64,000 nt of DNA from Lytechinus variegatus (Eukaryota; Echinodermata; Echinoidea; Temnopleuroida; Toxopneustidae). The stretch covers positions 26,240,464 to 26,304,463 of the forward strand of contig NC_054746.1 in assembly GCF_018143015.1 (NCBI RefSeq), written 5' to 3'. Below are positions 1 to 64,000 of this stretch, piece after piece. Positions within the stretch are counted from its first letter, which is position 1, and each line of letters opens with the position of its first letter. The notes beneath the pieces were generated by a model. That model saw nothing but the letters and a program-made list of their open reading frames with translations. It searched no databases and was not told the origin of the DNA. The translations under genes were made by a program, and so were the position numbers.

Positions 1-3000
1 GGCAACTCTTTTCGCGCGTTTTTGATTTTCCATAGGTTTTGTACATAACAAACATGGCTGCCATTTGTCCAATTTGAAGGTTGATTTTGGAAGGTCAATG
101 TTTAATTCATGAGTAATGACGTCAAAATACGCACAATGCAATTGTATGATTGGTTAAAACGCTAATGTTTTATTCATGTCCTCATGCATTAAACATTTTT
201 TTCCGTCCCACAATTCCCTACGATATCTGTGCGAAGTGTCGTTCTTTTTGTTTCTGCGAAATTCAACTTTTTGAAATACAATAGCAAGTCTAATTATCTG
301 TTTTTAGAATTGATGTTTGAAATCATGATTTCTGAGTGAACTTCAAAGGAGCAGAAAATCTTGGAGGAAACATTAATATCAATCTAATGACATTGCATAG
401 GAATAAAAGTAAGTTAAGTTCAATTCCTTACTTTGATCTTAGTTGAAATTGTAATGTGTTTGCTGGGGTTCGGCGTCGCATGCATGGCTTTATGTGCAGT
501 TTACAACGCAAACCACAATTTCCATATTTCCATTTCTTTTTCCTGTCTGATCCTAAATAAGTCTGAAATCTGACTGACATATTTTCTCAGAAAAATTTTC
601 GTAGAACTAAGTTGGTTAATTGGGATGCTTCATGTCCGCCCTTATCAAATCTGTATTTCAGTTCTTATTGTCAAATATCAGGGGTAGATGTGGACTTGTT
701 TACCGCCGGCAAAGCTGCATCAAAATTAAGCCAAATACCGTATATAGCCAGAGCGGGATGCGGACTTTGATATCGCCGGTGCCAGCCGGCTGCGAAATTG
801 CCGATATAGGCTAGGTCATTAGGTGTTGGAAATTAATTGTCAAACAAGATTGAGTTGAAATTTGAAGTTATAGGCCATGGGCCTAGTACTGATTTTTCGA
901 CACCGCTATTTCAATATAATTATCTGCATTTAAAAATGAAATTAAATTAAATCTAAATGAACTGAATCTGTTTGGAAGGAATGATATTGGTAGATTTTGC
1001 CATGGCCATGGCATGACATGGTCACTCATGGAATGATTTTTGAGACATGTTAACGTTTTTTCTTTTTTTAAATAAAAGTAAGGCCCTAGGATAGATCTAA
1101 CTTAGATATAGATTTAAAAAAAATAAAATTCTAGATCTGTCTGGTTTGACTTTTTTCTACAAAGATTTAAGTTAACTTTATTTTAGTTCCTGGCTGGACC
1201 GTTGGACTAAAATATAATTAGCCTAGCAAAGGAGTTTAATGATTCTTTTTTTTCGGGGGGGGGGGGAACATTTTTTTGTCAGGGTTCAAACTGCTCAATT
1301 GTTTTTTGGAAGGGTTGAGAAAATTTATAGTGCCCTATTTTGAATTGTTTAAGTAAAAGGCTAAGCAGAGAGAGTGGCTGAGCCAATTGGTTTATCTTTA
1401 TTGTCCTCACTTGATGTTATTTGTGGTGAAAGGCAAAGGGTCATTTAAACCTGCCAGCAAGTGAGCAAATCCTTTTTTAAAATAAAAATCAAACTTAAAG
1501 AGGAACTCACTTAACGTAGAGATTCAAATCAGACATGTTTATAGACGAGTGCAAAAAATTTAATGATTGTCTCGCACTGATGAATGAGCGAGAGCCATAT
1601 TATCACACAAATGATAATTACCCTACATCTGTCAAAGCTGGCTTGGTGTATATTGAAGATTGACAAAAGACCTCACTATAGTAGGCCACGTATGCTTAAA
1701 CCATTTAGTTTTTGGTCAAGACCTGCTTTTTTCTAGTTGGGAATTGTGAAAGCTGGAAACTCTAAAAAAAATTGTTTTAAGAGAGGAATTTTGTTAATCA
1801 CTTTTGAAATTTTTAACTGTAAAGTATTGTATGTATATTGAATTGCAGATCCAATAGGATCCAGTTCTTAGCAGTCCCAGCCTAGTCAGAAGTACAAAGT
1901 CAAATACCATTTGCACATCACAAAGAGGTACAATCTGATGACTAACAGGATATCTGATCTAAAAGCTTGCCAGGTATGCTTTTTTCATAAAAATATAAAC
2001 AAAAACTATTTTTTCTGAATCATGTTATCCCATAAAGTAAAGTTCCATGATGAGATAATATTCTTTTGGATTCAGATTCACCAGTATTTCCATTGATGCA
2101 TATTGTCCATGTCTCTTAACTATATATATCATATAAAATCACTTTAAAACTCAGTTACTCTGAAGACAGAAATAAAAAAGACAAAATATTGAGATTAATC
2201 TTTCGATATATATTTGAATGGGTTTTCACACTTAATAAAAAAAAAGTTATATGAATAATGATCTATAATAGTGATCTATGATTTTTATCTGGTAACATAA
2301 GTTACTACATGTGCATTTTCTAAATAATATTGCATGGAAGAGTAGGGGCTCATAAAAAGTTTAAAACTTCTAAATAAATTGGACTAGATGAGTAAGAATA
2401 ATTTATATCAGCAGCTCATTTTGTTCCTTTCTCTTTTTGTTTACTATGCAGGTTTCACAGGCTGCTTGAGTATCACCAGGGCAGATCAAGAAGAAATATG
2501 AATGCCAGGTTCATAACAAGCAGTTACTTCATTGTAATTATAGATTTAAAAAATCGAATCAATTTAAATAAATGTGTCAATACATATTGAATGTTGCTTA
2601 AACTACACATCTGTTGAAAAAAAGATTAATTGGAGTATAGATATTTAGGTCCATAGGTTTCACACAAGATTAAAATATTTTTCCAAAGGGCACACTTAAC
2701 CCCCCCCCCCCTTATTAATGTTCTAATCATCTACATGTAGTACTTATAGTAGTGAAAGCACTTTGAATAGTATTAGTAGTTTGAAAGGGATAGGTTGTAT
2801 TCTGGTAATCTAAACAATGCAGAATGGGCCTTTACTGAGGTCTGGGCTATGTAACATACATGCCTACAGACATATAAAAGGTGATAAGAAATAATGGATT
2901 TTCATTGAAAAAATGTGCATAATAAAAACAATGTGACAGAACAAAGGGCGAAGAAATCACTCTCAGTCCTGGACCCCAATTCATTAAGACTAACCACTAG

Positions 3001-4840
3001 CTATTCTAACTTTGAAATTCTGGTAATTACTATGGAAACATTAAAGCAACAGATCAAAATTGGGGTTCCCATGCTTGTTGCTAGTTACATTTGGGGCCAA
3101 TTTACCATAATTGAAGTCCTTATGAAACAAGAACCTGTATGTATTGCTTGACATTAAGCTGTTGAATTCATTTTCTTGGGGAAGTGAAAAGTTGCACTAT
3201 TTTTTTTTTCGTTTTTAATCTCTTTGTTTTTGTAACACTGTATTGTCGATGTCCCGTATAATGAACTAGATTAGCTCTGCAAATAAAAGAATTTGTTGGA
3301 AATAAACACAACTCTAGCAGCACTTCACAACGATAGACAATAAGCAACTTTGTTACTGATTTACTAATGTGCAGATTTGGGAAGGCACTCTTTAGAGAAA
3401 TGTGGCAATGTGCTCCCCTTTTTTTATCAAGTGTCCCCAATTAGATTAGCATGCTATTTCTTGTCAGCAAATGCTGAAAAAATTATTTGATATTTGAGTA
3501 ACTGACTTTGAGAGAGAGGTATATCGATAATCTTTTTATTAATGGCATCCTTGATGCCCCCCTTATATTGACTTTGTAAGGCTTATCAATAACTATGTAA
3601 GTGAATATACGTACTTATTTTTTTCATTTTTTTTCTCTAGATTTTACAAAAAAATACATCCCCTCTCATGTAATATCCTTGCAATTTCTGTTGCACTCAT
3701 TATAGGCATTTTGCTGATGTAATTTGATGCTTTGGTGAGAAAAAAGAGAAAAAATATTTTTATCATGTATTCAAAAATTTATTAATTAATAAACATTTTA
3801 ATTTGAAATATTACTTTCTAATCTTGATATTCGTGATTTACTTAATCCACCAATTTATATTGCGTGAAAGATATGTGGTGATGATGTTATTGCTACCAAA
3901 CTGTGTTGTGATGAAATGGCACTGAAGATTACTTCTATATGACTGGAATATGATGGTGCTACTGATTGATTGATTCTGTATGTCGGTTATCCATGGGTAT
4001 AATACTAGTACAACAGGTATTAAGTATCAAAATAACATGCGTGGCAAGATAGCCCATAAAAGCCATTGCAATATGGCATACTGTGACATTCAGGTGCAGC
4101 CGAATTAAAGACATGAATGAGTTTAATTTGAAAGTGGGATAGAAATAAAAATGAAATGAGAATGATTGTTTGCTCGCATGATTATGTGGAATGTGTGTGT
4201 GTGGAAGAGAGAGGGTGGGGGGGTGGAATCGATAGAGAAATATAGGGGGTGGGCAGGTACAAAATTTTTATTTTATTTGGAAGTGACCTTTAAGATAGCC
4301 TTGATGAGAGCAAATACATGGGGGGGTACTGGGCTCTCTTTTGCTCCCATCCCAAACTCAGACTTTAAAAAAAAATCTTCATAAGATTTGCACCAGATTA
4401 TTCATTTAAATATCAAAATAAAGACAAAATGACCTGATTGCTCTCTTGCTCAGATTTTTCTAATCATTTTAAGTATTTACCCCACCCCCCAAAATAAACA
4501 AATATTTGTGGCTATTCATGATGTGTAATGAAAATAATGGGCAGTGATGAACACCTGATGAATAGAGCAAGCAGATCCCTAAGTTCAATCCTACTAATGA
4601 ATCTCTTATAAGCTTCCAAAATGTCTTCCAGGGAAATATCTAGCAAATAAATAAGTGAATTAATTGATGTTTGTAATAAGCGCGAAAGAATTAAAAATAT
4701 AAGATGAATAAACAACTGAATATACCTTGAGGGGGGGGTGAACGGGGGAATGATCAATGACATGAATTTACCAAAGACGCGCAGCTCTATGAATACCGGT
4801 ACATTTCATATTCAATCACCTCGCGTATTATGCTAATTGT
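1..4840. other. Non-coding stretch, no gene called
   Basis: I see no supportable protein gene here. Several short segments are bounded by AG and GT (about 1850-1926 and 2451-2508), and a stretch from about 3640 ends near an AATAAA-like signal (about 3786). They carry no shared open frame, so they could be untranslated or non-coding RNA exons or chance. Homopolymer runs occur near 1256, 2700 and 4730. Otherwise this is plain AT-rich intergenic sequence. Confidence 0.5.
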
Positions 4841-4852
4841 GACAATTTGCTT

Positions 4853-5125
4853 ATTTGCATATTTTTACGCTGTGCGCGCAAGCCAATTTATGACCACGCC
4901 TCTGTTTCGCTGGTGTGCCATGAAGTTGCGGTGTCCATAGCCTTGTACGCGAAAAATGGGAGCAGTGTGCACTTTTGACCTTCCAAAATTTCCCCATGTC
5001 TGACCGGATGCAGAAGCGGAGTTTCCACCCCCTGTGATCTTCTTTGCACACCGCCCGCCACCGTCGGCATTGAGAGAAAACGCGTTTACGGCAAGCCACT
5101 CTGACATATCACCTTTAAACATATT
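4853..5125. other. GC-richer block with octamer motif, probably a dispersed repeat
   Basis: This ~270-bp block is distinctly richer in GC and CpG than its AT-rich surroundings. It begins with the octamer ATTTGCAT (4853-4860), followed by a CCAAT-type sequence (about 4882). Three overlapping minus-strand frames are open for 60-85 codons, but none resembles a known protein and the openness in several frames reflects composition. It may be a dispersed repeat or a decayed promoter. I could not decide between them. Confidence 0.25.
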
Positions 5126-7639
5126 TTTAGGGGGTTGATGATGGATTTTATCTGGGATGGCGCCAAGTTATCTTTTATATGGGGGCTAGTTGTCATCAAT
5201 TTCACGTCGACTAGACGACCAAAAACGGATGTCATTTTAACTTCTCCGGGGTAATGTAGGCCCAAATATTTTTTAAATATGTTTTCTTTTATTCTCCCTC
5301 TGTCCTATATCCCCACCCCTTTTCCATAAAAAAATAAACTTGAACTATCGAAATGGGCGACACTATCTCTCTGACCCCTCATGCTTTCTCATAAATAATT
5401 CAACAACATGAAAACAAACTTCTTTAAAAGAAATAATATAAGGAAAAAGGGCATGTTTATAGCGTTAAGCAAAAAACAAAGAAAAAAAAACGATACAAAA
5501 CTAAGATGTTAAACATTATTTTTTGATGAGATTAATTTTAATCAATGAAAATTAATTCTTGGATTTGGGATAACTTGAGATGTGAAACAGTGACACAAAA
5601 CAAAAATCTGCAGTATCAAAATAGCTCATTCTAAGATACAGATTAGGCTTAGCTCACGAATCCATCACAATCGCTACAAAAATTAATGAAGATAAGTTCA
5701 TCAAATAAAATATTATGGAAAATCCATACAAAGAAGCACATTTTAAATCGTAGGGTGGCCCCTTTCGGCTCCTATGTCATGTTAAAAGGATCACGGTAGT
5801 CTCTACTCCTCCCTTACTTAACTTTGAAATATTGTACATATATATTTTGTATATTCTTAAACCTTATATAAACTTCAAAAAAATTAAGTGATCAACTTTA
5901 GATATGACCAACGTTAATATGATCGTTGTAATTTTTAGCATTGTTCCTGTTAATACTATTTTCTCCATTGTGGATTGCACAACTTTTTCTATGTTTTAGT
6001 TATTATTGCAAAGCACTACTTTATTTACTTGGCCATGTTTGCAGCAATTTTCATATTTTCCTTGTCTTCGGTTACTCTTCATGCATCTGAGGTACTCTAT
6101 AAACACTCGTATTTCTTGCGTTATATCTGACAAATCAAATAAATAAATTAGATTTTTCACACGCAGCCTCTCATATTTTCCCTTTTAGTCTCGTACAATC
6201 AGACACTGTTGATATTGTTTACTCCATTCAAGCCCTATATTTACCTCAACAAATAACATATTAACGCATAATTTGCAAAATTACAATTAAATGTAAGTAT
6301 TCTATAAAAATACAAAATATTGAACTAATAAAATGTTGAAATTACTTCGTCAAATCAATTTTATACCGGACAGGGGTCTCTTTCGTTGAAATATCAATGA
6401 AAGGTGTCTCTAAAAGGACATCGTGTTCTAAATAAGGGAAATAATGAAAAATTCGATTTTATTCAGTTATGTTTGTGAATCTTTGAGTTTTTTTCTCTTT
6501 TTACCTCATAAAGTAAGCTCCATACATCAATTCTACAATCAGTAATAAATAAAACATCATTTGATCTCCTTTTATTGAAATAAATGATTTTATGAAAAGT
6601 CGTCATTCCGAAATAAAAGGTTCAGGTGACGATGAAGACTAAATATTTTTCCGATAATATCGATGTCAAACGATGTCGCGGACTTGGAAGACAAAATTGC
6701 CTTCGTGAAACGGAAAGCGCTGATTTGTCGCCAATCTTCCTATCTCGGAAGAATGGTCCTAGGACGTTCCTACGTATCGCTCATCTCGTCATGCAACAGG
6801 CCCCAGACCTCTGGGTAGAGTATTTTCGCAGTGCTGAAAAATTAGTGTGCCATGCTGCATCGTCAAACCATGGAGCTATTAACGCTCTATCATGTCTATG
6901 GTCAAACCTCAGTATATGCTTATGAACATGTACATATAACCCTATTATCTCCCTCTTTTGCCTAGTCCGGCCCTCTTTTATACGCCACGTGATTGAGTGT
7001 CTATTATGTCCCCGGTAAAATACCATTTTCTGTTCCCTATCAATTATTTAATTCTTGGCCTCCCCTCTATTAATTTTTGTTATAGTGTTAATATGTTTTA
7101 TTGTTTTCAATTAAATAAATCAACACATTGTTAATAAAAACGAAAAAAAAAGTGAGCAATGAACGGCCAACTGAAATATTTGTTTTATCAGTCAATTTTT
7201 CATGAACGTCCCTGCATGAACCAGAGGCAGCACCAAAAGAAGAAGGGCGACACCCGGCCCTCATCATAAACTATTATACCAAGAAGTGGAACAAAGAAAA
7301 ACAAGGCATAAGAGTGGGAAACGGGACTCGATATAAGAGATCGAGTCATGGTGCATGGTGTAAACCCATGTAAATAGACCTATACCTCCATCCCGGACCT
7401 CGATCCATGCATATTAGATCGAGGATGAAAAGAAGTTCATGGGGCCCCCACGTACTTAAAAATGAAATGCCATTTATGTCTAATTTGGATTTATTATTTC
7501 CTACATACGCCATACATACATGCACAATATTACCCTAACTTTCTGCAACCGGACCCTTGGATTCAGATCTTCAAAATATTCTAGGTTTCTGTATCGAGGG
7601 AGGCGCAATTGTATTTTGATAGGGGATGTGCAAGTCACG
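5126..7639. other. Intergenic, possible LINE 3' tail
   Basis: No gene is seen. The part from about 5740 to 6150 looks like a retroposon 3' end: it runs from a short GC-richer stretch into AT-rich sequence and closes in repeated AATA units at about 6137-6150. No reverse-transcriptase frame precedes it, so this is only a weak suggestion. The plus-strand frame at 6626-6925 (99 codons) matches nothing I recognise. Confidence 0.3.
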
Positions 7640-7648
7640 GGTCGTGAG

Positions 7649-7838
7649 CAGGGGCAGATCCAGGATTTCCAAAAGGGGGGCACATTTTTCCGAGGAAATA
7701 TTTGACAAGCAAAAAAAGGGTCAAAAGGGGGGCACCCTTCTGTTTTAATGGCATTTTTACATTACAAATTTTAATTTTGCTTCTCAAAAGGGGGCACGTC
7801 GGCTGTGCCCCCCCCCCTCGATCCACCAGACACTGAGT
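7649..7838. mobile_element. 190-bp MITE-like insertion with target duplication
   Basis: The insert starts CAGGGGCAGATCCAGGA and contains blocks of AAAGGGGGGC and their complements. It is flanked on both sides by the same 9 bases, GGTCGTGAG (7640-7648 and 7839-7847), a plausible target-site duplication. The CAGGGGC start recalls hAT-type termini, whose usual duplication is 8 bp (GTCGTGAG fits equally well). The right terminus is degraded and pairs poorly with the left, so family assignment is tentative. It has no coding capacity. Confidence 0.5.
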
Positions 7839-7847
7839 GGTCGTGAG

Positions 7848-8892
7848 GTCAATGACGTCATTCTTTTCCTCAGTTTGACATCATGGCTGAAATCGGAGGC
7901 CTATACGACTAACATTCAAATACCCATGCATGGTAAGATGATTTGACACAGAAATCAGTCCCTTTGGAGCTTAATTAGAGCCACATATACCATTTCGGAT
8001 ATCATGAAAACCCCCCCCCCAAAAAAAAAAATGATGGGGATATAACAATTGAATTAAACAATTTCTAGATCAGATGAATTCCTATCTCTGTCACATCGGA
8101 CCTTCTGTATCCGAATTGGAAATTAGATAAATCTTTGAATCTCTATTAAATTTTCACTCGCGCTTCGCGCTTACCCTTCAGAACAGTCATGACCATGACA
8201 GTGAAGTCAGTCCCGTTTGACGGTCTCGGGGTTAACTCCAACTACAGTACCCACGAGAACTCAATAAAAGGCCTCTTGTTCTCTCCCTTTTCCACCAGTT
8301 TAGCAGAAGGAGAATATGTTTTCCCTCTCCTTCCTCTCTCTCCAGTCTCAATCCTGGCCATGCATGCATCTCCCCTCTCTCTGCTCTCCCCCCCCCCCCT
8401 CTTCCTCCCACATCTCTCTCTCTCTTATTCCCTCATTATCTTGAATCAACTAATTTTTGTGATTCTCTCCATATATTTTTACCAAACTAATTCATACAGC
8501 ATAGCGAGTAAACTTTAGAACATTAAAAAAGTGTAATTAATTGTAAAAAAAATGTATATAATTTGGCGATAACCTGTGGAAAACCATGCAGAAGGACAAT
8601 AATAACACAAATGAACTCCACAATTTGTTGTAGAGGACAAATCATTTTACTCTTTCAAGAACATGTTTGAACCTCATGACATAATCTTTCTAATAACTCT
8701 TATGGAATCACAATTCCCCAAGTAAACCATGCGATCGAAAGTAACAAATATTTTTATTTTAATATACAGCATAGTACACAAAAAAACTAGATAATGCCAA
8801 TTATATCTTTTATATCCAAGATGACTAGAATCCATAAACAGAAATAAAAAGGTGCTCATTTTCATTTTGAAAAAAAATGTTGTATCACAAAT
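7848..8892. other. Intergenic, no gene
   Basis: Nothing coding is supported. There is a C/A homopolymer at about 8010-8030 and a pyrimidine-rich tract at about 8320-8430. The 109-codon plus-strand frame across that tract (8189-8518) is mostly Ser/Leu/Pro from the repeat and is not a gene. Confidence 0.5.
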
Positions 8893-9740
8893 CAGGGGCG
8901 GCGGAGCGAAGTTGAAATGGGGGAGGGGCACATGGAAAAAAGGAAACCTTTTTCTTTTGAAAATGGCACTATCTTAAAACAAAGAAAAATGGCTTATCTT
9001 AATGACTTAAATACTTTGAGGGGGCTATATATCATGTAAATTTATAGGAAGCTGCGAGAGAGCAAAATTTTTGATAAATTTATAATGAAAAACTAATTTT
9101 GTGATAGATTTTGACAATTATTATTCAGAAAATAATATCATAGTTCACCCTCCTCTCTTTCCTTTTTTTCTTGGTCGTGAAAAAATTGGGGAGGGGGCAA
9201 GAGCCCCTATCTGTACGCGTACTAGTTTTGTAACATATAAAAATAAGCATATTGTTTTCTTGTTTCAAAGGGGCTCAAAACACTTTCGTGTGGGGCACTT
9301 TCTTCAGTTAAAAAGGGGGTGGGGGACTGATACGAGATAGGGCACTTGCAAGAAAGCAATGGGCCCTTGAACACACTTAAAACGGGTCATTCTCAGGTGA
9401 AAGGTGCACAGAACACACTCATGAGGGGGCATTTTTCTGTAGAAATTGGCAAAGATTCGAGATATGATTGCACTTTCTAACCAACAAATCGGGTATCTCG
9501 AATCCTTGCCAATTTCTACAGAAAATTAATTATCAGGTGACAGGGGCACAGAACACGTTCGTCGGCGAGGGCGCATTTTTTCTTTTAAAAATGGCACTGA
9601 TACGAGAACGGGCACTTTAAACGGGTCCTCCTCAGGTGAAAGGGGCACAGTACACGTTCGTGAGGGGTATTTTTCTTTCGTAAAAAGGGCACCTTTTCAG
9701 AAGTTCACAATGTGCCCCCCCCCCAGGATTGCCGCTCCTG
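8893..9740. mobile_element. Non-autonomous hAT-like element
   Basis: The left end reads CAGGGGCGGCGGAGCG and the right end, in reverse complement, reads CAGGAGCGGCAATCC, giving imperfect terminal inverted repeats of about 15 bp that begin CAG, as in hAT elements. The interior has three or more degenerate copies of a unit containing GGGGCACAGAACACGTTCGT (about 9375, 9545 and 9645) and a strong hairpin at 9434-9525. No transposase frame is present, so it is non-autonomous. I could not find a clean 8-bp target duplication. Confidence 0.5.
9434..9525. repeat. Long hairpin inside the hAT-like element
   Basis: The arms at 9434-9463 and 9494-9525 are nearly perfect reverse complements over about 30 bp, with one mismatch, separated by about 30 bases. 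It interrupts the repeated units of the surrounding element, so it may be a separate tiny insertion or a strand-switch product. Confidence 0.6.
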
Positions 9741-10474
9741 TTGTATAGTATGCAACCATGTACATGCAAAAACATTTTGACAAATTGTTCACTCTTATTA
9801 GATTATATTATGTTTTCACATAATATCAAAGATACTTTCTAATTTATTCAGATACTAATAAACTTTACAGCAATAGTTGATCAATCCAAAATAAAATTGA
9901 GAAGGAATTTATGATTTGGAAACCAATTTGAATTGTTCCCTTGTTTCACTATAATGAATTTAGAGAGTACATCGCCTAATATGAACATATTAATACCCAT
10001 GTACAATGCAAAGGTTACAATGAGCGAAACATAATGTAAATTTTGCTTCTCTTTGTCCAATATTAGATTATGAGATGTACCTGTAATATAAATTTCAATC
10101 AAACAATATCATGAAAAATAAACAGAGGTGGTGGTGCCGTGAATAAGCTCCCGCTCCTTTGTCGTACACTGAAAAAACAAAATGCCAATAGGCATAGTAT
10201 TATCTTAATTTGGTGTTTGGAATGAGAATAATATTGATTTTAAAAATCTAAACTTTCGAACGCGAACAGACTTGAAAGATATTGTAAATAATGAGAAACA
10301 ATGCTAAATATTTTTAACCAGTCAGAAATATGAATACTGTCATGATTAACACAACGTCATTTAGAATTTAATGGACAGGTCTCTTTCCAAACCGGTGAGA
10401 TAACACTCAATTTTCTAACAACATAAACTGTAATAAACTTCAATCCACCTGAATCTGTTTTTCTAGAAAAATAT
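9741..10474. other. Intergenic, 3' flank of the small heat-shock gene
   Basis: AT-rich sequence with no gene. The 3' UTR of the minus-strand sHSP gene should lie in its upper part. No single poly(A) signal stands out enough to call. Confidence 0.4.
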
Positions 10475-11098
10475 TTATGGATCCGATTTGATAGTAGAAT
10501 CAGATTTTCTCTCAATTTCAATCTCTCTGGTGGGGATGTCATCGGACTTATCTGACCTCACCATCGGTGCCTCTACTTTCAAAAAGCCATCTTCACTCAA
10601 TATTGCCTTTAACTTTTCGACATCGGTTTCCTGCGGTAGCAAGACGACATTCGAGAAATTTTGCTTTTGATAGTTGCCGCCATCGGTGGACCCCTTCTCC
10701 ATCGCAGCACCGACATGAAGCTCCCTGTCATTAACCAGCTTGATACTGACATCGACCTCGTCGGACTTGAACTTCTCTCCGAGATCGACCACCATTTCGA
10801 AATTACTGACATCTTCCCCCAGAGAGATCTTTCCAAATGAACGGGCGGATTGCTGTGTGAGACTTTGGCTGTCCTCATATCGATTCCACCAGAACGGCTT
10901 GTTAGCGTCCTTGCTCCATAAACGATGCGATCCTGACTTTGACTGGAGCTCATCGCTGATGTCGTACAACTTTTCCATCATACCGAGGTGGTGATCCATC
11001 ATTCTTTTCCAATGTTTCCCAAACATGGCAGGACGATGAATATCTTGACAGACCCTTCGAGAAAGACGAAATGTTGGAAAGAAGCGAACGTGCGACAT
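10475..11098 (-). CDS. Small heat-shock protein (Hsp20/alpha-crystallin family)
   Basis: This is a complete intronless frame of 207 residues with a start and stop. The family consists of ATP-independent chaperones that bind unfolding proteins and form oligomers. The alpha-crystallin domain spans about residues 97-179, running from the FEMVVDLGEKF strand through a long variable loop (about 130-147) to LLPQETDVEKLKAILSEDG and the G-x-L strand GFLKVEAP. An I-x-I type motif (IEI, residues 193-195) follows in the C-terminal tail and in this family docks onto neighbouring subunits. The N-terminal region is rich in His, Met and Trp, including FWWNRY at 69-74. An HSE-like dyad and a TATA box lie upstream. 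Lack of introns is common in heat-inducible sHSPs. The family is clear; the exact paralogue is not. Confidence 0.9.
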   Translation of the reverse strand: MSHVRFFPTFRLSRRVCQDIHRPAMFGKHWKRMMDHHLGMMEKLYDISDELQSKSGSHRLWSKDANKPFWWNRYEDSQSLTQQSARSFGKISLGEDVSNFEMVVDLGEKFKSDEVDVSIKLVNDRELHVGAAMEKGSTDGGNYQKQNFSNVVLLPQETDVEKLKAILSEDGFLKVEAPMVRSDKSDDIPTREIEIERKSDSTIKSDP

Positions 11099-11229
11099 CT
11101 TCTCAGCAAATTATGATATTGTTTCGAGATGTATAGATCGACTTATCTCGTATAATGTCTCTGAGTTGCGTATTTGACTTCGTCAGTTAACTGAAACGCG
11201 GGCTGAAACGTTTTCTTGTTATGCTTCTG

Positions 11230-11238
11230 AATATATAT
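11230..11238 (-). promoter_or_regulatory. TATA box candidate for the sHSP gene
   Basis: On the minus strand this reads ACATATATATTC, about 135 bp upstream of the sHSP start codon, a reasonable distance given a short 5' UTR. It is supported by position and by the heat-shock-type dyad just upstream. No transcription start was determined. Confidence 0.4.
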
Positions 11239-11308
11239 GTTTGAGAGATAACTGATGTAATGCTAAGTTTTTCTGATGAAATGTGTCATTGAACTCGCTA
11301 TTCGACGA

Positions 11309-11316
11309 GAACGTTC
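11309..11316 (-). promoter_or_regulatory. Heat-shock-element-like dyad GAACGTTC
   Basis: GAAcgTTC is a perfect two-unit inverted nGAAn arrangement, the core that HSF binds. It sits about 75 bp upstream of the TATA box candidate and 211 bp upstream of the sHSP start codon. A third unit in correct 5-bp phase is not evident, so this would be a weak or partial element. A further GAA occurs at 11331. Confidence 0.4.
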
Positions 11317-11370
11317 GTTGATCGGTTGACGAACATAGAGGGCGACAATGTTTGTTTTTTTTAGTGGTGG

Positions 11371-11536
11371 TGAGGTGCCGTGGCCCAGTGGTAGGCCTAT
11401 AGGGGCCTATAGGTGCCCGACTACTCATAAGTCCGGGATACGATTCGATTCCCTGCACGGCCCTTGACCGAGGAATTTTCAATTCTTCTTCTTCTTCTTC
11501 CTCTTCTTCTTCTTCCTCTTCCTCCCCTTCTTCATC

Positions 11537-11575
<39 letters not shown>

Positions 11576-11600
11576 TTCTTCTTCTTCTCTCACTTTTCTT
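11371..11600 (+). repeat. tRNA-like SINE remnant with microsatellite tail
   Basis: A box-A-like sequence TGGCCCAGTGG (11381-11391) and a box-B-like GATTCGATTCC (11442-11452) are spaced as in a tRNA-derived head, with an internal duplication of CCTATAGG between them. A (TTC)n tract and then an (ATC)n tract follow, as at the tail of some SINEs. The acidic frame on the other strand across this tract (11219-11593, poly-Glu/Asp) is a by-product of the microsatellite, not a gene. Confidence 0.4.
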
Positions 11601-11610
11601 CCAAGTGTAG

Positions 11611-11845
11611 GATGGGGGTCGGGTGTCCGGACACTTTATCTTTTTGAAGCCTTCTTATTTGTCTGTGGATTACACTAAAAATATGAATCCATTACTTGTA
11701 ATCATTTTCTATTTTGTTCTTTATAATATTTCCTAACATTTTGTACTAAAAATTGAGGAAACTTCGCTGGTAAATTTTTCCAAATGACATTCTAAAATTG
11801 ATCGTCCGGACACACAACCCGTCCGGATACACAACAACTGGGTAT
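11611..11845. repeat. Short element with GTCCGGACAC subterminal repeats
   Basis: GTGTCCGGACAC near 11619 is matched by GTCCGGACACAC and CCGTCCGGATACAC near 11803-11833. The left part, including GAAGCCTTCTTNTTTGTCT and GGATTA, recurs at about 59035-59080 at the end of the SINE there, so it is a dispersed family. No coding potential. Confidence 0.4.
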
Positions 11846-11993
11846 ACTTTTTATTAATAAGATCGATGTCGACATACGATTGTATCATAGCTGCATGTCC
11901 TTCAAATTCTGTAAGAGTTTTTTTTTCTTCTATTTTTCATGCCAAAGGAGCTGAGTTATTGAGTGGTCAAGGCTAGGGCTTTGCGGATCCGTC

Positions 11994-12627
11994 CCCGGTG
12001 GAGTCACTCAATATGACTTGGGGACCGCATGACCGTTACCAAAATCGCGGGAAAAGGGGTCAATTTCACGGAACGTCCGCGGACAGAACACTCCTCGAAG
12101 TAGTGAAAATAGGGGTGCTCACCGTTCTCGATCTGATGGAAATAGGGGTCAGGAAAAAGGGGAGAAACCGGAGAACGATTACGGGAAGTAAAATCCGTCG
12201 TCGAGCCACATCATGCTCGACAAATCTACATTTATTTTTACAAAGAATTCTACTTTTCTTATTTTTCAAGAAAAATAAAGTTCTTTTGGATTATTGTATC
12301 AGTATGACATGGCTCTTGGTCATCTTTAAGGACTGAGCACTCTGACGCCTGTGTTGCAATTTCCTCTAATGAGGAAAGGGTGTAAATGCCCTGTCCTTGA
12401 AATACAGAAAATAGGGGGAAATTTGTGAAATGGGCAAAAGTGTCCTTACAATCTTATAATTAGGGGTGTTTCAAGGTACCATTTTACCGCAATTTTGTCC
12501 TTGTTTTGCGTGAAAATAGGGGGGTAAATTTCACAAAATGTCCTTGAAATTGACTGCAATAGGGGGTCACTTGCATTTGTGGTAACGGTCATACGTGTCC
12601 CCTCTGCGGCTGAGTGACCCCACCGGG
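11994..12627. mobile_element. 634-bp MITE with perfect 8-bp target duplication
   Basis: The identical octamer GATCCGTC stands immediately outside both ends (11986-11993 and 12628-12635). The termini are inverted repeats: CCCGGTGGAGTCACTCA on the left and, in reverse complement, CCCGGTGGGGTCACTCA on the right, with a second matched block containing GACCGTTACCA further in (about 12030 and 12580). The interior carries several AAATAGGGG-type units on both strands. No transposase frame exists. An 8-bp duplication fits hAT, P or Merlin-type transposases; the CCCGGTGG ends do not let me choose. Confidence 0.7.
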
Positions 12628-12769
12628 GATCCGTCCATAAGATATTATTACAGAATGAATGCCTTCGATGTTTAAATTATGTAAACGACGTACGCGTTCT
12701 CATTCCCCCTTTTTTTAAGTTTGACGCTATCTGCAAGCCCTAGCTATAAAAACTGCATGGGGATAAAAA

Positions 12770-12975
12770 CAGATGGCAAACAGGAGACAAATAATAATAA
12801 TACACAATAGAAAAATTAAACGAATTAACTTAAAAAATAGAGAGAAGGAAAGAAATGAAGAAGAAAGAAAGAAGAGAGAGAGAGAAAGGGGGAGGAGAGA
12901 AAGGAATTAGGAAGGAAGGAAGGAAGGAAGGAGCGGAAGGAAGGAAGGAAGGAAAGAAAGAAAGAAAGAAAGAAG
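12770..12975. repeat. Purine-rich simple repeats (GAAA/GGAA)n
   Basis: Mixed GAAA, GGAA and GAGA runs with no other content. They abut the duplicated 450-bp segment that starts at 12976. Confidence 0.8.
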
Positions 12976-13234
12976 GAAGGAAAGAATTAAAGAAAGAAAA
13001 AAACTTAAAAACTTAAACTTAAAGAAAGAAAAAGAATTACAGAAAGAATTAATAAAGAATTACAGAAATAAGAAAGAAAAAAGTAGTTATATACAGGCCC
13101 AACTAGACAGAGATATAGATAGGCCTATATAGACTGACAGATATAGATAGATAGATATAGATATAGATAGATATATAGATAGATAGATAGGTAGATGGAT
13201 GGATCGATGGATGGATGGATAGATAGATAGATAT
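12976..13234. repeat. Duplicated segment copy A, first part
   Basis: This part matches 26230-26487 almost base for base apart from (GATA)n and (GGAT)n length changes. It is the first half of a ~450-bp unit whose second half resumes at 15802, after the E3 insertion. The unit mixes AAAG-rich sequence with GATA and GGAT microsatellites. The open frames across it, full of Ser-Ile-Tyr-Leu, are microsatellite translations. Confidence 0.8.
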
Positions 13235-15797
13235 GGTCAATTCCAGCGTAACGGACATGACGTTCAGACAAATTTTTGTAATTCAAATGTTTATACAGTA
13301 GAATTAGCAGTCTTTTGATAATTGTTACTGAGCTTATCAGACACATTTAAGTATCAGTTACATACACATAAAATTTCAAATCGTTTCATTGAACAGTTGC
13401 GGAGAAATTGCACTCTTTGTGAGCGTAACGGACATGACACGAAATGGACGAAGCATTTTTACCTCCTATTGCTTATCAAAATTCCTGTGAATTCTTAGAT
13501 TGCATGCACCTGACATTGGTGTTAATTTAACCTTAAGACCATGCTCTATCCATAAAATAGTGTTTAACAACAGTTTTGCAGTGCATTCTGTATTCCTAGC
13601 TCAAAATGTAGCGTAACGGACATGACACACGAAGCGTAACGGACATGACAGTTTTGTCCACTTTTTGTAAGCGAATATAATTATGTTATTACAAGATATG
13701 GTACAAGTCTAATTGTTTACATGTTAAGGCTAGAGGTTAGAGACACATATCATAACTGGTAATCTGTAATATCTCCTATTATTTTGCAATTTGAGAGGGG
13801 GTCTTTTTGTACAATATTTATAAAACAAACAAATATTTAGAAAAATTTATTTTACACCGGTTAACAACAGTTAATGAGTATTTTCCAGTTACTACCATCC
13901 GCCACACCTAATTAAAGGAAAAAAAGTTGATAGAAAAGATTATTTTTTATTCATGCCCTAATATTTGATAATATACTAGCGTAACGGACATGACACCCTT
14001 ACGAAGTGAACTTCATCAGCACTTCTTAGTTTGAAAATGGAAGAAATATCAATAATGAATGTAGTTATGTAATAGCAAAGTACCTTTACTGACACTCTAA
14101 TGAAAAATATGTAGATATTATTAGCAGGTATCATAAATAATAGCTATAGCCTAAGTGATAAGTTTATATTGAATACAACGTTTATCATACCACTACGACA
14201 CACTGAGAAGACCAAATCTCATTTTTTGTGAGAAGAAAACAAAATTTACCAGACCTGTATAAATCCAAGAAGAACATATTATGGAATGTATTGTATGATA
14301 AAGAATATGTACTAGTATTAATGTCAGTTTTAAGATTACAAAAAATGGTATTAAAATTTAATAGCAGTACCTGGAAAGCGGTCTTTCATTATCGATTATG
14401 TATGAGTTGAAAGGTAATCGGAATGCTTGTAAATAGCTTCTGAGATTTTTTTTTCATTCAAAATAACTATCATCCTGAGTATAATCATCCTTTCATCAAA
14501 TCTTGGATGTTCTAAATCTTACAATCTTGCTTGCTGACAAACGTGGCTGTATCTACATGTAATTTCGTTGTATTGTCCGCGCTGCTTGTGTACAATTGAA
14601 GATACATCATTCAAATCGTTATTATGGCTGACCAAAATACTATAACATAATTTATTGATCGTGCCACATTCTTTCCACGGCCCCTTTGCTTTGTGATACT
14701 GCAAAGAAGTGCCACTGTAGATTCATGGATTCATAGAGCTACATGTACATGTACATTATGAAACACAGATATCCGAATACAAACTTGCTTTTAAATGTGA
14801 TCCCATGCCATCACTGAAGAAGTACATGTAGAGGTTGGTGTAAGTCAGATACTTTGAAGTAATATCATCAATGATCATTAATTCACAAGTTGGAGTTTTA
14901 TCATGCTCCAAACTGTCAGTGCAAGAACCTAAGATAATCAAATGTTTGTTCAAACACGAATGATGCAGATTGTGATCTGAGTATGTTGCCAGATCTAGCT
15001 GCATCTTATCCTAATATTATGTAACATACCGTTAATTCTCAGAAAAATCTACCAGAACAAGAGCTGAACTTTCATCATTCACCAACTTCTAAAAATAGCT
15101 TGAATGACATGCAGATTCTAGGAAATATTACATTCAGCTATCCTCAAACAATTGAGACTAACCTCAGTCTGTGACACTGAGTCTAATATTTTGTTTTTGT
15201 AAATGCTGCCATTTGCCATATATAAGGCGTCATGTCCGTTACGCGAATTGTCATGTCCGTTACGCCATTTTTATGAAAATGAGAAATGGTAAGGGAAAAT
15301 GATTGCTACACATGGTAGGGGGTTTAATTCTAACATAGAATCTGAATCTGCAGTACCTTTAGACAAATTTCCTGTAAGCTGTGAAAACTTTAAGTGAAAA
15401 ACGTAACGGACATGACACTGATAATGGTCAAGAAATCACACAAATCTGATGACAGATTTCTGTAAAATTGATGAATGGCATAAAATGTAACAATAATTTT
15501 CTGTTGATTTAAACATTAATCAACTATTCAAAAGTTAAAAGAGACCTCTGGGACCTTGTTTGCTTTTAGTAGAGACAGAAAAGATGAATTGTTCAAAAAT
15601 AGCCACATTTTTTACATTTTGCAATATACTATTCTATTTTTTTGATGATGGAAAAAACTACAAAATTTTATCAATATTGCGATTTTTCTATTGGAAATTG
15701 AGACTTTATAGATTACTTTTTAAGAAAATTTGACTGCTTGAGTGAAATCTGAAACTTCATTTTTTCTCTAAAGTGAACATTTTCCATGGAATTGCCC
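13235..15797. mobile_element. E3: 2.56-kb non-autonomous DNA element, unclassified
   Basis: The boundaries are fixed by comparison with the uninterrupted copy of the host segment at 26230-26679. The insert begins GGTCAATTCCA and ends with the reverse complement GGGCAATTCCA, and it is flanked by ATAT on each side (13231-13234 and 15798-15801) where the empty copy has ATAT once, giving a 4-bp target duplication. Eight copies of GCGTAACGGACATGAC lie inside: forward at 13246, 13423, 13611, 13634, 13979 and (one mismatch) 15401, and reverse at 15229 and 15250. Clustered subterminal motifs of this kind are typical transposase-binding sites. No long frame is present, so it is probably mobilised in trans. 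A 4-bp duplication is known for superfamilies such as Chapaev, Sola and Ginger, but I cannot assign one. Confidence 0.75.
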
Positions 15798-15801
15798 ATA
15801 T

Positions 15802-15987
15802 ATAGATAGGTAGGTGGATGGATGGATGGATGGATGGATAGATAGATAGATGGGCTATATCGACAATACAAGTCATAAGCCCCACTCCGGGGCTCCATTC
15901 CATTCCCAATGGCTCTATTTTCGGGGGGGGGGGGGGTTCTCGGGTTGCTCATTGATCGCATATCGCGTATCGCAAGTCGATGTTGAC
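15802..15987. repeat. Duplicated segment copy A, second part
   Basis: Continues the 450-bp unit after E3 and matches 26488-26679 with only microsatellite and poly-G length changes and one substitution near the end. It ends seven bases before the E1 terminus. Confidence 0.8.
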
Positions 15988-16043
15988 GGGGTCCGGACAG
16001 CCCGACCACCAGACAGCCCGACCCTGGACAGCCCGACCCGCTG

Positions 16044-16078
16044 CCCTGGACAACTCGTCCCGGTCGAGTTGTCCAGGG
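16044..16078. repeat. Terminal hairpin of E1
   Basis: A perfect 14-bp stem with a 7-base loop (TCCCGGT) lies just inside the three terminal tandem repeats. Its mirror lies at the right end. E2 has the same design with the stem GGGACAACTCGG. Confidence 0.75.
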
Positions 16079-17006
16079 TTGGCTCTGAATCGGACAACTC
16101 GACCACTTGAATTCTTCTTCAAAATTTTATGAAATAAAATTTCAAACTTTACTTCAAAAGTATTTTCCCGCATAATCCATGTTTCTTCAATACATTCTCG
16201 ACAGAAAAATTGACATTTCAGTGCATTTTGAGCTATTTTGAAAGAAAATAAAGCGAGTTCCCTTGCAACGAGAATAATCCGATACCGCCGGCGAGCCGTG
16301 TTCATTCAACTTACAACTTGCAAATTTGAGTTGATTTTTCCGTCACTTTACATATTTTAATGGTGAGTGTGTGCTATTTTGTATTTTCATATTCCGTTTT
16401 CACATTTCCTGTACTTATTTAAAGTTATTGCATTTCACAAAACTGATACTTAATGCAAACTTTTTGAGATAGTTCACCTGGAAAGGACACCGATGCGGTG
16501 CTTCGCCTCGCCGGCCGGCCAGCTGGGCGACCGGCTGTGCTGTGATTGTGACTGAGTGAGGCAGTCAGCTCAATTACTAGCTATATGCGAGGTCAACTTA
16601 CTTATTTTAGTTAATTTTCCGTCTCTAGACATATTGCTTATTTTCCAGTGGCGAGAATGCGCTATTTTTGTATTTTTACGCTTCTTCCACATATTAATTT
16701 TTTTATGTCACTAACTAAAAGGAAATAGATTTGAAAATGTCTCAGTAGCCGGCATATGTACATGTAACTAGTTATGAAGTTTACAATTTTTGTAGGAAAG
16801 TCATTGTTTATTTTTGTTCTTGAATAACTATTATTTTTGTTTATTGTTTTCGAAGTTTTGAAGGGCAGTTGGGGGGGGGGGGGGGTTAACAACTGACAAT
16901 AGATTGGGTATTTATAATTATCAAACTTGAATTGTTTATTGAAAAATGAAATGTATTCTGCCGAAATTGATCAAAAACTTAACTTTTTATCAAAATCTAA
17001 GAACTT

Positions 17007-17222
17007 GCTTTTCGTTATCGATTTCTGTCGCATCTTTTTTTAATGCAACATCCATTGGTAACAGTGGGTCTTCTGGAGGATACAAGCACTTGGGCTGTAC
17101 CAGGGATGAGGAGAAGAGGTTTCATACTCGACAAGCGATGGCCTTTCCATTTCTTTCACAGCAGAAATATTACCGAGTACCAATGACTTGGGCATCAGAG
17201 CGGCAGTCCCCTGATCGATGAG
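17007..17222 (+). pseudogene. Exon-like block in E1 left arm, diverged copy
   Basis: This block is more conserved between the E1 arms than the sequence around it and ends with GATGAG followed by a splice-donor-like GTAAAT, matching GATGAG/GTAAGT in the right arm (25000). The right-arm copy is preceded by an acceptor-like CTGTCAG. A 91-codon frame overlaps it (16946-17221), but it is not kept open in the right arm. I do not recognise a product. The matching downstream exon in this arm is decayed and interrupted by a MITE. Confidence 0.25.
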
Positions 17223-17786
17223 GTAAATACAGCTTTATAGATACAATAAATCAATTTTTGCGCACTTCATGCAGGCATATCAAAGTGAAATTTAATTTTT
17301 TTGTATTGTCAAATTCTTTAAAAGAAAGAAAGGACAATTGAATAATGAATTTACTTTTTTTTCTTTATACATTGTTTGAATTGAACAAAAAATTTACTTA
17401 TAGGTTTCGAAAAAGTTATAACATTTCAAATTAATTTTTGGGTATGGTATTGGTAATGCGAAATTTATGTGGATCCTTTATGTTATGTAAATCTTCCAGA
17501 AGATACCAGGTATGGTTCTAGTGTGTTTAGCAAATTAATGTAACTGAGATATATTAAAATTGTATTTGCTTCTAAATTGTTCAAGACAAGGTGAAGATTG
17601 AAAATGGTCTAATTTCTTTTATTAAGAGGTGCAGACTGCAGATCTTCAAATATTTGAAATTACAATAATTTTGTCAATAATTCATTTCATACCCCTTCAT
17701 CTTTCCAGCTGTTTGACTTAGTTGAGACAACATGGATTGCAAACCGTACTTAGCTTGCTTTTATTTATAAAAAAAAATTGTAAGGC

Positions 17787-18374
17787 TGAAAGGACAAGTC
17801 CACTCTAACAAAAAGTTGATTTGAATAAAAAGAGAGAAATCCAACAAGCATAACACTGAAAATTTCATCAAAGTCGGATGTAAAATTAGAAAGTCTTGAC
17901 ATTTTAAAGTTTCGCTTAATTTCACAAAACAGTTATCTGCAAATCCTGGCTGGTATGCAAATGAGGAGACTATGACATTATCCACTCACTATTTCTTTTG
18001 TATTTTATTATATGAAATATTCTAATTTTCTCATTGTCAAGTGATACAACAATTAATTTCTCCCTGAACATGTGAAATTATCATTGTTTAATGCTAATAT
18101 GGTTCAGTCAAGTTAGTCCTTATTGTCAAATCAAATCTATTTTAAAAAATGAAATATTTATTATTCAAACAAAAAAAAATAGTGAGTGATGGGCATCATC
18201 GACTTACTCACCTATTTGTGCATATCACTGTTTTGTGAAAAATAAGCGAAAATTTAAAATGTCATAACTTTCTTATTTTAAATCCGATTTTGATGAAATT
18301 TTTAGCACTATACTAGTTTGATTTTCTCTATGTATTCAAGTTAGCATTTTTCTTTGGTGGACTTAACCTTGAAA
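17787..18374. mobile_element. Palindromic MITE in E1 left arm
   Basis: The two halves are reverse complements. The left half begins AAAGGACAAGTCCACTCTAAC and the right half ends with a matching GGTGGACTTAACCTT. Shared internal landmarks include AACACTGAAAATTTCATCAAA on one side and TTTGATGAAATTTTTAGCACTAT on the other. The element is AT-rich with no coding sequence. It belongs to the same loose family as those at 21394, 24203 and 33636. Confidence 0.65.
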
Positions 18375-19049
18375 GAGCCCTCTACGTAAGTTAGGGTTAA
18401 GTTAGTTGTCATGGTAATCAAATATATATGCAATAAATTTTGAAATGTATATTCTTAAACCAAAAGGGGCAATTAATTATTACATGTTAATTTGTATGGT
18501 TACTATTGTAGTTTTAAGATTGTCTATATTGTTACATTCGCACCCAAAGCAGAGGATATTGTTCTCAATCAGAGTTACAAATCAACAAATATAGTATGGG
18601 CACACATGAATATGTGACTATGTACAAATAGTATACAAATATAGCAGGCTTTAAGGAAGTATAGCAAGAATTATTTGTCTGAAGTTGAACTGGCAATTGC
18701 TTTTTATACTAAGAGGCAAAAGTATGACTGGGCACACATGAATTTGTGAATATATAAATAGTAAACAGATATACCAGGAATGGTGCACTATTTGATTTTC
18801 TTTATGTATGTTTTTTTTTCAACAGCATAACAAGACCATGTTTTGTTATGCTATAAGCCTATACTGTTTGTAAGATATAACAGAAAATTATGTGTTACTT
18901 AGTAATTTTAGTTGTGATCAAGTTTATCACATTGTTACATAGAAAATAAAGAGTCTACTAAAAAGTATTGTGAATATTGGGTTCTATTACTCCCATGTAT
19001 TTTTTTCTGCTGAACATTTCACTGTTAAGTGCTGTGGTGATCAGGTGGA

Positions 19050-19340
19050 CATTTTGGGAGAGATGAAGTTGAAATTGGAGGGATGGAGACGGTGATGTGA
19101 AAAGGATGGTAATGAAAAGTGGGTTGGAGATGAGAAGAAGGATGGAGATGATGAGAGGAGGGATGGGGATGAGAGGGATAGAGATGATGAGAGGAGGCAT
19201 GGAGATGAAAGGAAGGATGGAGATGAGAGGAATAGATGATGAGAGGAGGGATTGAAATTATGAGGGAAAGGATGGAGGGGATGACGATGAGAGATGAAGC
19301 TGAGAGCAGAGATGAGGAGGCGATGGAGATGAGGGGATGT
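19050..19340 (+). repeat. GATG/GAGAGG minisatellite
   Basis: Degenerate repeats of about 30 bp built on GGAGATGATGAGAGGAGGGAT. The complementary strand version occurs at 22910-23215 in the opposite E1 arm. Long frames on both strands (such as 19041-19529 minus and 19236-19595 plus) are simple-repeat translations. Confidence 0.75.
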
Positions 19341-19700
19341 AGAGGAGGAATGGAACATCATCACCAGTTCACCACCAACATCATCTCTATCATCGCCACC
19401 ATCACGATCGCCACAATCATTGCCATCATCATCATCATCACCACCAACATCATTCTCATCCATCATCATAATCATCGCCATCACCACTATCATCATCGCC
19501 ATCATTATTATCACCATAATTTTCATCACATCACCATCATCGCCACCATCATCACAACATCATCCATCATTATTGTCATCGTATCACCAGTATAATCGCC
19601 ATCATAATCATCAGCATCATCATCATGATCACCAATATCATCATCGTCACCGTCATCACCAATGTTCATCATTATCACCATCGCCACCAACATCCTTTTC

Positions 19701-21392
19701 ATCATCTCAGGAATGTTATTGAGAACCTCTTGGAAATGATGCAATCCATTGACTCGATCTCATCAGTGCATGAAGTAGCTGGGTTTATTCAGCTTTGGGT
19801 GCACTGGGGGCCTTGAACTTTTGTAGGGGGCACCAAGATAAATATGTTGTGGGGATAGTCCTGCAGACCAAAGTTTAAGAAAATCATAATTCATTCTCAA
19901 AAACACGATTAGGTTATCTCAAAAGGCCTAAAGTAGGACCGTTACTCTCTTAGTTTCCCTCTTTCGCTTTTTTCTGTTTTTTTTCTTTTTCCCCTTCTTT
20001 TTCCTTTCTCCCCCACTCCACTGTTTCATTCGCTCTGTCTTTCCACTTTTTCTCTATTTCTTTCCCTCCCCTTTTCTCTTCTTCGCTCAAGCCCTACCAA
20101 GATTTTTCGACCACAAAGGAAAATAATCGCTATATATGTGGGCCATAAATATGAATTAATGTACTATTCCATTCATGTCATCAATTTGCTCTAGAATCAA
20201 TTACGTTTTTACTATTCAAATTCTTCAAAGATTTACTCCCTGGTCACCACATTCCCTCATAACATTCTTAAGGGTGTCATTGATATTAAAACCTGATCCG
20301 CTGCCATGTTCTATCCATGTAGGAGTGCAAAATTGATGTTTGAACTAAGAGGGGGGGGGGGGGATTGATGATTGAACTAAGGGGTGCCAAATGATTACCA
20401 AGAAATTGACTGATTAGGCTGATGATGATTATTGAATAATTCATTGAAAAAATGAATGTTTGATCAAGCATATTGCACATTGATTGAATTGATTTATTGA
20501 TAAATTTTTGACAGAAGGATTGATAGGTAAAAGTTGTTGCCCCAATTTTCGGAACTTATCATTAAATTCCGAAAATTCTGCTCTGGACTTCATACGTACA
20601 TGTAAGAGCAATCAGTCTCTCAACAGAAGGGGAGGGCGGGTGAGAGGGAGGTTTTTTTATTATTTTTTTTTTTTTTTGGGGGGGGGGCTAAATGTTCTGT
20701 TGAACCTTATTCCATCAACCTACTTTTCCATCTCACCCTCTATTCTCCCGACTCCCATGAACACATTGCTGAGATCCACATAATAAAGTTAAAATGCTGC
20801 CCCCAAAAATGCAATGTGTGTTGAACTTCACTCATGCATTAAAGTTCAATTTAATAATTTATGAAATTTGCTTTAACAACCAAAACTGGCCACGATTGAT
20901 CATTAATTTATCACAACACTCTTAACTTTGCAGGTTCTAACGGATTTGCCTTTCAAAAACTGACTGAAATTGGAAGTCTGTTTCCTGTCCAGCCAAATTT
21001 TCATACCCTATGTTTAAGTGGGAAGTGCTCGCTCAACACATTTTGGTGTCATTTGAAAGTTGGCTTTATCGTATATGTAGGTCCCCCCCCCCCAAGTAAT
21101 ATATTTTTTATTCGGCAGCCATGTCAAAAGTTGATAGATTTTGGGGAGCTACCATCAAGTAGATAAAACTAGTATTGTACCCAGGGTCGTATCTAGGGGG
21201 CACATTCAGGGGGCGCAAATAAAGAAATGAAAAAATAATGCAAAGGAATAAAAGTGCAGAAAAGGGATACCACTGAACTGAAGGAAATTAATACCCTGTC
21301 TTGTTATTCCCATGGTAATGCCGTTTCCAACACATTTAGAAAATGAATCTTGCATGTCTTTATCAAAAGATGAATATTCGTGCCACTTTTTG
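19701..21392. other. E1 central region, left part, no gene
   Basis: No gene is seen. There is a pyrimidine-rich stretch (19950-20090), several G homopolymers (20350, 20680) and fragments that look like worn termini of other elements, for example GGGTCGTATCTAGGGGGCAC at about 21184. Confidence 0.4.
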
Positions 21393-21393
21393 A

Positions 21394-21980
21394 TTAAAGG
21401 GGTGGTCCAGGCTGAAGGTATTTAGAGTTTAATAAATAGAGTAGAATTCACTGCCAATTTCATCAAAAACGGACAACAGATAGCAAAGTTATCGAATTTT
21501 AAAGTTTAGTAATATTTTGTAAAAATAGTCGTCATGAATATTCATTAGGTGGGCTGATGATGTCACATCTCCACTTGTTCTTTTGTATTTTATTATATGA
21601 AATTAGGTTTATTCAAATAAATGTTTATTCCTCCAAGAAATAGAAAAACTGTATTGACAACAATTACTGATTTAGTACATAAGATATTTATTGCTGCAAC
21701 TTATTTAATCATAAGGGAGACATATTATTCTCACAAGTATGAAAATATGAAAAAAATATGATTTTATGTAATAATATAAGAAAACAGAAAGTGGAGATGT
21801 GACATCATCAGCTCGCCTAATGAATATTCATGACGACTGTTTTCACAAAATATTGCTAAACTTTAAACTTCAATAACTTTATTATTTGTTATCCGATTTT
21901 GATGAAATTTTCAGCGTTTTGCACAGTGAATTCTACTCTGTGTATTAAGATATATTTTCAGCCTGGACCACCCCTTTAAT
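21394..21980. mobile_element. Palindromic MITE, TTAAAGGGGTGG ends
   Basis: Near-perfect inverted halves: the left begins ATTAAAGGGGTGGTCCAGGC and the right ends with its complement. Matched internal blocks include TGATGTCACATCTCCAC and its complement near 21555 and 21795. TTAA or TA at both edges is consistent with a target duplication of 2 or 4 bp, but the palindromic edge makes this ambiguous. No coding sequence. Confidence 0.7.
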
Positions 21981-23264
21981 GATAATCATACCAACTCTCT
22001 ACAAGAATTCCAACAAACAGCTTTAGCTTGAAATATTCCTTTTGTCAATCGCAAATATGCAAGCTGCGACTTTGAATCTTGACATTTTACTTTTCATTAA
22101 TTCTCATTAATAGTTATGAAATACATTATTATTTATCTGGTTCCCTTTTCAAAGCGTTTTCAACACGCGCTGATTTGATAAGGGAGATATAAATCCTATT
22201 CATTCATTTTTACTAACAATGATTGAAATGTCATTTTTTGGGTGATATGTAAAGTCCATCTTACAGTAAGAGATGAATAATGTGACATAAGTACTAGTAT
22301 CTGTGTATGAAATCACTGATAAAATAATTATGATGACGATCAAGCTGTTGTGGTGATGATGATGATGATGTGATAAAGATAATTATGGACTGGTGATTGT
22401 TATGAGATGGGAGGTGGTGATGATAGTGATGGTGGTGGTGATGTTAGTGATGACGATGATGGTAATGAATCTAGTGGTGTTGATTATGACGATAGTAGAT
22501 GGTGTTGGTAATGAACAGTGGAATACAGGTGGTGGGGGATCATGGTCTTGGGGGCAAGAGCACCCCCCCCCTCAAAAAAGAAGATAAAATACCAAAAAAA
22601 GAATGAAAGAGAAACGAAAAGAGAGAAGAGTTTTAGTATGATGTCATAATAAAAAAAATGAGTTTGTGTAATAAAAATGTCAAAAATTTTACTCATTCAC
22701 AATTAAAAAAAAAATAACTTTGGCATGATGGGCCATATCTTACCCCTCAAAATCTTTCACTCATTACGCCAATGATAATGATGAAGTTTGTGGTGATGAT
22801 GATGTCATAATGACGATGATGGTAATGATATTGATGATGAAGTTGGTGGAGGCAATGTTTGTGATGATGATCACCCCCCCCCCTGCCCTTTTATCTTTCT
22901 TCTCTCATTATCAACACGCCGCCTGACATCTCCACCCCCATTATCTCCATTCCCGTCTTCTCCAACCATTTTCGCATCTCCATCCCTATTTCATTTCAAT
23001 CTCTCCTCTCATCTCCACCCCCTACTCCTGTCAACCCTTCCACATCATCTCCATCCATCCTTGCCTCATCCCATCCCTCCTCTCATCATCTCCATCCACT
23101 CATCATCCACACCCCTCTCAACTCCATCACTCCTCGTCATGACCATCCCACCTTTCATCTCCATCCCCCCCCCCCCATCTTCATCTCTCCAATCATCTCC
23201 ATCTGATTACCATGTGACACAACATTTGCTCCTGCGACAATTGCCCCAGGCTTAATTTTGTCTA

Positions 23265-23385
23265 AAGCCCTTTTCACAATTGGCTGCGCAACTACTTACG
23301 ACCCTTCACAGTTGCAATTCTGTGCAACATATATTGTGACCAAGTGATCGCAAACAATCGCACGAGCAATTGTGAAAGCCCCTTA
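23265..23385. mobile_element. ~120-bp MITE nested in an older repeat
   Basis: The left end GCCCTTTTCACAATTGGC pairs with the right end GCAATTGTGAAAGCCCC. It splits a repeat (TCCTGCGACAATTGC...CTTAATTT, then AGGTTCAGGGTTGCAATATGG) that resembles the dispersed repeat found uninterrupted in two golgin-84 introns at about 39170 and 41535. Confidence 0.5.
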
Positions 23386-23936
23386 AGATAGAGGTTCAGG
23401 GTTGCAATATGGTTTTAAGTTAGGTTTAGACCTTGCTGGTTGAAGCTGTTCATAAGATTATGGTGTGGAATTTGCCAGAGCAAATGTCATGGAACCCGTC
23501 ACCGCAGCTCTCAATAAAAGGTAAATATTCAGCGAGAAAAGAGATACAAAATAGTGCAAGAACCAAATATTCAAAATACTTCTTTGGAGTTAAGTGGGTT
23601 TTATTAAGTAACATTAAGGTAAACTTGATCAGATCTTAAATTACATAGTAACACATATTGAACTTCAGTGTATATAAAACATATTATATCCTACATTTAT
23701 ACTGGTTCAAAATTTCAAATAGGATTACATTACCACAATTATGATAATACTCTTATGTAGTATAAATATGACACAATTCCAACTGGGAACAATATCCTCT
23801 GCTCTTGGTGTTTATGTAAAGCTAAGGACGATCTTAAAATTACATTAGTGCCAATATAAATTAACATTTATCCAACAATTGCACTTTCAGGAATATACAA
23901 CCTGTTATACGTTACTTTATTTGGTTTCCATGGCAA

Positions 23937-24045
23937 TTACATGATCCCTAACTTAGCTGGAGGGATTTTCAACCCTTCCTCATCTCTTATTTTGTCACAC
24001 ATAAACTGGCCATACAGAGCTTGCAATTCAGGTGGTCTCAAAGAG
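23937..24045 (-). pseudogene. Terminal-exon-like block in E1 right arm
   Basis: On the minus strand an acceptor (CTTTCCAG) is followed by a 109-nt open segment ending in a stop. It encodes 35 residues rich in charged residues, beginning SLRPPELQALYGQF and ending IPPAKLGIM. The left arm has a decayed version split by a MITE. If spliced from the donor at 25000, the junction would create ATG-AGC and a 37-residue frame. I do not recognise the protein. It could be a captured host gene fragment or an element-encoded peptide, and it may not be expressed. Confidence 0.25.
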
Positions 24046-24202
24046 CTGGAAAGATAGAAATAAAATAAAGTAATTTCAACTATTTGAAGCTCTGCACCTC
24101 TTTTGCTACTGAAACAAATCAAACCATTTCAACCTTCAGTTTAGAAGCAAATACATTTTTTAAATATATTAAAGTTAAATTAATTGCAACTAATTCAATA
24201 AT

Positions 24203-24700
24203 AAAGGAAAGTTCACTCTGAAAAAAAAGTTGGTCGTAAAAATAGCAGAAAAGTAATACCAAAAAAATATTGGTGAATGTATGAGGAAAAGTTTCAAAAC
24301 GTTATTCGAATTTTAAGTTTTAGATTTGTGGCGTCATAAACGAGCAGCTGCCCCATATGTTTTGTAATATAAAATTCATGAATTCAATTTTTTTCAATGG
24401 TTCCTGATGACTTATTTTTCTTTTCTTTTCAGGTTTGGGTGTGAAGTGTTTTGTCTTTTGAATATATACAAAAGGCATAGTAAAACCAGTTTCAATTTTC
24501 TTAGAAAATTACAATTTCTTGACTTTTTACCATTTATTATGCAGAAATGCTGCTCGCACATGACATCACAAATCCAATAATTGAAATTCTAATAACTTTT
24601 CAATTCTTTGATGGATTTTCCTCAAACCTTTGGCAATATTTTTTATTTTTTCTGCTGTTTTTTACAATTAACTTTTTGTCAGGGTGAACTTCCCCTTCAA
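24203..24700. mobile_element. Palindromic MITE in E1 right arm
   Basis: The left end AAAGGAAAGTTCACTCTGA is mirrored by the right end, whose complement reads AAGGGGAAGTTCACCCTGAC. It interrupts the E1 arm at a position where the left arm has no insertion, so it arrived after the arms formed. No coding sequence. Confidence 0.6.
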
Positions 24701-24999
24701 GCTCACTTGAACGATACTTGGTATCATCTAGATGTGTACGACATAAATGTTCCTCATGAATTAAGCATAACCCCTACATACCCAAAATTAATTTAGAATG
24801 TTACAACTTCTACTTAACCTAAACATGTAGTAGTTACATTTTTAAGAAGCAATTTTAAATTTTTATGAATACAATGTATATAAAAAAATTGTTCTTTCTT
24901 TCATTCAAAGAATTTGAAAATACCAAAAAATAAAAATTGAAATTTGATGTGCCTGCATGAAGTTCACAAATTTGATACTATCTAAGAAGCTGTACTTAC

Positions 25000-25215
25000 C
25001 TCATCGATCAAGGGACTGCTGCTCTGATGCCCAAGTCATTAGAACTCGGTATCATTTCTGCTCATGAAAGAAATGGAAAGGCCATCGCTTGTCGAGTATG
25101 AAACCTCTTCTCCTCATCCCGGGTGTAGGTTGTTGGGACCAGCCCAAGTGCTTGTATCCTCCAGAAGACCCGTTGTTTCCAGTGGAATTTGCACTAAAAA
25201 AAGCTGTGACAGATA
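25000..25215 (-). pseudogene. Exon-like block in E1 right arm
   Basis: Counterpart of 17007-17222, bounded by an acceptor-like CTGTCAG and a consensus donor GAG/GTAAGTAC. No frame is open across the whole block, so it would be a 5' UTR-type exon or a decayed coding exon. Its conservation between arms exceeds that of neighbouring intron-like sequence. Confidence 0.25.
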
Positions 25216-26229
25216 CTGACAGGTAAAAAAATAAGAAACATGTTTTTCGATAACGAAAAGCAAGTTTTACAATTTAGATTTTGATAAAAACATTTTTTTC
25301 AATAAACTATTCCATATTGTAAACTTCATAACTTACAAACTGAGACATTTTCAAATCTATTTCCTTAATTGGTTTAGATGTTGGTTGGAAGCACCCCCCC
25401 CCCCCCCCCCCCCCCCCCCCACAAAGGGGCGTCAAGGATGGTTACTTTAAAATTTGGGAACGGCATTCCGACCACGCAGTCAATCAATTTCCTAAAATCA
25501 GCTTAATAGTGACATTAAAAAAACTTTTTAATAAGTAGAAGTGTAGAAATGCAAAAATAGCACACTCTCGCCATTGGAAAATGGGAAATATGTCAAGAGA
25601 CGGAAAAATTAACTAAAATAAGTTGACCTCGCATAGCTAGTTGAGCTGACTGCCTCACTCAGTCACAATCACAGCACAGCCGGTCGCCCAGCTGGCCGGC
25701 CGGCGAGGCGAAGCACCGCATCGGTGTCCTTTCCAGGTGAACTATCTCAAAAAGTTTGCATTAAGTATCAGTTTTGTGAAATGCAATAACTTTAAATAAG
25801 TACAGGAAATGTGAAAACGGAATATGAAAATACAAAATAGCACACACTCACCATTAAAATATGTAAAGTGACGGAAAAATCAACTCAAATTTGCAAGTTG
25901 TAAGTTGAATGAACACGGCTCGCCGGCCGGCGGTATCGGATTATTCTCGTTGCAAGGGAACTCGCTTTATTTTCTTTCAAAATAGCTCAAAATGCACTGA
26001 AATGTCAATTTTTCTGTCGAGAATGTATTGAAGAAACATGGATTATGCGGGAAAATACTTTTGAAGTAAAGTTTGAAATTTTATTTCATGAAATTTTGAA
26101 GAAGAATTCAAGTGGTCGAGTTGTCCGATTCAGAGCCAACCCTGGACAACTCGACCGGGACGAGTTGTCCAGGGCAGCGGGTCGGGCTGTCCAGGGTCGG
26201 GCTGTCCGGTGGTCGGGCTGTCCCGGAAT

Positions 26230-26679
26230 GAAGGAAAGAATTAAAGAAAGAAAAAAACTTAAAAACTTAAACTTAAAGAAAGAAAAAGAATTACAGAAAG
26301 AATTAATAAAGAATTACAGAAATAAGAAAGAAAAAAGTAGTTATATACAGGCCCAACTAGACAGAGATATAGATAGGCCTATATAGACTGACAGATATAG
26401 ATAGATAGATATAGATATAGATAGATATATAGATAGATAGATAGATAGGTAGATGGATGGATCGATGGATGGATGGATAGATAGATAGATATATAGATAG
26501 GTAGGTGGATGGATGGATGGATGGATGGATAGATAGATGGGCTATATCGACAATACAAGTCATAAGCCCCACTCCGGGGCTCCATTCCATTCCCAATGGC
26601 TCTATTTTCGGGGGGGGGGGGGGGGGGTTCTCGGGTTGCTCATTGATCGCATATCGCGTATCGCAAGTCGATGGTGACG
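26230..26679. repeat. Duplicated segment copy B (empty site for E3)
   Basis: The uninterrupted 450-bp copy of the unit at 12976-13234 plus 15802-15987. It lies directly between the right end of E1 and the left flank of E2. It differs from copy A only in (GATA)n and poly-G lengths and an occasional base, so the duplication is recent or reflects two haplotypes placed in tandem by assembly. Confidence 0.8.
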
Positions 26680-27339
26680 TATACAAAATCATGGGGACGG
26701 GACAACTCGGACCACGGGACATCTCGGACCGCGGGCCGAGTTGTCCCACCCAGTACGAGATTTTTTTTCCACAAGTTTGCGTCTATTTTTCCGTAATTTC
26801 GAAATTTCTTGTAAAGATTTTCTAGAGATATGGTCTGATGGTAATGTTCTTCACTTTCTATTACTTTTTTTTCGCTGAAATAAAAAAAAAAGTGTAATTT
26901 TAGGCGTTTTTCGACAGCTCGCGATTCCCATAGGCGCGCGTGTATTAACTGTGTCGGTGCTCGGCTCGGCCTAAGGCTCGGCCCGCTCAACAACTGACTT
27001 GATTTTGTGATCATTTCTCCTCAAAGTACCACTTTTATCGCAAAAGATGGACTTTGTTGTATTCCATTACCTCCATTTTCTCATCACAAGGATAAAATTT
27101 TGATCAAGTGTTTCACCTTTTTCTCTCTGGTCGCAAGAACGAACAACCGATGAACGGTCCGCAGCTCTTCATCGTAATTCTCCGTAGCTCGGCCGCCTAA
27201 ACTGGCGGGGTGGGATTTAGACCGAATCCACAATGGAAGTGGGCGTGCACAGCAAAGAGCTGAGCTTGACTGAGTGAGAGAGAGTGAACTAGAGTTTGAA
27301 GCTTGGCAGTCTTTTTTTGTAAATATATATTTTTCAATT

Positions 27340-28200
27340 CTTTCTATATTGATTTTCCCTGGTTTCGAGCTCTAAGATTGTAATGATATAATTATGCTTC
27401 AATTTCTTTGACTGAGTGTGACTATGGTGTGGATGTTTGAGTTGCTCAAAAATATTTTTACGTGGGTGGGGGCTCGGGGCGATTTCACTCTTGCCCCGAA
27501 ATGCGAAAAAAATATATTCGGGGTGTAGCTGTGTGGGCATGCCGGGCTGAGGCTAGCCTTCAATAATTTTTTTTTTTTTGGAGAGGGGGGGGGGGGCTTA
27601 ATTTTTCACTTTAAATTGATCATTTTTAGGCCTTTTTTTTCCATTTTATTTTTAATATTGAATTTCCGTGGTGTAGAGTTGAGTTTTAAGTTGCAATAAT
27701 CAATATGCTTTAATTTCTTTGACTTTGAATGTGACTGTGGTGTGGATGTTTGAGTCGAACAAAAAATACTTTTACGTGGGTGGGGGCTTGGGGCGATTTC
27801 ACTCCTGCTAAATGCGAAAACTATTCGGGAAGTAGCTGTGTGGGCATGCCGGGCTGAGGGTAGCCCTCAATAAAAAAATGTTTTTTTTGGGGGGGGCTTA
27901 ATTTTTCACTTTAAATTTATTATTTTTAGGCCTATTTTTTGTACATTCTATTTTTCATATTGAGTTTCCCTGGTGTAGAGAGTTGAGTTTTAAGTTGCAA
28001 TAATTATTAATATGCTTCAGTTTCTTTGATTTTGAGTGTGACTGTGGTGTGGATGTTTGAGCCGAACAAAAAATATGTGGATGGGGGCTCCGAGCATTTT
28101 CACTCCTGCCCCCGAAATGTGAAAATGTTCTAGGTGTATCTGTGTGGGCATGCCAATTTCATTTTTAATTTTTATATTAAGTTTCCTTTGTGTAGAGAGC
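27340..28200. repeat. Tandem units of about 305 bp inside E2
   Basis: Recurring landmarks TTTCCCTGGT, TTTAATTTCTTTGACT and GTGGTGTGGATGTTTGAG appear at about 27355, 27665 and 27965, with a shorter last copy near 28170. Each unit ends in a G-rich run. The first unit extends into the left arm of E2. Confidence 0.7.
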
Positions 28201-28204
28201 AGAG

Positions 28205-28490
28205 TTTTGGATATAGGGTAAAAGGGACGACGATGTGAGGGATGGCGATGATATAGCATACCGGCGATAACGAGGGGTGGGCAATGATGAGAGGGACAAA
28301 GGGAAAGAGATGGAGATGAGGATAAAGGGATGGCGATGATAAGGGGTGGGCCTTGATGATGAGAGGGAAGAGGAGGTGCATGAAGGATATAAATAAGAGA
28401 GATGATGATGATGACTCTTGATAAGAGGGGTGCATGAGATGGTGAGAAGGACGAGGATGTGAGGGATGATTATGGGAGGAAATCGGGGGG
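28205..28490. repeat. GATG/GAGAGG minisatellite in E2
   Basis: Degenerate GATGAGAGGG-type repeats similar to those in the E1 arms. The minus-strand frames over it (28017-28259 and 28172-28567) are repeat translations. Confidence 0.6.
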
Positions 28491-29383
28491 GGGACGTGTC
28501 CCCCTACCAAAAATAAGGGGACACAATACCAAATGTCCACCCTACTATTTTTCTTCATGGAGAACAAAATAATGAATCATTTTTAGGTAAAAATATTTTT
28601 GAGCAACTCAAACATCCACACCAGTCACACTCAGTCAAAGAAATTGAAGCATAATTATATCATTACAATATTAGAGCTCGAAACCAGGAAAAATCAAATA
28701 GAAAGAATTGAAAAATATATATTTACAAAAAAAGGCAGAGCCTATACGACACTGCCAAGCTTCAAACTCTAGTTCACTCTCTCTCACTCAGTCAAGCTCA
28801 GCTCTTTGCTGTGCACGCCCACTTCCATTGTGGATTCGGTCTGAATCCCACCCCGCCAGTTTAGGCGGCCGAGCTACGGAGAATTACGATGAAGAGCAGC
28901 GGACCGTTCATCGGTTGTTCGTTCTTGCGACCAGAGAGAAAAAGGTGAAAAACTTGATCAAAATCGTGCAAATACACCAAATTTTATCCTTGTGATGAGA
29001 AAATGGAGGTAATGGAATACAACAAAGTCCATCTTTTGCGATAAAAGTGGTACTTTGAGGAGAAATGATCACAAAATCAAGTCAGTTATTGAGCGGGGCC
29101 GAGCCGAGCACCGACACAGTTAATACACGCGCGCCTATGGGAATCGCGAGCTGTCGAAAAACGCCTAAAATTACACTTTTTTTTTTATTTCAGCGAAAAA
29201 AAAGTAATAGAAAGTGAAGAACATTACCATCAGACCATATCTCTAGAAAATCTTTACAAGAAATTTCGAAATTACGGAAAAATAGACGCAAACTTGTGGA
29301 AAAAAAATCTCGTACTGGGTGGGACAACTCGGCCCGCGGTCCGAGATGTCCCGTGGTCCGAGTTGTCCCTGATTCAAAATCAT

Positions 29384-32269
29384 CACGTCATTATTTTGAA
29401 CACTGACAGTGCAAGACAGAGAGTAAACAACTGCGTGTAAGAACATCCTTGGCGGCCACCGTCACCGATTTTTATGAGCGAGGTAGATAAATATATATTG
29501 TATTTATTTTTAAATGAAATAAGTAGGACAGGGCAACAAGGTATGTGAATTTACTAATGAGAGAGAAGTCGAACTGTCGGGAGTGAGAGTTGTTTTTGTT
29601 TTGGTGTTGAACATAACGCGACACATTTGCAGACGGGTGGGACTGAGCTGTGGTAGTGTGATGCCACTGAGATGGGGTTTTTTTTGTCGTGACGGTTTTC
29701 GTGTGGATTTATTTAAACCTTGTGGGGGGAAGATCAAAATCACATACAGCCTTTTACAGGCTTAGAATTTTATCATTATGTGACAAGTTAGCATAACTAG
29801 TGACTTGTTAGGGACTATTCTCTTTCAGATGATCTCTCTTGCAATTTGCATCCTATTCCGATAATTCCCGTCTCCATCGATCAGTGAATCATGTCCAGGC
29901 ATAAGACGTAGAATAGTCACGTTTTGTATTACCGGACACTGTCATGATTCTGGACGTGCATATAACTGCGTATGAAAAACAATTTCGAACCATTAGACTT
30001 TCGCAGTTCAATTTTACAGAGCAGTCAATAGAAACAGATTGCAAAAACAAGGCGAAAAAAAATCAACTTTTAGTTTTACTTTATTTAGATCTATATCAAT
30101 CTCTATTAATCTAATAGTACTTTAGAGTTTAGACCCTGTCTAAAATGACAGAAAATGCATATCATAAAACATAGTTTTGCCTTAACAATTGATATAGTTT
30201 CTGACGGAAACATGGGCCTGATTTGCCAAATTTTAATTTTCGTCCACTCTTTCGATCAAATGTTGAGGTGTATTGTGGGTGATCGTCGACGGCTAGTTCT
30301 TAAGCCAAAGTACCAGTGCATGAGGTTTACCGTGATAAGAGCCGTTGACGATCGACGAACTTGATTAATGTCATGATATGTACAATCTTAATATTGGAAA
30401 GTGCCATGGAAAATGCAGTTAAAAATAAAAAATAGAATTATTTAGCCAAGATGCATTATAAAAAAGCAATCAAACATTTAGAATTTACTCATGATAATAT
30501 GATATATGAAGAAAAACTACTTTTTTACATGAGTTACATCATTATTAATCAAGAATATTTTTACCCATCCCGCATCCGGCGCATGTCCGGAATCATGTTG
30601 TAATTTGTCATGCACAAAAATAATTGTTTTTCATGGAGGGGTTTGTGGCAAATGCGATGCAAAGAAAAAGGTTGGTAAATATAAAATAATTTTATCATAT
30701 TCATAATTTTCATAATATTTGGAACAGCAATCGCGAATTTTTCTTGAATGTATTTCCTATAGTTTTCAATTTTAAAGCACTGAAATATAGGTGTCTGGCA
30801 ATAGGATACACTGCCATACCGGTATAACATCAGAGCCGGGACTTGGAGATCGCCGCATAGCCATGAAATATGATTTAAACTGTCAGTTTTCAAAGATAAG
30901 CACACAAAAAAATACTAGCATTAGAAATTATATTGTCATTTCCAGCTCCAGGTCACTCCTTTTTCGTGCATCTGTATGCCTAGAAATCAATGATTTGAAA
31001 CCCTTGCTTATTTCTTCATGCATTAGTTATGAGTCCATAGACAATAGATCTAGACCAACTATAATCTATAAATTCATTCACCGATATGAAAATATTTCAT
31101 TCGCAGTCACAATTATTGCCATGTCATGACTGCCGGCCACGCACACATTGTGATCTTTTCAACTTAGCAAAGGAATAGGTGCGACCGTACCCTGTATGGG
31201 TTCTAAATTTTTAGGCTGATAGAACCATGGAAAAAGAGTTACTAGTTGTTTATCACTACTTCTTAAAAATGCCTGATAAGATCATTTTTAATCAATTATT
31301 TGGTAGGTAAGGTGCCCCATGTCTGTGCAGTGCCTCAATCTGCACACACTTGTATCTGCATAATTCTTATTAAAGAAGACATGCAACAACTATCATTTCA
31401 ATTTTTATAAGATTTTTGGCACACTTTATAAGGAACATAATCATCTGAAATTTTTTGCGGAATAAAAAGAAATTCATGTTTGATGTAAAGTTAAATTTTT
31501 AGGTGTGCAGACATGGCCCCCCTCCCCCTTCATACTTATTTCCTAACAAAGTGTTCAAGCTGTAAATTGATGGTCAAGTATCTAAGGATTTACCCTGTTG
31601 GCTCGAGGAAGTGTAGCGTACACGAACCATCACCTAAATTGGCTAATCTATGAACTTTTCATAAGAATTAATGAGCATTTCCTATTTTCCCAATATTCTT
31701 CTTTCTCAGTGATATTTAATGCAGGTTTGTAAAAAAAAGAAGACCAGAATTCACTATATTACATGACCATTCAATTAAATCAATCAAGACCTATAGAAAC
31801 TGTTGGATTTGCAATTAACTCAGTCAAAGCAAAAGGTTGACCATTTTTTGGTCAACATGATTGAGCACTACAGTGTATATTTGGCAGATAAAGTTGACTG
31901 TATTGTGCAAATGACACATTGCATTTTTGTCATGGTAATTTTTCAGCAAAGATGATAAAGTTCTCCATATTTACAGATAAAGAATACTTGCTCATCAATC
32001 CATGTCTCAGCGGTCAATGTGAAAATTCAAACTTTTTGCTGGTGCATGTGATGTGTCTATGCAAGGCTGTATCTTAGCAAAAATTTCATCATATCTAATG
32101 AATGTCCAGATATTAGCTATGAATAATATTTCTTTGTATGATTTCAATTTGTATATCCCTTGAATGTTTTTTTTTTAAATCTTTTGATGTGTATAATTAT
32201 AAAATTACTTGATTTCCATCCATAAAAATGCAATGATTTTTAATTTCTAATTTCATTATTTTATTACAG
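29384..32269. other. Intergenic upstream of golgin-84
   Basis: No protein gene is supported. Apart from the hairpin at 30281-30353, I see only AT-rich sequence and short unconvincing frames. Any 5' untranslated exons and the promoter of golgin-84 lie here or further upstream; the first visible golgin exon begins at an acceptor, so at least one upstream exon exists. Confidence 0.4.
30281..30353. repeat. 73-nt hairpin
   Basis: GATCGTCGACGGCT (30281-30294) pairs with AGCCGTTGACGATC (30340-30353), one G-T wobble in 14 pairs. CTTA/TAAG pairing continues past a four-base bulge. The size is in the range of microRNA precursors, but the upper stem is weak and nothing else supports an RNA gene. Confidence 0.4.
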
Positions 32270-32308
32270 GTACAACAAGCTGGGCAATAGTTGAAAATAT
32301 TTTTGAGC
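32270..32308 (+). other. 5' UTR part of golgin-84 first coding exon
   Basis: A strong acceptor (TTATTACAG) precedes position 32270, and 39 untranslated bases lead to the ATG at 32309. An upstream exon must therefore exist. An in-frame TTG at 32291 is not a likely start; the protein aligned to vertebrate golgin-84 starts at the ATG. Confidence 0.6.
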
Positions 32309-35300
32309 ATGGCGTGGGTTTTAAAAGGTGCAGAAACCTTCCTCAACAACTTGGATCAGTCCGCATCCCAAGCAATAGGAAGTAAAGATGAGGAAAAAGG
32401 CTCCAGACAGGGACAACTAATGCATCAGAGTCTTCCAGCAGATTCCAGACACTTCTCATCTGCTTCTTCGGCATCAGTTTCACAAAGTCCCATCACACCT
32501 ATGAACCTTTCTGCTACAGACCTAGCTGGCAGTGCTAACATAAAAAGAACTTCAAGCGAGAGTGCAATATCATCATCCCCTCTAGCTGGGCAGCAGGCAC
32601 AAAGAGCAAGGACTCCAACCTCTGCAACCAGTAAATCAAGGAAGGAAGACGATGATGAAAAACTTTTTGAATTCTTAAATAGCCCTTCCACGTCTTCTCA
32701 AGAGAAGAGGAAGAAATCTAATGGGAATACGAGCGGCCGGCATTCAAGACAATCCAGCACCTCTTCAAATATTTCTATTAAAAGTGCTAGAACTGAGAGT
32801 AGCATTGCTACCAACGCTGGCTTTGTTGTCATTCCACATCACCAGCAAGGTAACTATTTTTATCTGGAATGATCTGTTTTCAAATATTTGATTAACCCTA
32901 TCTAGGCCGGGGGGGCCCCCTCAACAAATTGTGCAATATTTTTGCCGCGCGAAATTTTTTGACTGCGCCACTCGCTGACATTTTACTTTCAAGTCTTGCG
33001 CACATTTTGAGACCAATTTTGCGTCACCCGGGTACGTGGTTCCGAAATAACGCAACATTATGTAAGTGCATGTCAGACCAAAAATTGCTCAAAAACGTGA
33101 TTTTGTGTACAATGCAAGTTGTGTTTTCAACCAAAATTCATAAATGCATGATTATTTTTAGTTTTGCAGGTCTAAATGTGATTATTTTATGCTTTTTATG
33201 ATCACAGAAGAGTCCCCAACAAATTTCATTGAAAAAACAATGAAAAACAAAAGGTCAAAAAACAAAGAAATACATAAGAAATTGCAAAAAACAATATAAT
33301 ACATAAGAAAATGATTTGATATCGCAATTTTTTTCATGTACACTTGCTAAGAACACCACAAAGAGTTTCTATACCAAGAATTAGTACATTTGGAGTTTTA
33401 TTTAGGAGTTAGAGGAAAAAGTATGATTTCGCATACTAATTATGCATAATTAGCATAATCACGTAATAGCAATTCGCATGAAATGAATTACTATACGATC
33501 TTGTAGATTATGTCCCAGGCAATCCGCGTGCCAATTTTGGCGCGTTCGACGGCCAAGATCTTAGGGGGGGGGGCCTCCTAGGCCCCCCCCCCCGGCCATA
33601 TGAACTCCCAAAATACCCCGGCCTAGAAAGGGTTAAAGGTTAAGTCCACCCTAGAAAAATGGTGATTTGAAATTGAATCAGTAGAAATATCAAACAAGTG
33701 TAACACTGAAAATTTCATCAAAATTGGATGTTTTGGAAGAAAGTTATGACATTTTGGGGTTTCGCTTATTTTTCAGTAAACAGATGTACATGTATGTACA
33801 ACTCCATCTCAGTGGTATGCAAATGAAATAATTTGATGATGTCCCTCACTCACTATTTTGTTTTTTATTTTTGAAAATGCAAATTTCATTTTTTTTTACA
33901 GATTTGGCAAAAAAAGGCCAACTTGACTGAACCACAAAATGGTAATTCCACATGTTCAGGGAGCAATAAAACTTTGTTTCACATGACAGTGAGGAAAAAA
34001 TAAAATATTACATATTCACTTTAATGAAATACAATAGAAATAGTGAGTGTGTGATGTCATTATCCTGTCTTTTGCATACTGACAAGATGTGTATATAAAT
34101 GTTTTGTTGGAAACTTTAAAATGTTATAACTTTCTTATTTTACATCCAAATTTGATTGAATTTTCAGTGTTATATTTGTTCGATTTTGTTGTCTTTTTAT
34201 TCAAATCAACTTTGAGGCAGCCTTATCCTTTAATGTACTGAGTGCTTTAGTTTTCTTTGATTGCGTTTGATGCATGCTAAATATATAAATAATATTCAAT
34301 CTTTCACTTAATTTTGCAAAAAAATGTAAGCTCTGAATAAGTAAAAATTACACTGTTAAAAAGATTTGAGAGAATACCAAAAATAAAATGCTGTGTTCCT
34401 GTTGGCTACCTTGAAGGTGTAAAATTGAAGTATTCCAAATCGTAGTGATATCATTAAAAAACTCTGATGATTAACTATAATAATCATGTTGATTTTTCTG
34501 AACCTCAAATAAGAGGCATTTGTCCACTTTTTTTTCTGAAAATATCATGGAATAATTTCAATCACATGATTTGGTTAGGCACGAGTGTGCAAGAAACTGA
34601 AGAATTTGAAAATTAGTGCATTTGGGAAGTTCTTTTTCTCAGATTTTGAAGGTTTGTTCTACATGTAGCAATTGTCAGAAGCCTCATTTAAAGGTTTCCT
34701 GTTTTACAGAAGAGCACCAAGAATCCAGTGAGCCGAACAGCAATGATACCTCGCCTGGTGAAGTACCAGCAGAGACCATACCAGGGCCACTCCATGAAAA
34801 TCCTCAGTCACAGCAGCTCTCATCGTTGGAGCTTGAGAATAAGCTTCTTCGTCAAGAAGTCTCTTCTCTCAATCATGAGATGACATCAGCCCTAGAGCGC
34901 ACCAAGAAAGCCAACAGTGGTAAGCCCCGCATTCCAGCTTGTCCTGTGTTCTGATTGTTGGCGCAAGGGCTGTTTGATAAGATACTGAAGTCTGTAATGA
35001 CCACAATCCTGATTAATTTGCAGGTTAAAGACAATAATAGTGAAATTTATCAACAACCATTGTTTAGTCCATTCTGTTTTCTACTCATGTAAATTGGTAA
35101 GGCCCTGTGCGCTCCAGTATTGGAAATACAATCTGGTTTACGAAGGAACACCCATTTAAGTCTAAATCTAAATGTAGATAAATGAGCTTTGCATGGTAGA
35201 TGATCACTCCATCTTGGCCCCTTTATAGACACATTTTGAAATAAATACTGCCATCAATTTACAATTAACCATCATGATCTTACTCATCAGCTTATCATAT

Positions 35301-38300
35301 TCAAGGATTTCCTGAATGAGATTATAAATACTAGGGGTACTAATATTGGAAATTATTATGAAATGAGGTCCCCATGTCTAATATCTAAATAAAAAAAGAT
35401 TTGAACACATAGATTTTCACTGTTCAATAGCAAGGCTTAGCATGACTCTAAATGAATTGCTTGTACAATTAACAATTAACTATAAAAGATGAATGACCCT
35501 AGCTGTAGTGTATTCAATACTCAATATCGTATTAACTATCCTGAGGAGTTTTCTATTTTTAATTTGTAGAATTGAACCAACTTAAGGATGAGTTGAAACG
35601 TCGTCAGACCCAAATAGCCAACTCTGATGCTGTAGTGCGTCAGTTACGTCTTCATGAGGATGATTTGAATGAAGAAATTAGTGCCAAGAACTCCCAATTA
35701 GCTGTTCTTCGAGTGAGATTACAGGAAGCTGATCAAACTATCAAGACGAAGCAACAACTTGTAGATACTTTACAAGAGGAGAAGCAGAGGTACACTATTA
35801 TATTTGAGGGCTTATTTCATAAACTGACAGAGCTTTCATATTATTTAGTTTGCTTGATTTTGTTGTTACAACATTGAAATGATTTGTTGAACATTGATTT
35901 TCACCTCATACTTTAAAGATAAGATCATTAATAACAAAAAGTTTTTGTTACTTTTTGTGCATCAATATTCTTCATGCTTATTTTTATGACTTATTTTATC
36001 GTAATGTGTTTAAGATTGAATTCTTTTATGCATCAAAATCATATTGTAGAAAATTTCGCAAACATATTTTTCAATAATGATTACAAGATTTACAGAGTGA
36101 TAAACGTGTTTTCAGCCAATAAAATTCCACTTTTAACCATACCCTGTAACTTTCTATTTTAAAGGTAAAAGACAATAGTTGCAGCAAAAAATTATTTCAT
36201 GAGAAAGTCTTTTAAATCAAGATTAATTGTCAAATTATTCATCTAGATCTGGTACATTAATGTAAACTTATCTTTGTAACTATGAAATGTTAGCTCAAAA
36301 TCAATAATTCTGATGATCACTAACACAGAAAAGCATATGTGGGACAGTGTATTGATATTGCTTCAAAAATACCTGACAATTGATGGAATTCCAAAGCTAT
36401 TTGGCACGTATTTTTCATTTATACATACAAACACTTTGGTGGTACCGGTAATTACATTGGATTCTTTTTGAGATCGTAACCACAACTGGTATTTATCTTT
36501 AAACAAGCGTTACGAAGCAAGGTCCATGACTGTGTTTCTTAACATTGTGTGTAAGGTACAATGACTTTATAATCTCCTAAGCAACATAGTTATATACAGA
36601 ATCGATGGGATTTGTTGCATATTTTTCCAAAATTGTAACAAAGTGGAATTGTATTCTGATAATTATCACCGATAATCATGTATGACAAATTTACCCTGTG
36701 TAAAGAGATATATTGTATACACTGAGAGTATTAATCTTCATCACGTTTTAACTTTGTTACAGAATACTACGAGATCACAGCGATTCCAGTGGGATGCAGA
36801 GTCATGCCTTAGATTCAATCAATGATAAGCTCTTAGAATCTGAGCAGGCATTGAAAAGAGAACAGGAATCATACAGGTTGGCTCAAGTAAGTATACTCAT
36901 TTATGCCTCATATGATTCATTACCTGTTATAAATGTCCAAATATCAAAATTGAATCACTAGTTCTGTGTTATGCCTCTCAGTATCATTGATACTTACTGC
37001 TCATTTTGTGGTGGAGTAACAGCCAATATGATCGTCAGGAGTCCTACTGAATCTGAATAAGAATGTAAACTCAATTCAAATTTATTAATGAATGGCTGGG
37101 ATATAGAAATTATGTTAAAAGATTAAAGATTCAGATATATTACTCATGCATAAAATCAAGTTCATATGTCAGTAAGTGTAGCTTTTACCATCTTTGTATT
37201 TTTGCAATAGGAAATATGGAATTGAATATCTATCTACTCAGAGACTGTTTCAAGAATATAACCATATTTTCTCAGTAATTTAAAGCATTTTAGAGGGCTT
37301 TCCAGTAGATTTTTCAAGAAACTTAGAAAGCAGGCTGTTTCAACTTGTAATATTTTTTCCCTGACTGCATTTTCATTATGAAATCTTTTTTTTTTGTAGA
37401 CGGAATTCATGGAAAGGCAAGGAAAGATTGAAATGGAGCAGCGTACATTAGCAGATTCCCTTTCCTCAACTCAGAAGAAACTTGCTGATGAAAAAGGTAG
37501 TGATTCTTATTTGGTCACTTTTACAACATACCATAGTTATATGCTTCCTGAATTTTGATTCAATGAAATAAATATCTTGCACAAACACAAGGTGGAAACA
37601 AAATATTATTTGAAAACGCTGGCCTCAACAGACGAGGTTTGTGGAATGGCATTAAACAGGAAATTTCTGATAGATTGCGATAGCCAATCATGCACATGGT
37701 ATTTAATGTTTGTCTCATTGATGATTACACTGTTGAGTATGTTCCCAAAGCACGATCTGATGCATATGGTTATATATTACGTGAAAGAAGGTCTAAAGTG
37801 CGAAGTTAAGTTACACTTAATTCTTTGTGAATCATCCCTTCCCCCAGGCCAATTTTTAAAGCTGTTCATAACACTGGCATTACATATGAACGACATGGAC
37901 TGATGACTCTTGTGTTAAATATGGTATAGTCTATGTAGAGTAATGGCACAACATGTTCAAGTCATGCCCAAAGTCATATGTAACTTTAAGATTGGTCCCC
38001 CATTTTTTTAAAGATTCACAAGTTATTTAAATTAATCTGAGCTATTTCATTCCAGCAATGTAATAATTTGTAATCATTCTGTCCCTACCTGTTAGCACAT
38101 TCCAAAGAGCTGACAGAACAGCTAAGAACGATAAAGAACAGTGCAGAAGAAGCAAAACGAGAGCTAACAGACTACAAACAAAAGGCCACAAGAATTCTTC
38201 AGGTTAGTTTTGCAAGTCACTGGTAATTTTTTTTTTTAATACTGAACTTAATTGATGACTATTCTCCACTCATAGGAAAATATACAAGCAATGAAATCAA

Positions 38301-41300
38301 GTAAAATTGAGATCTTTTTGTACTCACAAATTCCATATGTGAATTAAGCAGTACTCTCAGCCAGAAGTTTATTAAAACCATTGAAGCATGGGACAAAAGT
38401 GACTTAAATCAAATAAAGTGCGAACAAATATATATTGGGCTTTGTATGATTTTAGCAAAGTAGACCTTGACATGATTCATCCAGATTTCATTATATGGGC
38501 CACTGTGTCAAAGGTTAACCATTTGGATGTACTTGTAGGATTTGGACGTAACATACATGATTATCTGGCATTTGCTCTTGGTAATTTAATTTATTACATT
38601 GTAATTTTCAGTCCAAGGACAAGCTTATCTCTAGTCTGAAAGAAGGGGCAGTCGGGATTGAAGGATCAGCAGCTGTCTCTTATGAACTGGAGGAAATTAA
38701 GAATGAGAGAGACATGTTGAGGGAAGAATTACAACAGGTTAATATCAAGATGGAACAACTGAAAATGGATTTGCAGGTAAAGTGAAGATCAACCTACTTT
38801 TGATTTGAAATGGAGGTCAAAGTTGTTTTTTTTTAATACAAATTACTTCAATGCATGATGTTTTAGAGTCAGCACCTATACTCTACACAACAGTAAATAA
38901 TTGCAAAAGGGTTGGGAATCAATATATTGACAATGGTGTGATTAAATATGTGCAAATATAGAGAAAGGCACTTGTGGTCTTAGGCAGTGACCTGGCTGCT
39001 GTTCCATAAAGTTGTGTTAGAGTTGGTTGCGCACAATTATTAGCATGACTGGAAAATGTTTTTAGATGCAAAGTCAACTTCATAGGGTTATATAAATTAA
39101 CACAAGAACATGTCACCAGTCGTGTGTGAAGTCATGTGTGATACAAACAACTTAAAATGACTCCCACATATACTCCTGCCACAATTGCTCTGGTCTTAAT
39201 TTCTCTGTTTCTCTGAAAGTATTAAGTTTAGGGTTTGGTGTGTGGTAGAGGTTTAGGCTTCAAAATTGTTTTAAATTACTTGATTATAGATATTATTGCT
39301 TCATTATTCATGTGTGTGTTTTGACATGGACATAATTTTTTTTCATTTCACTTGTTATGAGTTGAAGATATTTCTTCATATACATGTAATACAAGGTGTC
39401 GAGTTGTAACCTTACCTCTTACTATCTCCCTGTCATTACTTGTATTGTCTCCTGTAGTTAGCAGTCTTCATGCACATGCTTCATTTGATCTTTCAAATGT
39501 TTATAGGAGGTGGAGTCCCTGCAGCAGATGGAATCTGAAAGCATGCAGGAGCAGCTGAGAGATCTTGAAGATCAAGCAAGCCAAGGTCGTCAGACTCTGA
39601 GAGAGATGGAAGCTGACCTTGCCAGGAAATCTGAGGAGTTAAGGTACTCAGAGGAAGAGATGCACAGACAAAGGCTGGATCTTCAGGCTAAGATCAAGGA
39701 CAGGGAGGATGATATTCAACGTTTACGAAACCAGGTTTGAAAACTTATGAGAGATTTTTGTGAAAATGTGCCATCTCTATCATCAGTAATCTAGTAATGC
39801 AGCTAGTTGATTATTTATAAGCAATTGGCACAACTTGTATCAGGACTATATAATGCTTCTAGATGCTTAGAACCTTTAAAGGGGATTTCTCCTAAAAGAT
39901 ACAGTACGCCCTTTTTTCTTTCAATTCAATGGGTGGATAATGTGGTGCTTAGGGCATTTCTGCAATGATGTGTACTAGAAAACCCCTGATGAGTAAACTA
40001 TTAAAATTATGTTAAAATGCATGATGCTTTCCAATATCCACAGATGTTTCCCAATGTAATAAGAAATTCTATTAAGATGGTGCTGTTAATTTGCAAAATT
40101 AATTTCAATGGTCTACTTTATCATTCTTTCCAATCACAAGCATGTTATGCTGCATGCGAATTTATTCAGAATATAAAACATTGTAATTAAGAGATGATTA
40201 TGCATTCTTTCTCTCCTCAGTTAAAAACCAAGAGTTTGAGTAGTTCCTCCGAGAGTGAACTTGAAGGTCGTCTTCATTCTTTAACCGAAAGCCTTATTCA
40301 GAAGCAGACCATGCTGGAAACCCTAAGTAGTGAGAAGAATTCCCTTGGATTACAACTTGAAAGGCTACAGGTATTTTCACTGAACTTATTTTGAATCAAA
40401 GGCCCAAAATACCAAGGTGTTATTAGTTAAACTAGGGTTTAAATCTGTGATTTTACTATAAATACTTTTTAAAATGTTGCTATGCTGTTATGTTCCTTAT
40501 ATTTACTAGATTCCCAGTTGTGTTCTTTATGGTTAAAAAAAACCCCCACATATTTTTATTCATTTTTTCCAGAAATATTTATTTATGATTTTAGCATCCA
40601 AGATCAATGACTATCTAATGTTAACTGATCTGTATATGAATATGGGCTAAAGAGATTAAAAGGTGTACTTGTAAAACGATGGAATTAGCAGCTAATTAAA
40701 TAAATTACTTCGTATTCTTAATTTGCAGGGACTCAATTTTGTTTCTTCTTCAAGAGTGAACCTGAATATAGTCATCTAGAGAAAATTAAAGAATTCACTA
40801 GTCAGTATGTTCATGTGATAATCCAGTTATAGGAATGGTGAAAGTAGTGTGATTTTAGATTATTGTAATGAAATTTATGGAGAATGTCATAACAAATCTT
40901 GCACCGCAAAGGAATTCACTTCAAATGCCCGTCACATTCATGAAACAACTTGAAATTGTCACGATGGCAATATTTTTGCATTGCCATTCAATCCTGTCTG
41001 TGTGTGTTACATGTGACTTTTAATCGAGCTGCATGAAACAGTCATTTTGGAAATTATAATACCACTAATAACAGTTCTAAGGTGTAGATAACTTTACAGT
41101 TATTTTGAGATGGATTCGTTCTCCCCTAGAAATCACGATGAGACCTAAGATTCACCTGAAATATTTATATTTTATTACCATTTTGCAGAGGCAGTATAAG
41201 GAGGTTCAAGCCACAGCCCGAGTAACACCAACACACACCGTCAACATAGGATCATATGAGGATGAAGAAGGTATGTACAATCGGTTGAGAGCTGCGATTG

Positions 41301-42613
41301 ATTACCGGGGTAAATTAATTAAACACAACTATAAAATGCCATCAATGTCATGATACTTCATTTAGGCATTTTTATGGAACCATTGTACAGAAATACGGAC
41401 ACCATACTAATTTCAATATTGTCTTTCTATTTCAATTATATATATTTTTTATTTGAATATGTTTGGCACAAGAACAGATCCCCAGACCTGTGTAAAGCCA
41501 AGTGTAATATGATAAACTTTAAATGACCCCCACATGTACTCCTACTACAATTGCTCTGGTCTTAATTTCTCTGAAAGTATAAGTTTAGGGTTAGGTATGT
41601 GGTAGGGGTTTAGTCTTCAAAGTAGTTTTTATTTTGATTTGATTATAAATTTCATTTTTTCATTACATTTTTATGTGTTTTGACATGGACATATTTATTT
41701 CATTTCACTGTATATCAATATTATTGATATACCCATTTCTTTGGTTTTCTATTTCAAATATGAAATCTTTCATATTTTCATTTAGAGCCCTCATGGGTAA
41801 AATCTTGGATGTCCATTGAAGAAAATGATGACACTTATACTTCTTTTGGTTTTCAAATTACTGCAGGCACCAGACAGAGATTACCACTCTTCATGCAGGA
41901 GACCCCTGATGATGGGGGTATGACGAGGAAAGTAAAGCGAGCAGCTAGCACTATTGATAAGTTCAGCATCAGACTAGGTGTCTTCCTCAGAAGATATCCC
42001 ATTGCGAGGCTTTTTGTAATATGTTACATGGTGAGTTTTACCCAATGACGAGAAATTATACCATATGCTATATGGTAGATGTATTCAATTTTTATGCTTT
42101 TTGCAATCTTTTTTTTTTCATATGTGGGAGTTCCTTTGCTATACCTTTTGTCACACTGGTTAGTCTCTTTGTAATTTTGTAAATGTGATGATAATCTCAC
42201 TTGACTGTGCAAAGAATACTTGTTATATGTAACAAAATCAAATTCAAGTCCGGAACATGAAATAAGTTTAAAATCAAGTTGCATCTAATTTTTAATTGGT
42301 GTTTGATTCCATTTCTTGCTGCCATGGACCCTTGGTAATGAAGATTAATGCCATATTACAAGTAAAACTTCATCAACTTTGCGTTGAACTTAAGCTGCCT
42401 ATTGCAAGACCACTGCCGGCAATTTAATAGGAAGCCAAATATGAAATGAGAAATAGATATGAAAAATGTATACTAACATTTGTTTGAAAATGTTTTCTTT
42501 ATCTTTTACTTAACCAGTTTCTGCTTCATCTGTGGGTGATGATTGTTTTGTTGACATACTCACCAGAGATTCACGGGAAGGACTACCATGATGTTCATCC
42601 TAAAGCTCCTTGA
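32309..42613 (+). CDS. GOLGA5: Golgin-84 (GOLGA5-like), 12 coding exons
   Basis: Golgin-84 is a Golgi tethering protein anchored by its C-terminal membrane segment; it holds cisternal rims and captures intra-Golgi vesicles. Exons: 32309-32849, 34710-34919, 35570-35789, 36763-36886, 37400-37496, 38096-38202, 38612-38776, 39507-39734, 40221-40370, 41189-41270, 41867-42030 and 42518-42613. All have GT/AG borders and consistent phases, and together they give 727 residues (human about 731). The N-terminus has MAWVLKGAETFLNNLDQ and, in a Ser-rich stretch, the conserved KLFEFLNSP. Residues about 215-640 are heptad-rich coiled coil with family signatures such as SQLAVLRVRLQEADQ, LKREQESY and SLIQKQTMLE. 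The C-terminus has SIRLGVFLRRYPIARLF and one membrane helix (about 690-710) with a short lumenal tail. The gene looks complete and intact. Confidence 0.93.
32896..33632. mobile_element. TTAA-flanked MITE (piggyBac- or Kolobok-like) in golgin intron 1
   Basis: TTAA flanks both ends (32892-32895 and 33633-33636). The termini are inverted: CCCTATCTAGGCCGGGG on the left and, in complement, CCCTTTCTAGGCCGGGG on the right. TTAA duplication with CCC-starting ends fits piggyBac-type elements; Kolobok also uses TTAA. No transposase is present. Confidence 0.65.
33636..34233. mobile_element. Palindromic MITE in golgin intron 1
   Basis: It starts AAAGGTTAAGTCCACCCTAG directly at the edge of the previous element and ends in the complement-like GCAGCCTTATCCTTT. 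Matched internal blocks (AACACTGAAAATTTCATC near 33700 and TGAATTTTCAGTGTTATAT near 34155) show the fold-back structure. Same family as 17787-18374. No coding sequence. Confidence 0.65.
39131..39365. repeat. Dispersed repeat copy 1 in golgin intron 7
   Basis: About 230 bp shared in direct orientation with 41490-41720 in another intron of the same gene. Landmarks are ACAATTGCTCTGGTCTTAAT, TTAGGGTTTGGTGTGTGG and GTTTTGACATGGACATA. A related, interrupted copy lies at about 23230-23430. Confidence 0.65.
41490..41720. repeat. Dispersed repeat copy 2 in golgin intron 10
   Basis: Direct-orientation partner of 39131-39365, diverged by scattered substitutions and small indels. It has no frame and lies between coding exons 41189-41270 and 41867-42030. 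Confidence 0.65.
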
Positions 42614-45600
42614 CCAGACTAATGATCTTGACCACTTCAAATGGTCAATTACCACTTGGTCTTATACAACTTTGTCTGGCGGCTATTTTTTAGTCTCACC
42701 TCACTCTGTCCTGTCCCATCTTGTCTGCAATTAGGTAGTACAAGAACCATTTGATCTAGTTCGTACTTCCTCGTAGCACTTTGTTTATAGTGCAAGTTAT
42801 GCTATGGTCATCTTGATCTAACACCAATTGATGAGATGTTCTAGTAATGGACTGTGAAATTTTTGATATTACAGAAATTGAGGTAGAGGTAGTGCCAATT
42901 ATATTGTTTGATTACTACAGAACATGATAATCAGCCCAAATGGATGGTGGACCAACTGGCAATTAGATCATGTTATTATATGCGACATGGATTAAGTAAG
43001 CCATTGTGGCATGGGACAATCCAAGAACCTGACCAAGCTGCTATAAATTTTGATCATCTACTCTCCAAGTGAAGAATTCTATCTAATTCCAGTAGCCACC
43101 AAGGGGGTAAAAATCACAAGAATTGTGAAGAGTCAGATTTGATGTGATGTTCCATTTAGAAATTATAGGAGAGATGTCATGGTTGAATACTCTAGCATCT
43201 CATCAAGGGAAGGCCCTATTGAATTTCACTTCCATCCAGTGATCTTATGTCAATGAACATTAGTGGCATATGCATGTAAAGCCATGGCAGCATGTGGGAG
43301 TTACCAGCTTATAGAGGGCCATGGTTTGAGTGGTAGTCATGTTTTTGGTTAAGTTAATTGCCCTAAATATAAACTATTAACCGATTGATACCCATCTGTA
43401 AAAACACTAACATACACACTCTATGTTAAAATTCATTTTGAAATTTTTCCAACATTGTTTTTTATTTTTTGAAGGAATGTTTATTGATGACCTTTACATA
43501 ATATTGGAAGGTTCTCTTAACAGGTTTCTTAAAAGCAGATTCCTCGCAAATACTCTTTATTTTCTTCTGCCTTTATCCATGTAGAACATTGTACAGTTAT
43601 TTATTTATATATAAGAAAAAGAGAAGAATGATAGTTCTATGATGGTATAAGGAGTATCAGCTTTAATACTTGGGGAGAATGAGAATTGCTTCAGAAATAT
43701 GTTGGAATATTTGAGTGTCTTCATGGACTCCACACTAATCATTAAAGAGCTTCAGCATAAATCAGTAGAGTATATATAAGGATGGTAAGAAATGGTTGGA
43801 ACTCCTTAAAGGAGGGGGGGGGGGTACTGACGAATTGCAAGCCATGACCTTCCTAAGATCAATTTTTGTCCCAGCCTTATTTCAATATCGACTCCCTGAG
43901 TGACCAAATTGCTTTACGGTAGATTGGGATCAATTTTGTCACAGCACATGAGCTCACTCAATCCCACCAATCAACACACTCAAATTTCAGCAACCCAACC
44001 CAAATGTTTATGGCACATTTCAGTTTTGCATATTTTGATTACAGTTTTCTAATTATTTCAGCTTCCTTAAATTTATTGTCAAATATTCATGAATTTCTCT
44101 TTACGGACATAAAAACTTTTAGAACCTGAGAAACCATATATGTTGGGATACATAGGTTGGTATTGTATCAGATTCTGTAGGTATATATATATTTTTTTTA
44201 TAAAATAAAAATATAGAATAAATGTCTTATTTTTAGATGGCAAATAATGCTTTATGTATTCATGATCAAATGCAGAAAGTGTCTTATATACATACACTTT
44301 GAATTGCATGTTGTATGTTTTATTAGAGATGTTCATGTTTGTGCATCAGTTTGTTATTCTCATTGTTGAAATCACTTTGATTTTGTAAGTACAATGATTA
44401 CAAATTCCTATTTGACATTGATTTTTTTATTCTTGCCATTATCAGAAATGTTTCTTTAGAGTAATGTTATTTCATTTGAGTATGTACAAGGTAGTTGCAT
44501 GCAATGTAATGCGGCTTGGAGCATGATGGAATTTCAAGAGGTCTCTACATTGTACATGTATGTAGGGAAAACAATTGAAATGATTGGGCTAAAATTCAAC
44601 TAGAATGAGCTAGTAGGTCTCTTATGTTGTATGGATGTACATGTTTACAAAAAGTGTAAACCATCATAAACAAAGGTGTAACTCATGGCCTAAATATAGA
44701 TTGTATGACTTTCCAGTGGATTTATTTTGCTTGTTTATTTGGCCTTGTATACTTTGTACATGTGAAGTGATATATTTATTTCTTTATGTTCCAATGTGTT
44801 TGTAGTAATTGAAAATGCTACTCCAGCTTTACATTTACGTTTTCTTTAATGTCAGTTTGACTGTCGGGTATGTCCTGATAAAGCTTATTGCTCACCAAAA
44901 TGATGAAGAAGCCTTTTTCAATGATCACTATTATTAAGTAAAGATGAATGTGCTGCTGGCAGAATTTAGTTACTCATTTTAATGACATTTTTGGTATTTT
45001 GGGGGTAAAGTAGGTAAAACAATGAAAATAAGGGTCGGTGAGCATATTTGGGGGTCATATTTGAAAACAAAAAGAACAAAATTCGGAAAGTTTTACAAGG
45101 GTCAGTTGGGTTATGGCAAACAAACAATGATATTTTTTCATAATCATGCATGCCCCATATGGGTATGGGCAATACAATGGCTCAATCACTGAACATCTTG
45201 TATTGGTGTGATTATGGCAGTAGACTAATGCTTTTACATGCAAGACACAGAATGCCTGGATTATTTCTACATTCCAAAGCTCATTCTGTACAAGTTGTGT
45301 TGAACACCTTTGGTTGTTGTTAAGACATGCAAAAGTATAGTGTATTCAGCCGGCTTGCATACAAGTAGGTAACAGTGACCTGTCAATTCCTCCCAGTTCT
45401 CAATCATATGTTGACAGGCCATTGATTAATTTGTGAATTTACTCACTTGGATATACTTGAATGTAGAGATGTTTAAAGCATGTAGTTTATTTACCCCTCG
45501 TCCCATTGAAGAGTCTCTGGTAAGGTAAAAACTTTAGTGGATGGTTTTTCCAGTGCCTCTAAATAGTTGATTTGAACATATTCACACTAGATGGAGAAAT

Positions 45601-45916
45601 TACTTTCTCTGGTAAAGCATTCCATTTCTATATGATTGAAAAGGCATTTTTCCATCTGCAATTTGCACCAGTTTTTCTTAAATTTCATGCTATGACCTCT
45701 GGTTCTACGATGGAACACAAATCTCAAAGAAGCTATTTGGTCCATTTGATATAGTCCTCTTTAAATCTTGTATATTTGGATGAAATTGAGCTCCTTGTCT
45801 TGTATAAAAAGATATAGAGTTGGTTGTATTAACTGTTGTGTTACCATCATCAAATCAATGAATTGCCTCACAAGATGATTAAGAAGAGGTTTTGTGTGCT
45901 TTGCGCGTCTCCTTAC

Positions 45917-46087
45917 CAGGGGCCCGTTTCATAAAGCTGTTCGTAAGTTACGAATGACTTTATGCACGACTGGTGATCCTTTCTTGTGCTATATGATATA
46001 TCCCTATGTAGCTGACTTACCCGGTATGTATAAGAACATGTTCCAGTTGTTCGTAAAGTTGTGCATAACTTTAGGAACAGCTTTATT
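45917..46087. repeat. Dispersed inverted-repeat element
   Basis: It starts CAGGGGCCCGTTTCATAAAG, and the stretch CATAAAGCTGTTCGTAAGTTA pairs with the terminal TTTAGGAACAGCTTTATTG. This gives a short non-coding element of the kind commonly dispersed in urchin genomes. The family is recalled, not searched. Confidence 0.45.
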
Positions 46088-46349
46088 GTTTGCCATTCTG
46101 CTGAATAGCTGGTTAAAATATTTACGATGTAATTTTGACATGTGTAGAAGACACATTTTTTCCAGGCCTCTGAAGGTCAATTTACTTTCAACCACATTCT
46201 TTTTCAGGTGAAAATAATGACCAATGGTATTTTGTTGAATTAGATGAAAATACAGTCACGTTATCTTTTTTCTCACCTGAATTAAGTTCAGAAGAGACCT
46301 AGTAATCACTTTTCATGTTGGTCTGTTAGTCTGTTCCAAAAAGATTTAC

Positions 46350-46690
46350 TTCAACTTGCTCTCATTTCTTTATTTGTGCATCAATTATGTCCATACTTGG
46401 TACAGAGAGAGATTCTTAAGTAATACCACATGTGAACCCATGAGAATGATGGGGTCAAAGATCATCTAGGGGGTCAAAAGGTCAAATAATATGAGGTCAT
46501 GTCCATCCTTTTCCAAGTTTTTGTTCAACTTGCCCTCATTTCTTTATATCTGCATCAATTGTGTGTACTTGGTACAAATAATCATTCAGTAATACCACAC
46601 AAGTGGTCTCGAGGATGAGAAGGTCATAGGTCATCTTGGACTCAAAAGATCATATTGCATATTTTGTTGATCACGAAATCAGGTGAGACT
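46350..46690. repeat. Two tandem units of about 174 bp
   Basis: TTCAACTTGC/CCTCATTTCTTTAT recurs at 46350 and 46524, and the following landmarks (CATCAATT, TACTTGGTACA, AATACCACA, GGTCATCT) keep the same order, so two diverged tandem copies are present. Confidence 0.65.
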
Positions 46691-46919
46691 TGTGGTTCAT
46701 ATATCACCGCTCTTACTATATGAATGTTAAATTGAATGTTAAAATGAAATCAAAAGCATGGCGAAGCAGTAGCACCAAGAATTTGGTGCTACTTATGTGC
46801 AAATGTCAGATAAGGTTTGTGTCTGGTACTGTATCATTATTAAAGCTGAAATTATGTATTTTTAAGATTATTTTACATCTGCTTCTTTATATAGATTACA
46901 CAGTATTGTATGATATATG

Positions 46920-46929
46920 AATAAATAAA
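46920..46929 (+). terminator. Candidate poly(A) signal pair for golgin-84
   Basis: Two overlapping AATAAA hexamers on the plus strand downstream of golgin-84. They face the minus-strand signal at 46972-46977, as expected where convergent genes end. Confidence 0.35.
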
Positions 46930-46971
46930 CAGATTAAGAAAGCAAATGAATTGACTGCATTCGTTCATGAA

Positions 46972-46977
46972 TTTATT
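46972..46977 (-). terminator. Candidate poly(A) signal for alpha-SNAP
   Basis: TTTATT on the plus strand is AATAAA on the minus strand, 4.6 kb downstream of the alpha-SNAP stop. It lies about 45 bp from the opposing golgin-84 signal. Other AATAAA hexamers occur in this AT-rich stretch, so the assignment is tentative. Confidence 0.3.
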
Positions 46978-47243
46978 GATGTGATTACAATATGTAAATC
47001 ATAACATCATAGGTTCCATTCCCAAGCTTACTTTCAATTGTCTTTGTTGATAAATGCCTAAGTAGCACAGTGATGAGAGATTAATGTACATTGATATTTT
47101 CTTCCAATTGCACAGTTTTACCCATACACTGATTCATAGAAGACATCTTTATATGAATGAAGAATTAAAACAAAAAAATCAATCAAATTCTGCAGTTTCT
47201 CATATATCAGGGACCTGTCTCACTAAACTTAACCATTTCAAGT

Positions 47244-47655
47244 TAAGGCCACTGCACACCTTACGACTGTTCGCGATCCGATTTTGGAACAAATCGCATT
47301 TTGCTCATTTTCTGAAAATGTGAATGGAACATATCATTTTGAGGTTAAAATCAATTGAAAGAATACTAATATAACCATTTTGAAAGATTGCAAGCTTTTA
47401 TTTTGGAGTAAAGGCCAAATTACTTTCAAATCGTAGCCGATCGTCTGACTGCTATGACGTCATTACGACTAGATGTTCAATTGCTTTTATTCTAAGAAGG
47501 ATCAGAGCATAGTCACAGATTTGAACATGGGTATTCGTACGATGATTTAGAACATTACACAGTCAGATATTGTATGTCTCAATATCAGCATCAAATTCTT
47601 CTACATTTTATTCTGAAATCGGGTCGCAGACCAATTGTAAGGTGTGAGGACGCTT
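47244..47655. mobile_element. ~410-bp MITE
   Basis: The left end contains GGCCACTGCACACCTTACGA and the right end ATTGTAAGGTGTGAGGACGC, giving imperfect inverted termini centred on CACACCTTAC. The interior has CpG-bearing blocks (TCGCGATCCGATT, GTAGCCGATCGTCTGAC) unlike the surroundings. No transposase. The 63-codon frame at 47574-47765 crosses its edge and is not a gene. Confidence 0.5.
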
Positions 47656-50600
47656 TTAGGCACTTCGTCAGAATCCATCTTTCCCGCAGGAATCAAGCAG
47701 CTTTTCAATTATCAATCACAGACTGTAGGAAAGCTGCAATGAAGAGATGCAGAAGAACCTCATAGCAGAATTCCTGCTTAAGGATGTGACAGTAAATTTT
47801 TGACAAGTTGCCTTACAAGTTTGTGTTATAAGCTACTGAGATCAAGCCATATGATTGACAATGACAACAATCACTGCAAATGTCACTGACTGGTTTGATC
47901 CAGCAAGAGAGGTCCACATTCATGTCTTCTCTTAGTTCGTATATACAGTTATAATTGTACATGTTCTTATAAAATCAACAGGCAACATAATGATATACCA
48001 TGATACATGCTCAACACTTGCACAATAAAGTACATGTACCTAAATAACACCTGGAATGAATAGATAACTATGTCCTTATACATATAATGTTCTTACTCAG
48101 GGAGATATTTGCATGTTGTTATAAATGTCCATTAAATATAAAAAATGCTAAGAATTTATATCGGGCACACAATTTGACACAAAGGAGGATTGCATTCGTG
48201 TATACTTCATTCTTGATTTTCTTGTTGCCCAATTTCTGAGGTTAAAAGTGGGTATTATAACAGATCCATATCAGCAACGATGAAAAAAAACACATCAGAA
48301 TAAATGGGCTAACAGAGCACGAAGTGTATACACCCTCCTTTTTGTAGTCTACCCCATAATTTTCCGAGGCTAATATTTGTAAAGATTTCTTATGTTGTGA
48401 CAATACTCAGTAACATTTTATGCTAATAAATTAGCCATATACTTCAGTTCCCAAAATAATGCACAGGCAAACTCTTTGACACCACAATGATTTCATGTTA
48501 TGATTCATGCAATGAAAAAACATAAACAATGATTTCATTATTATATCATTGGTTTGCCTGTGCAAGTCTGACTATGAAAATATATTTGCGCCAACATTTT
48601 TAATCTCTGAGCTAATCTAAAAGAATTAAATTGGTCCACTGATGCCTCATATCCCATTGATTTTGTAAACAAAACTGAGCTTTGTGGCACCATCTCTAAA
48701 TGAGCCTTTTACGATCTTAATACCCTCCAACAATGCAAATCAATTTTGCAATAAAGATCCACATGGGGCCTGTTGCAGAAACCCTTCTGCCAGAAGAAAC
48801 TTCGGAAAATAAACAAAAACTCATGGCAAACAAAATCATGCTAATGACACTTCTAACATATTGAAAAACTCTGGCAAAATAATTGCTTGCTAGGTTTCTT
48901 TTATGCCACAGACCCGTGGCGTGATGTACCAATGACAAACTAACTTGTACAAGAAAAATCCTGTTGAAATTTAGTAATCTCTTGGGATTTACCTCATTTG
49001 TCAGTACAGATCAATACTACTTTTTTGTTGCTGCATTTGTCATACAATGGACATGGTAGATATTCAATGATATTTATGATGAGAGATGTAACGATAAGAA
49101 AAATTGTGTTACTAAAGGAATTCGAAGTATGAAAGTTTGATTCATTTGACTATTATACTATTTAAATCAGAATCATGCACTTCAATCTTTTCACACTTAA
49201 GGAGTTTATAAGTGACAAGAAATGTACTTTGTGTGGTCACAGAGTTCCCTATTAAAGTTTCACTATTCATAAGGATATACTGGATATACAGTTGCAAAAT
49301 CTATTGATGAGGAATCTTAAGTAATCTCCCACATATATACAGAGCTGTACAAAATATGAAATATTCCAATAACTATTCATAAACAGTTTGGCGATCACTA
49401 CAATCAGGAAAAAATAAATACCAAAGCACATATTACATCTACATCCAAAGTAAATCGATACATGCAGATTAATTCATAACATATTATGACTGAGGCAACG
49501 TTTACAAGAAATAACCCTGAAAAGCATTAATCAGTCAAATTAATGAATACAATTTATATTTTGTCACTCTATATGATATTTAATGCTACCTTTGTATATG
49601 AGATAAAGTAAAAGTAAAGGAAAAAAGAATGTCCAGTCAGCTTTTGATTGAAACAAGACAAAAAGAACTAGAATAACCGAATCAAATTGGCACCAGTTGT
49701 TAGGGGGGGGAGAGAAAAGAGCGGCATGGAGAAATGAACATGCTGCATGGCCCTTTTAGATGGGTTCTTCTGCATGACCATACTACTGATAGCAAGGAAA
49801 ATAAAAAAAGAAAACCTAAATGCTCAAGGAAACACAGAGCATATTACTGTTTCCAATTTGCCATACTTTCAATTGTAGCTGCTAGAACAACATTTGAACT
49901 TTTAGCAATACTGTATTAATTGTATTGAAAAATACCAGTTATCTATAATATCTATTACAAAGTTCTTTTTCAAAATGCAACATAAAAAAAGAAGCCCAAA
50001 CTAGGTTGATAATACTGGAATAATAAGCAACATGAACCGGAGTTAAGAAAGCAAGTCGAAATTAAAATTTCATTGCATGGGGTTCATCAACAAGAATGAA
50101 GCCTATGTTCCATTACATGCTAAGCTATTTTTATAGAATTGATTATAAATGAAGACGTCAATTTACATGTAATATAAAATACCACGATTATAAACTCTGT
50201 CCTTCCATAAGATGGGACATCATAACACATAAAACAACGATATAAATTTATATTTCACTAATCTATTTTTACGATACCATATTAAAGTCATTACAAGAAT
50301 TCATGTTATCAACTATGTAACTAGAAAAAGGGATTGGCAAGACATTAAAAACTTAATACTTATCTTACCCAATTAAAAGAAATCACTGGATTTACTGAAA
50401 TGCAGTAGTCCAGTGGTTTCCAACAAGCATGATTAGATAACGTGAAAATGTCTTTATCACAAAACTTCTTCAAAGAATATATGTGAATATGGCAGAACAT
50501 TTTTGGCCAACATAAATCATAACAGAATTAGATAAGTGATCTAATGGAGATGAACAAATACTTTTATATCTATACTAGTAACTAAAGCTAAAAGGGAAGT

Positions 50601-51545
50601 GTTAGGCCCATGAAAATCACATCATTCATTTTTTCTGGTAGCGTTTATGGAATTCATCATATCATCATGATTGACAATGACAATAGTAAATATATAAAAT
50701 ATGCATTAACCCAATACACAAAGTAACCAAAATTGTTTGATCACAACAGTGACATCAGCATCACTCAAAATCAGGTCTCACTGCTTAATACTGGTGCACA
50801 CTTCCTTTACATAATTCCTCTACATAATTTCCACAAATTTCCTCAATGGCCAAACCATACATCTACAGCACAGGTTTTTGGTAAAGTAATATAATAAACA
50901 CCACTCACGTAACCTATTTCAAAGGACCTCACAAGTCACTGTGCATTATTGAAAATGTTTTCCATTTTTTCTCTTTGCATCCATTGCATTGATCTTATTA
51001 CTATTTTGCCAGTGGACAATGTCTTTTCGGCCGAGATAAAAATCAAAGGGGGTAGCTCAGGAATATAGGGGGGGGGGGGGGGTCTGGAACAGACTGAAAG
51101 AAACAAAATAAACCAAAGCCCCCCCCCCTTATAAATCCTTACAACTACCAGTAAAGGAAATTAAGCAAGTGATTGTTGATGTTCATAAACATAGGAGACG
51201 TTTCCCAAAGGGGAAAGTGTGACTTTAAATCATGTTTAATGCCAATCATGCACATTTCATTGATGAATACTCAGTAGCATGCATCCTGTGAGCACAATCA
51301 GACCAACACAGTAATATCACAAGCAGCTGAGAAATTAAGTGAAATTTAAAGTCACACTTCATTCTTTGTTAACACCCCTCCTGGCATAATTTGTCATTGA
51401 TATATATATATATAGATATTTAATATGCACATACATACACATAAAAGAGAACAGAATGAGACTGACTGCAGCAAACAAACTCAATTGTACATGCAAGGAT
51501 ATATGAAGTGTTATTTGCCTCAGATGATGGATTTGTGAGGTGAGC
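47656..51545 (-). other. Probable alpha-SNAP 3' UTR and downstream region
   Basis: No other gene is seen. It contains a G-run (about 49700), a G/C homopolymer pair (51068-51128) and an (AT)n tract (about 51400-51412). Short frames here resemble nothing known. Confidence 0.35.
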
Positions 51546-54500
51546 TCACCGAAGATCTGGATCGCTACTGATGCTCTTCTTAATTCTCAATAAAATGGTT
51601 GTCAACCACTGATCCAAGCGAGTGATTGAATCAAACTCCTTAACCTGCCAGGTAAATTGTGAAAATAAGAAACGTACAGACATGGGTCATTGTTGGGTAA
51701 ATGAAATGTCAACTAAAATACTACAAACTGAAACACAATACTATATATATTGAATTTTTCTTGTTTTAAATCATATCAATATTTTAGACAAATCATGAAC
51801 AGATCCTCTTACAAGGATTCAATGATTTAAATATTTGTTGGAAAAAACCCAACACAAAACAATCCAGTTGAATAAATCAATACTTGATTGATTGATTGAT
51901 TAAAGATGATGAAACTTATAATTTAAAATATAAGCAAATTTTATTTCCACTTTAAATGTAAGAACTGACCTCACAATCAGTCTTGGATTGGTAAAACAGG
52001 CATATCATAAATGTGAAAGAAAGCATTTATCTATTGTGCTTTTAAGTAATGAAAACTTATATATTTTTAAATTTACACTAATTCATCAAAGTATTCTAGA
52101 TTATATTAATCTATCAAACTTTTGAAATAGAAGAGGGAAACAGAAGAAAAGATTCAGTGACTACTTACGGCTTCAGTGTATGCATCTTCATTCTGGTCTT
52201 CTATAGCAGCAACTAATTTCTATGGAATGACAAAGGTAAAAATGTAGTGCAAAATCACCATATCATGTTACATGTATTCAAATTTGCTTAACAATCCAAA
52301 GATATTAACTTAAATAAGATACTTCCAAAACAATTTCAGTTACTCCAATAAGCCAGTTAATTCATATACGCAATCTCTGTATGGTTAGATGGAGTTCCCA
52401 ATTACCAGAAATTTTCTATACTAAGTTTGCCAAACACGCCAATCCAACACTTGTGTATCAAATGTAAATGCTTGATTTATGCAGGAAAGAATATGTGATC
52501 ATTATCCACCTATTCACAAATTAATATTCTGTAGTCCCATGTAGATAAAGATGCAGTATATCAATTTACGATTGAAAGAAAGATAAAGAATTTGATTATT
52601 TAGTGAGGCATTCTACTACTGTCTCTGAAAACAAAATTTTATACTTCCATCGTGAGTTCATTAACGCTAATATATTTTGTACAACTGGGAATATAGTAAT
52701 GAATTCAATCTTCAGCAATAATAACCATAATAAGAATGGGGGGGGCTGATTCACAAAAGTTGTGCCTATAGTTTTGCTATGCTATGTAGGCAATACAAAA
52801 ATTGATTTTAATTATCAGTGTAAACTTAAAGTAAGCAAAATGGTAAAACAAAACCAACAAATTTTACAAATATATATGTAAGTAGATATTGTTGCAATGA
52901 AGTTTCTTTCCTACAACATTGACAGTAGGCAAGAACACAAAGTATAAAAATTCAATATAACTTACCTGTAAAAGTTTATATTCCCTGCTATCTGCAAATG
53001 CAGAGAAGGTTTCTGGATACTTCTGTAATGCAATCTGTGCATTCTGAAGATCTATGCACAGGTGACATAGTGCGGCCTGGAACAGAAGAAATAATGAATG
53101 TGATATTACACAGAGTATCTAAATAATCATGAGGTGTTGTTAATCAGTGGTAGAACGTTTCTACTCTTGGTCAAAATTATATTCAGCTTCATATCTTCTA
53201 GAAGACAATAGAGACCTTTAGATTTCACAAATAAACTTAGCCCATGATGCAAAATTTCTTTTCCTCAATGTTGTGCTGTTTTTATTCAAGAGCAGTAAGT
53301 AAAGCTGATTTCCCCAAATTAAAAGAAATCTGCATCATGGCAGAAAATCTAAAGCTCCTAATGCACGTCCATTTAAAGCAAAATTCTACTAATGACCATT
53401 ATGCAGTTATAACAAGTACAAGATATTTCAATATATAATGAAATCTGTGATCTTTTACACACTGATACCCCCAAATATCATATTAAACTCTTATGTATAC
53501 TTGGACCAAGTTCAAATCTGTCAAATGGTTCTTTAGTTATTGCGAAAACCTAAAATCATATTGCCTCCAGCAACAACGTATAGGAGGTGGAGGGATGAAA
53601 ATAGCTATGAGAGCTAAATTACTGCTTTTCTTCCATGTTCTTCTCTCAAGAAGGCCTAAGTAGGAGATACGTATATGTGGACAAATGATTTTAAGTACTT
53701 ACCTTAAAGTAATGGTCTTTTGCACTGTATTTGAGAAGGGAGTTCTCCACTGCTGATGAGGCTACATCCTCGTATATCTGGCATGCCTTAGCATAATTCA
53801 TTTGCTGTGCTGAATACATGGCTACCTTCAACAGGCATTTATTTGCAGAGCTTTTAAAACAAAAAAAGGGGGAAAATACAAAAGAATCTTTGTTAGTTTT
53901 GATAATAAAAACGTCTAGCAGGAGCAGGAAAAAAGATCTGCAAAACAGTGACATAAAAAATTACAAAAATAAAATTGGGAGGAAATTTGTTTAAGCTTAA
54001 TCCTAAAGTGATGTAAGTTTCTTGTTTTTGACACCTTTAAAACTCATTTAATCCTGAATGATAGCAAAATGCAGATAAAACAAGACAAGAAAAAAATAAA
54101 TTATTCACTAAAACCTAAAATAAATCTAACTTGTCAATATGATTGGTGATTTTTCTAACCTGGTGGAGTCTTCGCCTCTGTAGAGGTCAGCAGCTTTCTC
54201 ATAATTCTCTATAGCTTTATCCAGTTCAATCAGTTCATTCTCGTAGATCTCTGCTATGCTGATATAATGCTTGGCAGCCATTGTAAACTTGCCTTTATCG
54301 GTGTAAATTTCTATTGCCTCTTGCAGACAAGATATAGCCTCTGAAAACATAGAACAAGAAATAGAAAATCATGAAAGACCTTCAATAATTTGTTTTTTTC
54401 TAAATGAAAATGAATACCGGTATTCCATTATCGTTCTTCTTTTTCTCCTCTTTCGCCTTCTTCCTCTTCTTCTGTTCTGTCTCCTTCCTTCCTTCATTTC

Positions 54501-55398
54501 TACTTCTACTTCATCTTCTTTTCTTTCCCTCCTCCCCTTCCTTCATCTACTTCCTCTAATCATCAGTACTATCCCTACCATTGGGTAATACCCTGATGAA
54601 CACCATTATCATTGGTAAAATACTGTAGCCACATACTATCAATATGATGTTCATTATCACATGTATTTCTTACTTTCATGATCCACTTTCTTGTAGCAGT
54701 TGCCTGCGTCTACATAGTTTGTAGCTGCTTCATGTTTACTTTCCAGCGTCATAGAGATGGAAGCTGCTCGACAGAATGCATTGCCGGCCTCTGGAATAAA
54801 AACAATGAAATACATCATTTTGAATGGGAAAGACATAAACTTGTGGTACATGTAATATGAAATTTATATTAACAGAGCAACTGAAAAGAATCTGATTTTT
54901 CAAATATCTTTAATTTTCAAGGCAATTTAATCCTTAAAAAGACGGGGGGGGGGGGGGGGGGGGGGGTGGGGGAGTGACTTGTTCTTTCAAGTCTCACGCA
55001 ACTTTTGACAGACCCAAATTGCTCAAAAACGTGCTGTTTCTAACCCTAAGTACATTATTTATAATACTTTTACTGATTAAAATCAGGTAATTTCAAGTTG
55101 TTTATGACTGAAAAACAGTCACAGACCATTTGCCCCCCCAAAAAACCCCCCAAAACAATATAACCTAATTTTAATCTTAATATGGTTAATTTTGAATAAA
55201 TTCACATGATAACCATCAGCAGCAATACCCCCATCATCATCAATCATCAGTTTACATAGTATTATGCATTCATGAAAAAAAATATCTTCATGAGAACTAC
55301 ATGTATACAAGAACTGACCTTGCCATTTCTTTGCCATCTTGAACATGTTAGCGGCCCTCTGATACAGTTCGCATGCATCCTCTTGCTTCTGTACTCCT
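51546..55398 (-). CDS. NAPA: Alpha-SNAP (NSF attachment protein), 8 coding exons, N-terminus not seen
   Basis: Alpha-SNAP binds assembled SNARE bundles and recruits the ATPase NSF to take them apart. Minus-strand exons in reading order: 55398-55319, 54790-54674, 54340-54160, 53850-53703, 53076-52966, 52219-52169 and 51644-51546. With the missing first exon counted, this makes at least eight coding exons; seven are visible. All borders are GT/AG and the phases join cleanly. About 261 residues are covered, matching human positions from about 35 to the end. Signatures are [66 protein letters not shown] and the C-terminal [24 protein letters not shown], the helix that stimulates NSF. These build TPR-like helical hairpins. 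The first exon, expected to carry the SFF/LFG-type membrane-contact loop, was not found in this window. Confidence 0.93.
54940..54980. repeat. Poly-G tract in alpha-SNAP intron
   Basis: A run of more than 20 G on the plus strand, broken by a single T. Several poly-G or poly-C runs of this kind occur across the window and are likely places of assembly or length error. Confidence 0.8.
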
Positions 55399-56227
55399 CT
55401 GAAATGATTTTTTTAAAAATAAAATAAAAATAAACCATGGTAAATAAAGCCCAGACTTAATGCATGTACAGCATGTGCAGTGTAGGCACATGTACGTTTA
55501 TGCACAAATGTATTAAAATCATCAAAAAATAAAAGAAAAAAGAAGGCAGACACACTATAAAGGAGAAATAATTTCAATTGTTCATGAGGTATAAACTTGT
55601 ACAGGTAGTTATTTTTGGTTTTTTTTCAACAAAGAAGAGGTGATCGTTAGTGTTGTCAGGGGGTACATGTCATCATGTACTCCAAACTTTAAGGGTTCTT
55701 TAAGGATTACTTGTACATACATGTACAGATCGATAGAGACATTACGTATCTAAGGCTAATCAGAGGCTCATACATTTTTCCATTACTCCAATGTTACTTC
55801 CATATTTACCTTAGGTTATTGCCATGTACAGCTTTGGTTGTATTTCAATTTTCTCAAGATTCTAAAATGGTGTACATGTAGTAAGGTGTGCAATATATGA
55901 TAGTGAAATATGGACTTTGACCTCTGAAATTAGAAAACATTTCCTGTAGAAAGTAAAATAAAGAATTAAGAAGATCTCTTGGACTGACAATGTTTACGGT
56001 GAGGAAGTTCTAAGAAAAGCCCAAGTGTGACAGAAGAGGATGTGGTCTGTTGATAAGGCAAGTGAAATTCAAAACTCATAGTTCAAGCAACTTGAAGAAG
56101 GCCTAATAACCTTGCTCTATCAGACAAGTAAAAATGAAGGAAAGCAGAGTGAGAAAATATCAAATACACTTTGGATAGATATTCTGGTTAGGTTATTAGA
56201 AGACAGAAGTATTAAACAAGTGGAAGT
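55399..56227. other. Upstream intron of alpha-SNAP, no exon found
   Basis: The exon at 55319-55398 starts at an acceptor in the middle of a codon, so this is intron. I searched both strands by eye for the expected Met-rich, Ala/Glu/Lys-rich first exon and found none. Confidence 0.4.
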
Positions 56228-56655
56228 GGAATGCCTCTAGCCGTCTCACCTGCATCACGCGATTCAACATAGCAGCAGTGCTGACTTTGAAAACTACTAC
56301 AACTTGCACAAGATGTTCAGTGAATAACCAGTGAATAACCAGTGATACTTGGTTACTCTAATTTCCACATTTTATGAACTAGACCAATACACTTACAGAG
56401 ATAGGATGGTAATTCAACAAATACCCCCAATGTGGCCAAAATTCATTGACCTCACATGACCTTTGACCTTGAACATGTGACCTGAAACTTGCACAGGATA
56501 TTCAGTGATACTTGATTACTCTTATGTCCAAGTTTCAAAAGTCAGATCAATAAACTTGCAAAGTTATGATGGTAATTCAACAGATACCCCCATTATGGCC
56601 AAAGTTCATTGACCTTTGACCTTGGTCATGTGACCTAAAATGCGCACAAGATGTT
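56228..56655. repeat. Tandem-type dispersed repeat, copy 1
   Basis: About three diverged units of ~150 bp with landmarks TTGACCT, CATGTGACCTGAAACTTGCAC, GATATTCAGTGATACTTG and GATGGTAATTCAACA. The same array, in the same orientation, occurs at 59085-59650. Both begin with AAGTGGAATGCCTC. Confidence 0.7.
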
Positions 56656-56831
56656 CAATAAAAATTGAACATTAGTTTGTAATTTCCATCCCATTGATTT
56701 TAGAATGCAATGTACAAATAAGCTAAAGTAAAAACATTGGTGAATAAGTCGTTCTACCCCTACCAAATTCAGGTTAGACCATCTAAACTCTGCATGTCCT
56801 GCCAGTGGGTACATGTACATGGTCAGAATAG

Positions 56832-57058
56832 TTAAAGGGGAATAAAAGCTTTGAAACAAGTGGACTTGTGTGGAAAGATAAAAATCAAAGAATAAGATCA
56901 GCAAAAGTTCGAGAAAAATCAGACATATAATGAGAAAGTTATGAGCATTTGAATATTACGATCACAAATGCTATGGAGATCCTCCCTTTGGCAATGCGAC
57001 AAAGATATGTGATGTCAGCATGTGAATAACGTTCCCTGTGATGGTATAAAATACCCCT
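56832..57058. mobile_element. Short TTAAAGGGG-ended MITE
   Basis: The left end TTAAAGGGGAATAAAAGC and the right end TACCCCTAAAA give weak inverted termini. The interior contains TGAGAAAGTTATGAGCATTTGAATATT and TGATGTCAGCATGTG, sequence of the type seen in the longer palindromic MITEs here. Probably a deletion derivative. Confidence 0.4.
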
Positions 57059-58636
57059 AAAATGTTTTTTTTTTTGCTCTTTCTTATAGTATACAAACTT
57101 TTTATCCATAATATATTCTTTAAAAATCTGTATTACATGCCCTCCTATAGTCTTAGAGAAAGAATACATGACCTACCGACAGATACATGTATGATAAAGA
57201 AGCAGTTTAAGTGAAATATTTAGAAAAGTAATAGAAAAGTTGTTCACATGAGACATCACATGAACCAGCCTAATGTACTTTGTTTTCATTATGTTACAAA
57301 TGAAGGTGCACAGCCAATATTGGAAATTCTTTCTTATTCAGGAGATTATCTCCAGTATCAGAGATTTTTGCAGATGATTTTTTAGAATTCCTCATAAAGA
57401 TTATTTCTCTTCACTTTAGAATTCACTGTCTACTTTTGCTTTCCTAACATTTCCTTGTTATCATCCACATAGGCATCCACATATAAACAAATGGGCTTTT
57501 AACCCGAGCATGACTGTTTTTTTTTTTTTTTGGGGGGGGGGTAAAGAATATTAACTGTTTTTATTGGTGTTGTTTCTTTTATCCAGATTTAGGAAAGCTA
57601 GTCTCCCATATATACCAGAGATCATCTCCCATACAAGAGACTCTCAAATATTGACCATGCACAGTGCATCTACTACATGTAATTACTTAATATTAAATGC
57701 AGTTATTTAAAGATTGAAAATACAATTGTTCTCCGTGTCTGCACATGCACATCCAATACGATTCAAGGATTTTGATAAGAAATTCTGCATGTTGAGGCCA
57801 CAAGTCTGAAGTAGATCTAGATCTCTAGGACTAATTAAGCATTTAACAAGACTAATCTAGAATTCTATATAAATTGATTTTATCATTTTGTCTCTTGATT
57901 TAATCCAAGTGAATGTCTAAGAAAGTCTAAGCAGGTACTCCAGTTCTTGGAAGGATATATTGTACCTGTTTTAAGTTGTTTTGTTCACCTTTCACAGCAC
58001 AAAGTTTCACCTTCACCTGTACCCCTAGAGTAATGCCAGTTTTACACCTACATGTACTGTTGCTTGTAAAACACTTATTTATTTCAAGGTAAAAAAATGA
58101 GCTCAAGTTAACTAGTGTTTCGTTTCCTGTACAAAAAAAAATGAGCACAGCAACTCTCAATTCCCTCAAATATGTTTGTTTAATGAGACATGGATTGATG
58201 TGCACATAAGAACAAGGAGGCAAGAACATAGAAAGGGAACTGAGAGAAGGGGAGAATGTATTACTGACCGGCCTTGTATACCGGGCGCGTGCCTTATACG
58301 CATCACAAAATTATTTCACATGCTCAAAACTTTGCAAAATCATTCCAAAGGGAACTTGAATTGACAGAAAAAAAGTCAAAACACATTTTCAAAGACTTTA
58401 TATTCATAAACTAATAAAATATTGTAAAAATAGCTGATCAGTGATTTTGTTTTCTCAAATTTTCCCATAGAAAACACTCATTTCAGTAATACGATACCAT
58501 TTTCACCATATTTCACATGCGAATAGGGGTTCGATCGGAAGCTGATATCATAAAAAAAGATTAACGATTTTGGCAAAATTTTTACATAGGTCTAGATCAA
58601 TTAGATCTAGGCAGTGTAGCACAGTTGACGAGTCGA
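57059..58636. other. Intron or intergenic, no gene
   Basis: AT-rich with a T/G homopolymer (57520-57541). Minus-strand frames such as 57927-58229 (100 codons) have no recognisable product and no splice or coding support. Confidence 0.4.
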
Positions 58637-59080
58637 GCCAGTGTAGCTCAGTCAGTTAAGGTGTATGTTTCGGATAATATCATAGATCTCAACGTGACGG
58701 GTTTGAGTCCCACTCATGCCGAAACGCGTCTAACCCCCTCAAAAAAGTCTGATGCTATAGCGTTCTGTGTTAGCGTGCCTCACCACTGTATTCAGTGCAG
58801 TTGTGAATACAGTTGGAAAACACTCCGTCCATCGGAAAGGACGCAAATGTTGGTCCCGTGTATAGGAGAGGTACAAGATGCATGTTAAAACCAATACACT
58901 ATTCATCAAAGAGTAGGGTGTTCACATTGGGTATTGCACCTGCCGGTCACGGCAAAATCAAGGTCAAGTACCCGATGCGTTTATGCCGAGGAGAGCCCTG
59001 CATCGTACTGTACGTAGGAAGGGGGGTTGAGTGTTCGGACACGTAACAAAAATGAAGCCTTCTTTTTTGTCTTTGGATTA
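58637..59080 (+). repeat. tRNA-derived SINE
   Basis: The head has a clear A box (TAGCTCAGTCAGTTAAGG, from 58644) and B box (GGTTTGAGTCC, 58700-58710), spaced as in a tRNA gene; these form an internal RNA polymerase III promoter. The body continues with GGAAAGGACGCAAATG and GGTCCCGTGTATAGGAGAG, which recalls the conserved central domain of widespread animal SINEs (from memory). The 3' part shares GTGTTCGGACACG and GAAGCCTTCTTTTTTGTCTTTGGATTA with 11611-11680. Short open frames within it are not genes. Confidence 0.65.
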
Positions 59081-59084
59081 AACA

Positions 59085-59650
59085 ACAAGTGGAATGCCTC
59101 AGGCGGTCTCACCTTCATCACACGATTCAATATAGAAGCAGTGCTGACTTTGAATACTACTATAACTCACACAAGATGTTTAGTGATACTTGGTTTGGTT
59201 ACACTTTATGTCCATGTTTTATGAACTAGACCAATACACTTACAGAGATATAATTCAACAAATATCCCCAACATGGCCAAAGTTAATTGACCCTAAATGA
59301 CTTTTGACCTTAATCATGTGACCTGAAACTTGCACAGGATGTTCAGTGATACTTGATTACTATTGTGTCTAAGTTTCGTGAATCAGATCCACAAACTTTC
59401 AAAGTTATGATGGTTATTCAACAGATACCCCCAATTCGGCCAAAGTTCATTGACCCTAAATGAACTTTGACCTTGGTCATGTGACTTGAAACTCATGCAG
59501 GATGTTTAGTGATACTTGATTGACCTTATGTTTAAGTTTCATTAACTAGGTCCATATATTTTCTAAGTTATGATAACATTTCAAAAACTTAACCTTAGGT
59601 TAAGATTTTGATGTTGATTCCCCAAACATGGTCAAGTTCATTGACCCTAA
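59085..59650. repeat. Tandem-type dispersed repeat, copy 2
   Basis: About four units of the same ~150-bp family as 56228-56655, in the same orientation, directly after the SINE. Unit landmarks (CTTTGACCTTGGTCATGTGAC, AGTGATACTTGATT) are diverged among units, so this is an old array. Confidence 0.7.
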
Positions 59651-59654
59651 ATGC

Positions 59655-59960
59655 CGTTCCGGTCGCATTGATCTGCTGCGATTTTGGTGAAAAGCGGCCG
59701 CCGAGCGCTGTCGGACCATCGTCTCTGTGCGAGCGCACCCGGCGGAGGCCGCGCTAGCTGCATCATGCACGCTTGCCTGTTCCATAGGGGTGCGATCTGT
59801 TCAAGGACCCCCGTTGTCACAAAATTGTAGTTCCAAAGCCCGTTCCGAGGACCCTCCTTTTTAAAATAAGCCCGCTCCGGGGCCCCCGTTTTTTTCGCCC
59901 ACGGCACACCCCTACCACTTTTTGGTCGAGTGCCCCCCCCCCCCCCCCCCCCGGATGTTC
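59655..59960. repeat. GC-rich dispersed repeat
   Basis: Unusually GC- and CpG-rich for this window, with GCGGCCGCCGAGCGCTGT, GCATCATGCACGCTTGCCTG and CCCGCTCCGGGGCCCCCG, ending in a poly-C run. The overlapping minus-strand frames (59600-59907) are composition-driven. It resembles a repeat I recall from urchin sequence, but I cannot name it. Confidence 0.45.
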
Positions 59961-60122
59961 GCCCAGTCTTTCAAAATTAAGGTCTCACACGTACTTGAAT
60001 GACAGTTGACTAAAAATAGCCAGAACTTGAAGCCCTGATTACATGTAATGTAGGGCCAAAAAATATTAAGCGAAGAGTTCCATATGCACCCGTTAGGGGC
60101 ATAATTGTACTTGATGCCCCCA

Positions 60123-61618
60123 GGGGACATCAACGTTTTACCTTGATTCGCGTGGATCCTCGACCCGACCTTGTTTACCATCGGCGAGTTGATATCCATC
60201 CGCGCGTGATTCGGTTGATCGCGCAACAAATAAAGTAATTGGGGGCATCAAGTGCAAGTAATATAAGAGAGACGAGCTACAGCTCTCAAGGTTACATTAG
60301 CTTTCAAGGTTAATTTTGCCAACAAGGTTAAATTTGGTTACAAGGTTAATTTTCTTGAAACTTTTGGGGGCATCAAGTACAAGTAATATAAGAGAGTTTA
60401 TTCTCTAGCTATCAAGGTTAATTTAGCCAACAAGGTTAATTCGTTTCGACGTTGTTATGAAGGCTTGCGCGGCTAGAAAATAGAAAAAGAGGGGAAAATG
60501 GGGTTAGTGGAATGTAAACTTCTGAATAAACGTGCTGAATAACTGGAAAATTTGGGGGCATCAAGTGCAAGTAATATAAGAGAGACGAGCTATAGCTCTC
60601 AAGGTTACATTAGCTATCAAGGTTAATTTTGCCAACAAGGTTAATTTTGGTTACAAGGTTAATTTTGTTGTTTTGGGGGGCATCAAGTACAAGTAATATA
60701 AGAGAGACGAGCTATAGCTCTCAAGGTTACATTAGCTATCAAGGTTAATTTTGCCAACAAGGTTTATTTTGGCTGCAAGGTTAATTTTGTTGAAATTTAT
60801 GGGGGCATCAAGTACAAGTAATATAAGAGAGTTTATTCTCTAGCTATCAAGGTTAATTTAGCCAACAAGGTTAATTTGTTTCGACGATGTTATGATGGCT
60901 TGCGCGGCTAGAAAATAGAAAAAGAGGGGAAAATGGGGTTAGTGGAATGTAAACTTCTGAATAAACGTGCTGAATAACTGGAAAATTTGGGGGCATCAAG
61001 TACAAGTAATATAAGAGAGACGAGCTATAGCTCTCAAGGTTACATTAGCTATCAAGGTTAATTTTGCCAACAAGGTTAATTTTGGCTGCAAGGTTAATTT
61101 TGCTGAAATTTTTGGGGGCATCAAGTAATATAAGAGAGTTTATTTTCTAGCTATCAAGGTTAATTTAGCCAACAAGGTTAATATGATTCGACGATGTAAT
61201 GAAGGCTTGTGCGGCTAGAAAATAGAAAAAGAGGGGAAAATGGGGTTAGTGGAATGTGAACTTCTGAATAAACTTGCTAAATAACTGGAAAATTTGGGGG
61301 CATCAAGTACAAGTAATAATAGAGAGTTTATTCTCTAGCTATCAAGGTTAATTCTGTCAACATCACGACTAGGATTACTTGCCGGATCACCGCTTTCATC
61401 AATTTTGGGGGCATCAAGTGCAAGTAATATAAGAGGATAGATGAGGAGGCAAGGATGCGCGCTCATCTAGATGCACCTGTTTGCGCATTTGCGCTAGTGC
61501 AAACCGGAACTACTTTCTATTATTTTTTTTAAGCGAGAAAAAGAAATGTTTACATTTCGGAATCGAAGAATCATCGAGAAATCAAGGAGTACCACGAGGT
61601 AAAAACGTTGATGTCCCC
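60123..61618. mobile_element. 1.5-kb element filled with a higher-order tandem repeat
   Basis: The ends are inverted repeats: GGGGACATCAACGTTTTACCT (60123-60143) and its near-complement AGGTAAAAACGTTGATGTCCCC ending about 61618. Inside, GGGGGCATCAAGTNCAAGTAA starts nine times, at 60241, 60366, 60554, 60676, 60801, 60989, 61114, 61296 and 61407. Spacings alternate between about 123 and about 186 bp, so short and long units form a ~310-bp higher-order repeat. Units also contain TATCAAGGTTAATTTNGCCAA in several copies. No transposase frame. An inverted copy of the unit start (TTGTACTTGATGCCCCC) lies just outside the left end. Confidence 0.6.
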
Positions 61619-61624
61619 CCGGGG

Positions 61625-62063
61625 GGGCCACTTCCATTCACGAGTGGATACCATGCGCGACCATGGGGTCTCGAAAAGCACCCTAAACACGTAATTTCCA
61701 TTTTCTGAAAATGCACCCCTTAACAAGTATTGGCGTGTGACACCCGACCCTTAACAAGTATTGGAAACAAAACGATACTCTTGGCAAATATTCCCTGAAA
61801 TGAACCCCTAAACAAGTACAGGAATGTTTTATTGTTACGGGTCCTTCGGTCGTCGGCTTTACCTTATTTGGTTTAGTACGACCCCACCTTCTACACCTCG
61901 CTCAAATCGGACTCTAACACAAAGTTTTGGGGCAAAAAGGACATCCTTTATAAAACATTTTTATTTTGTTTTATCATCCCCGCATATTCGACCCTAAACA
62001 CGTAATTTTCCTAGCGAAATAGATACCCTTTTTTCATTATTTTTGTGTTTTTGACACCCTTAT
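61625..62063. repeat. Dispersed non-coding repeat interrupted by the LTR element
   Basis: Contains internally repeated phrases (CCTAAACACGTAATTT at about 61683 and 61991, CTTAACAAGTATTGG twice) and CACCCTTATTG at its edge, where the LTR element begins. It looks like the left part of an older dispersed repeat into which the retrotransposon inserted. Confidence 0.45.
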
Positions 62064-62187
62064 TGTGGTATAGCGCCACCTTGTGAAGTGTGCTAATAAA
62101 TGTTGAAGTTAAAATGGTACTTCGTTGATCAGTCTCCGTTGTTAACTTGTCGTGTGCCTTGGGAATGATGTGGGGACAAACACCACA
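62064..62187 (+). repeat. 5' LTR of the Ty3/Gypsy element
   Basis: 124 bp bounded by the short inverted repeat TGTGGT / ACCACA. It contains an AATAAA-like sequence (about 62096), consistent with an R-region poly(A) signal. The length is short for the family but not unusual. Confidence 0.7.
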
Positions 62188-64000
62188 AATGGCGACGAGG
62201 ATCGGGATTTTCGTACCCTATCAGGATCCAAAGTGTGAGAAGCTCCCAGGCAGGTAAATCGGAGAAATATGACTGTGAATGTGGGTGTCGTCTTGCTGTA
62301 AAAGTGCTCGTGTGGCGTGGAACTTAGTTAGTCCCATGCACAATTATCGGTGTTACTGCTCGTGAGAAGAAGCGTACATTGACTGTGAAAATGGCGTCGG
62401 CTCCAGCGGGTAAAGCAGAGAGTTTTAACCCAGATGTGGAACCTTATGAGGTTTATAGGGAGCGTATTGATCAATATTTCATAGCAAATGACATTAACAA
62501 TGAAAGGAAGAAGGTTGCTGTCTTGCTATCGGTCATGGGTGCCAAGGAATATGGGTTACTCAAAAGTCTTGTAGCGCCAAGGAGAGTTCCAGAACTTTCA
62601 CTTGATGAGATTGATGCAGTATTGAAAGAGCACTACAACCCCACACCCCCTGTTATGCTTGAGAGATACAGATTCTACAAAAGAAACCAGGGACATGATG
62701 AGACGATTGCAGTGTATCTGGCTGAGCTGAAAAAGATGGCTGAGACGTGTGATTTCAGAGTGTTTCGCAGTGAGGCGTTGAGAGACAGATTCGTTTGTGG
62801 TTTAGCAGACCGGAACATTCAGAAGCGTCTACTGTCGGAAGATAACTTGACCATCGACAAGGCTGTCAAATTGGCTCTTAGTATAGAGGCAGCTAGTAAG
62901 AACGCTGAAGTGTTACAGCCAGGTGATTCGAAAAGTAGATCCAGCTACGTGAACTATGGGAAGTCTACCAATGATTGCTACTGTTGTGGAAGAAAAGGAC
63001 ATGTAAAGAAACAGTGCAGGTACAAAGACTACACTTGTGAAATTTGTCATCGTAAAGGACACTTGAAACAAGTCTGTAAGGATAAGAGTAGTAGTCTTAA
63101 GTCAAAGTCAGGTAGAGAGAAAGAGCAAAAGAAAGAAAAGTCTCACAAACCAAAGTATAAGAGTAGAAGAAAGTCAAGAGTAGGGGTAAGCCATGTAGAG
63201 GGTGATCAGGTAGAAACAAGTAGTGTTGGAAGTTCAGAGTCAAACACAAGTGATGACGAAGATGTATATCACATTAGAGTCCATAAGGTAAATAGAAGTG
63301 TTCAACCTATCATGGTCAATGTTGAAATAGAAGGTACAAAAATACCGATGGAAGTTGATACAGGCTGTGGTGTTTCTATCATAAGTCAAGCTGTGTTTGA
63401 AAAGCATTTCAAGCAGAAAGTACAGGTACAGAAGTGTGGAGTAAAACTCAAGACATTTACAGAAGAGAAAATACCTGTATTGGGTAAATGTGTGGTAGAT
63501 GTCAACTATCATGGTCAAAGAAAGAGATTACCATTAATTGTTGTGAAGAATAATGGTCCAACTTTACTGGGTAGAGATTGGTTGTGGACAATTCGTCTGC
63601 AGTGGAAAGAAATATTTTCTGTCCACCATGCGTCACAGTGTAGTTCACCACAAGACAGAATAGAGAAGATAGTAGCTAACAGTGATGTCTTTGACAATAA
63701 TGTTGGGAGAGTTAAAGGGGTTCAAGCCAAATTGAAAGTGAGAAATGATGTAGAGCCAAAGTTCTTTAAACCCAGGCCTATTCCTTTTGCACTCAAAGAC
63801 AAAGTAGCTGAGGAAATTGATAGGTTAGTGAAAGAAGGGATACTAGAACCAGTGGAGTTTTCAGATTGGGCTGCTCCTGTTGTACCGGTCCAAAAGCCGG
63901 ATGGTAGAATTAGGCTTTGTGGTGATTACAAAGTTACCATTAATCCACAGTTAGAAGTGAAAGAATACCCTATGCCTAGACCCGAAGAGCTTTTTGCTAG
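62064..64000 (+). mobile_element. Ty3/Gypsy LTR retrotransposon, 5' part, cut by window edge
   Basis: The 5' LTR is 62064-62187 (124 bp), starting TGTGGT and ending ACCACA. A primer-binding-site-like TGGCGACGAGGATCGGGA follows two bases later. A single gag-pol type frame starts at 62391 and is still open at the window end. It contains a gag region, two CX2CX4HX4C zinc knuckles (about 62970-63080), an aspartic protease core (VDTG, about 63355) and the start of a reverse transcriptase domain. The order gag, protease, RT and the short LTR fit Ty3/Gypsy; the clade is not resolved. The visible part looks whole, suggesting a young copy, but the 3' LTR needed for dating lies outside the window. Confidence 0.85.

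What the first reader, a model, noticed from the sequence alone, without database searches (positions are those of the whole stretch)
15995..29369. E1 and E2: a family of fold-back elements with tandem-repeat, hairpin-tipped ends
Seen in sequence: E1 (10.2 kb) ends in three 15-bp repeats GGACAGCCCGACC-NN and then a perfect 14-bp hairpin containing GGACAACTCG. E2 (2.67 kb) ends in two 17-bp repeats GGGACAACTCGG/GGGACATCTCGG and closes with CCGAGTTGTCCC, so its tip folds too. Both share the core GGACA-N-CYCG, long inverted arms and no recognisable transposase. Tandem repeats inside terminal inverted repeats are known from fold-back, Galileo and Rehavkus-type elements, but I do not recognise these termini. 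Inference: one undescribed or little-described family whose transposase binds the tip repeats.
Basis: partly seen in the sequence, partly recalled or inferred. Interest (0 to 1): 0.75.

Follow-up and report, generated by a model that had tools for sequence, protein, structure and literature searches.

The report
Two sea-urchin fold-back transposon families
The two structures are copies of two families of mobile DNA in a sea urchin, with long mirror-image arms and no recognised gene of their own, which share the same small end module and so are probably moved by the same still unidentified enzyme; this is a well-drawn example of a kind known since the 1980s.

Summary
E1 (15988-26230) and E2 (26693-29375) have long near-perfect inverted arms, tandem GGACA-N-CYCG units and a head-to-head unit pair that can fold. 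Both are repeated genome-wide: an E2 tip pattern gives 70 matches against 0 reversed controls, an E1 unit 369 against 6. In 33 tabulated elements (31 besides these two) each end is a 7-nt cap before GGACA; the two caps of an element differ in 33 of 33, and 22 of 33 have an 8-bp (17) or 9-bp (5) target duplication. E1 and E2 share the tip but not the arms. No transposase was found inside. The host is a sea urchin, where a fold-back transposon was published in 1983. The same tip plan is published for Tm1, a Mutator/Phantom-type family (PMC3169594), so a MULE-type transposase acting in trans is my best guess. A Merlin lead was followed; it stays open but weak. The window E1 lacks a short duplication: a ~455-bp direct repeat flanks it and its right cap looks shortened, which suggests aberrant joining of one end.

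The parts
15988..26230 (.). E1: fold-back element with its two caps, about 10.2 kb
   Evidence: Inverted arms; ends placed by 12 other whole copies
15988..15994 (+). E1 cap A, GGGGTCC, not part of the inverted repeat
15995..16038 (+). E1 outer units (three, 16 and 15 bp apart)
16044..16078 (.). E1 left head-to-head unit pair, 14-bp stem with 7-nt loop
   Evidence: (D17)
26140..26174 (.). E1 right head-to-head unit pair
   Evidence: D17
26183..26223 (-). E1 outer units, right end
26224..26230 (-). E1 cap B position; reads CATTCCG where 9 of the 12 other copies read GGTTCCG, so the outer four nt are probably lost
26693..29375 (.). E2: fold-back element with caps, 2.68 kb, an internally deleted copy of a family whose longer copies are about 5.2-6.9 kb
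26693..26699 (+). E2 cap A, GGGGACG
26700..26748 (.). E2 left tip: two units 17 bp apart plus the head-to-head unit
29320..29368 (.). E2 right tip, mirror of the left
29369..29375 (-). E2 cap B (GAATCAG read inward)
26685..26692 (+). Left target duplication of E2, AAAATCAT
29376..29383 (+). Right target duplication of E2, AAAATCAT
12972..13234 (+). Left copy, first part, of the ~455-bp direct duplication around E1 (98% to 26226-26492)
15798..15988 (+). Left copy, second part (95% to 26489-26679); ends at E1 cap A
26226..26679 (+). Right copy of the duplication; starts at the E1 right end and runs to 13 bp before E2

Best explanation
E1 and E2 are copies of two non-autonomous fold-back (TIR) DNA transposon families of a sea urchin. 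Each element has two non-equivalent ends: a 7-nt cap (E1 GGGGTCC and mostly GGTTCCG; E2 GGGGACG and GAATCAG), then GGACA-N-CYCG units in tandem, then an inverted unit that makes a head-to-head pair, then long inverted arms without recognised genes. Shown: repeat families, exact ends, 8- or 9-bp target duplications, no recognised transposase domain in what was tested, derivatives reduced to tips. Inferred: a transposase made elsewhere in the genome binds the GGACA units at both ends, cuts outside the caps and inserts with an 8-9-bp stagger (cut-and-paste); because the tip module is shared, one enzyme may serve both families. Guess: that enzyme is of the Mutator/Phantom (MULE) type, because Tm1 has the same tip plan and one of its classes encodes such a transposase. 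The interior is free to change, which explains E2 copies from 6.9 kb down to about 180 bp.
For: Genome-wide repetition with reversed-pattern controls: 371 v 46, 369 v 6, 410 v 0 per strand for head-to-head pairs, overlapping matches included, 70 v 0, 154 v 2 for other tip classes together. Ends: 33 of 33 elements in the table have two different caps, one GGGG-type and one other; at a 7-nt cap the 8-bp flank match averages 0.64 (E1) and 0.68 (E2) against 0.29 and 0.31 for shuffled pairings (largest of 500: 0.44 for both); 22 of 33 show a duplication: 13 perfect 8-bp, 4 at 7/8, 3 perfect 9-bp, 2 at 8/9. E2 copies are about 95% alike. No transposase: of frames of 130 aa or more, the two longest (392 and 415 aa, in g44 and L019) look by eye like nested reverse transcriptase and many others are repetitive; ten smaller ORFs gave no Pfam match at its curated cut-off (best E 0.006); none of the 31 PF10551 and 51 PF12762 places falls inside an element read, compared by eye. 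Copies reduced to tips: about 180 bp (L059, flanks match at 6 of 8) and a 28-bp remnant with a perfect 8-bp duplication (L005). Tip plan equals Tm1: asymmetric 7-bp motifs, GGA, 13-15-bp repeats, 8-10-bp duplications, MULE transposase in one class (PMC3169594, section 5 and part 1 of section 11 read, plus passages). E1 and E2 tips lie within 25 kb in 3 pairs, 0.19 expected, P about 0.001; within 200 kb in 5, 1.5 expected, P 0.017 (the window pair is one of them).
Against: No autonomous copy with these tips was found, so the transposase class is not shown. None of the 21 MULE hits tested (of 31) lies within 25 kb of a tip, though only 0.2 was expected by chance, while Merlin hits do. The commonest duplication is 8 bp, whereas Tm1 most often has 9. 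E1 and E2 have no arm homology, so a shared enzyme rests on the tip alone. The E1-E2 closeness is not significant at 15 kb (1 pair, P 0.11). 11 of 33 elements show no duplication that I accept. Only ten ORFs of two copies were searched against Pfam.
Confidence: 0.72

Rival explanations
1. The elements are moved by a Merlin (IS1595-type) transposase rather than a MULE one.
For: Merlin makes 8- or 9-bp duplications and has 5'-GG ends (PMC8101967, passages). The genome holds 51 PF12762 hits. One, an open Merlin frame (L057, PF12762 1.3e-18), lies 1.0 kb inward of an E2-like tip at C2:75306396; P about 0.02 for one within 2 kb. Within 25 kb there are 3 Merlin-tip pairs, 0.25 expected, P about 0.003, two of them with this same Merlin hit.
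Against: The sequence just inside that tip belongs to an unrelated abundant repeat: of 40 further scored hits of a 305-base query (2325 candidates, the rest not scored) none reaches the start of the tip; they begin at query position 13-35. No right tip with the exact matching duplication was found on C2 nearby, and 75309401 onward could not be read. The E2 B cap begins GA, not GG. Only 22 of 51 Merlin hits were tested against tips.
Confidence: 0.15
2. E1 and E2 use different transposases; the common tip is convergence or an exchanged module.
For: Arms share nothing detectable; caps differ; unit spacing is 15-16 bp in E1 and 17 bp in E2.
Against: Same 7-nt cap length, same GGACA-N-CYCG core, same head-to-head unit, same 8/9-bp duplication.
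Confidence: 0.2
3. They are TU elements: orthologues of the families described in Strongylocentrotus purpuratus.
For: Sea urchin host; a sea-urchin fold-back transposon was published in 1983 (cited in PMC4079207, passages). From recall only: TU outer domains are 15-bp tandem repeats and TU makes 8-bp duplications.
Against: No TU sequence could be compared; the two TU papers that I asked for are not held.
Confidence: 0.4
4. The ~455-bp direct repeat around the window E1 is an older tandem duplication into which E1 happened to insert, with later loss at the right edge, rather than a product of transposition.
For: The flanks are rich in microsatellite, which duplicates easily. That the copies meet E1 at its two ends follows partly from E1 lying between them.
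Against: There is no 8-bp duplication at E1 and cap B seems to have lost four nt. L038 shows a similarly shortened cap with flanks that are inverted copies of each other.
Confidence: 0.4

Closest known systems
TU fold-back transposons of Strongylocentrotus purpuratus (1983; cited in PMC4079207, the papers themselves not held)
   Same: Sea urchin host; long inverted repeats (title of the 1983 paper); from recall, 15-bp outer tandem repeats and 8-bp target duplications
   Different: Sequence identity not testable here; hairpin unit and asymmetric caps not known to me for TU
Tm1 Mutator/fold-back family of Meloidogyne (PMC3169594: section 5, part 1 of section 11 and passages read)
   Same: Asymmetric 7-bp end motifs outside the inverted repeat, then GGA, then tandem repeats of 13-15 bp; 8-10-bp duplications in 45 of 53; mostly non-autonomous, many small derivatives
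   Different: Different repeat sequence; no head-to-head unit mentioned in what I read; mostly 9-bp duplications; one class encodes a Phantom-like MULE transposase, none found here; the elements whose length I saw are 1.1-2.6 kb
Tetris of Drosophila virilis (PMC4079207, passages)
   Same: Fold-back structure, repeats in the TIR, 8-9-bp duplications in the three complete copies, no conserved open reading frame, placed in Mutator by inference
   Different: 220-type repeats, other host, other sequence
Rehavkus (PMC6446971, passages)
   Same: MULE-related, minisatellite near an end
   Different: 9-bp duplications, PHD-finger transposase, arthropod and annelid hosts
Galileo (PMC3573991, passages)
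   Same: Long internally repetitive TIRs; tandem repeats in them hold secondary transposase binding sites
   Different: 7-bp duplications, P-element transposase

Membership tests
Fold-back transposons (structural class) | Long terminal inverted repeats with tandem repeats in their outer part | tested here: met
Fold-back transposons (structural class) | Dispersed copies with target duplications | tested here: met
   22 of 33
TU elements | Sea urchin host | tested here: met
   Bindin PF02084, 4 matches, best E 4e-66; that bindin is echinoid is recalled
TU elements | Sequence identity of the outer repeat with TU1 | not testable with these tools
   TU papers not held; no collection of eukaryote elements on hand
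Tm1/Phantom-type MULE | Asymmetric 7-bp end motifs followed by GGA | tested here: met
   33 of 33 elements, cap then GGACA; Tm1
Tm1/Phantom-type MULE | Tandem repeats of 13-15 bp | tested here: inconclusive
   E1 15-16 bp, E2 17 bp
Tm1/Phantom-type MULE | 8-10-bp duplications, mostly 9 | tested here: inconclusive
   8 in 17 and 9 in 5 of 33
Tm1/Phantom-type MULE | A related element encodes a MULE transposase | tested here: inconclusive
   None found: none of 31 PF10551 hits lies in an element read; 21 of 31 tested against 106 tips, none within 25 kb, 0.2 expected by chance; divergent or unlisted tips not covered
Merlin | 8- or 9-bp duplications | tested here: met
   definition
Merlin | Ends 5'-GG | tested here: not met
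   E2 B cap begins GA in all 20 E2 elements of the table; the usual E1 caps do begin GG
Merlin | IS1595-type transposase in an element with these tips | tested here: inconclusive
   One place 1 kb from a tip, then weakened
Rehavkus | 9-bp duplications | tested here: not met
   8 bp is the mode; definition
Galileo / P | 7-bp duplications (Galileo) | tested here: not met
   At the 7-nt cap, 7-bp matches are at or near shuffle level: E1 0.25 v 0.25, E2 0.34 v 0.28 with shuffle maximum 0.36
hAT | Constant 8-bp duplications (recalled) | tested here: not met
   3 perfect 9-bp duplications

The most novel reading that the evidence does not exclude
The two ends are functionally different, and the B end can act alone after losing its outer four nt: in the window it was joined to DNA ~455 bp upstream of the E1 insertion point on a copy without E1, making a ~455-bp direct duplication, and in L038 a shortened B end faces an inverted copy of about 25 bp of flank. 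Fold-back elements of this capped type would then be a natural source of flank duplications and inverted duplications by one-ended or sister-chromatid transposition, aimed at sites near other members (E1 and E2 left ends map 14 bp apart on the same ancestral sequence).
Probability: 0.2. Interest if true: 0.6.

Novelty: new member of a known kind. Interest (0 to 1): 0.36.

Why it matters
The families give an exact tip plan (cap, unit, head-to-head unit) shared by two otherwise unrelated fold-back elements, so the question of what moves sea-urchin fold-back transposons becomes a concrete search: find the transposase gene between the same caps. The match in plan to Tm1 suggests that capped fold-back ends recur across animals. 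The flank duplication at E1 points to a way in which such elements may reshape the DNA around them.

Tried and rejected
Rfam on the whole window at gathering thresholds: 0 matches, 4227 families. Pfam on ten ORFs (seven of one E2 copy, L011, and three of one E1 copy, L039): nothing at a curated cut-off, best E 0.006. MULE search PF10551: 31 hits, none inside an element read. Merlin search PF12762: 51 hits, one next to a tip; followed through and judged weak because the DNA inside the tip is an unrelated abundant repeat and no right tip was found; the proximity result nevertheless favours it and is told under the rival. Exact search for the Merlin-side tip GGACAACTCGGACCTAG: one place only. A further tip class, GGGGGCC+GGACAGCCCG (L029-L031 read), lies inside a larger repeat shared on both sides of the tip, so it is not used as an element end. 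Arm homogenisation within elements: only modest (within > mean between in 12 of 13 E1 at 550 bp and 15 of 17 E2 at 600 bp, but 8 of 17 E2 at 270 bp), so not claimed. PDB by sequence for the Merlin fragment: none at E 0.1. Papers: full-text searches for TU/fold-back/sea urchin, Rehavkus (25), Lytechinus genomes (42, a guess at the species, not pursued), Merlin with fold-back (67) and Phantom (85) listed no open paper that I recognised as describing these elements; that is no proof that they are unpublished. Repbase and Dfam could not be searched.

Dropped before counts: L021 (compound of two elements) left out of the end table, so 19 of 20 E2 loci plus the window are in it; L056 (part of an E1 copy) not used; L005, L059 and L029-L031 not in the table; L021, L022, L023 and L028 left out. 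The elements read are those on contigs C1-C3 whose two ends both showed in the capped listings, so they are not a random sample. In one search I tested 36 E1 tips, 55 of 70 E2 tips, 15 E2-variant tips, 22 of 51 Merlin and 21 of 31 MULE hits, those on C1-C9 (E1 and variant tips only as far as the capped list went; a tandem Merlin cluster on C8 counted once; a few C9 hits left out); the lengths of C4-C9 used for randomisation were my rough guesses, and the window pair itself is among the three close E1-E2 pairs.
Full report
What was checked. Both structures are present as described, with ends a few bases further out. GGACANCYCG occurs 17 times in the window against 0.14 expected, all within about 115 bases of the four ends. 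The arms are 99-100% complementary in their outer stretches, and E1 keeps patchy, mostly weaker inverted similarity further in. The tips can fold.

Where it comes from. The window lies in an 870-Mb genome with 33 contigs. Bindin, a sperm protein of sea urchins (recalled), is found with E 4e-66, so the host is a sea urchin; the species is not known to me.

Families. Patterns give 371 against 46 reversed-control matches for the E2-type unit, 369 against 6 for the E1 unit, 410 per strand against 0 for the head-to-head pair, and 70 against 0 for cap A plus unit of E2. I read 12 further whole E1 copies, one more in part (L056), and 20 loci with E2 copies. E1 copies between their outermost units run from 5.4 to 16.4 kb, some with nested insertions; stretches of the window E1 align with 7-12 of 12 others at 84-94%. 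The longer E2 copies are about 5.2-6.9 kb and about 95% alike; the window E2 lacks most of the middle. The window E1 and three E2 copies have no common arm sequence; short stretches in the middle and a minisatellite type are shared.

Ends. All 33 elements in the table (13 E1, 20 E2, window included) have two different caps of 7 nt before GGACA: E1 GGGGTCC and, in 9 of 13, GGTTCCG (one each GGGTCCG, TATTCCG, GATGCCG, CATTCCG); E2 GGGGACG (GGGGTCG in two) and GAATCAG. With that cap length, and not with 5, 6 or 8, the flanks match over 8 bp far above shuffled pairings. Thirteen perfect 8-bp duplications, four at 7/8, three perfect 9-bp and two at 8/9 make 22 of 33; 11 have none that I accept. The window E2 has AAAATCAT on both sides.

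Derivatives. Three E2 copies of about 0.7 kb (L022, L023, L028), one of about 180 bp made of tips only (L059, flanks matching at 6 of 8) and a 28-bp remnant between perfect 8-bp duplications (L005) show that copies can lose nearly everything but the tips. This fits, but does not prove, that the tips are what the transposase needs.

Transposase. None was recognised inside. Of frames of 130 aa or more, the two longest (392 and 415 aa) look by eye like nested reverse transcriptase; the others are at most 265 aa and many are repetitive. Ten smaller ORFs gave no Pfam match at a curated cut-off. None of 31 MULE or 51 Merlin hits lies within an element read (compared by eye). A Merlin frame 1 kb from a lone E2-like tip looked promising, and Merlin hits are nearer to tips than chance (3 pairs within 25 kb, 0.25 expected, two with this one hit; MULE 0 pairs, 0.2 expected). 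But the DNA just inside that tip is an abundant repeat, none of 40 further scored hits (of 2325 candidates) reaches the start of the tip, and no right end was seen. I hold it as a weak lead.

Comparison. PMC3169594 (section 5 and part 1 of section 11 read) describes Tm1: asymmetric 7-bp motifs outside the inverted repeat, GGA, tandem 13-15-bp repeats, 8-10-bp duplications and, in one class, a Phantom-like MULE transposase. The tip plan of E1 and E2 is the same, with other sequences, long arms and an added inverted unit. On that ground I favour a MULE-type enzyme, as a guess. A fold-back transposon of a sea urchin was published in 1983 (cited in PMC4079207, passages); I could not compare sequences, so membership in TU is open, and I file these as new members of a known kind.

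The E1 site. Instead of a short duplication, E1 lies between two copies of a ~455-bp segment (left 12972-13234 plus 15798-15988, split by a 2.56-kb insert; right 26226-26679; 98% and 95%), and cap B seems to have lost its outer four nt. On the shared sequence the E1 and E2 left ends are 14 bp apart. L038 has a similarly shortened cap B with flanks that are inverted copies of each other over about 25 bp (by eye). A joining of the B end to nearby DNA on a chromatid without E1 explains both, but an older tandem duplication is not excluded. E1 and E2 tips lie within 25 kb of each other three times, 0.19 expected (P about 0.001), but at 15 kb once (P 0.11); one of the three is this window.

Score. 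The anatomy is clear and the families are real, but the kind is known and the transposase remains unidentified.

Noticed in passing
window 13235-15797: A 2.56-kb insertion splits the left copy of the 455-bp duplication; its edges GGTCAATTCC and GGAATTGCCC look like short inverted ends (by eye), so probably another transposon.
   Followed up: partly
L029, L030, L031 (C1:690773, 2791917, 10475259): A repeat carries GGGGGCC+GGACAGCCCGACCC in its interior, with homology on both sides; the same cap class recurs often in the list. Perhaps an old relative of E1 frozen into a larger repeat.
   Followed up: partly
L057-L058 (C2:75307300-75309400): Merlin-type transposase frame beside a tandem array with a unit of roughly 240 bp (by eye).
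   Followed up: partly
C3:36712479, C5:45207371, C15:28645679: Three MULE hits with the same score and 494-aa open frames: possibly a recently active MULE family.
   Followed up: no
C8:32784114-32796853: Cluster of IS1595-type (Merlin) domain hits in about 13 kb; tandem copies or a domesticated gene family.
   Followed up: no
window 21388-21985 (inside E1): Palindromic stretch with TCCGATTTTGATGAAATTT, of a kind also seen in L029-L031: probably a nested, abundant repeat.
   Followed up: partly
L010 and L048 (C1:87387145-87403181): Another E2-E1 neighbour pair, with 61 bp between their caps, like the pair in the window (462 bp).
   Followed up: yes
E1 tips on C6, C7, C9: Three pairs of E1 tips lie within 200 kb of each other, 0.44 expected, P 0.0065 (rough contig lengths): perhaps local hopping.
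   Followed up: partly
window 10475-11110 (-) and 32291-32872 (+): Frames that look by eye like a small heat-shock protein and the N-terminus of a golgin: probable host genes.
   Followed up: no
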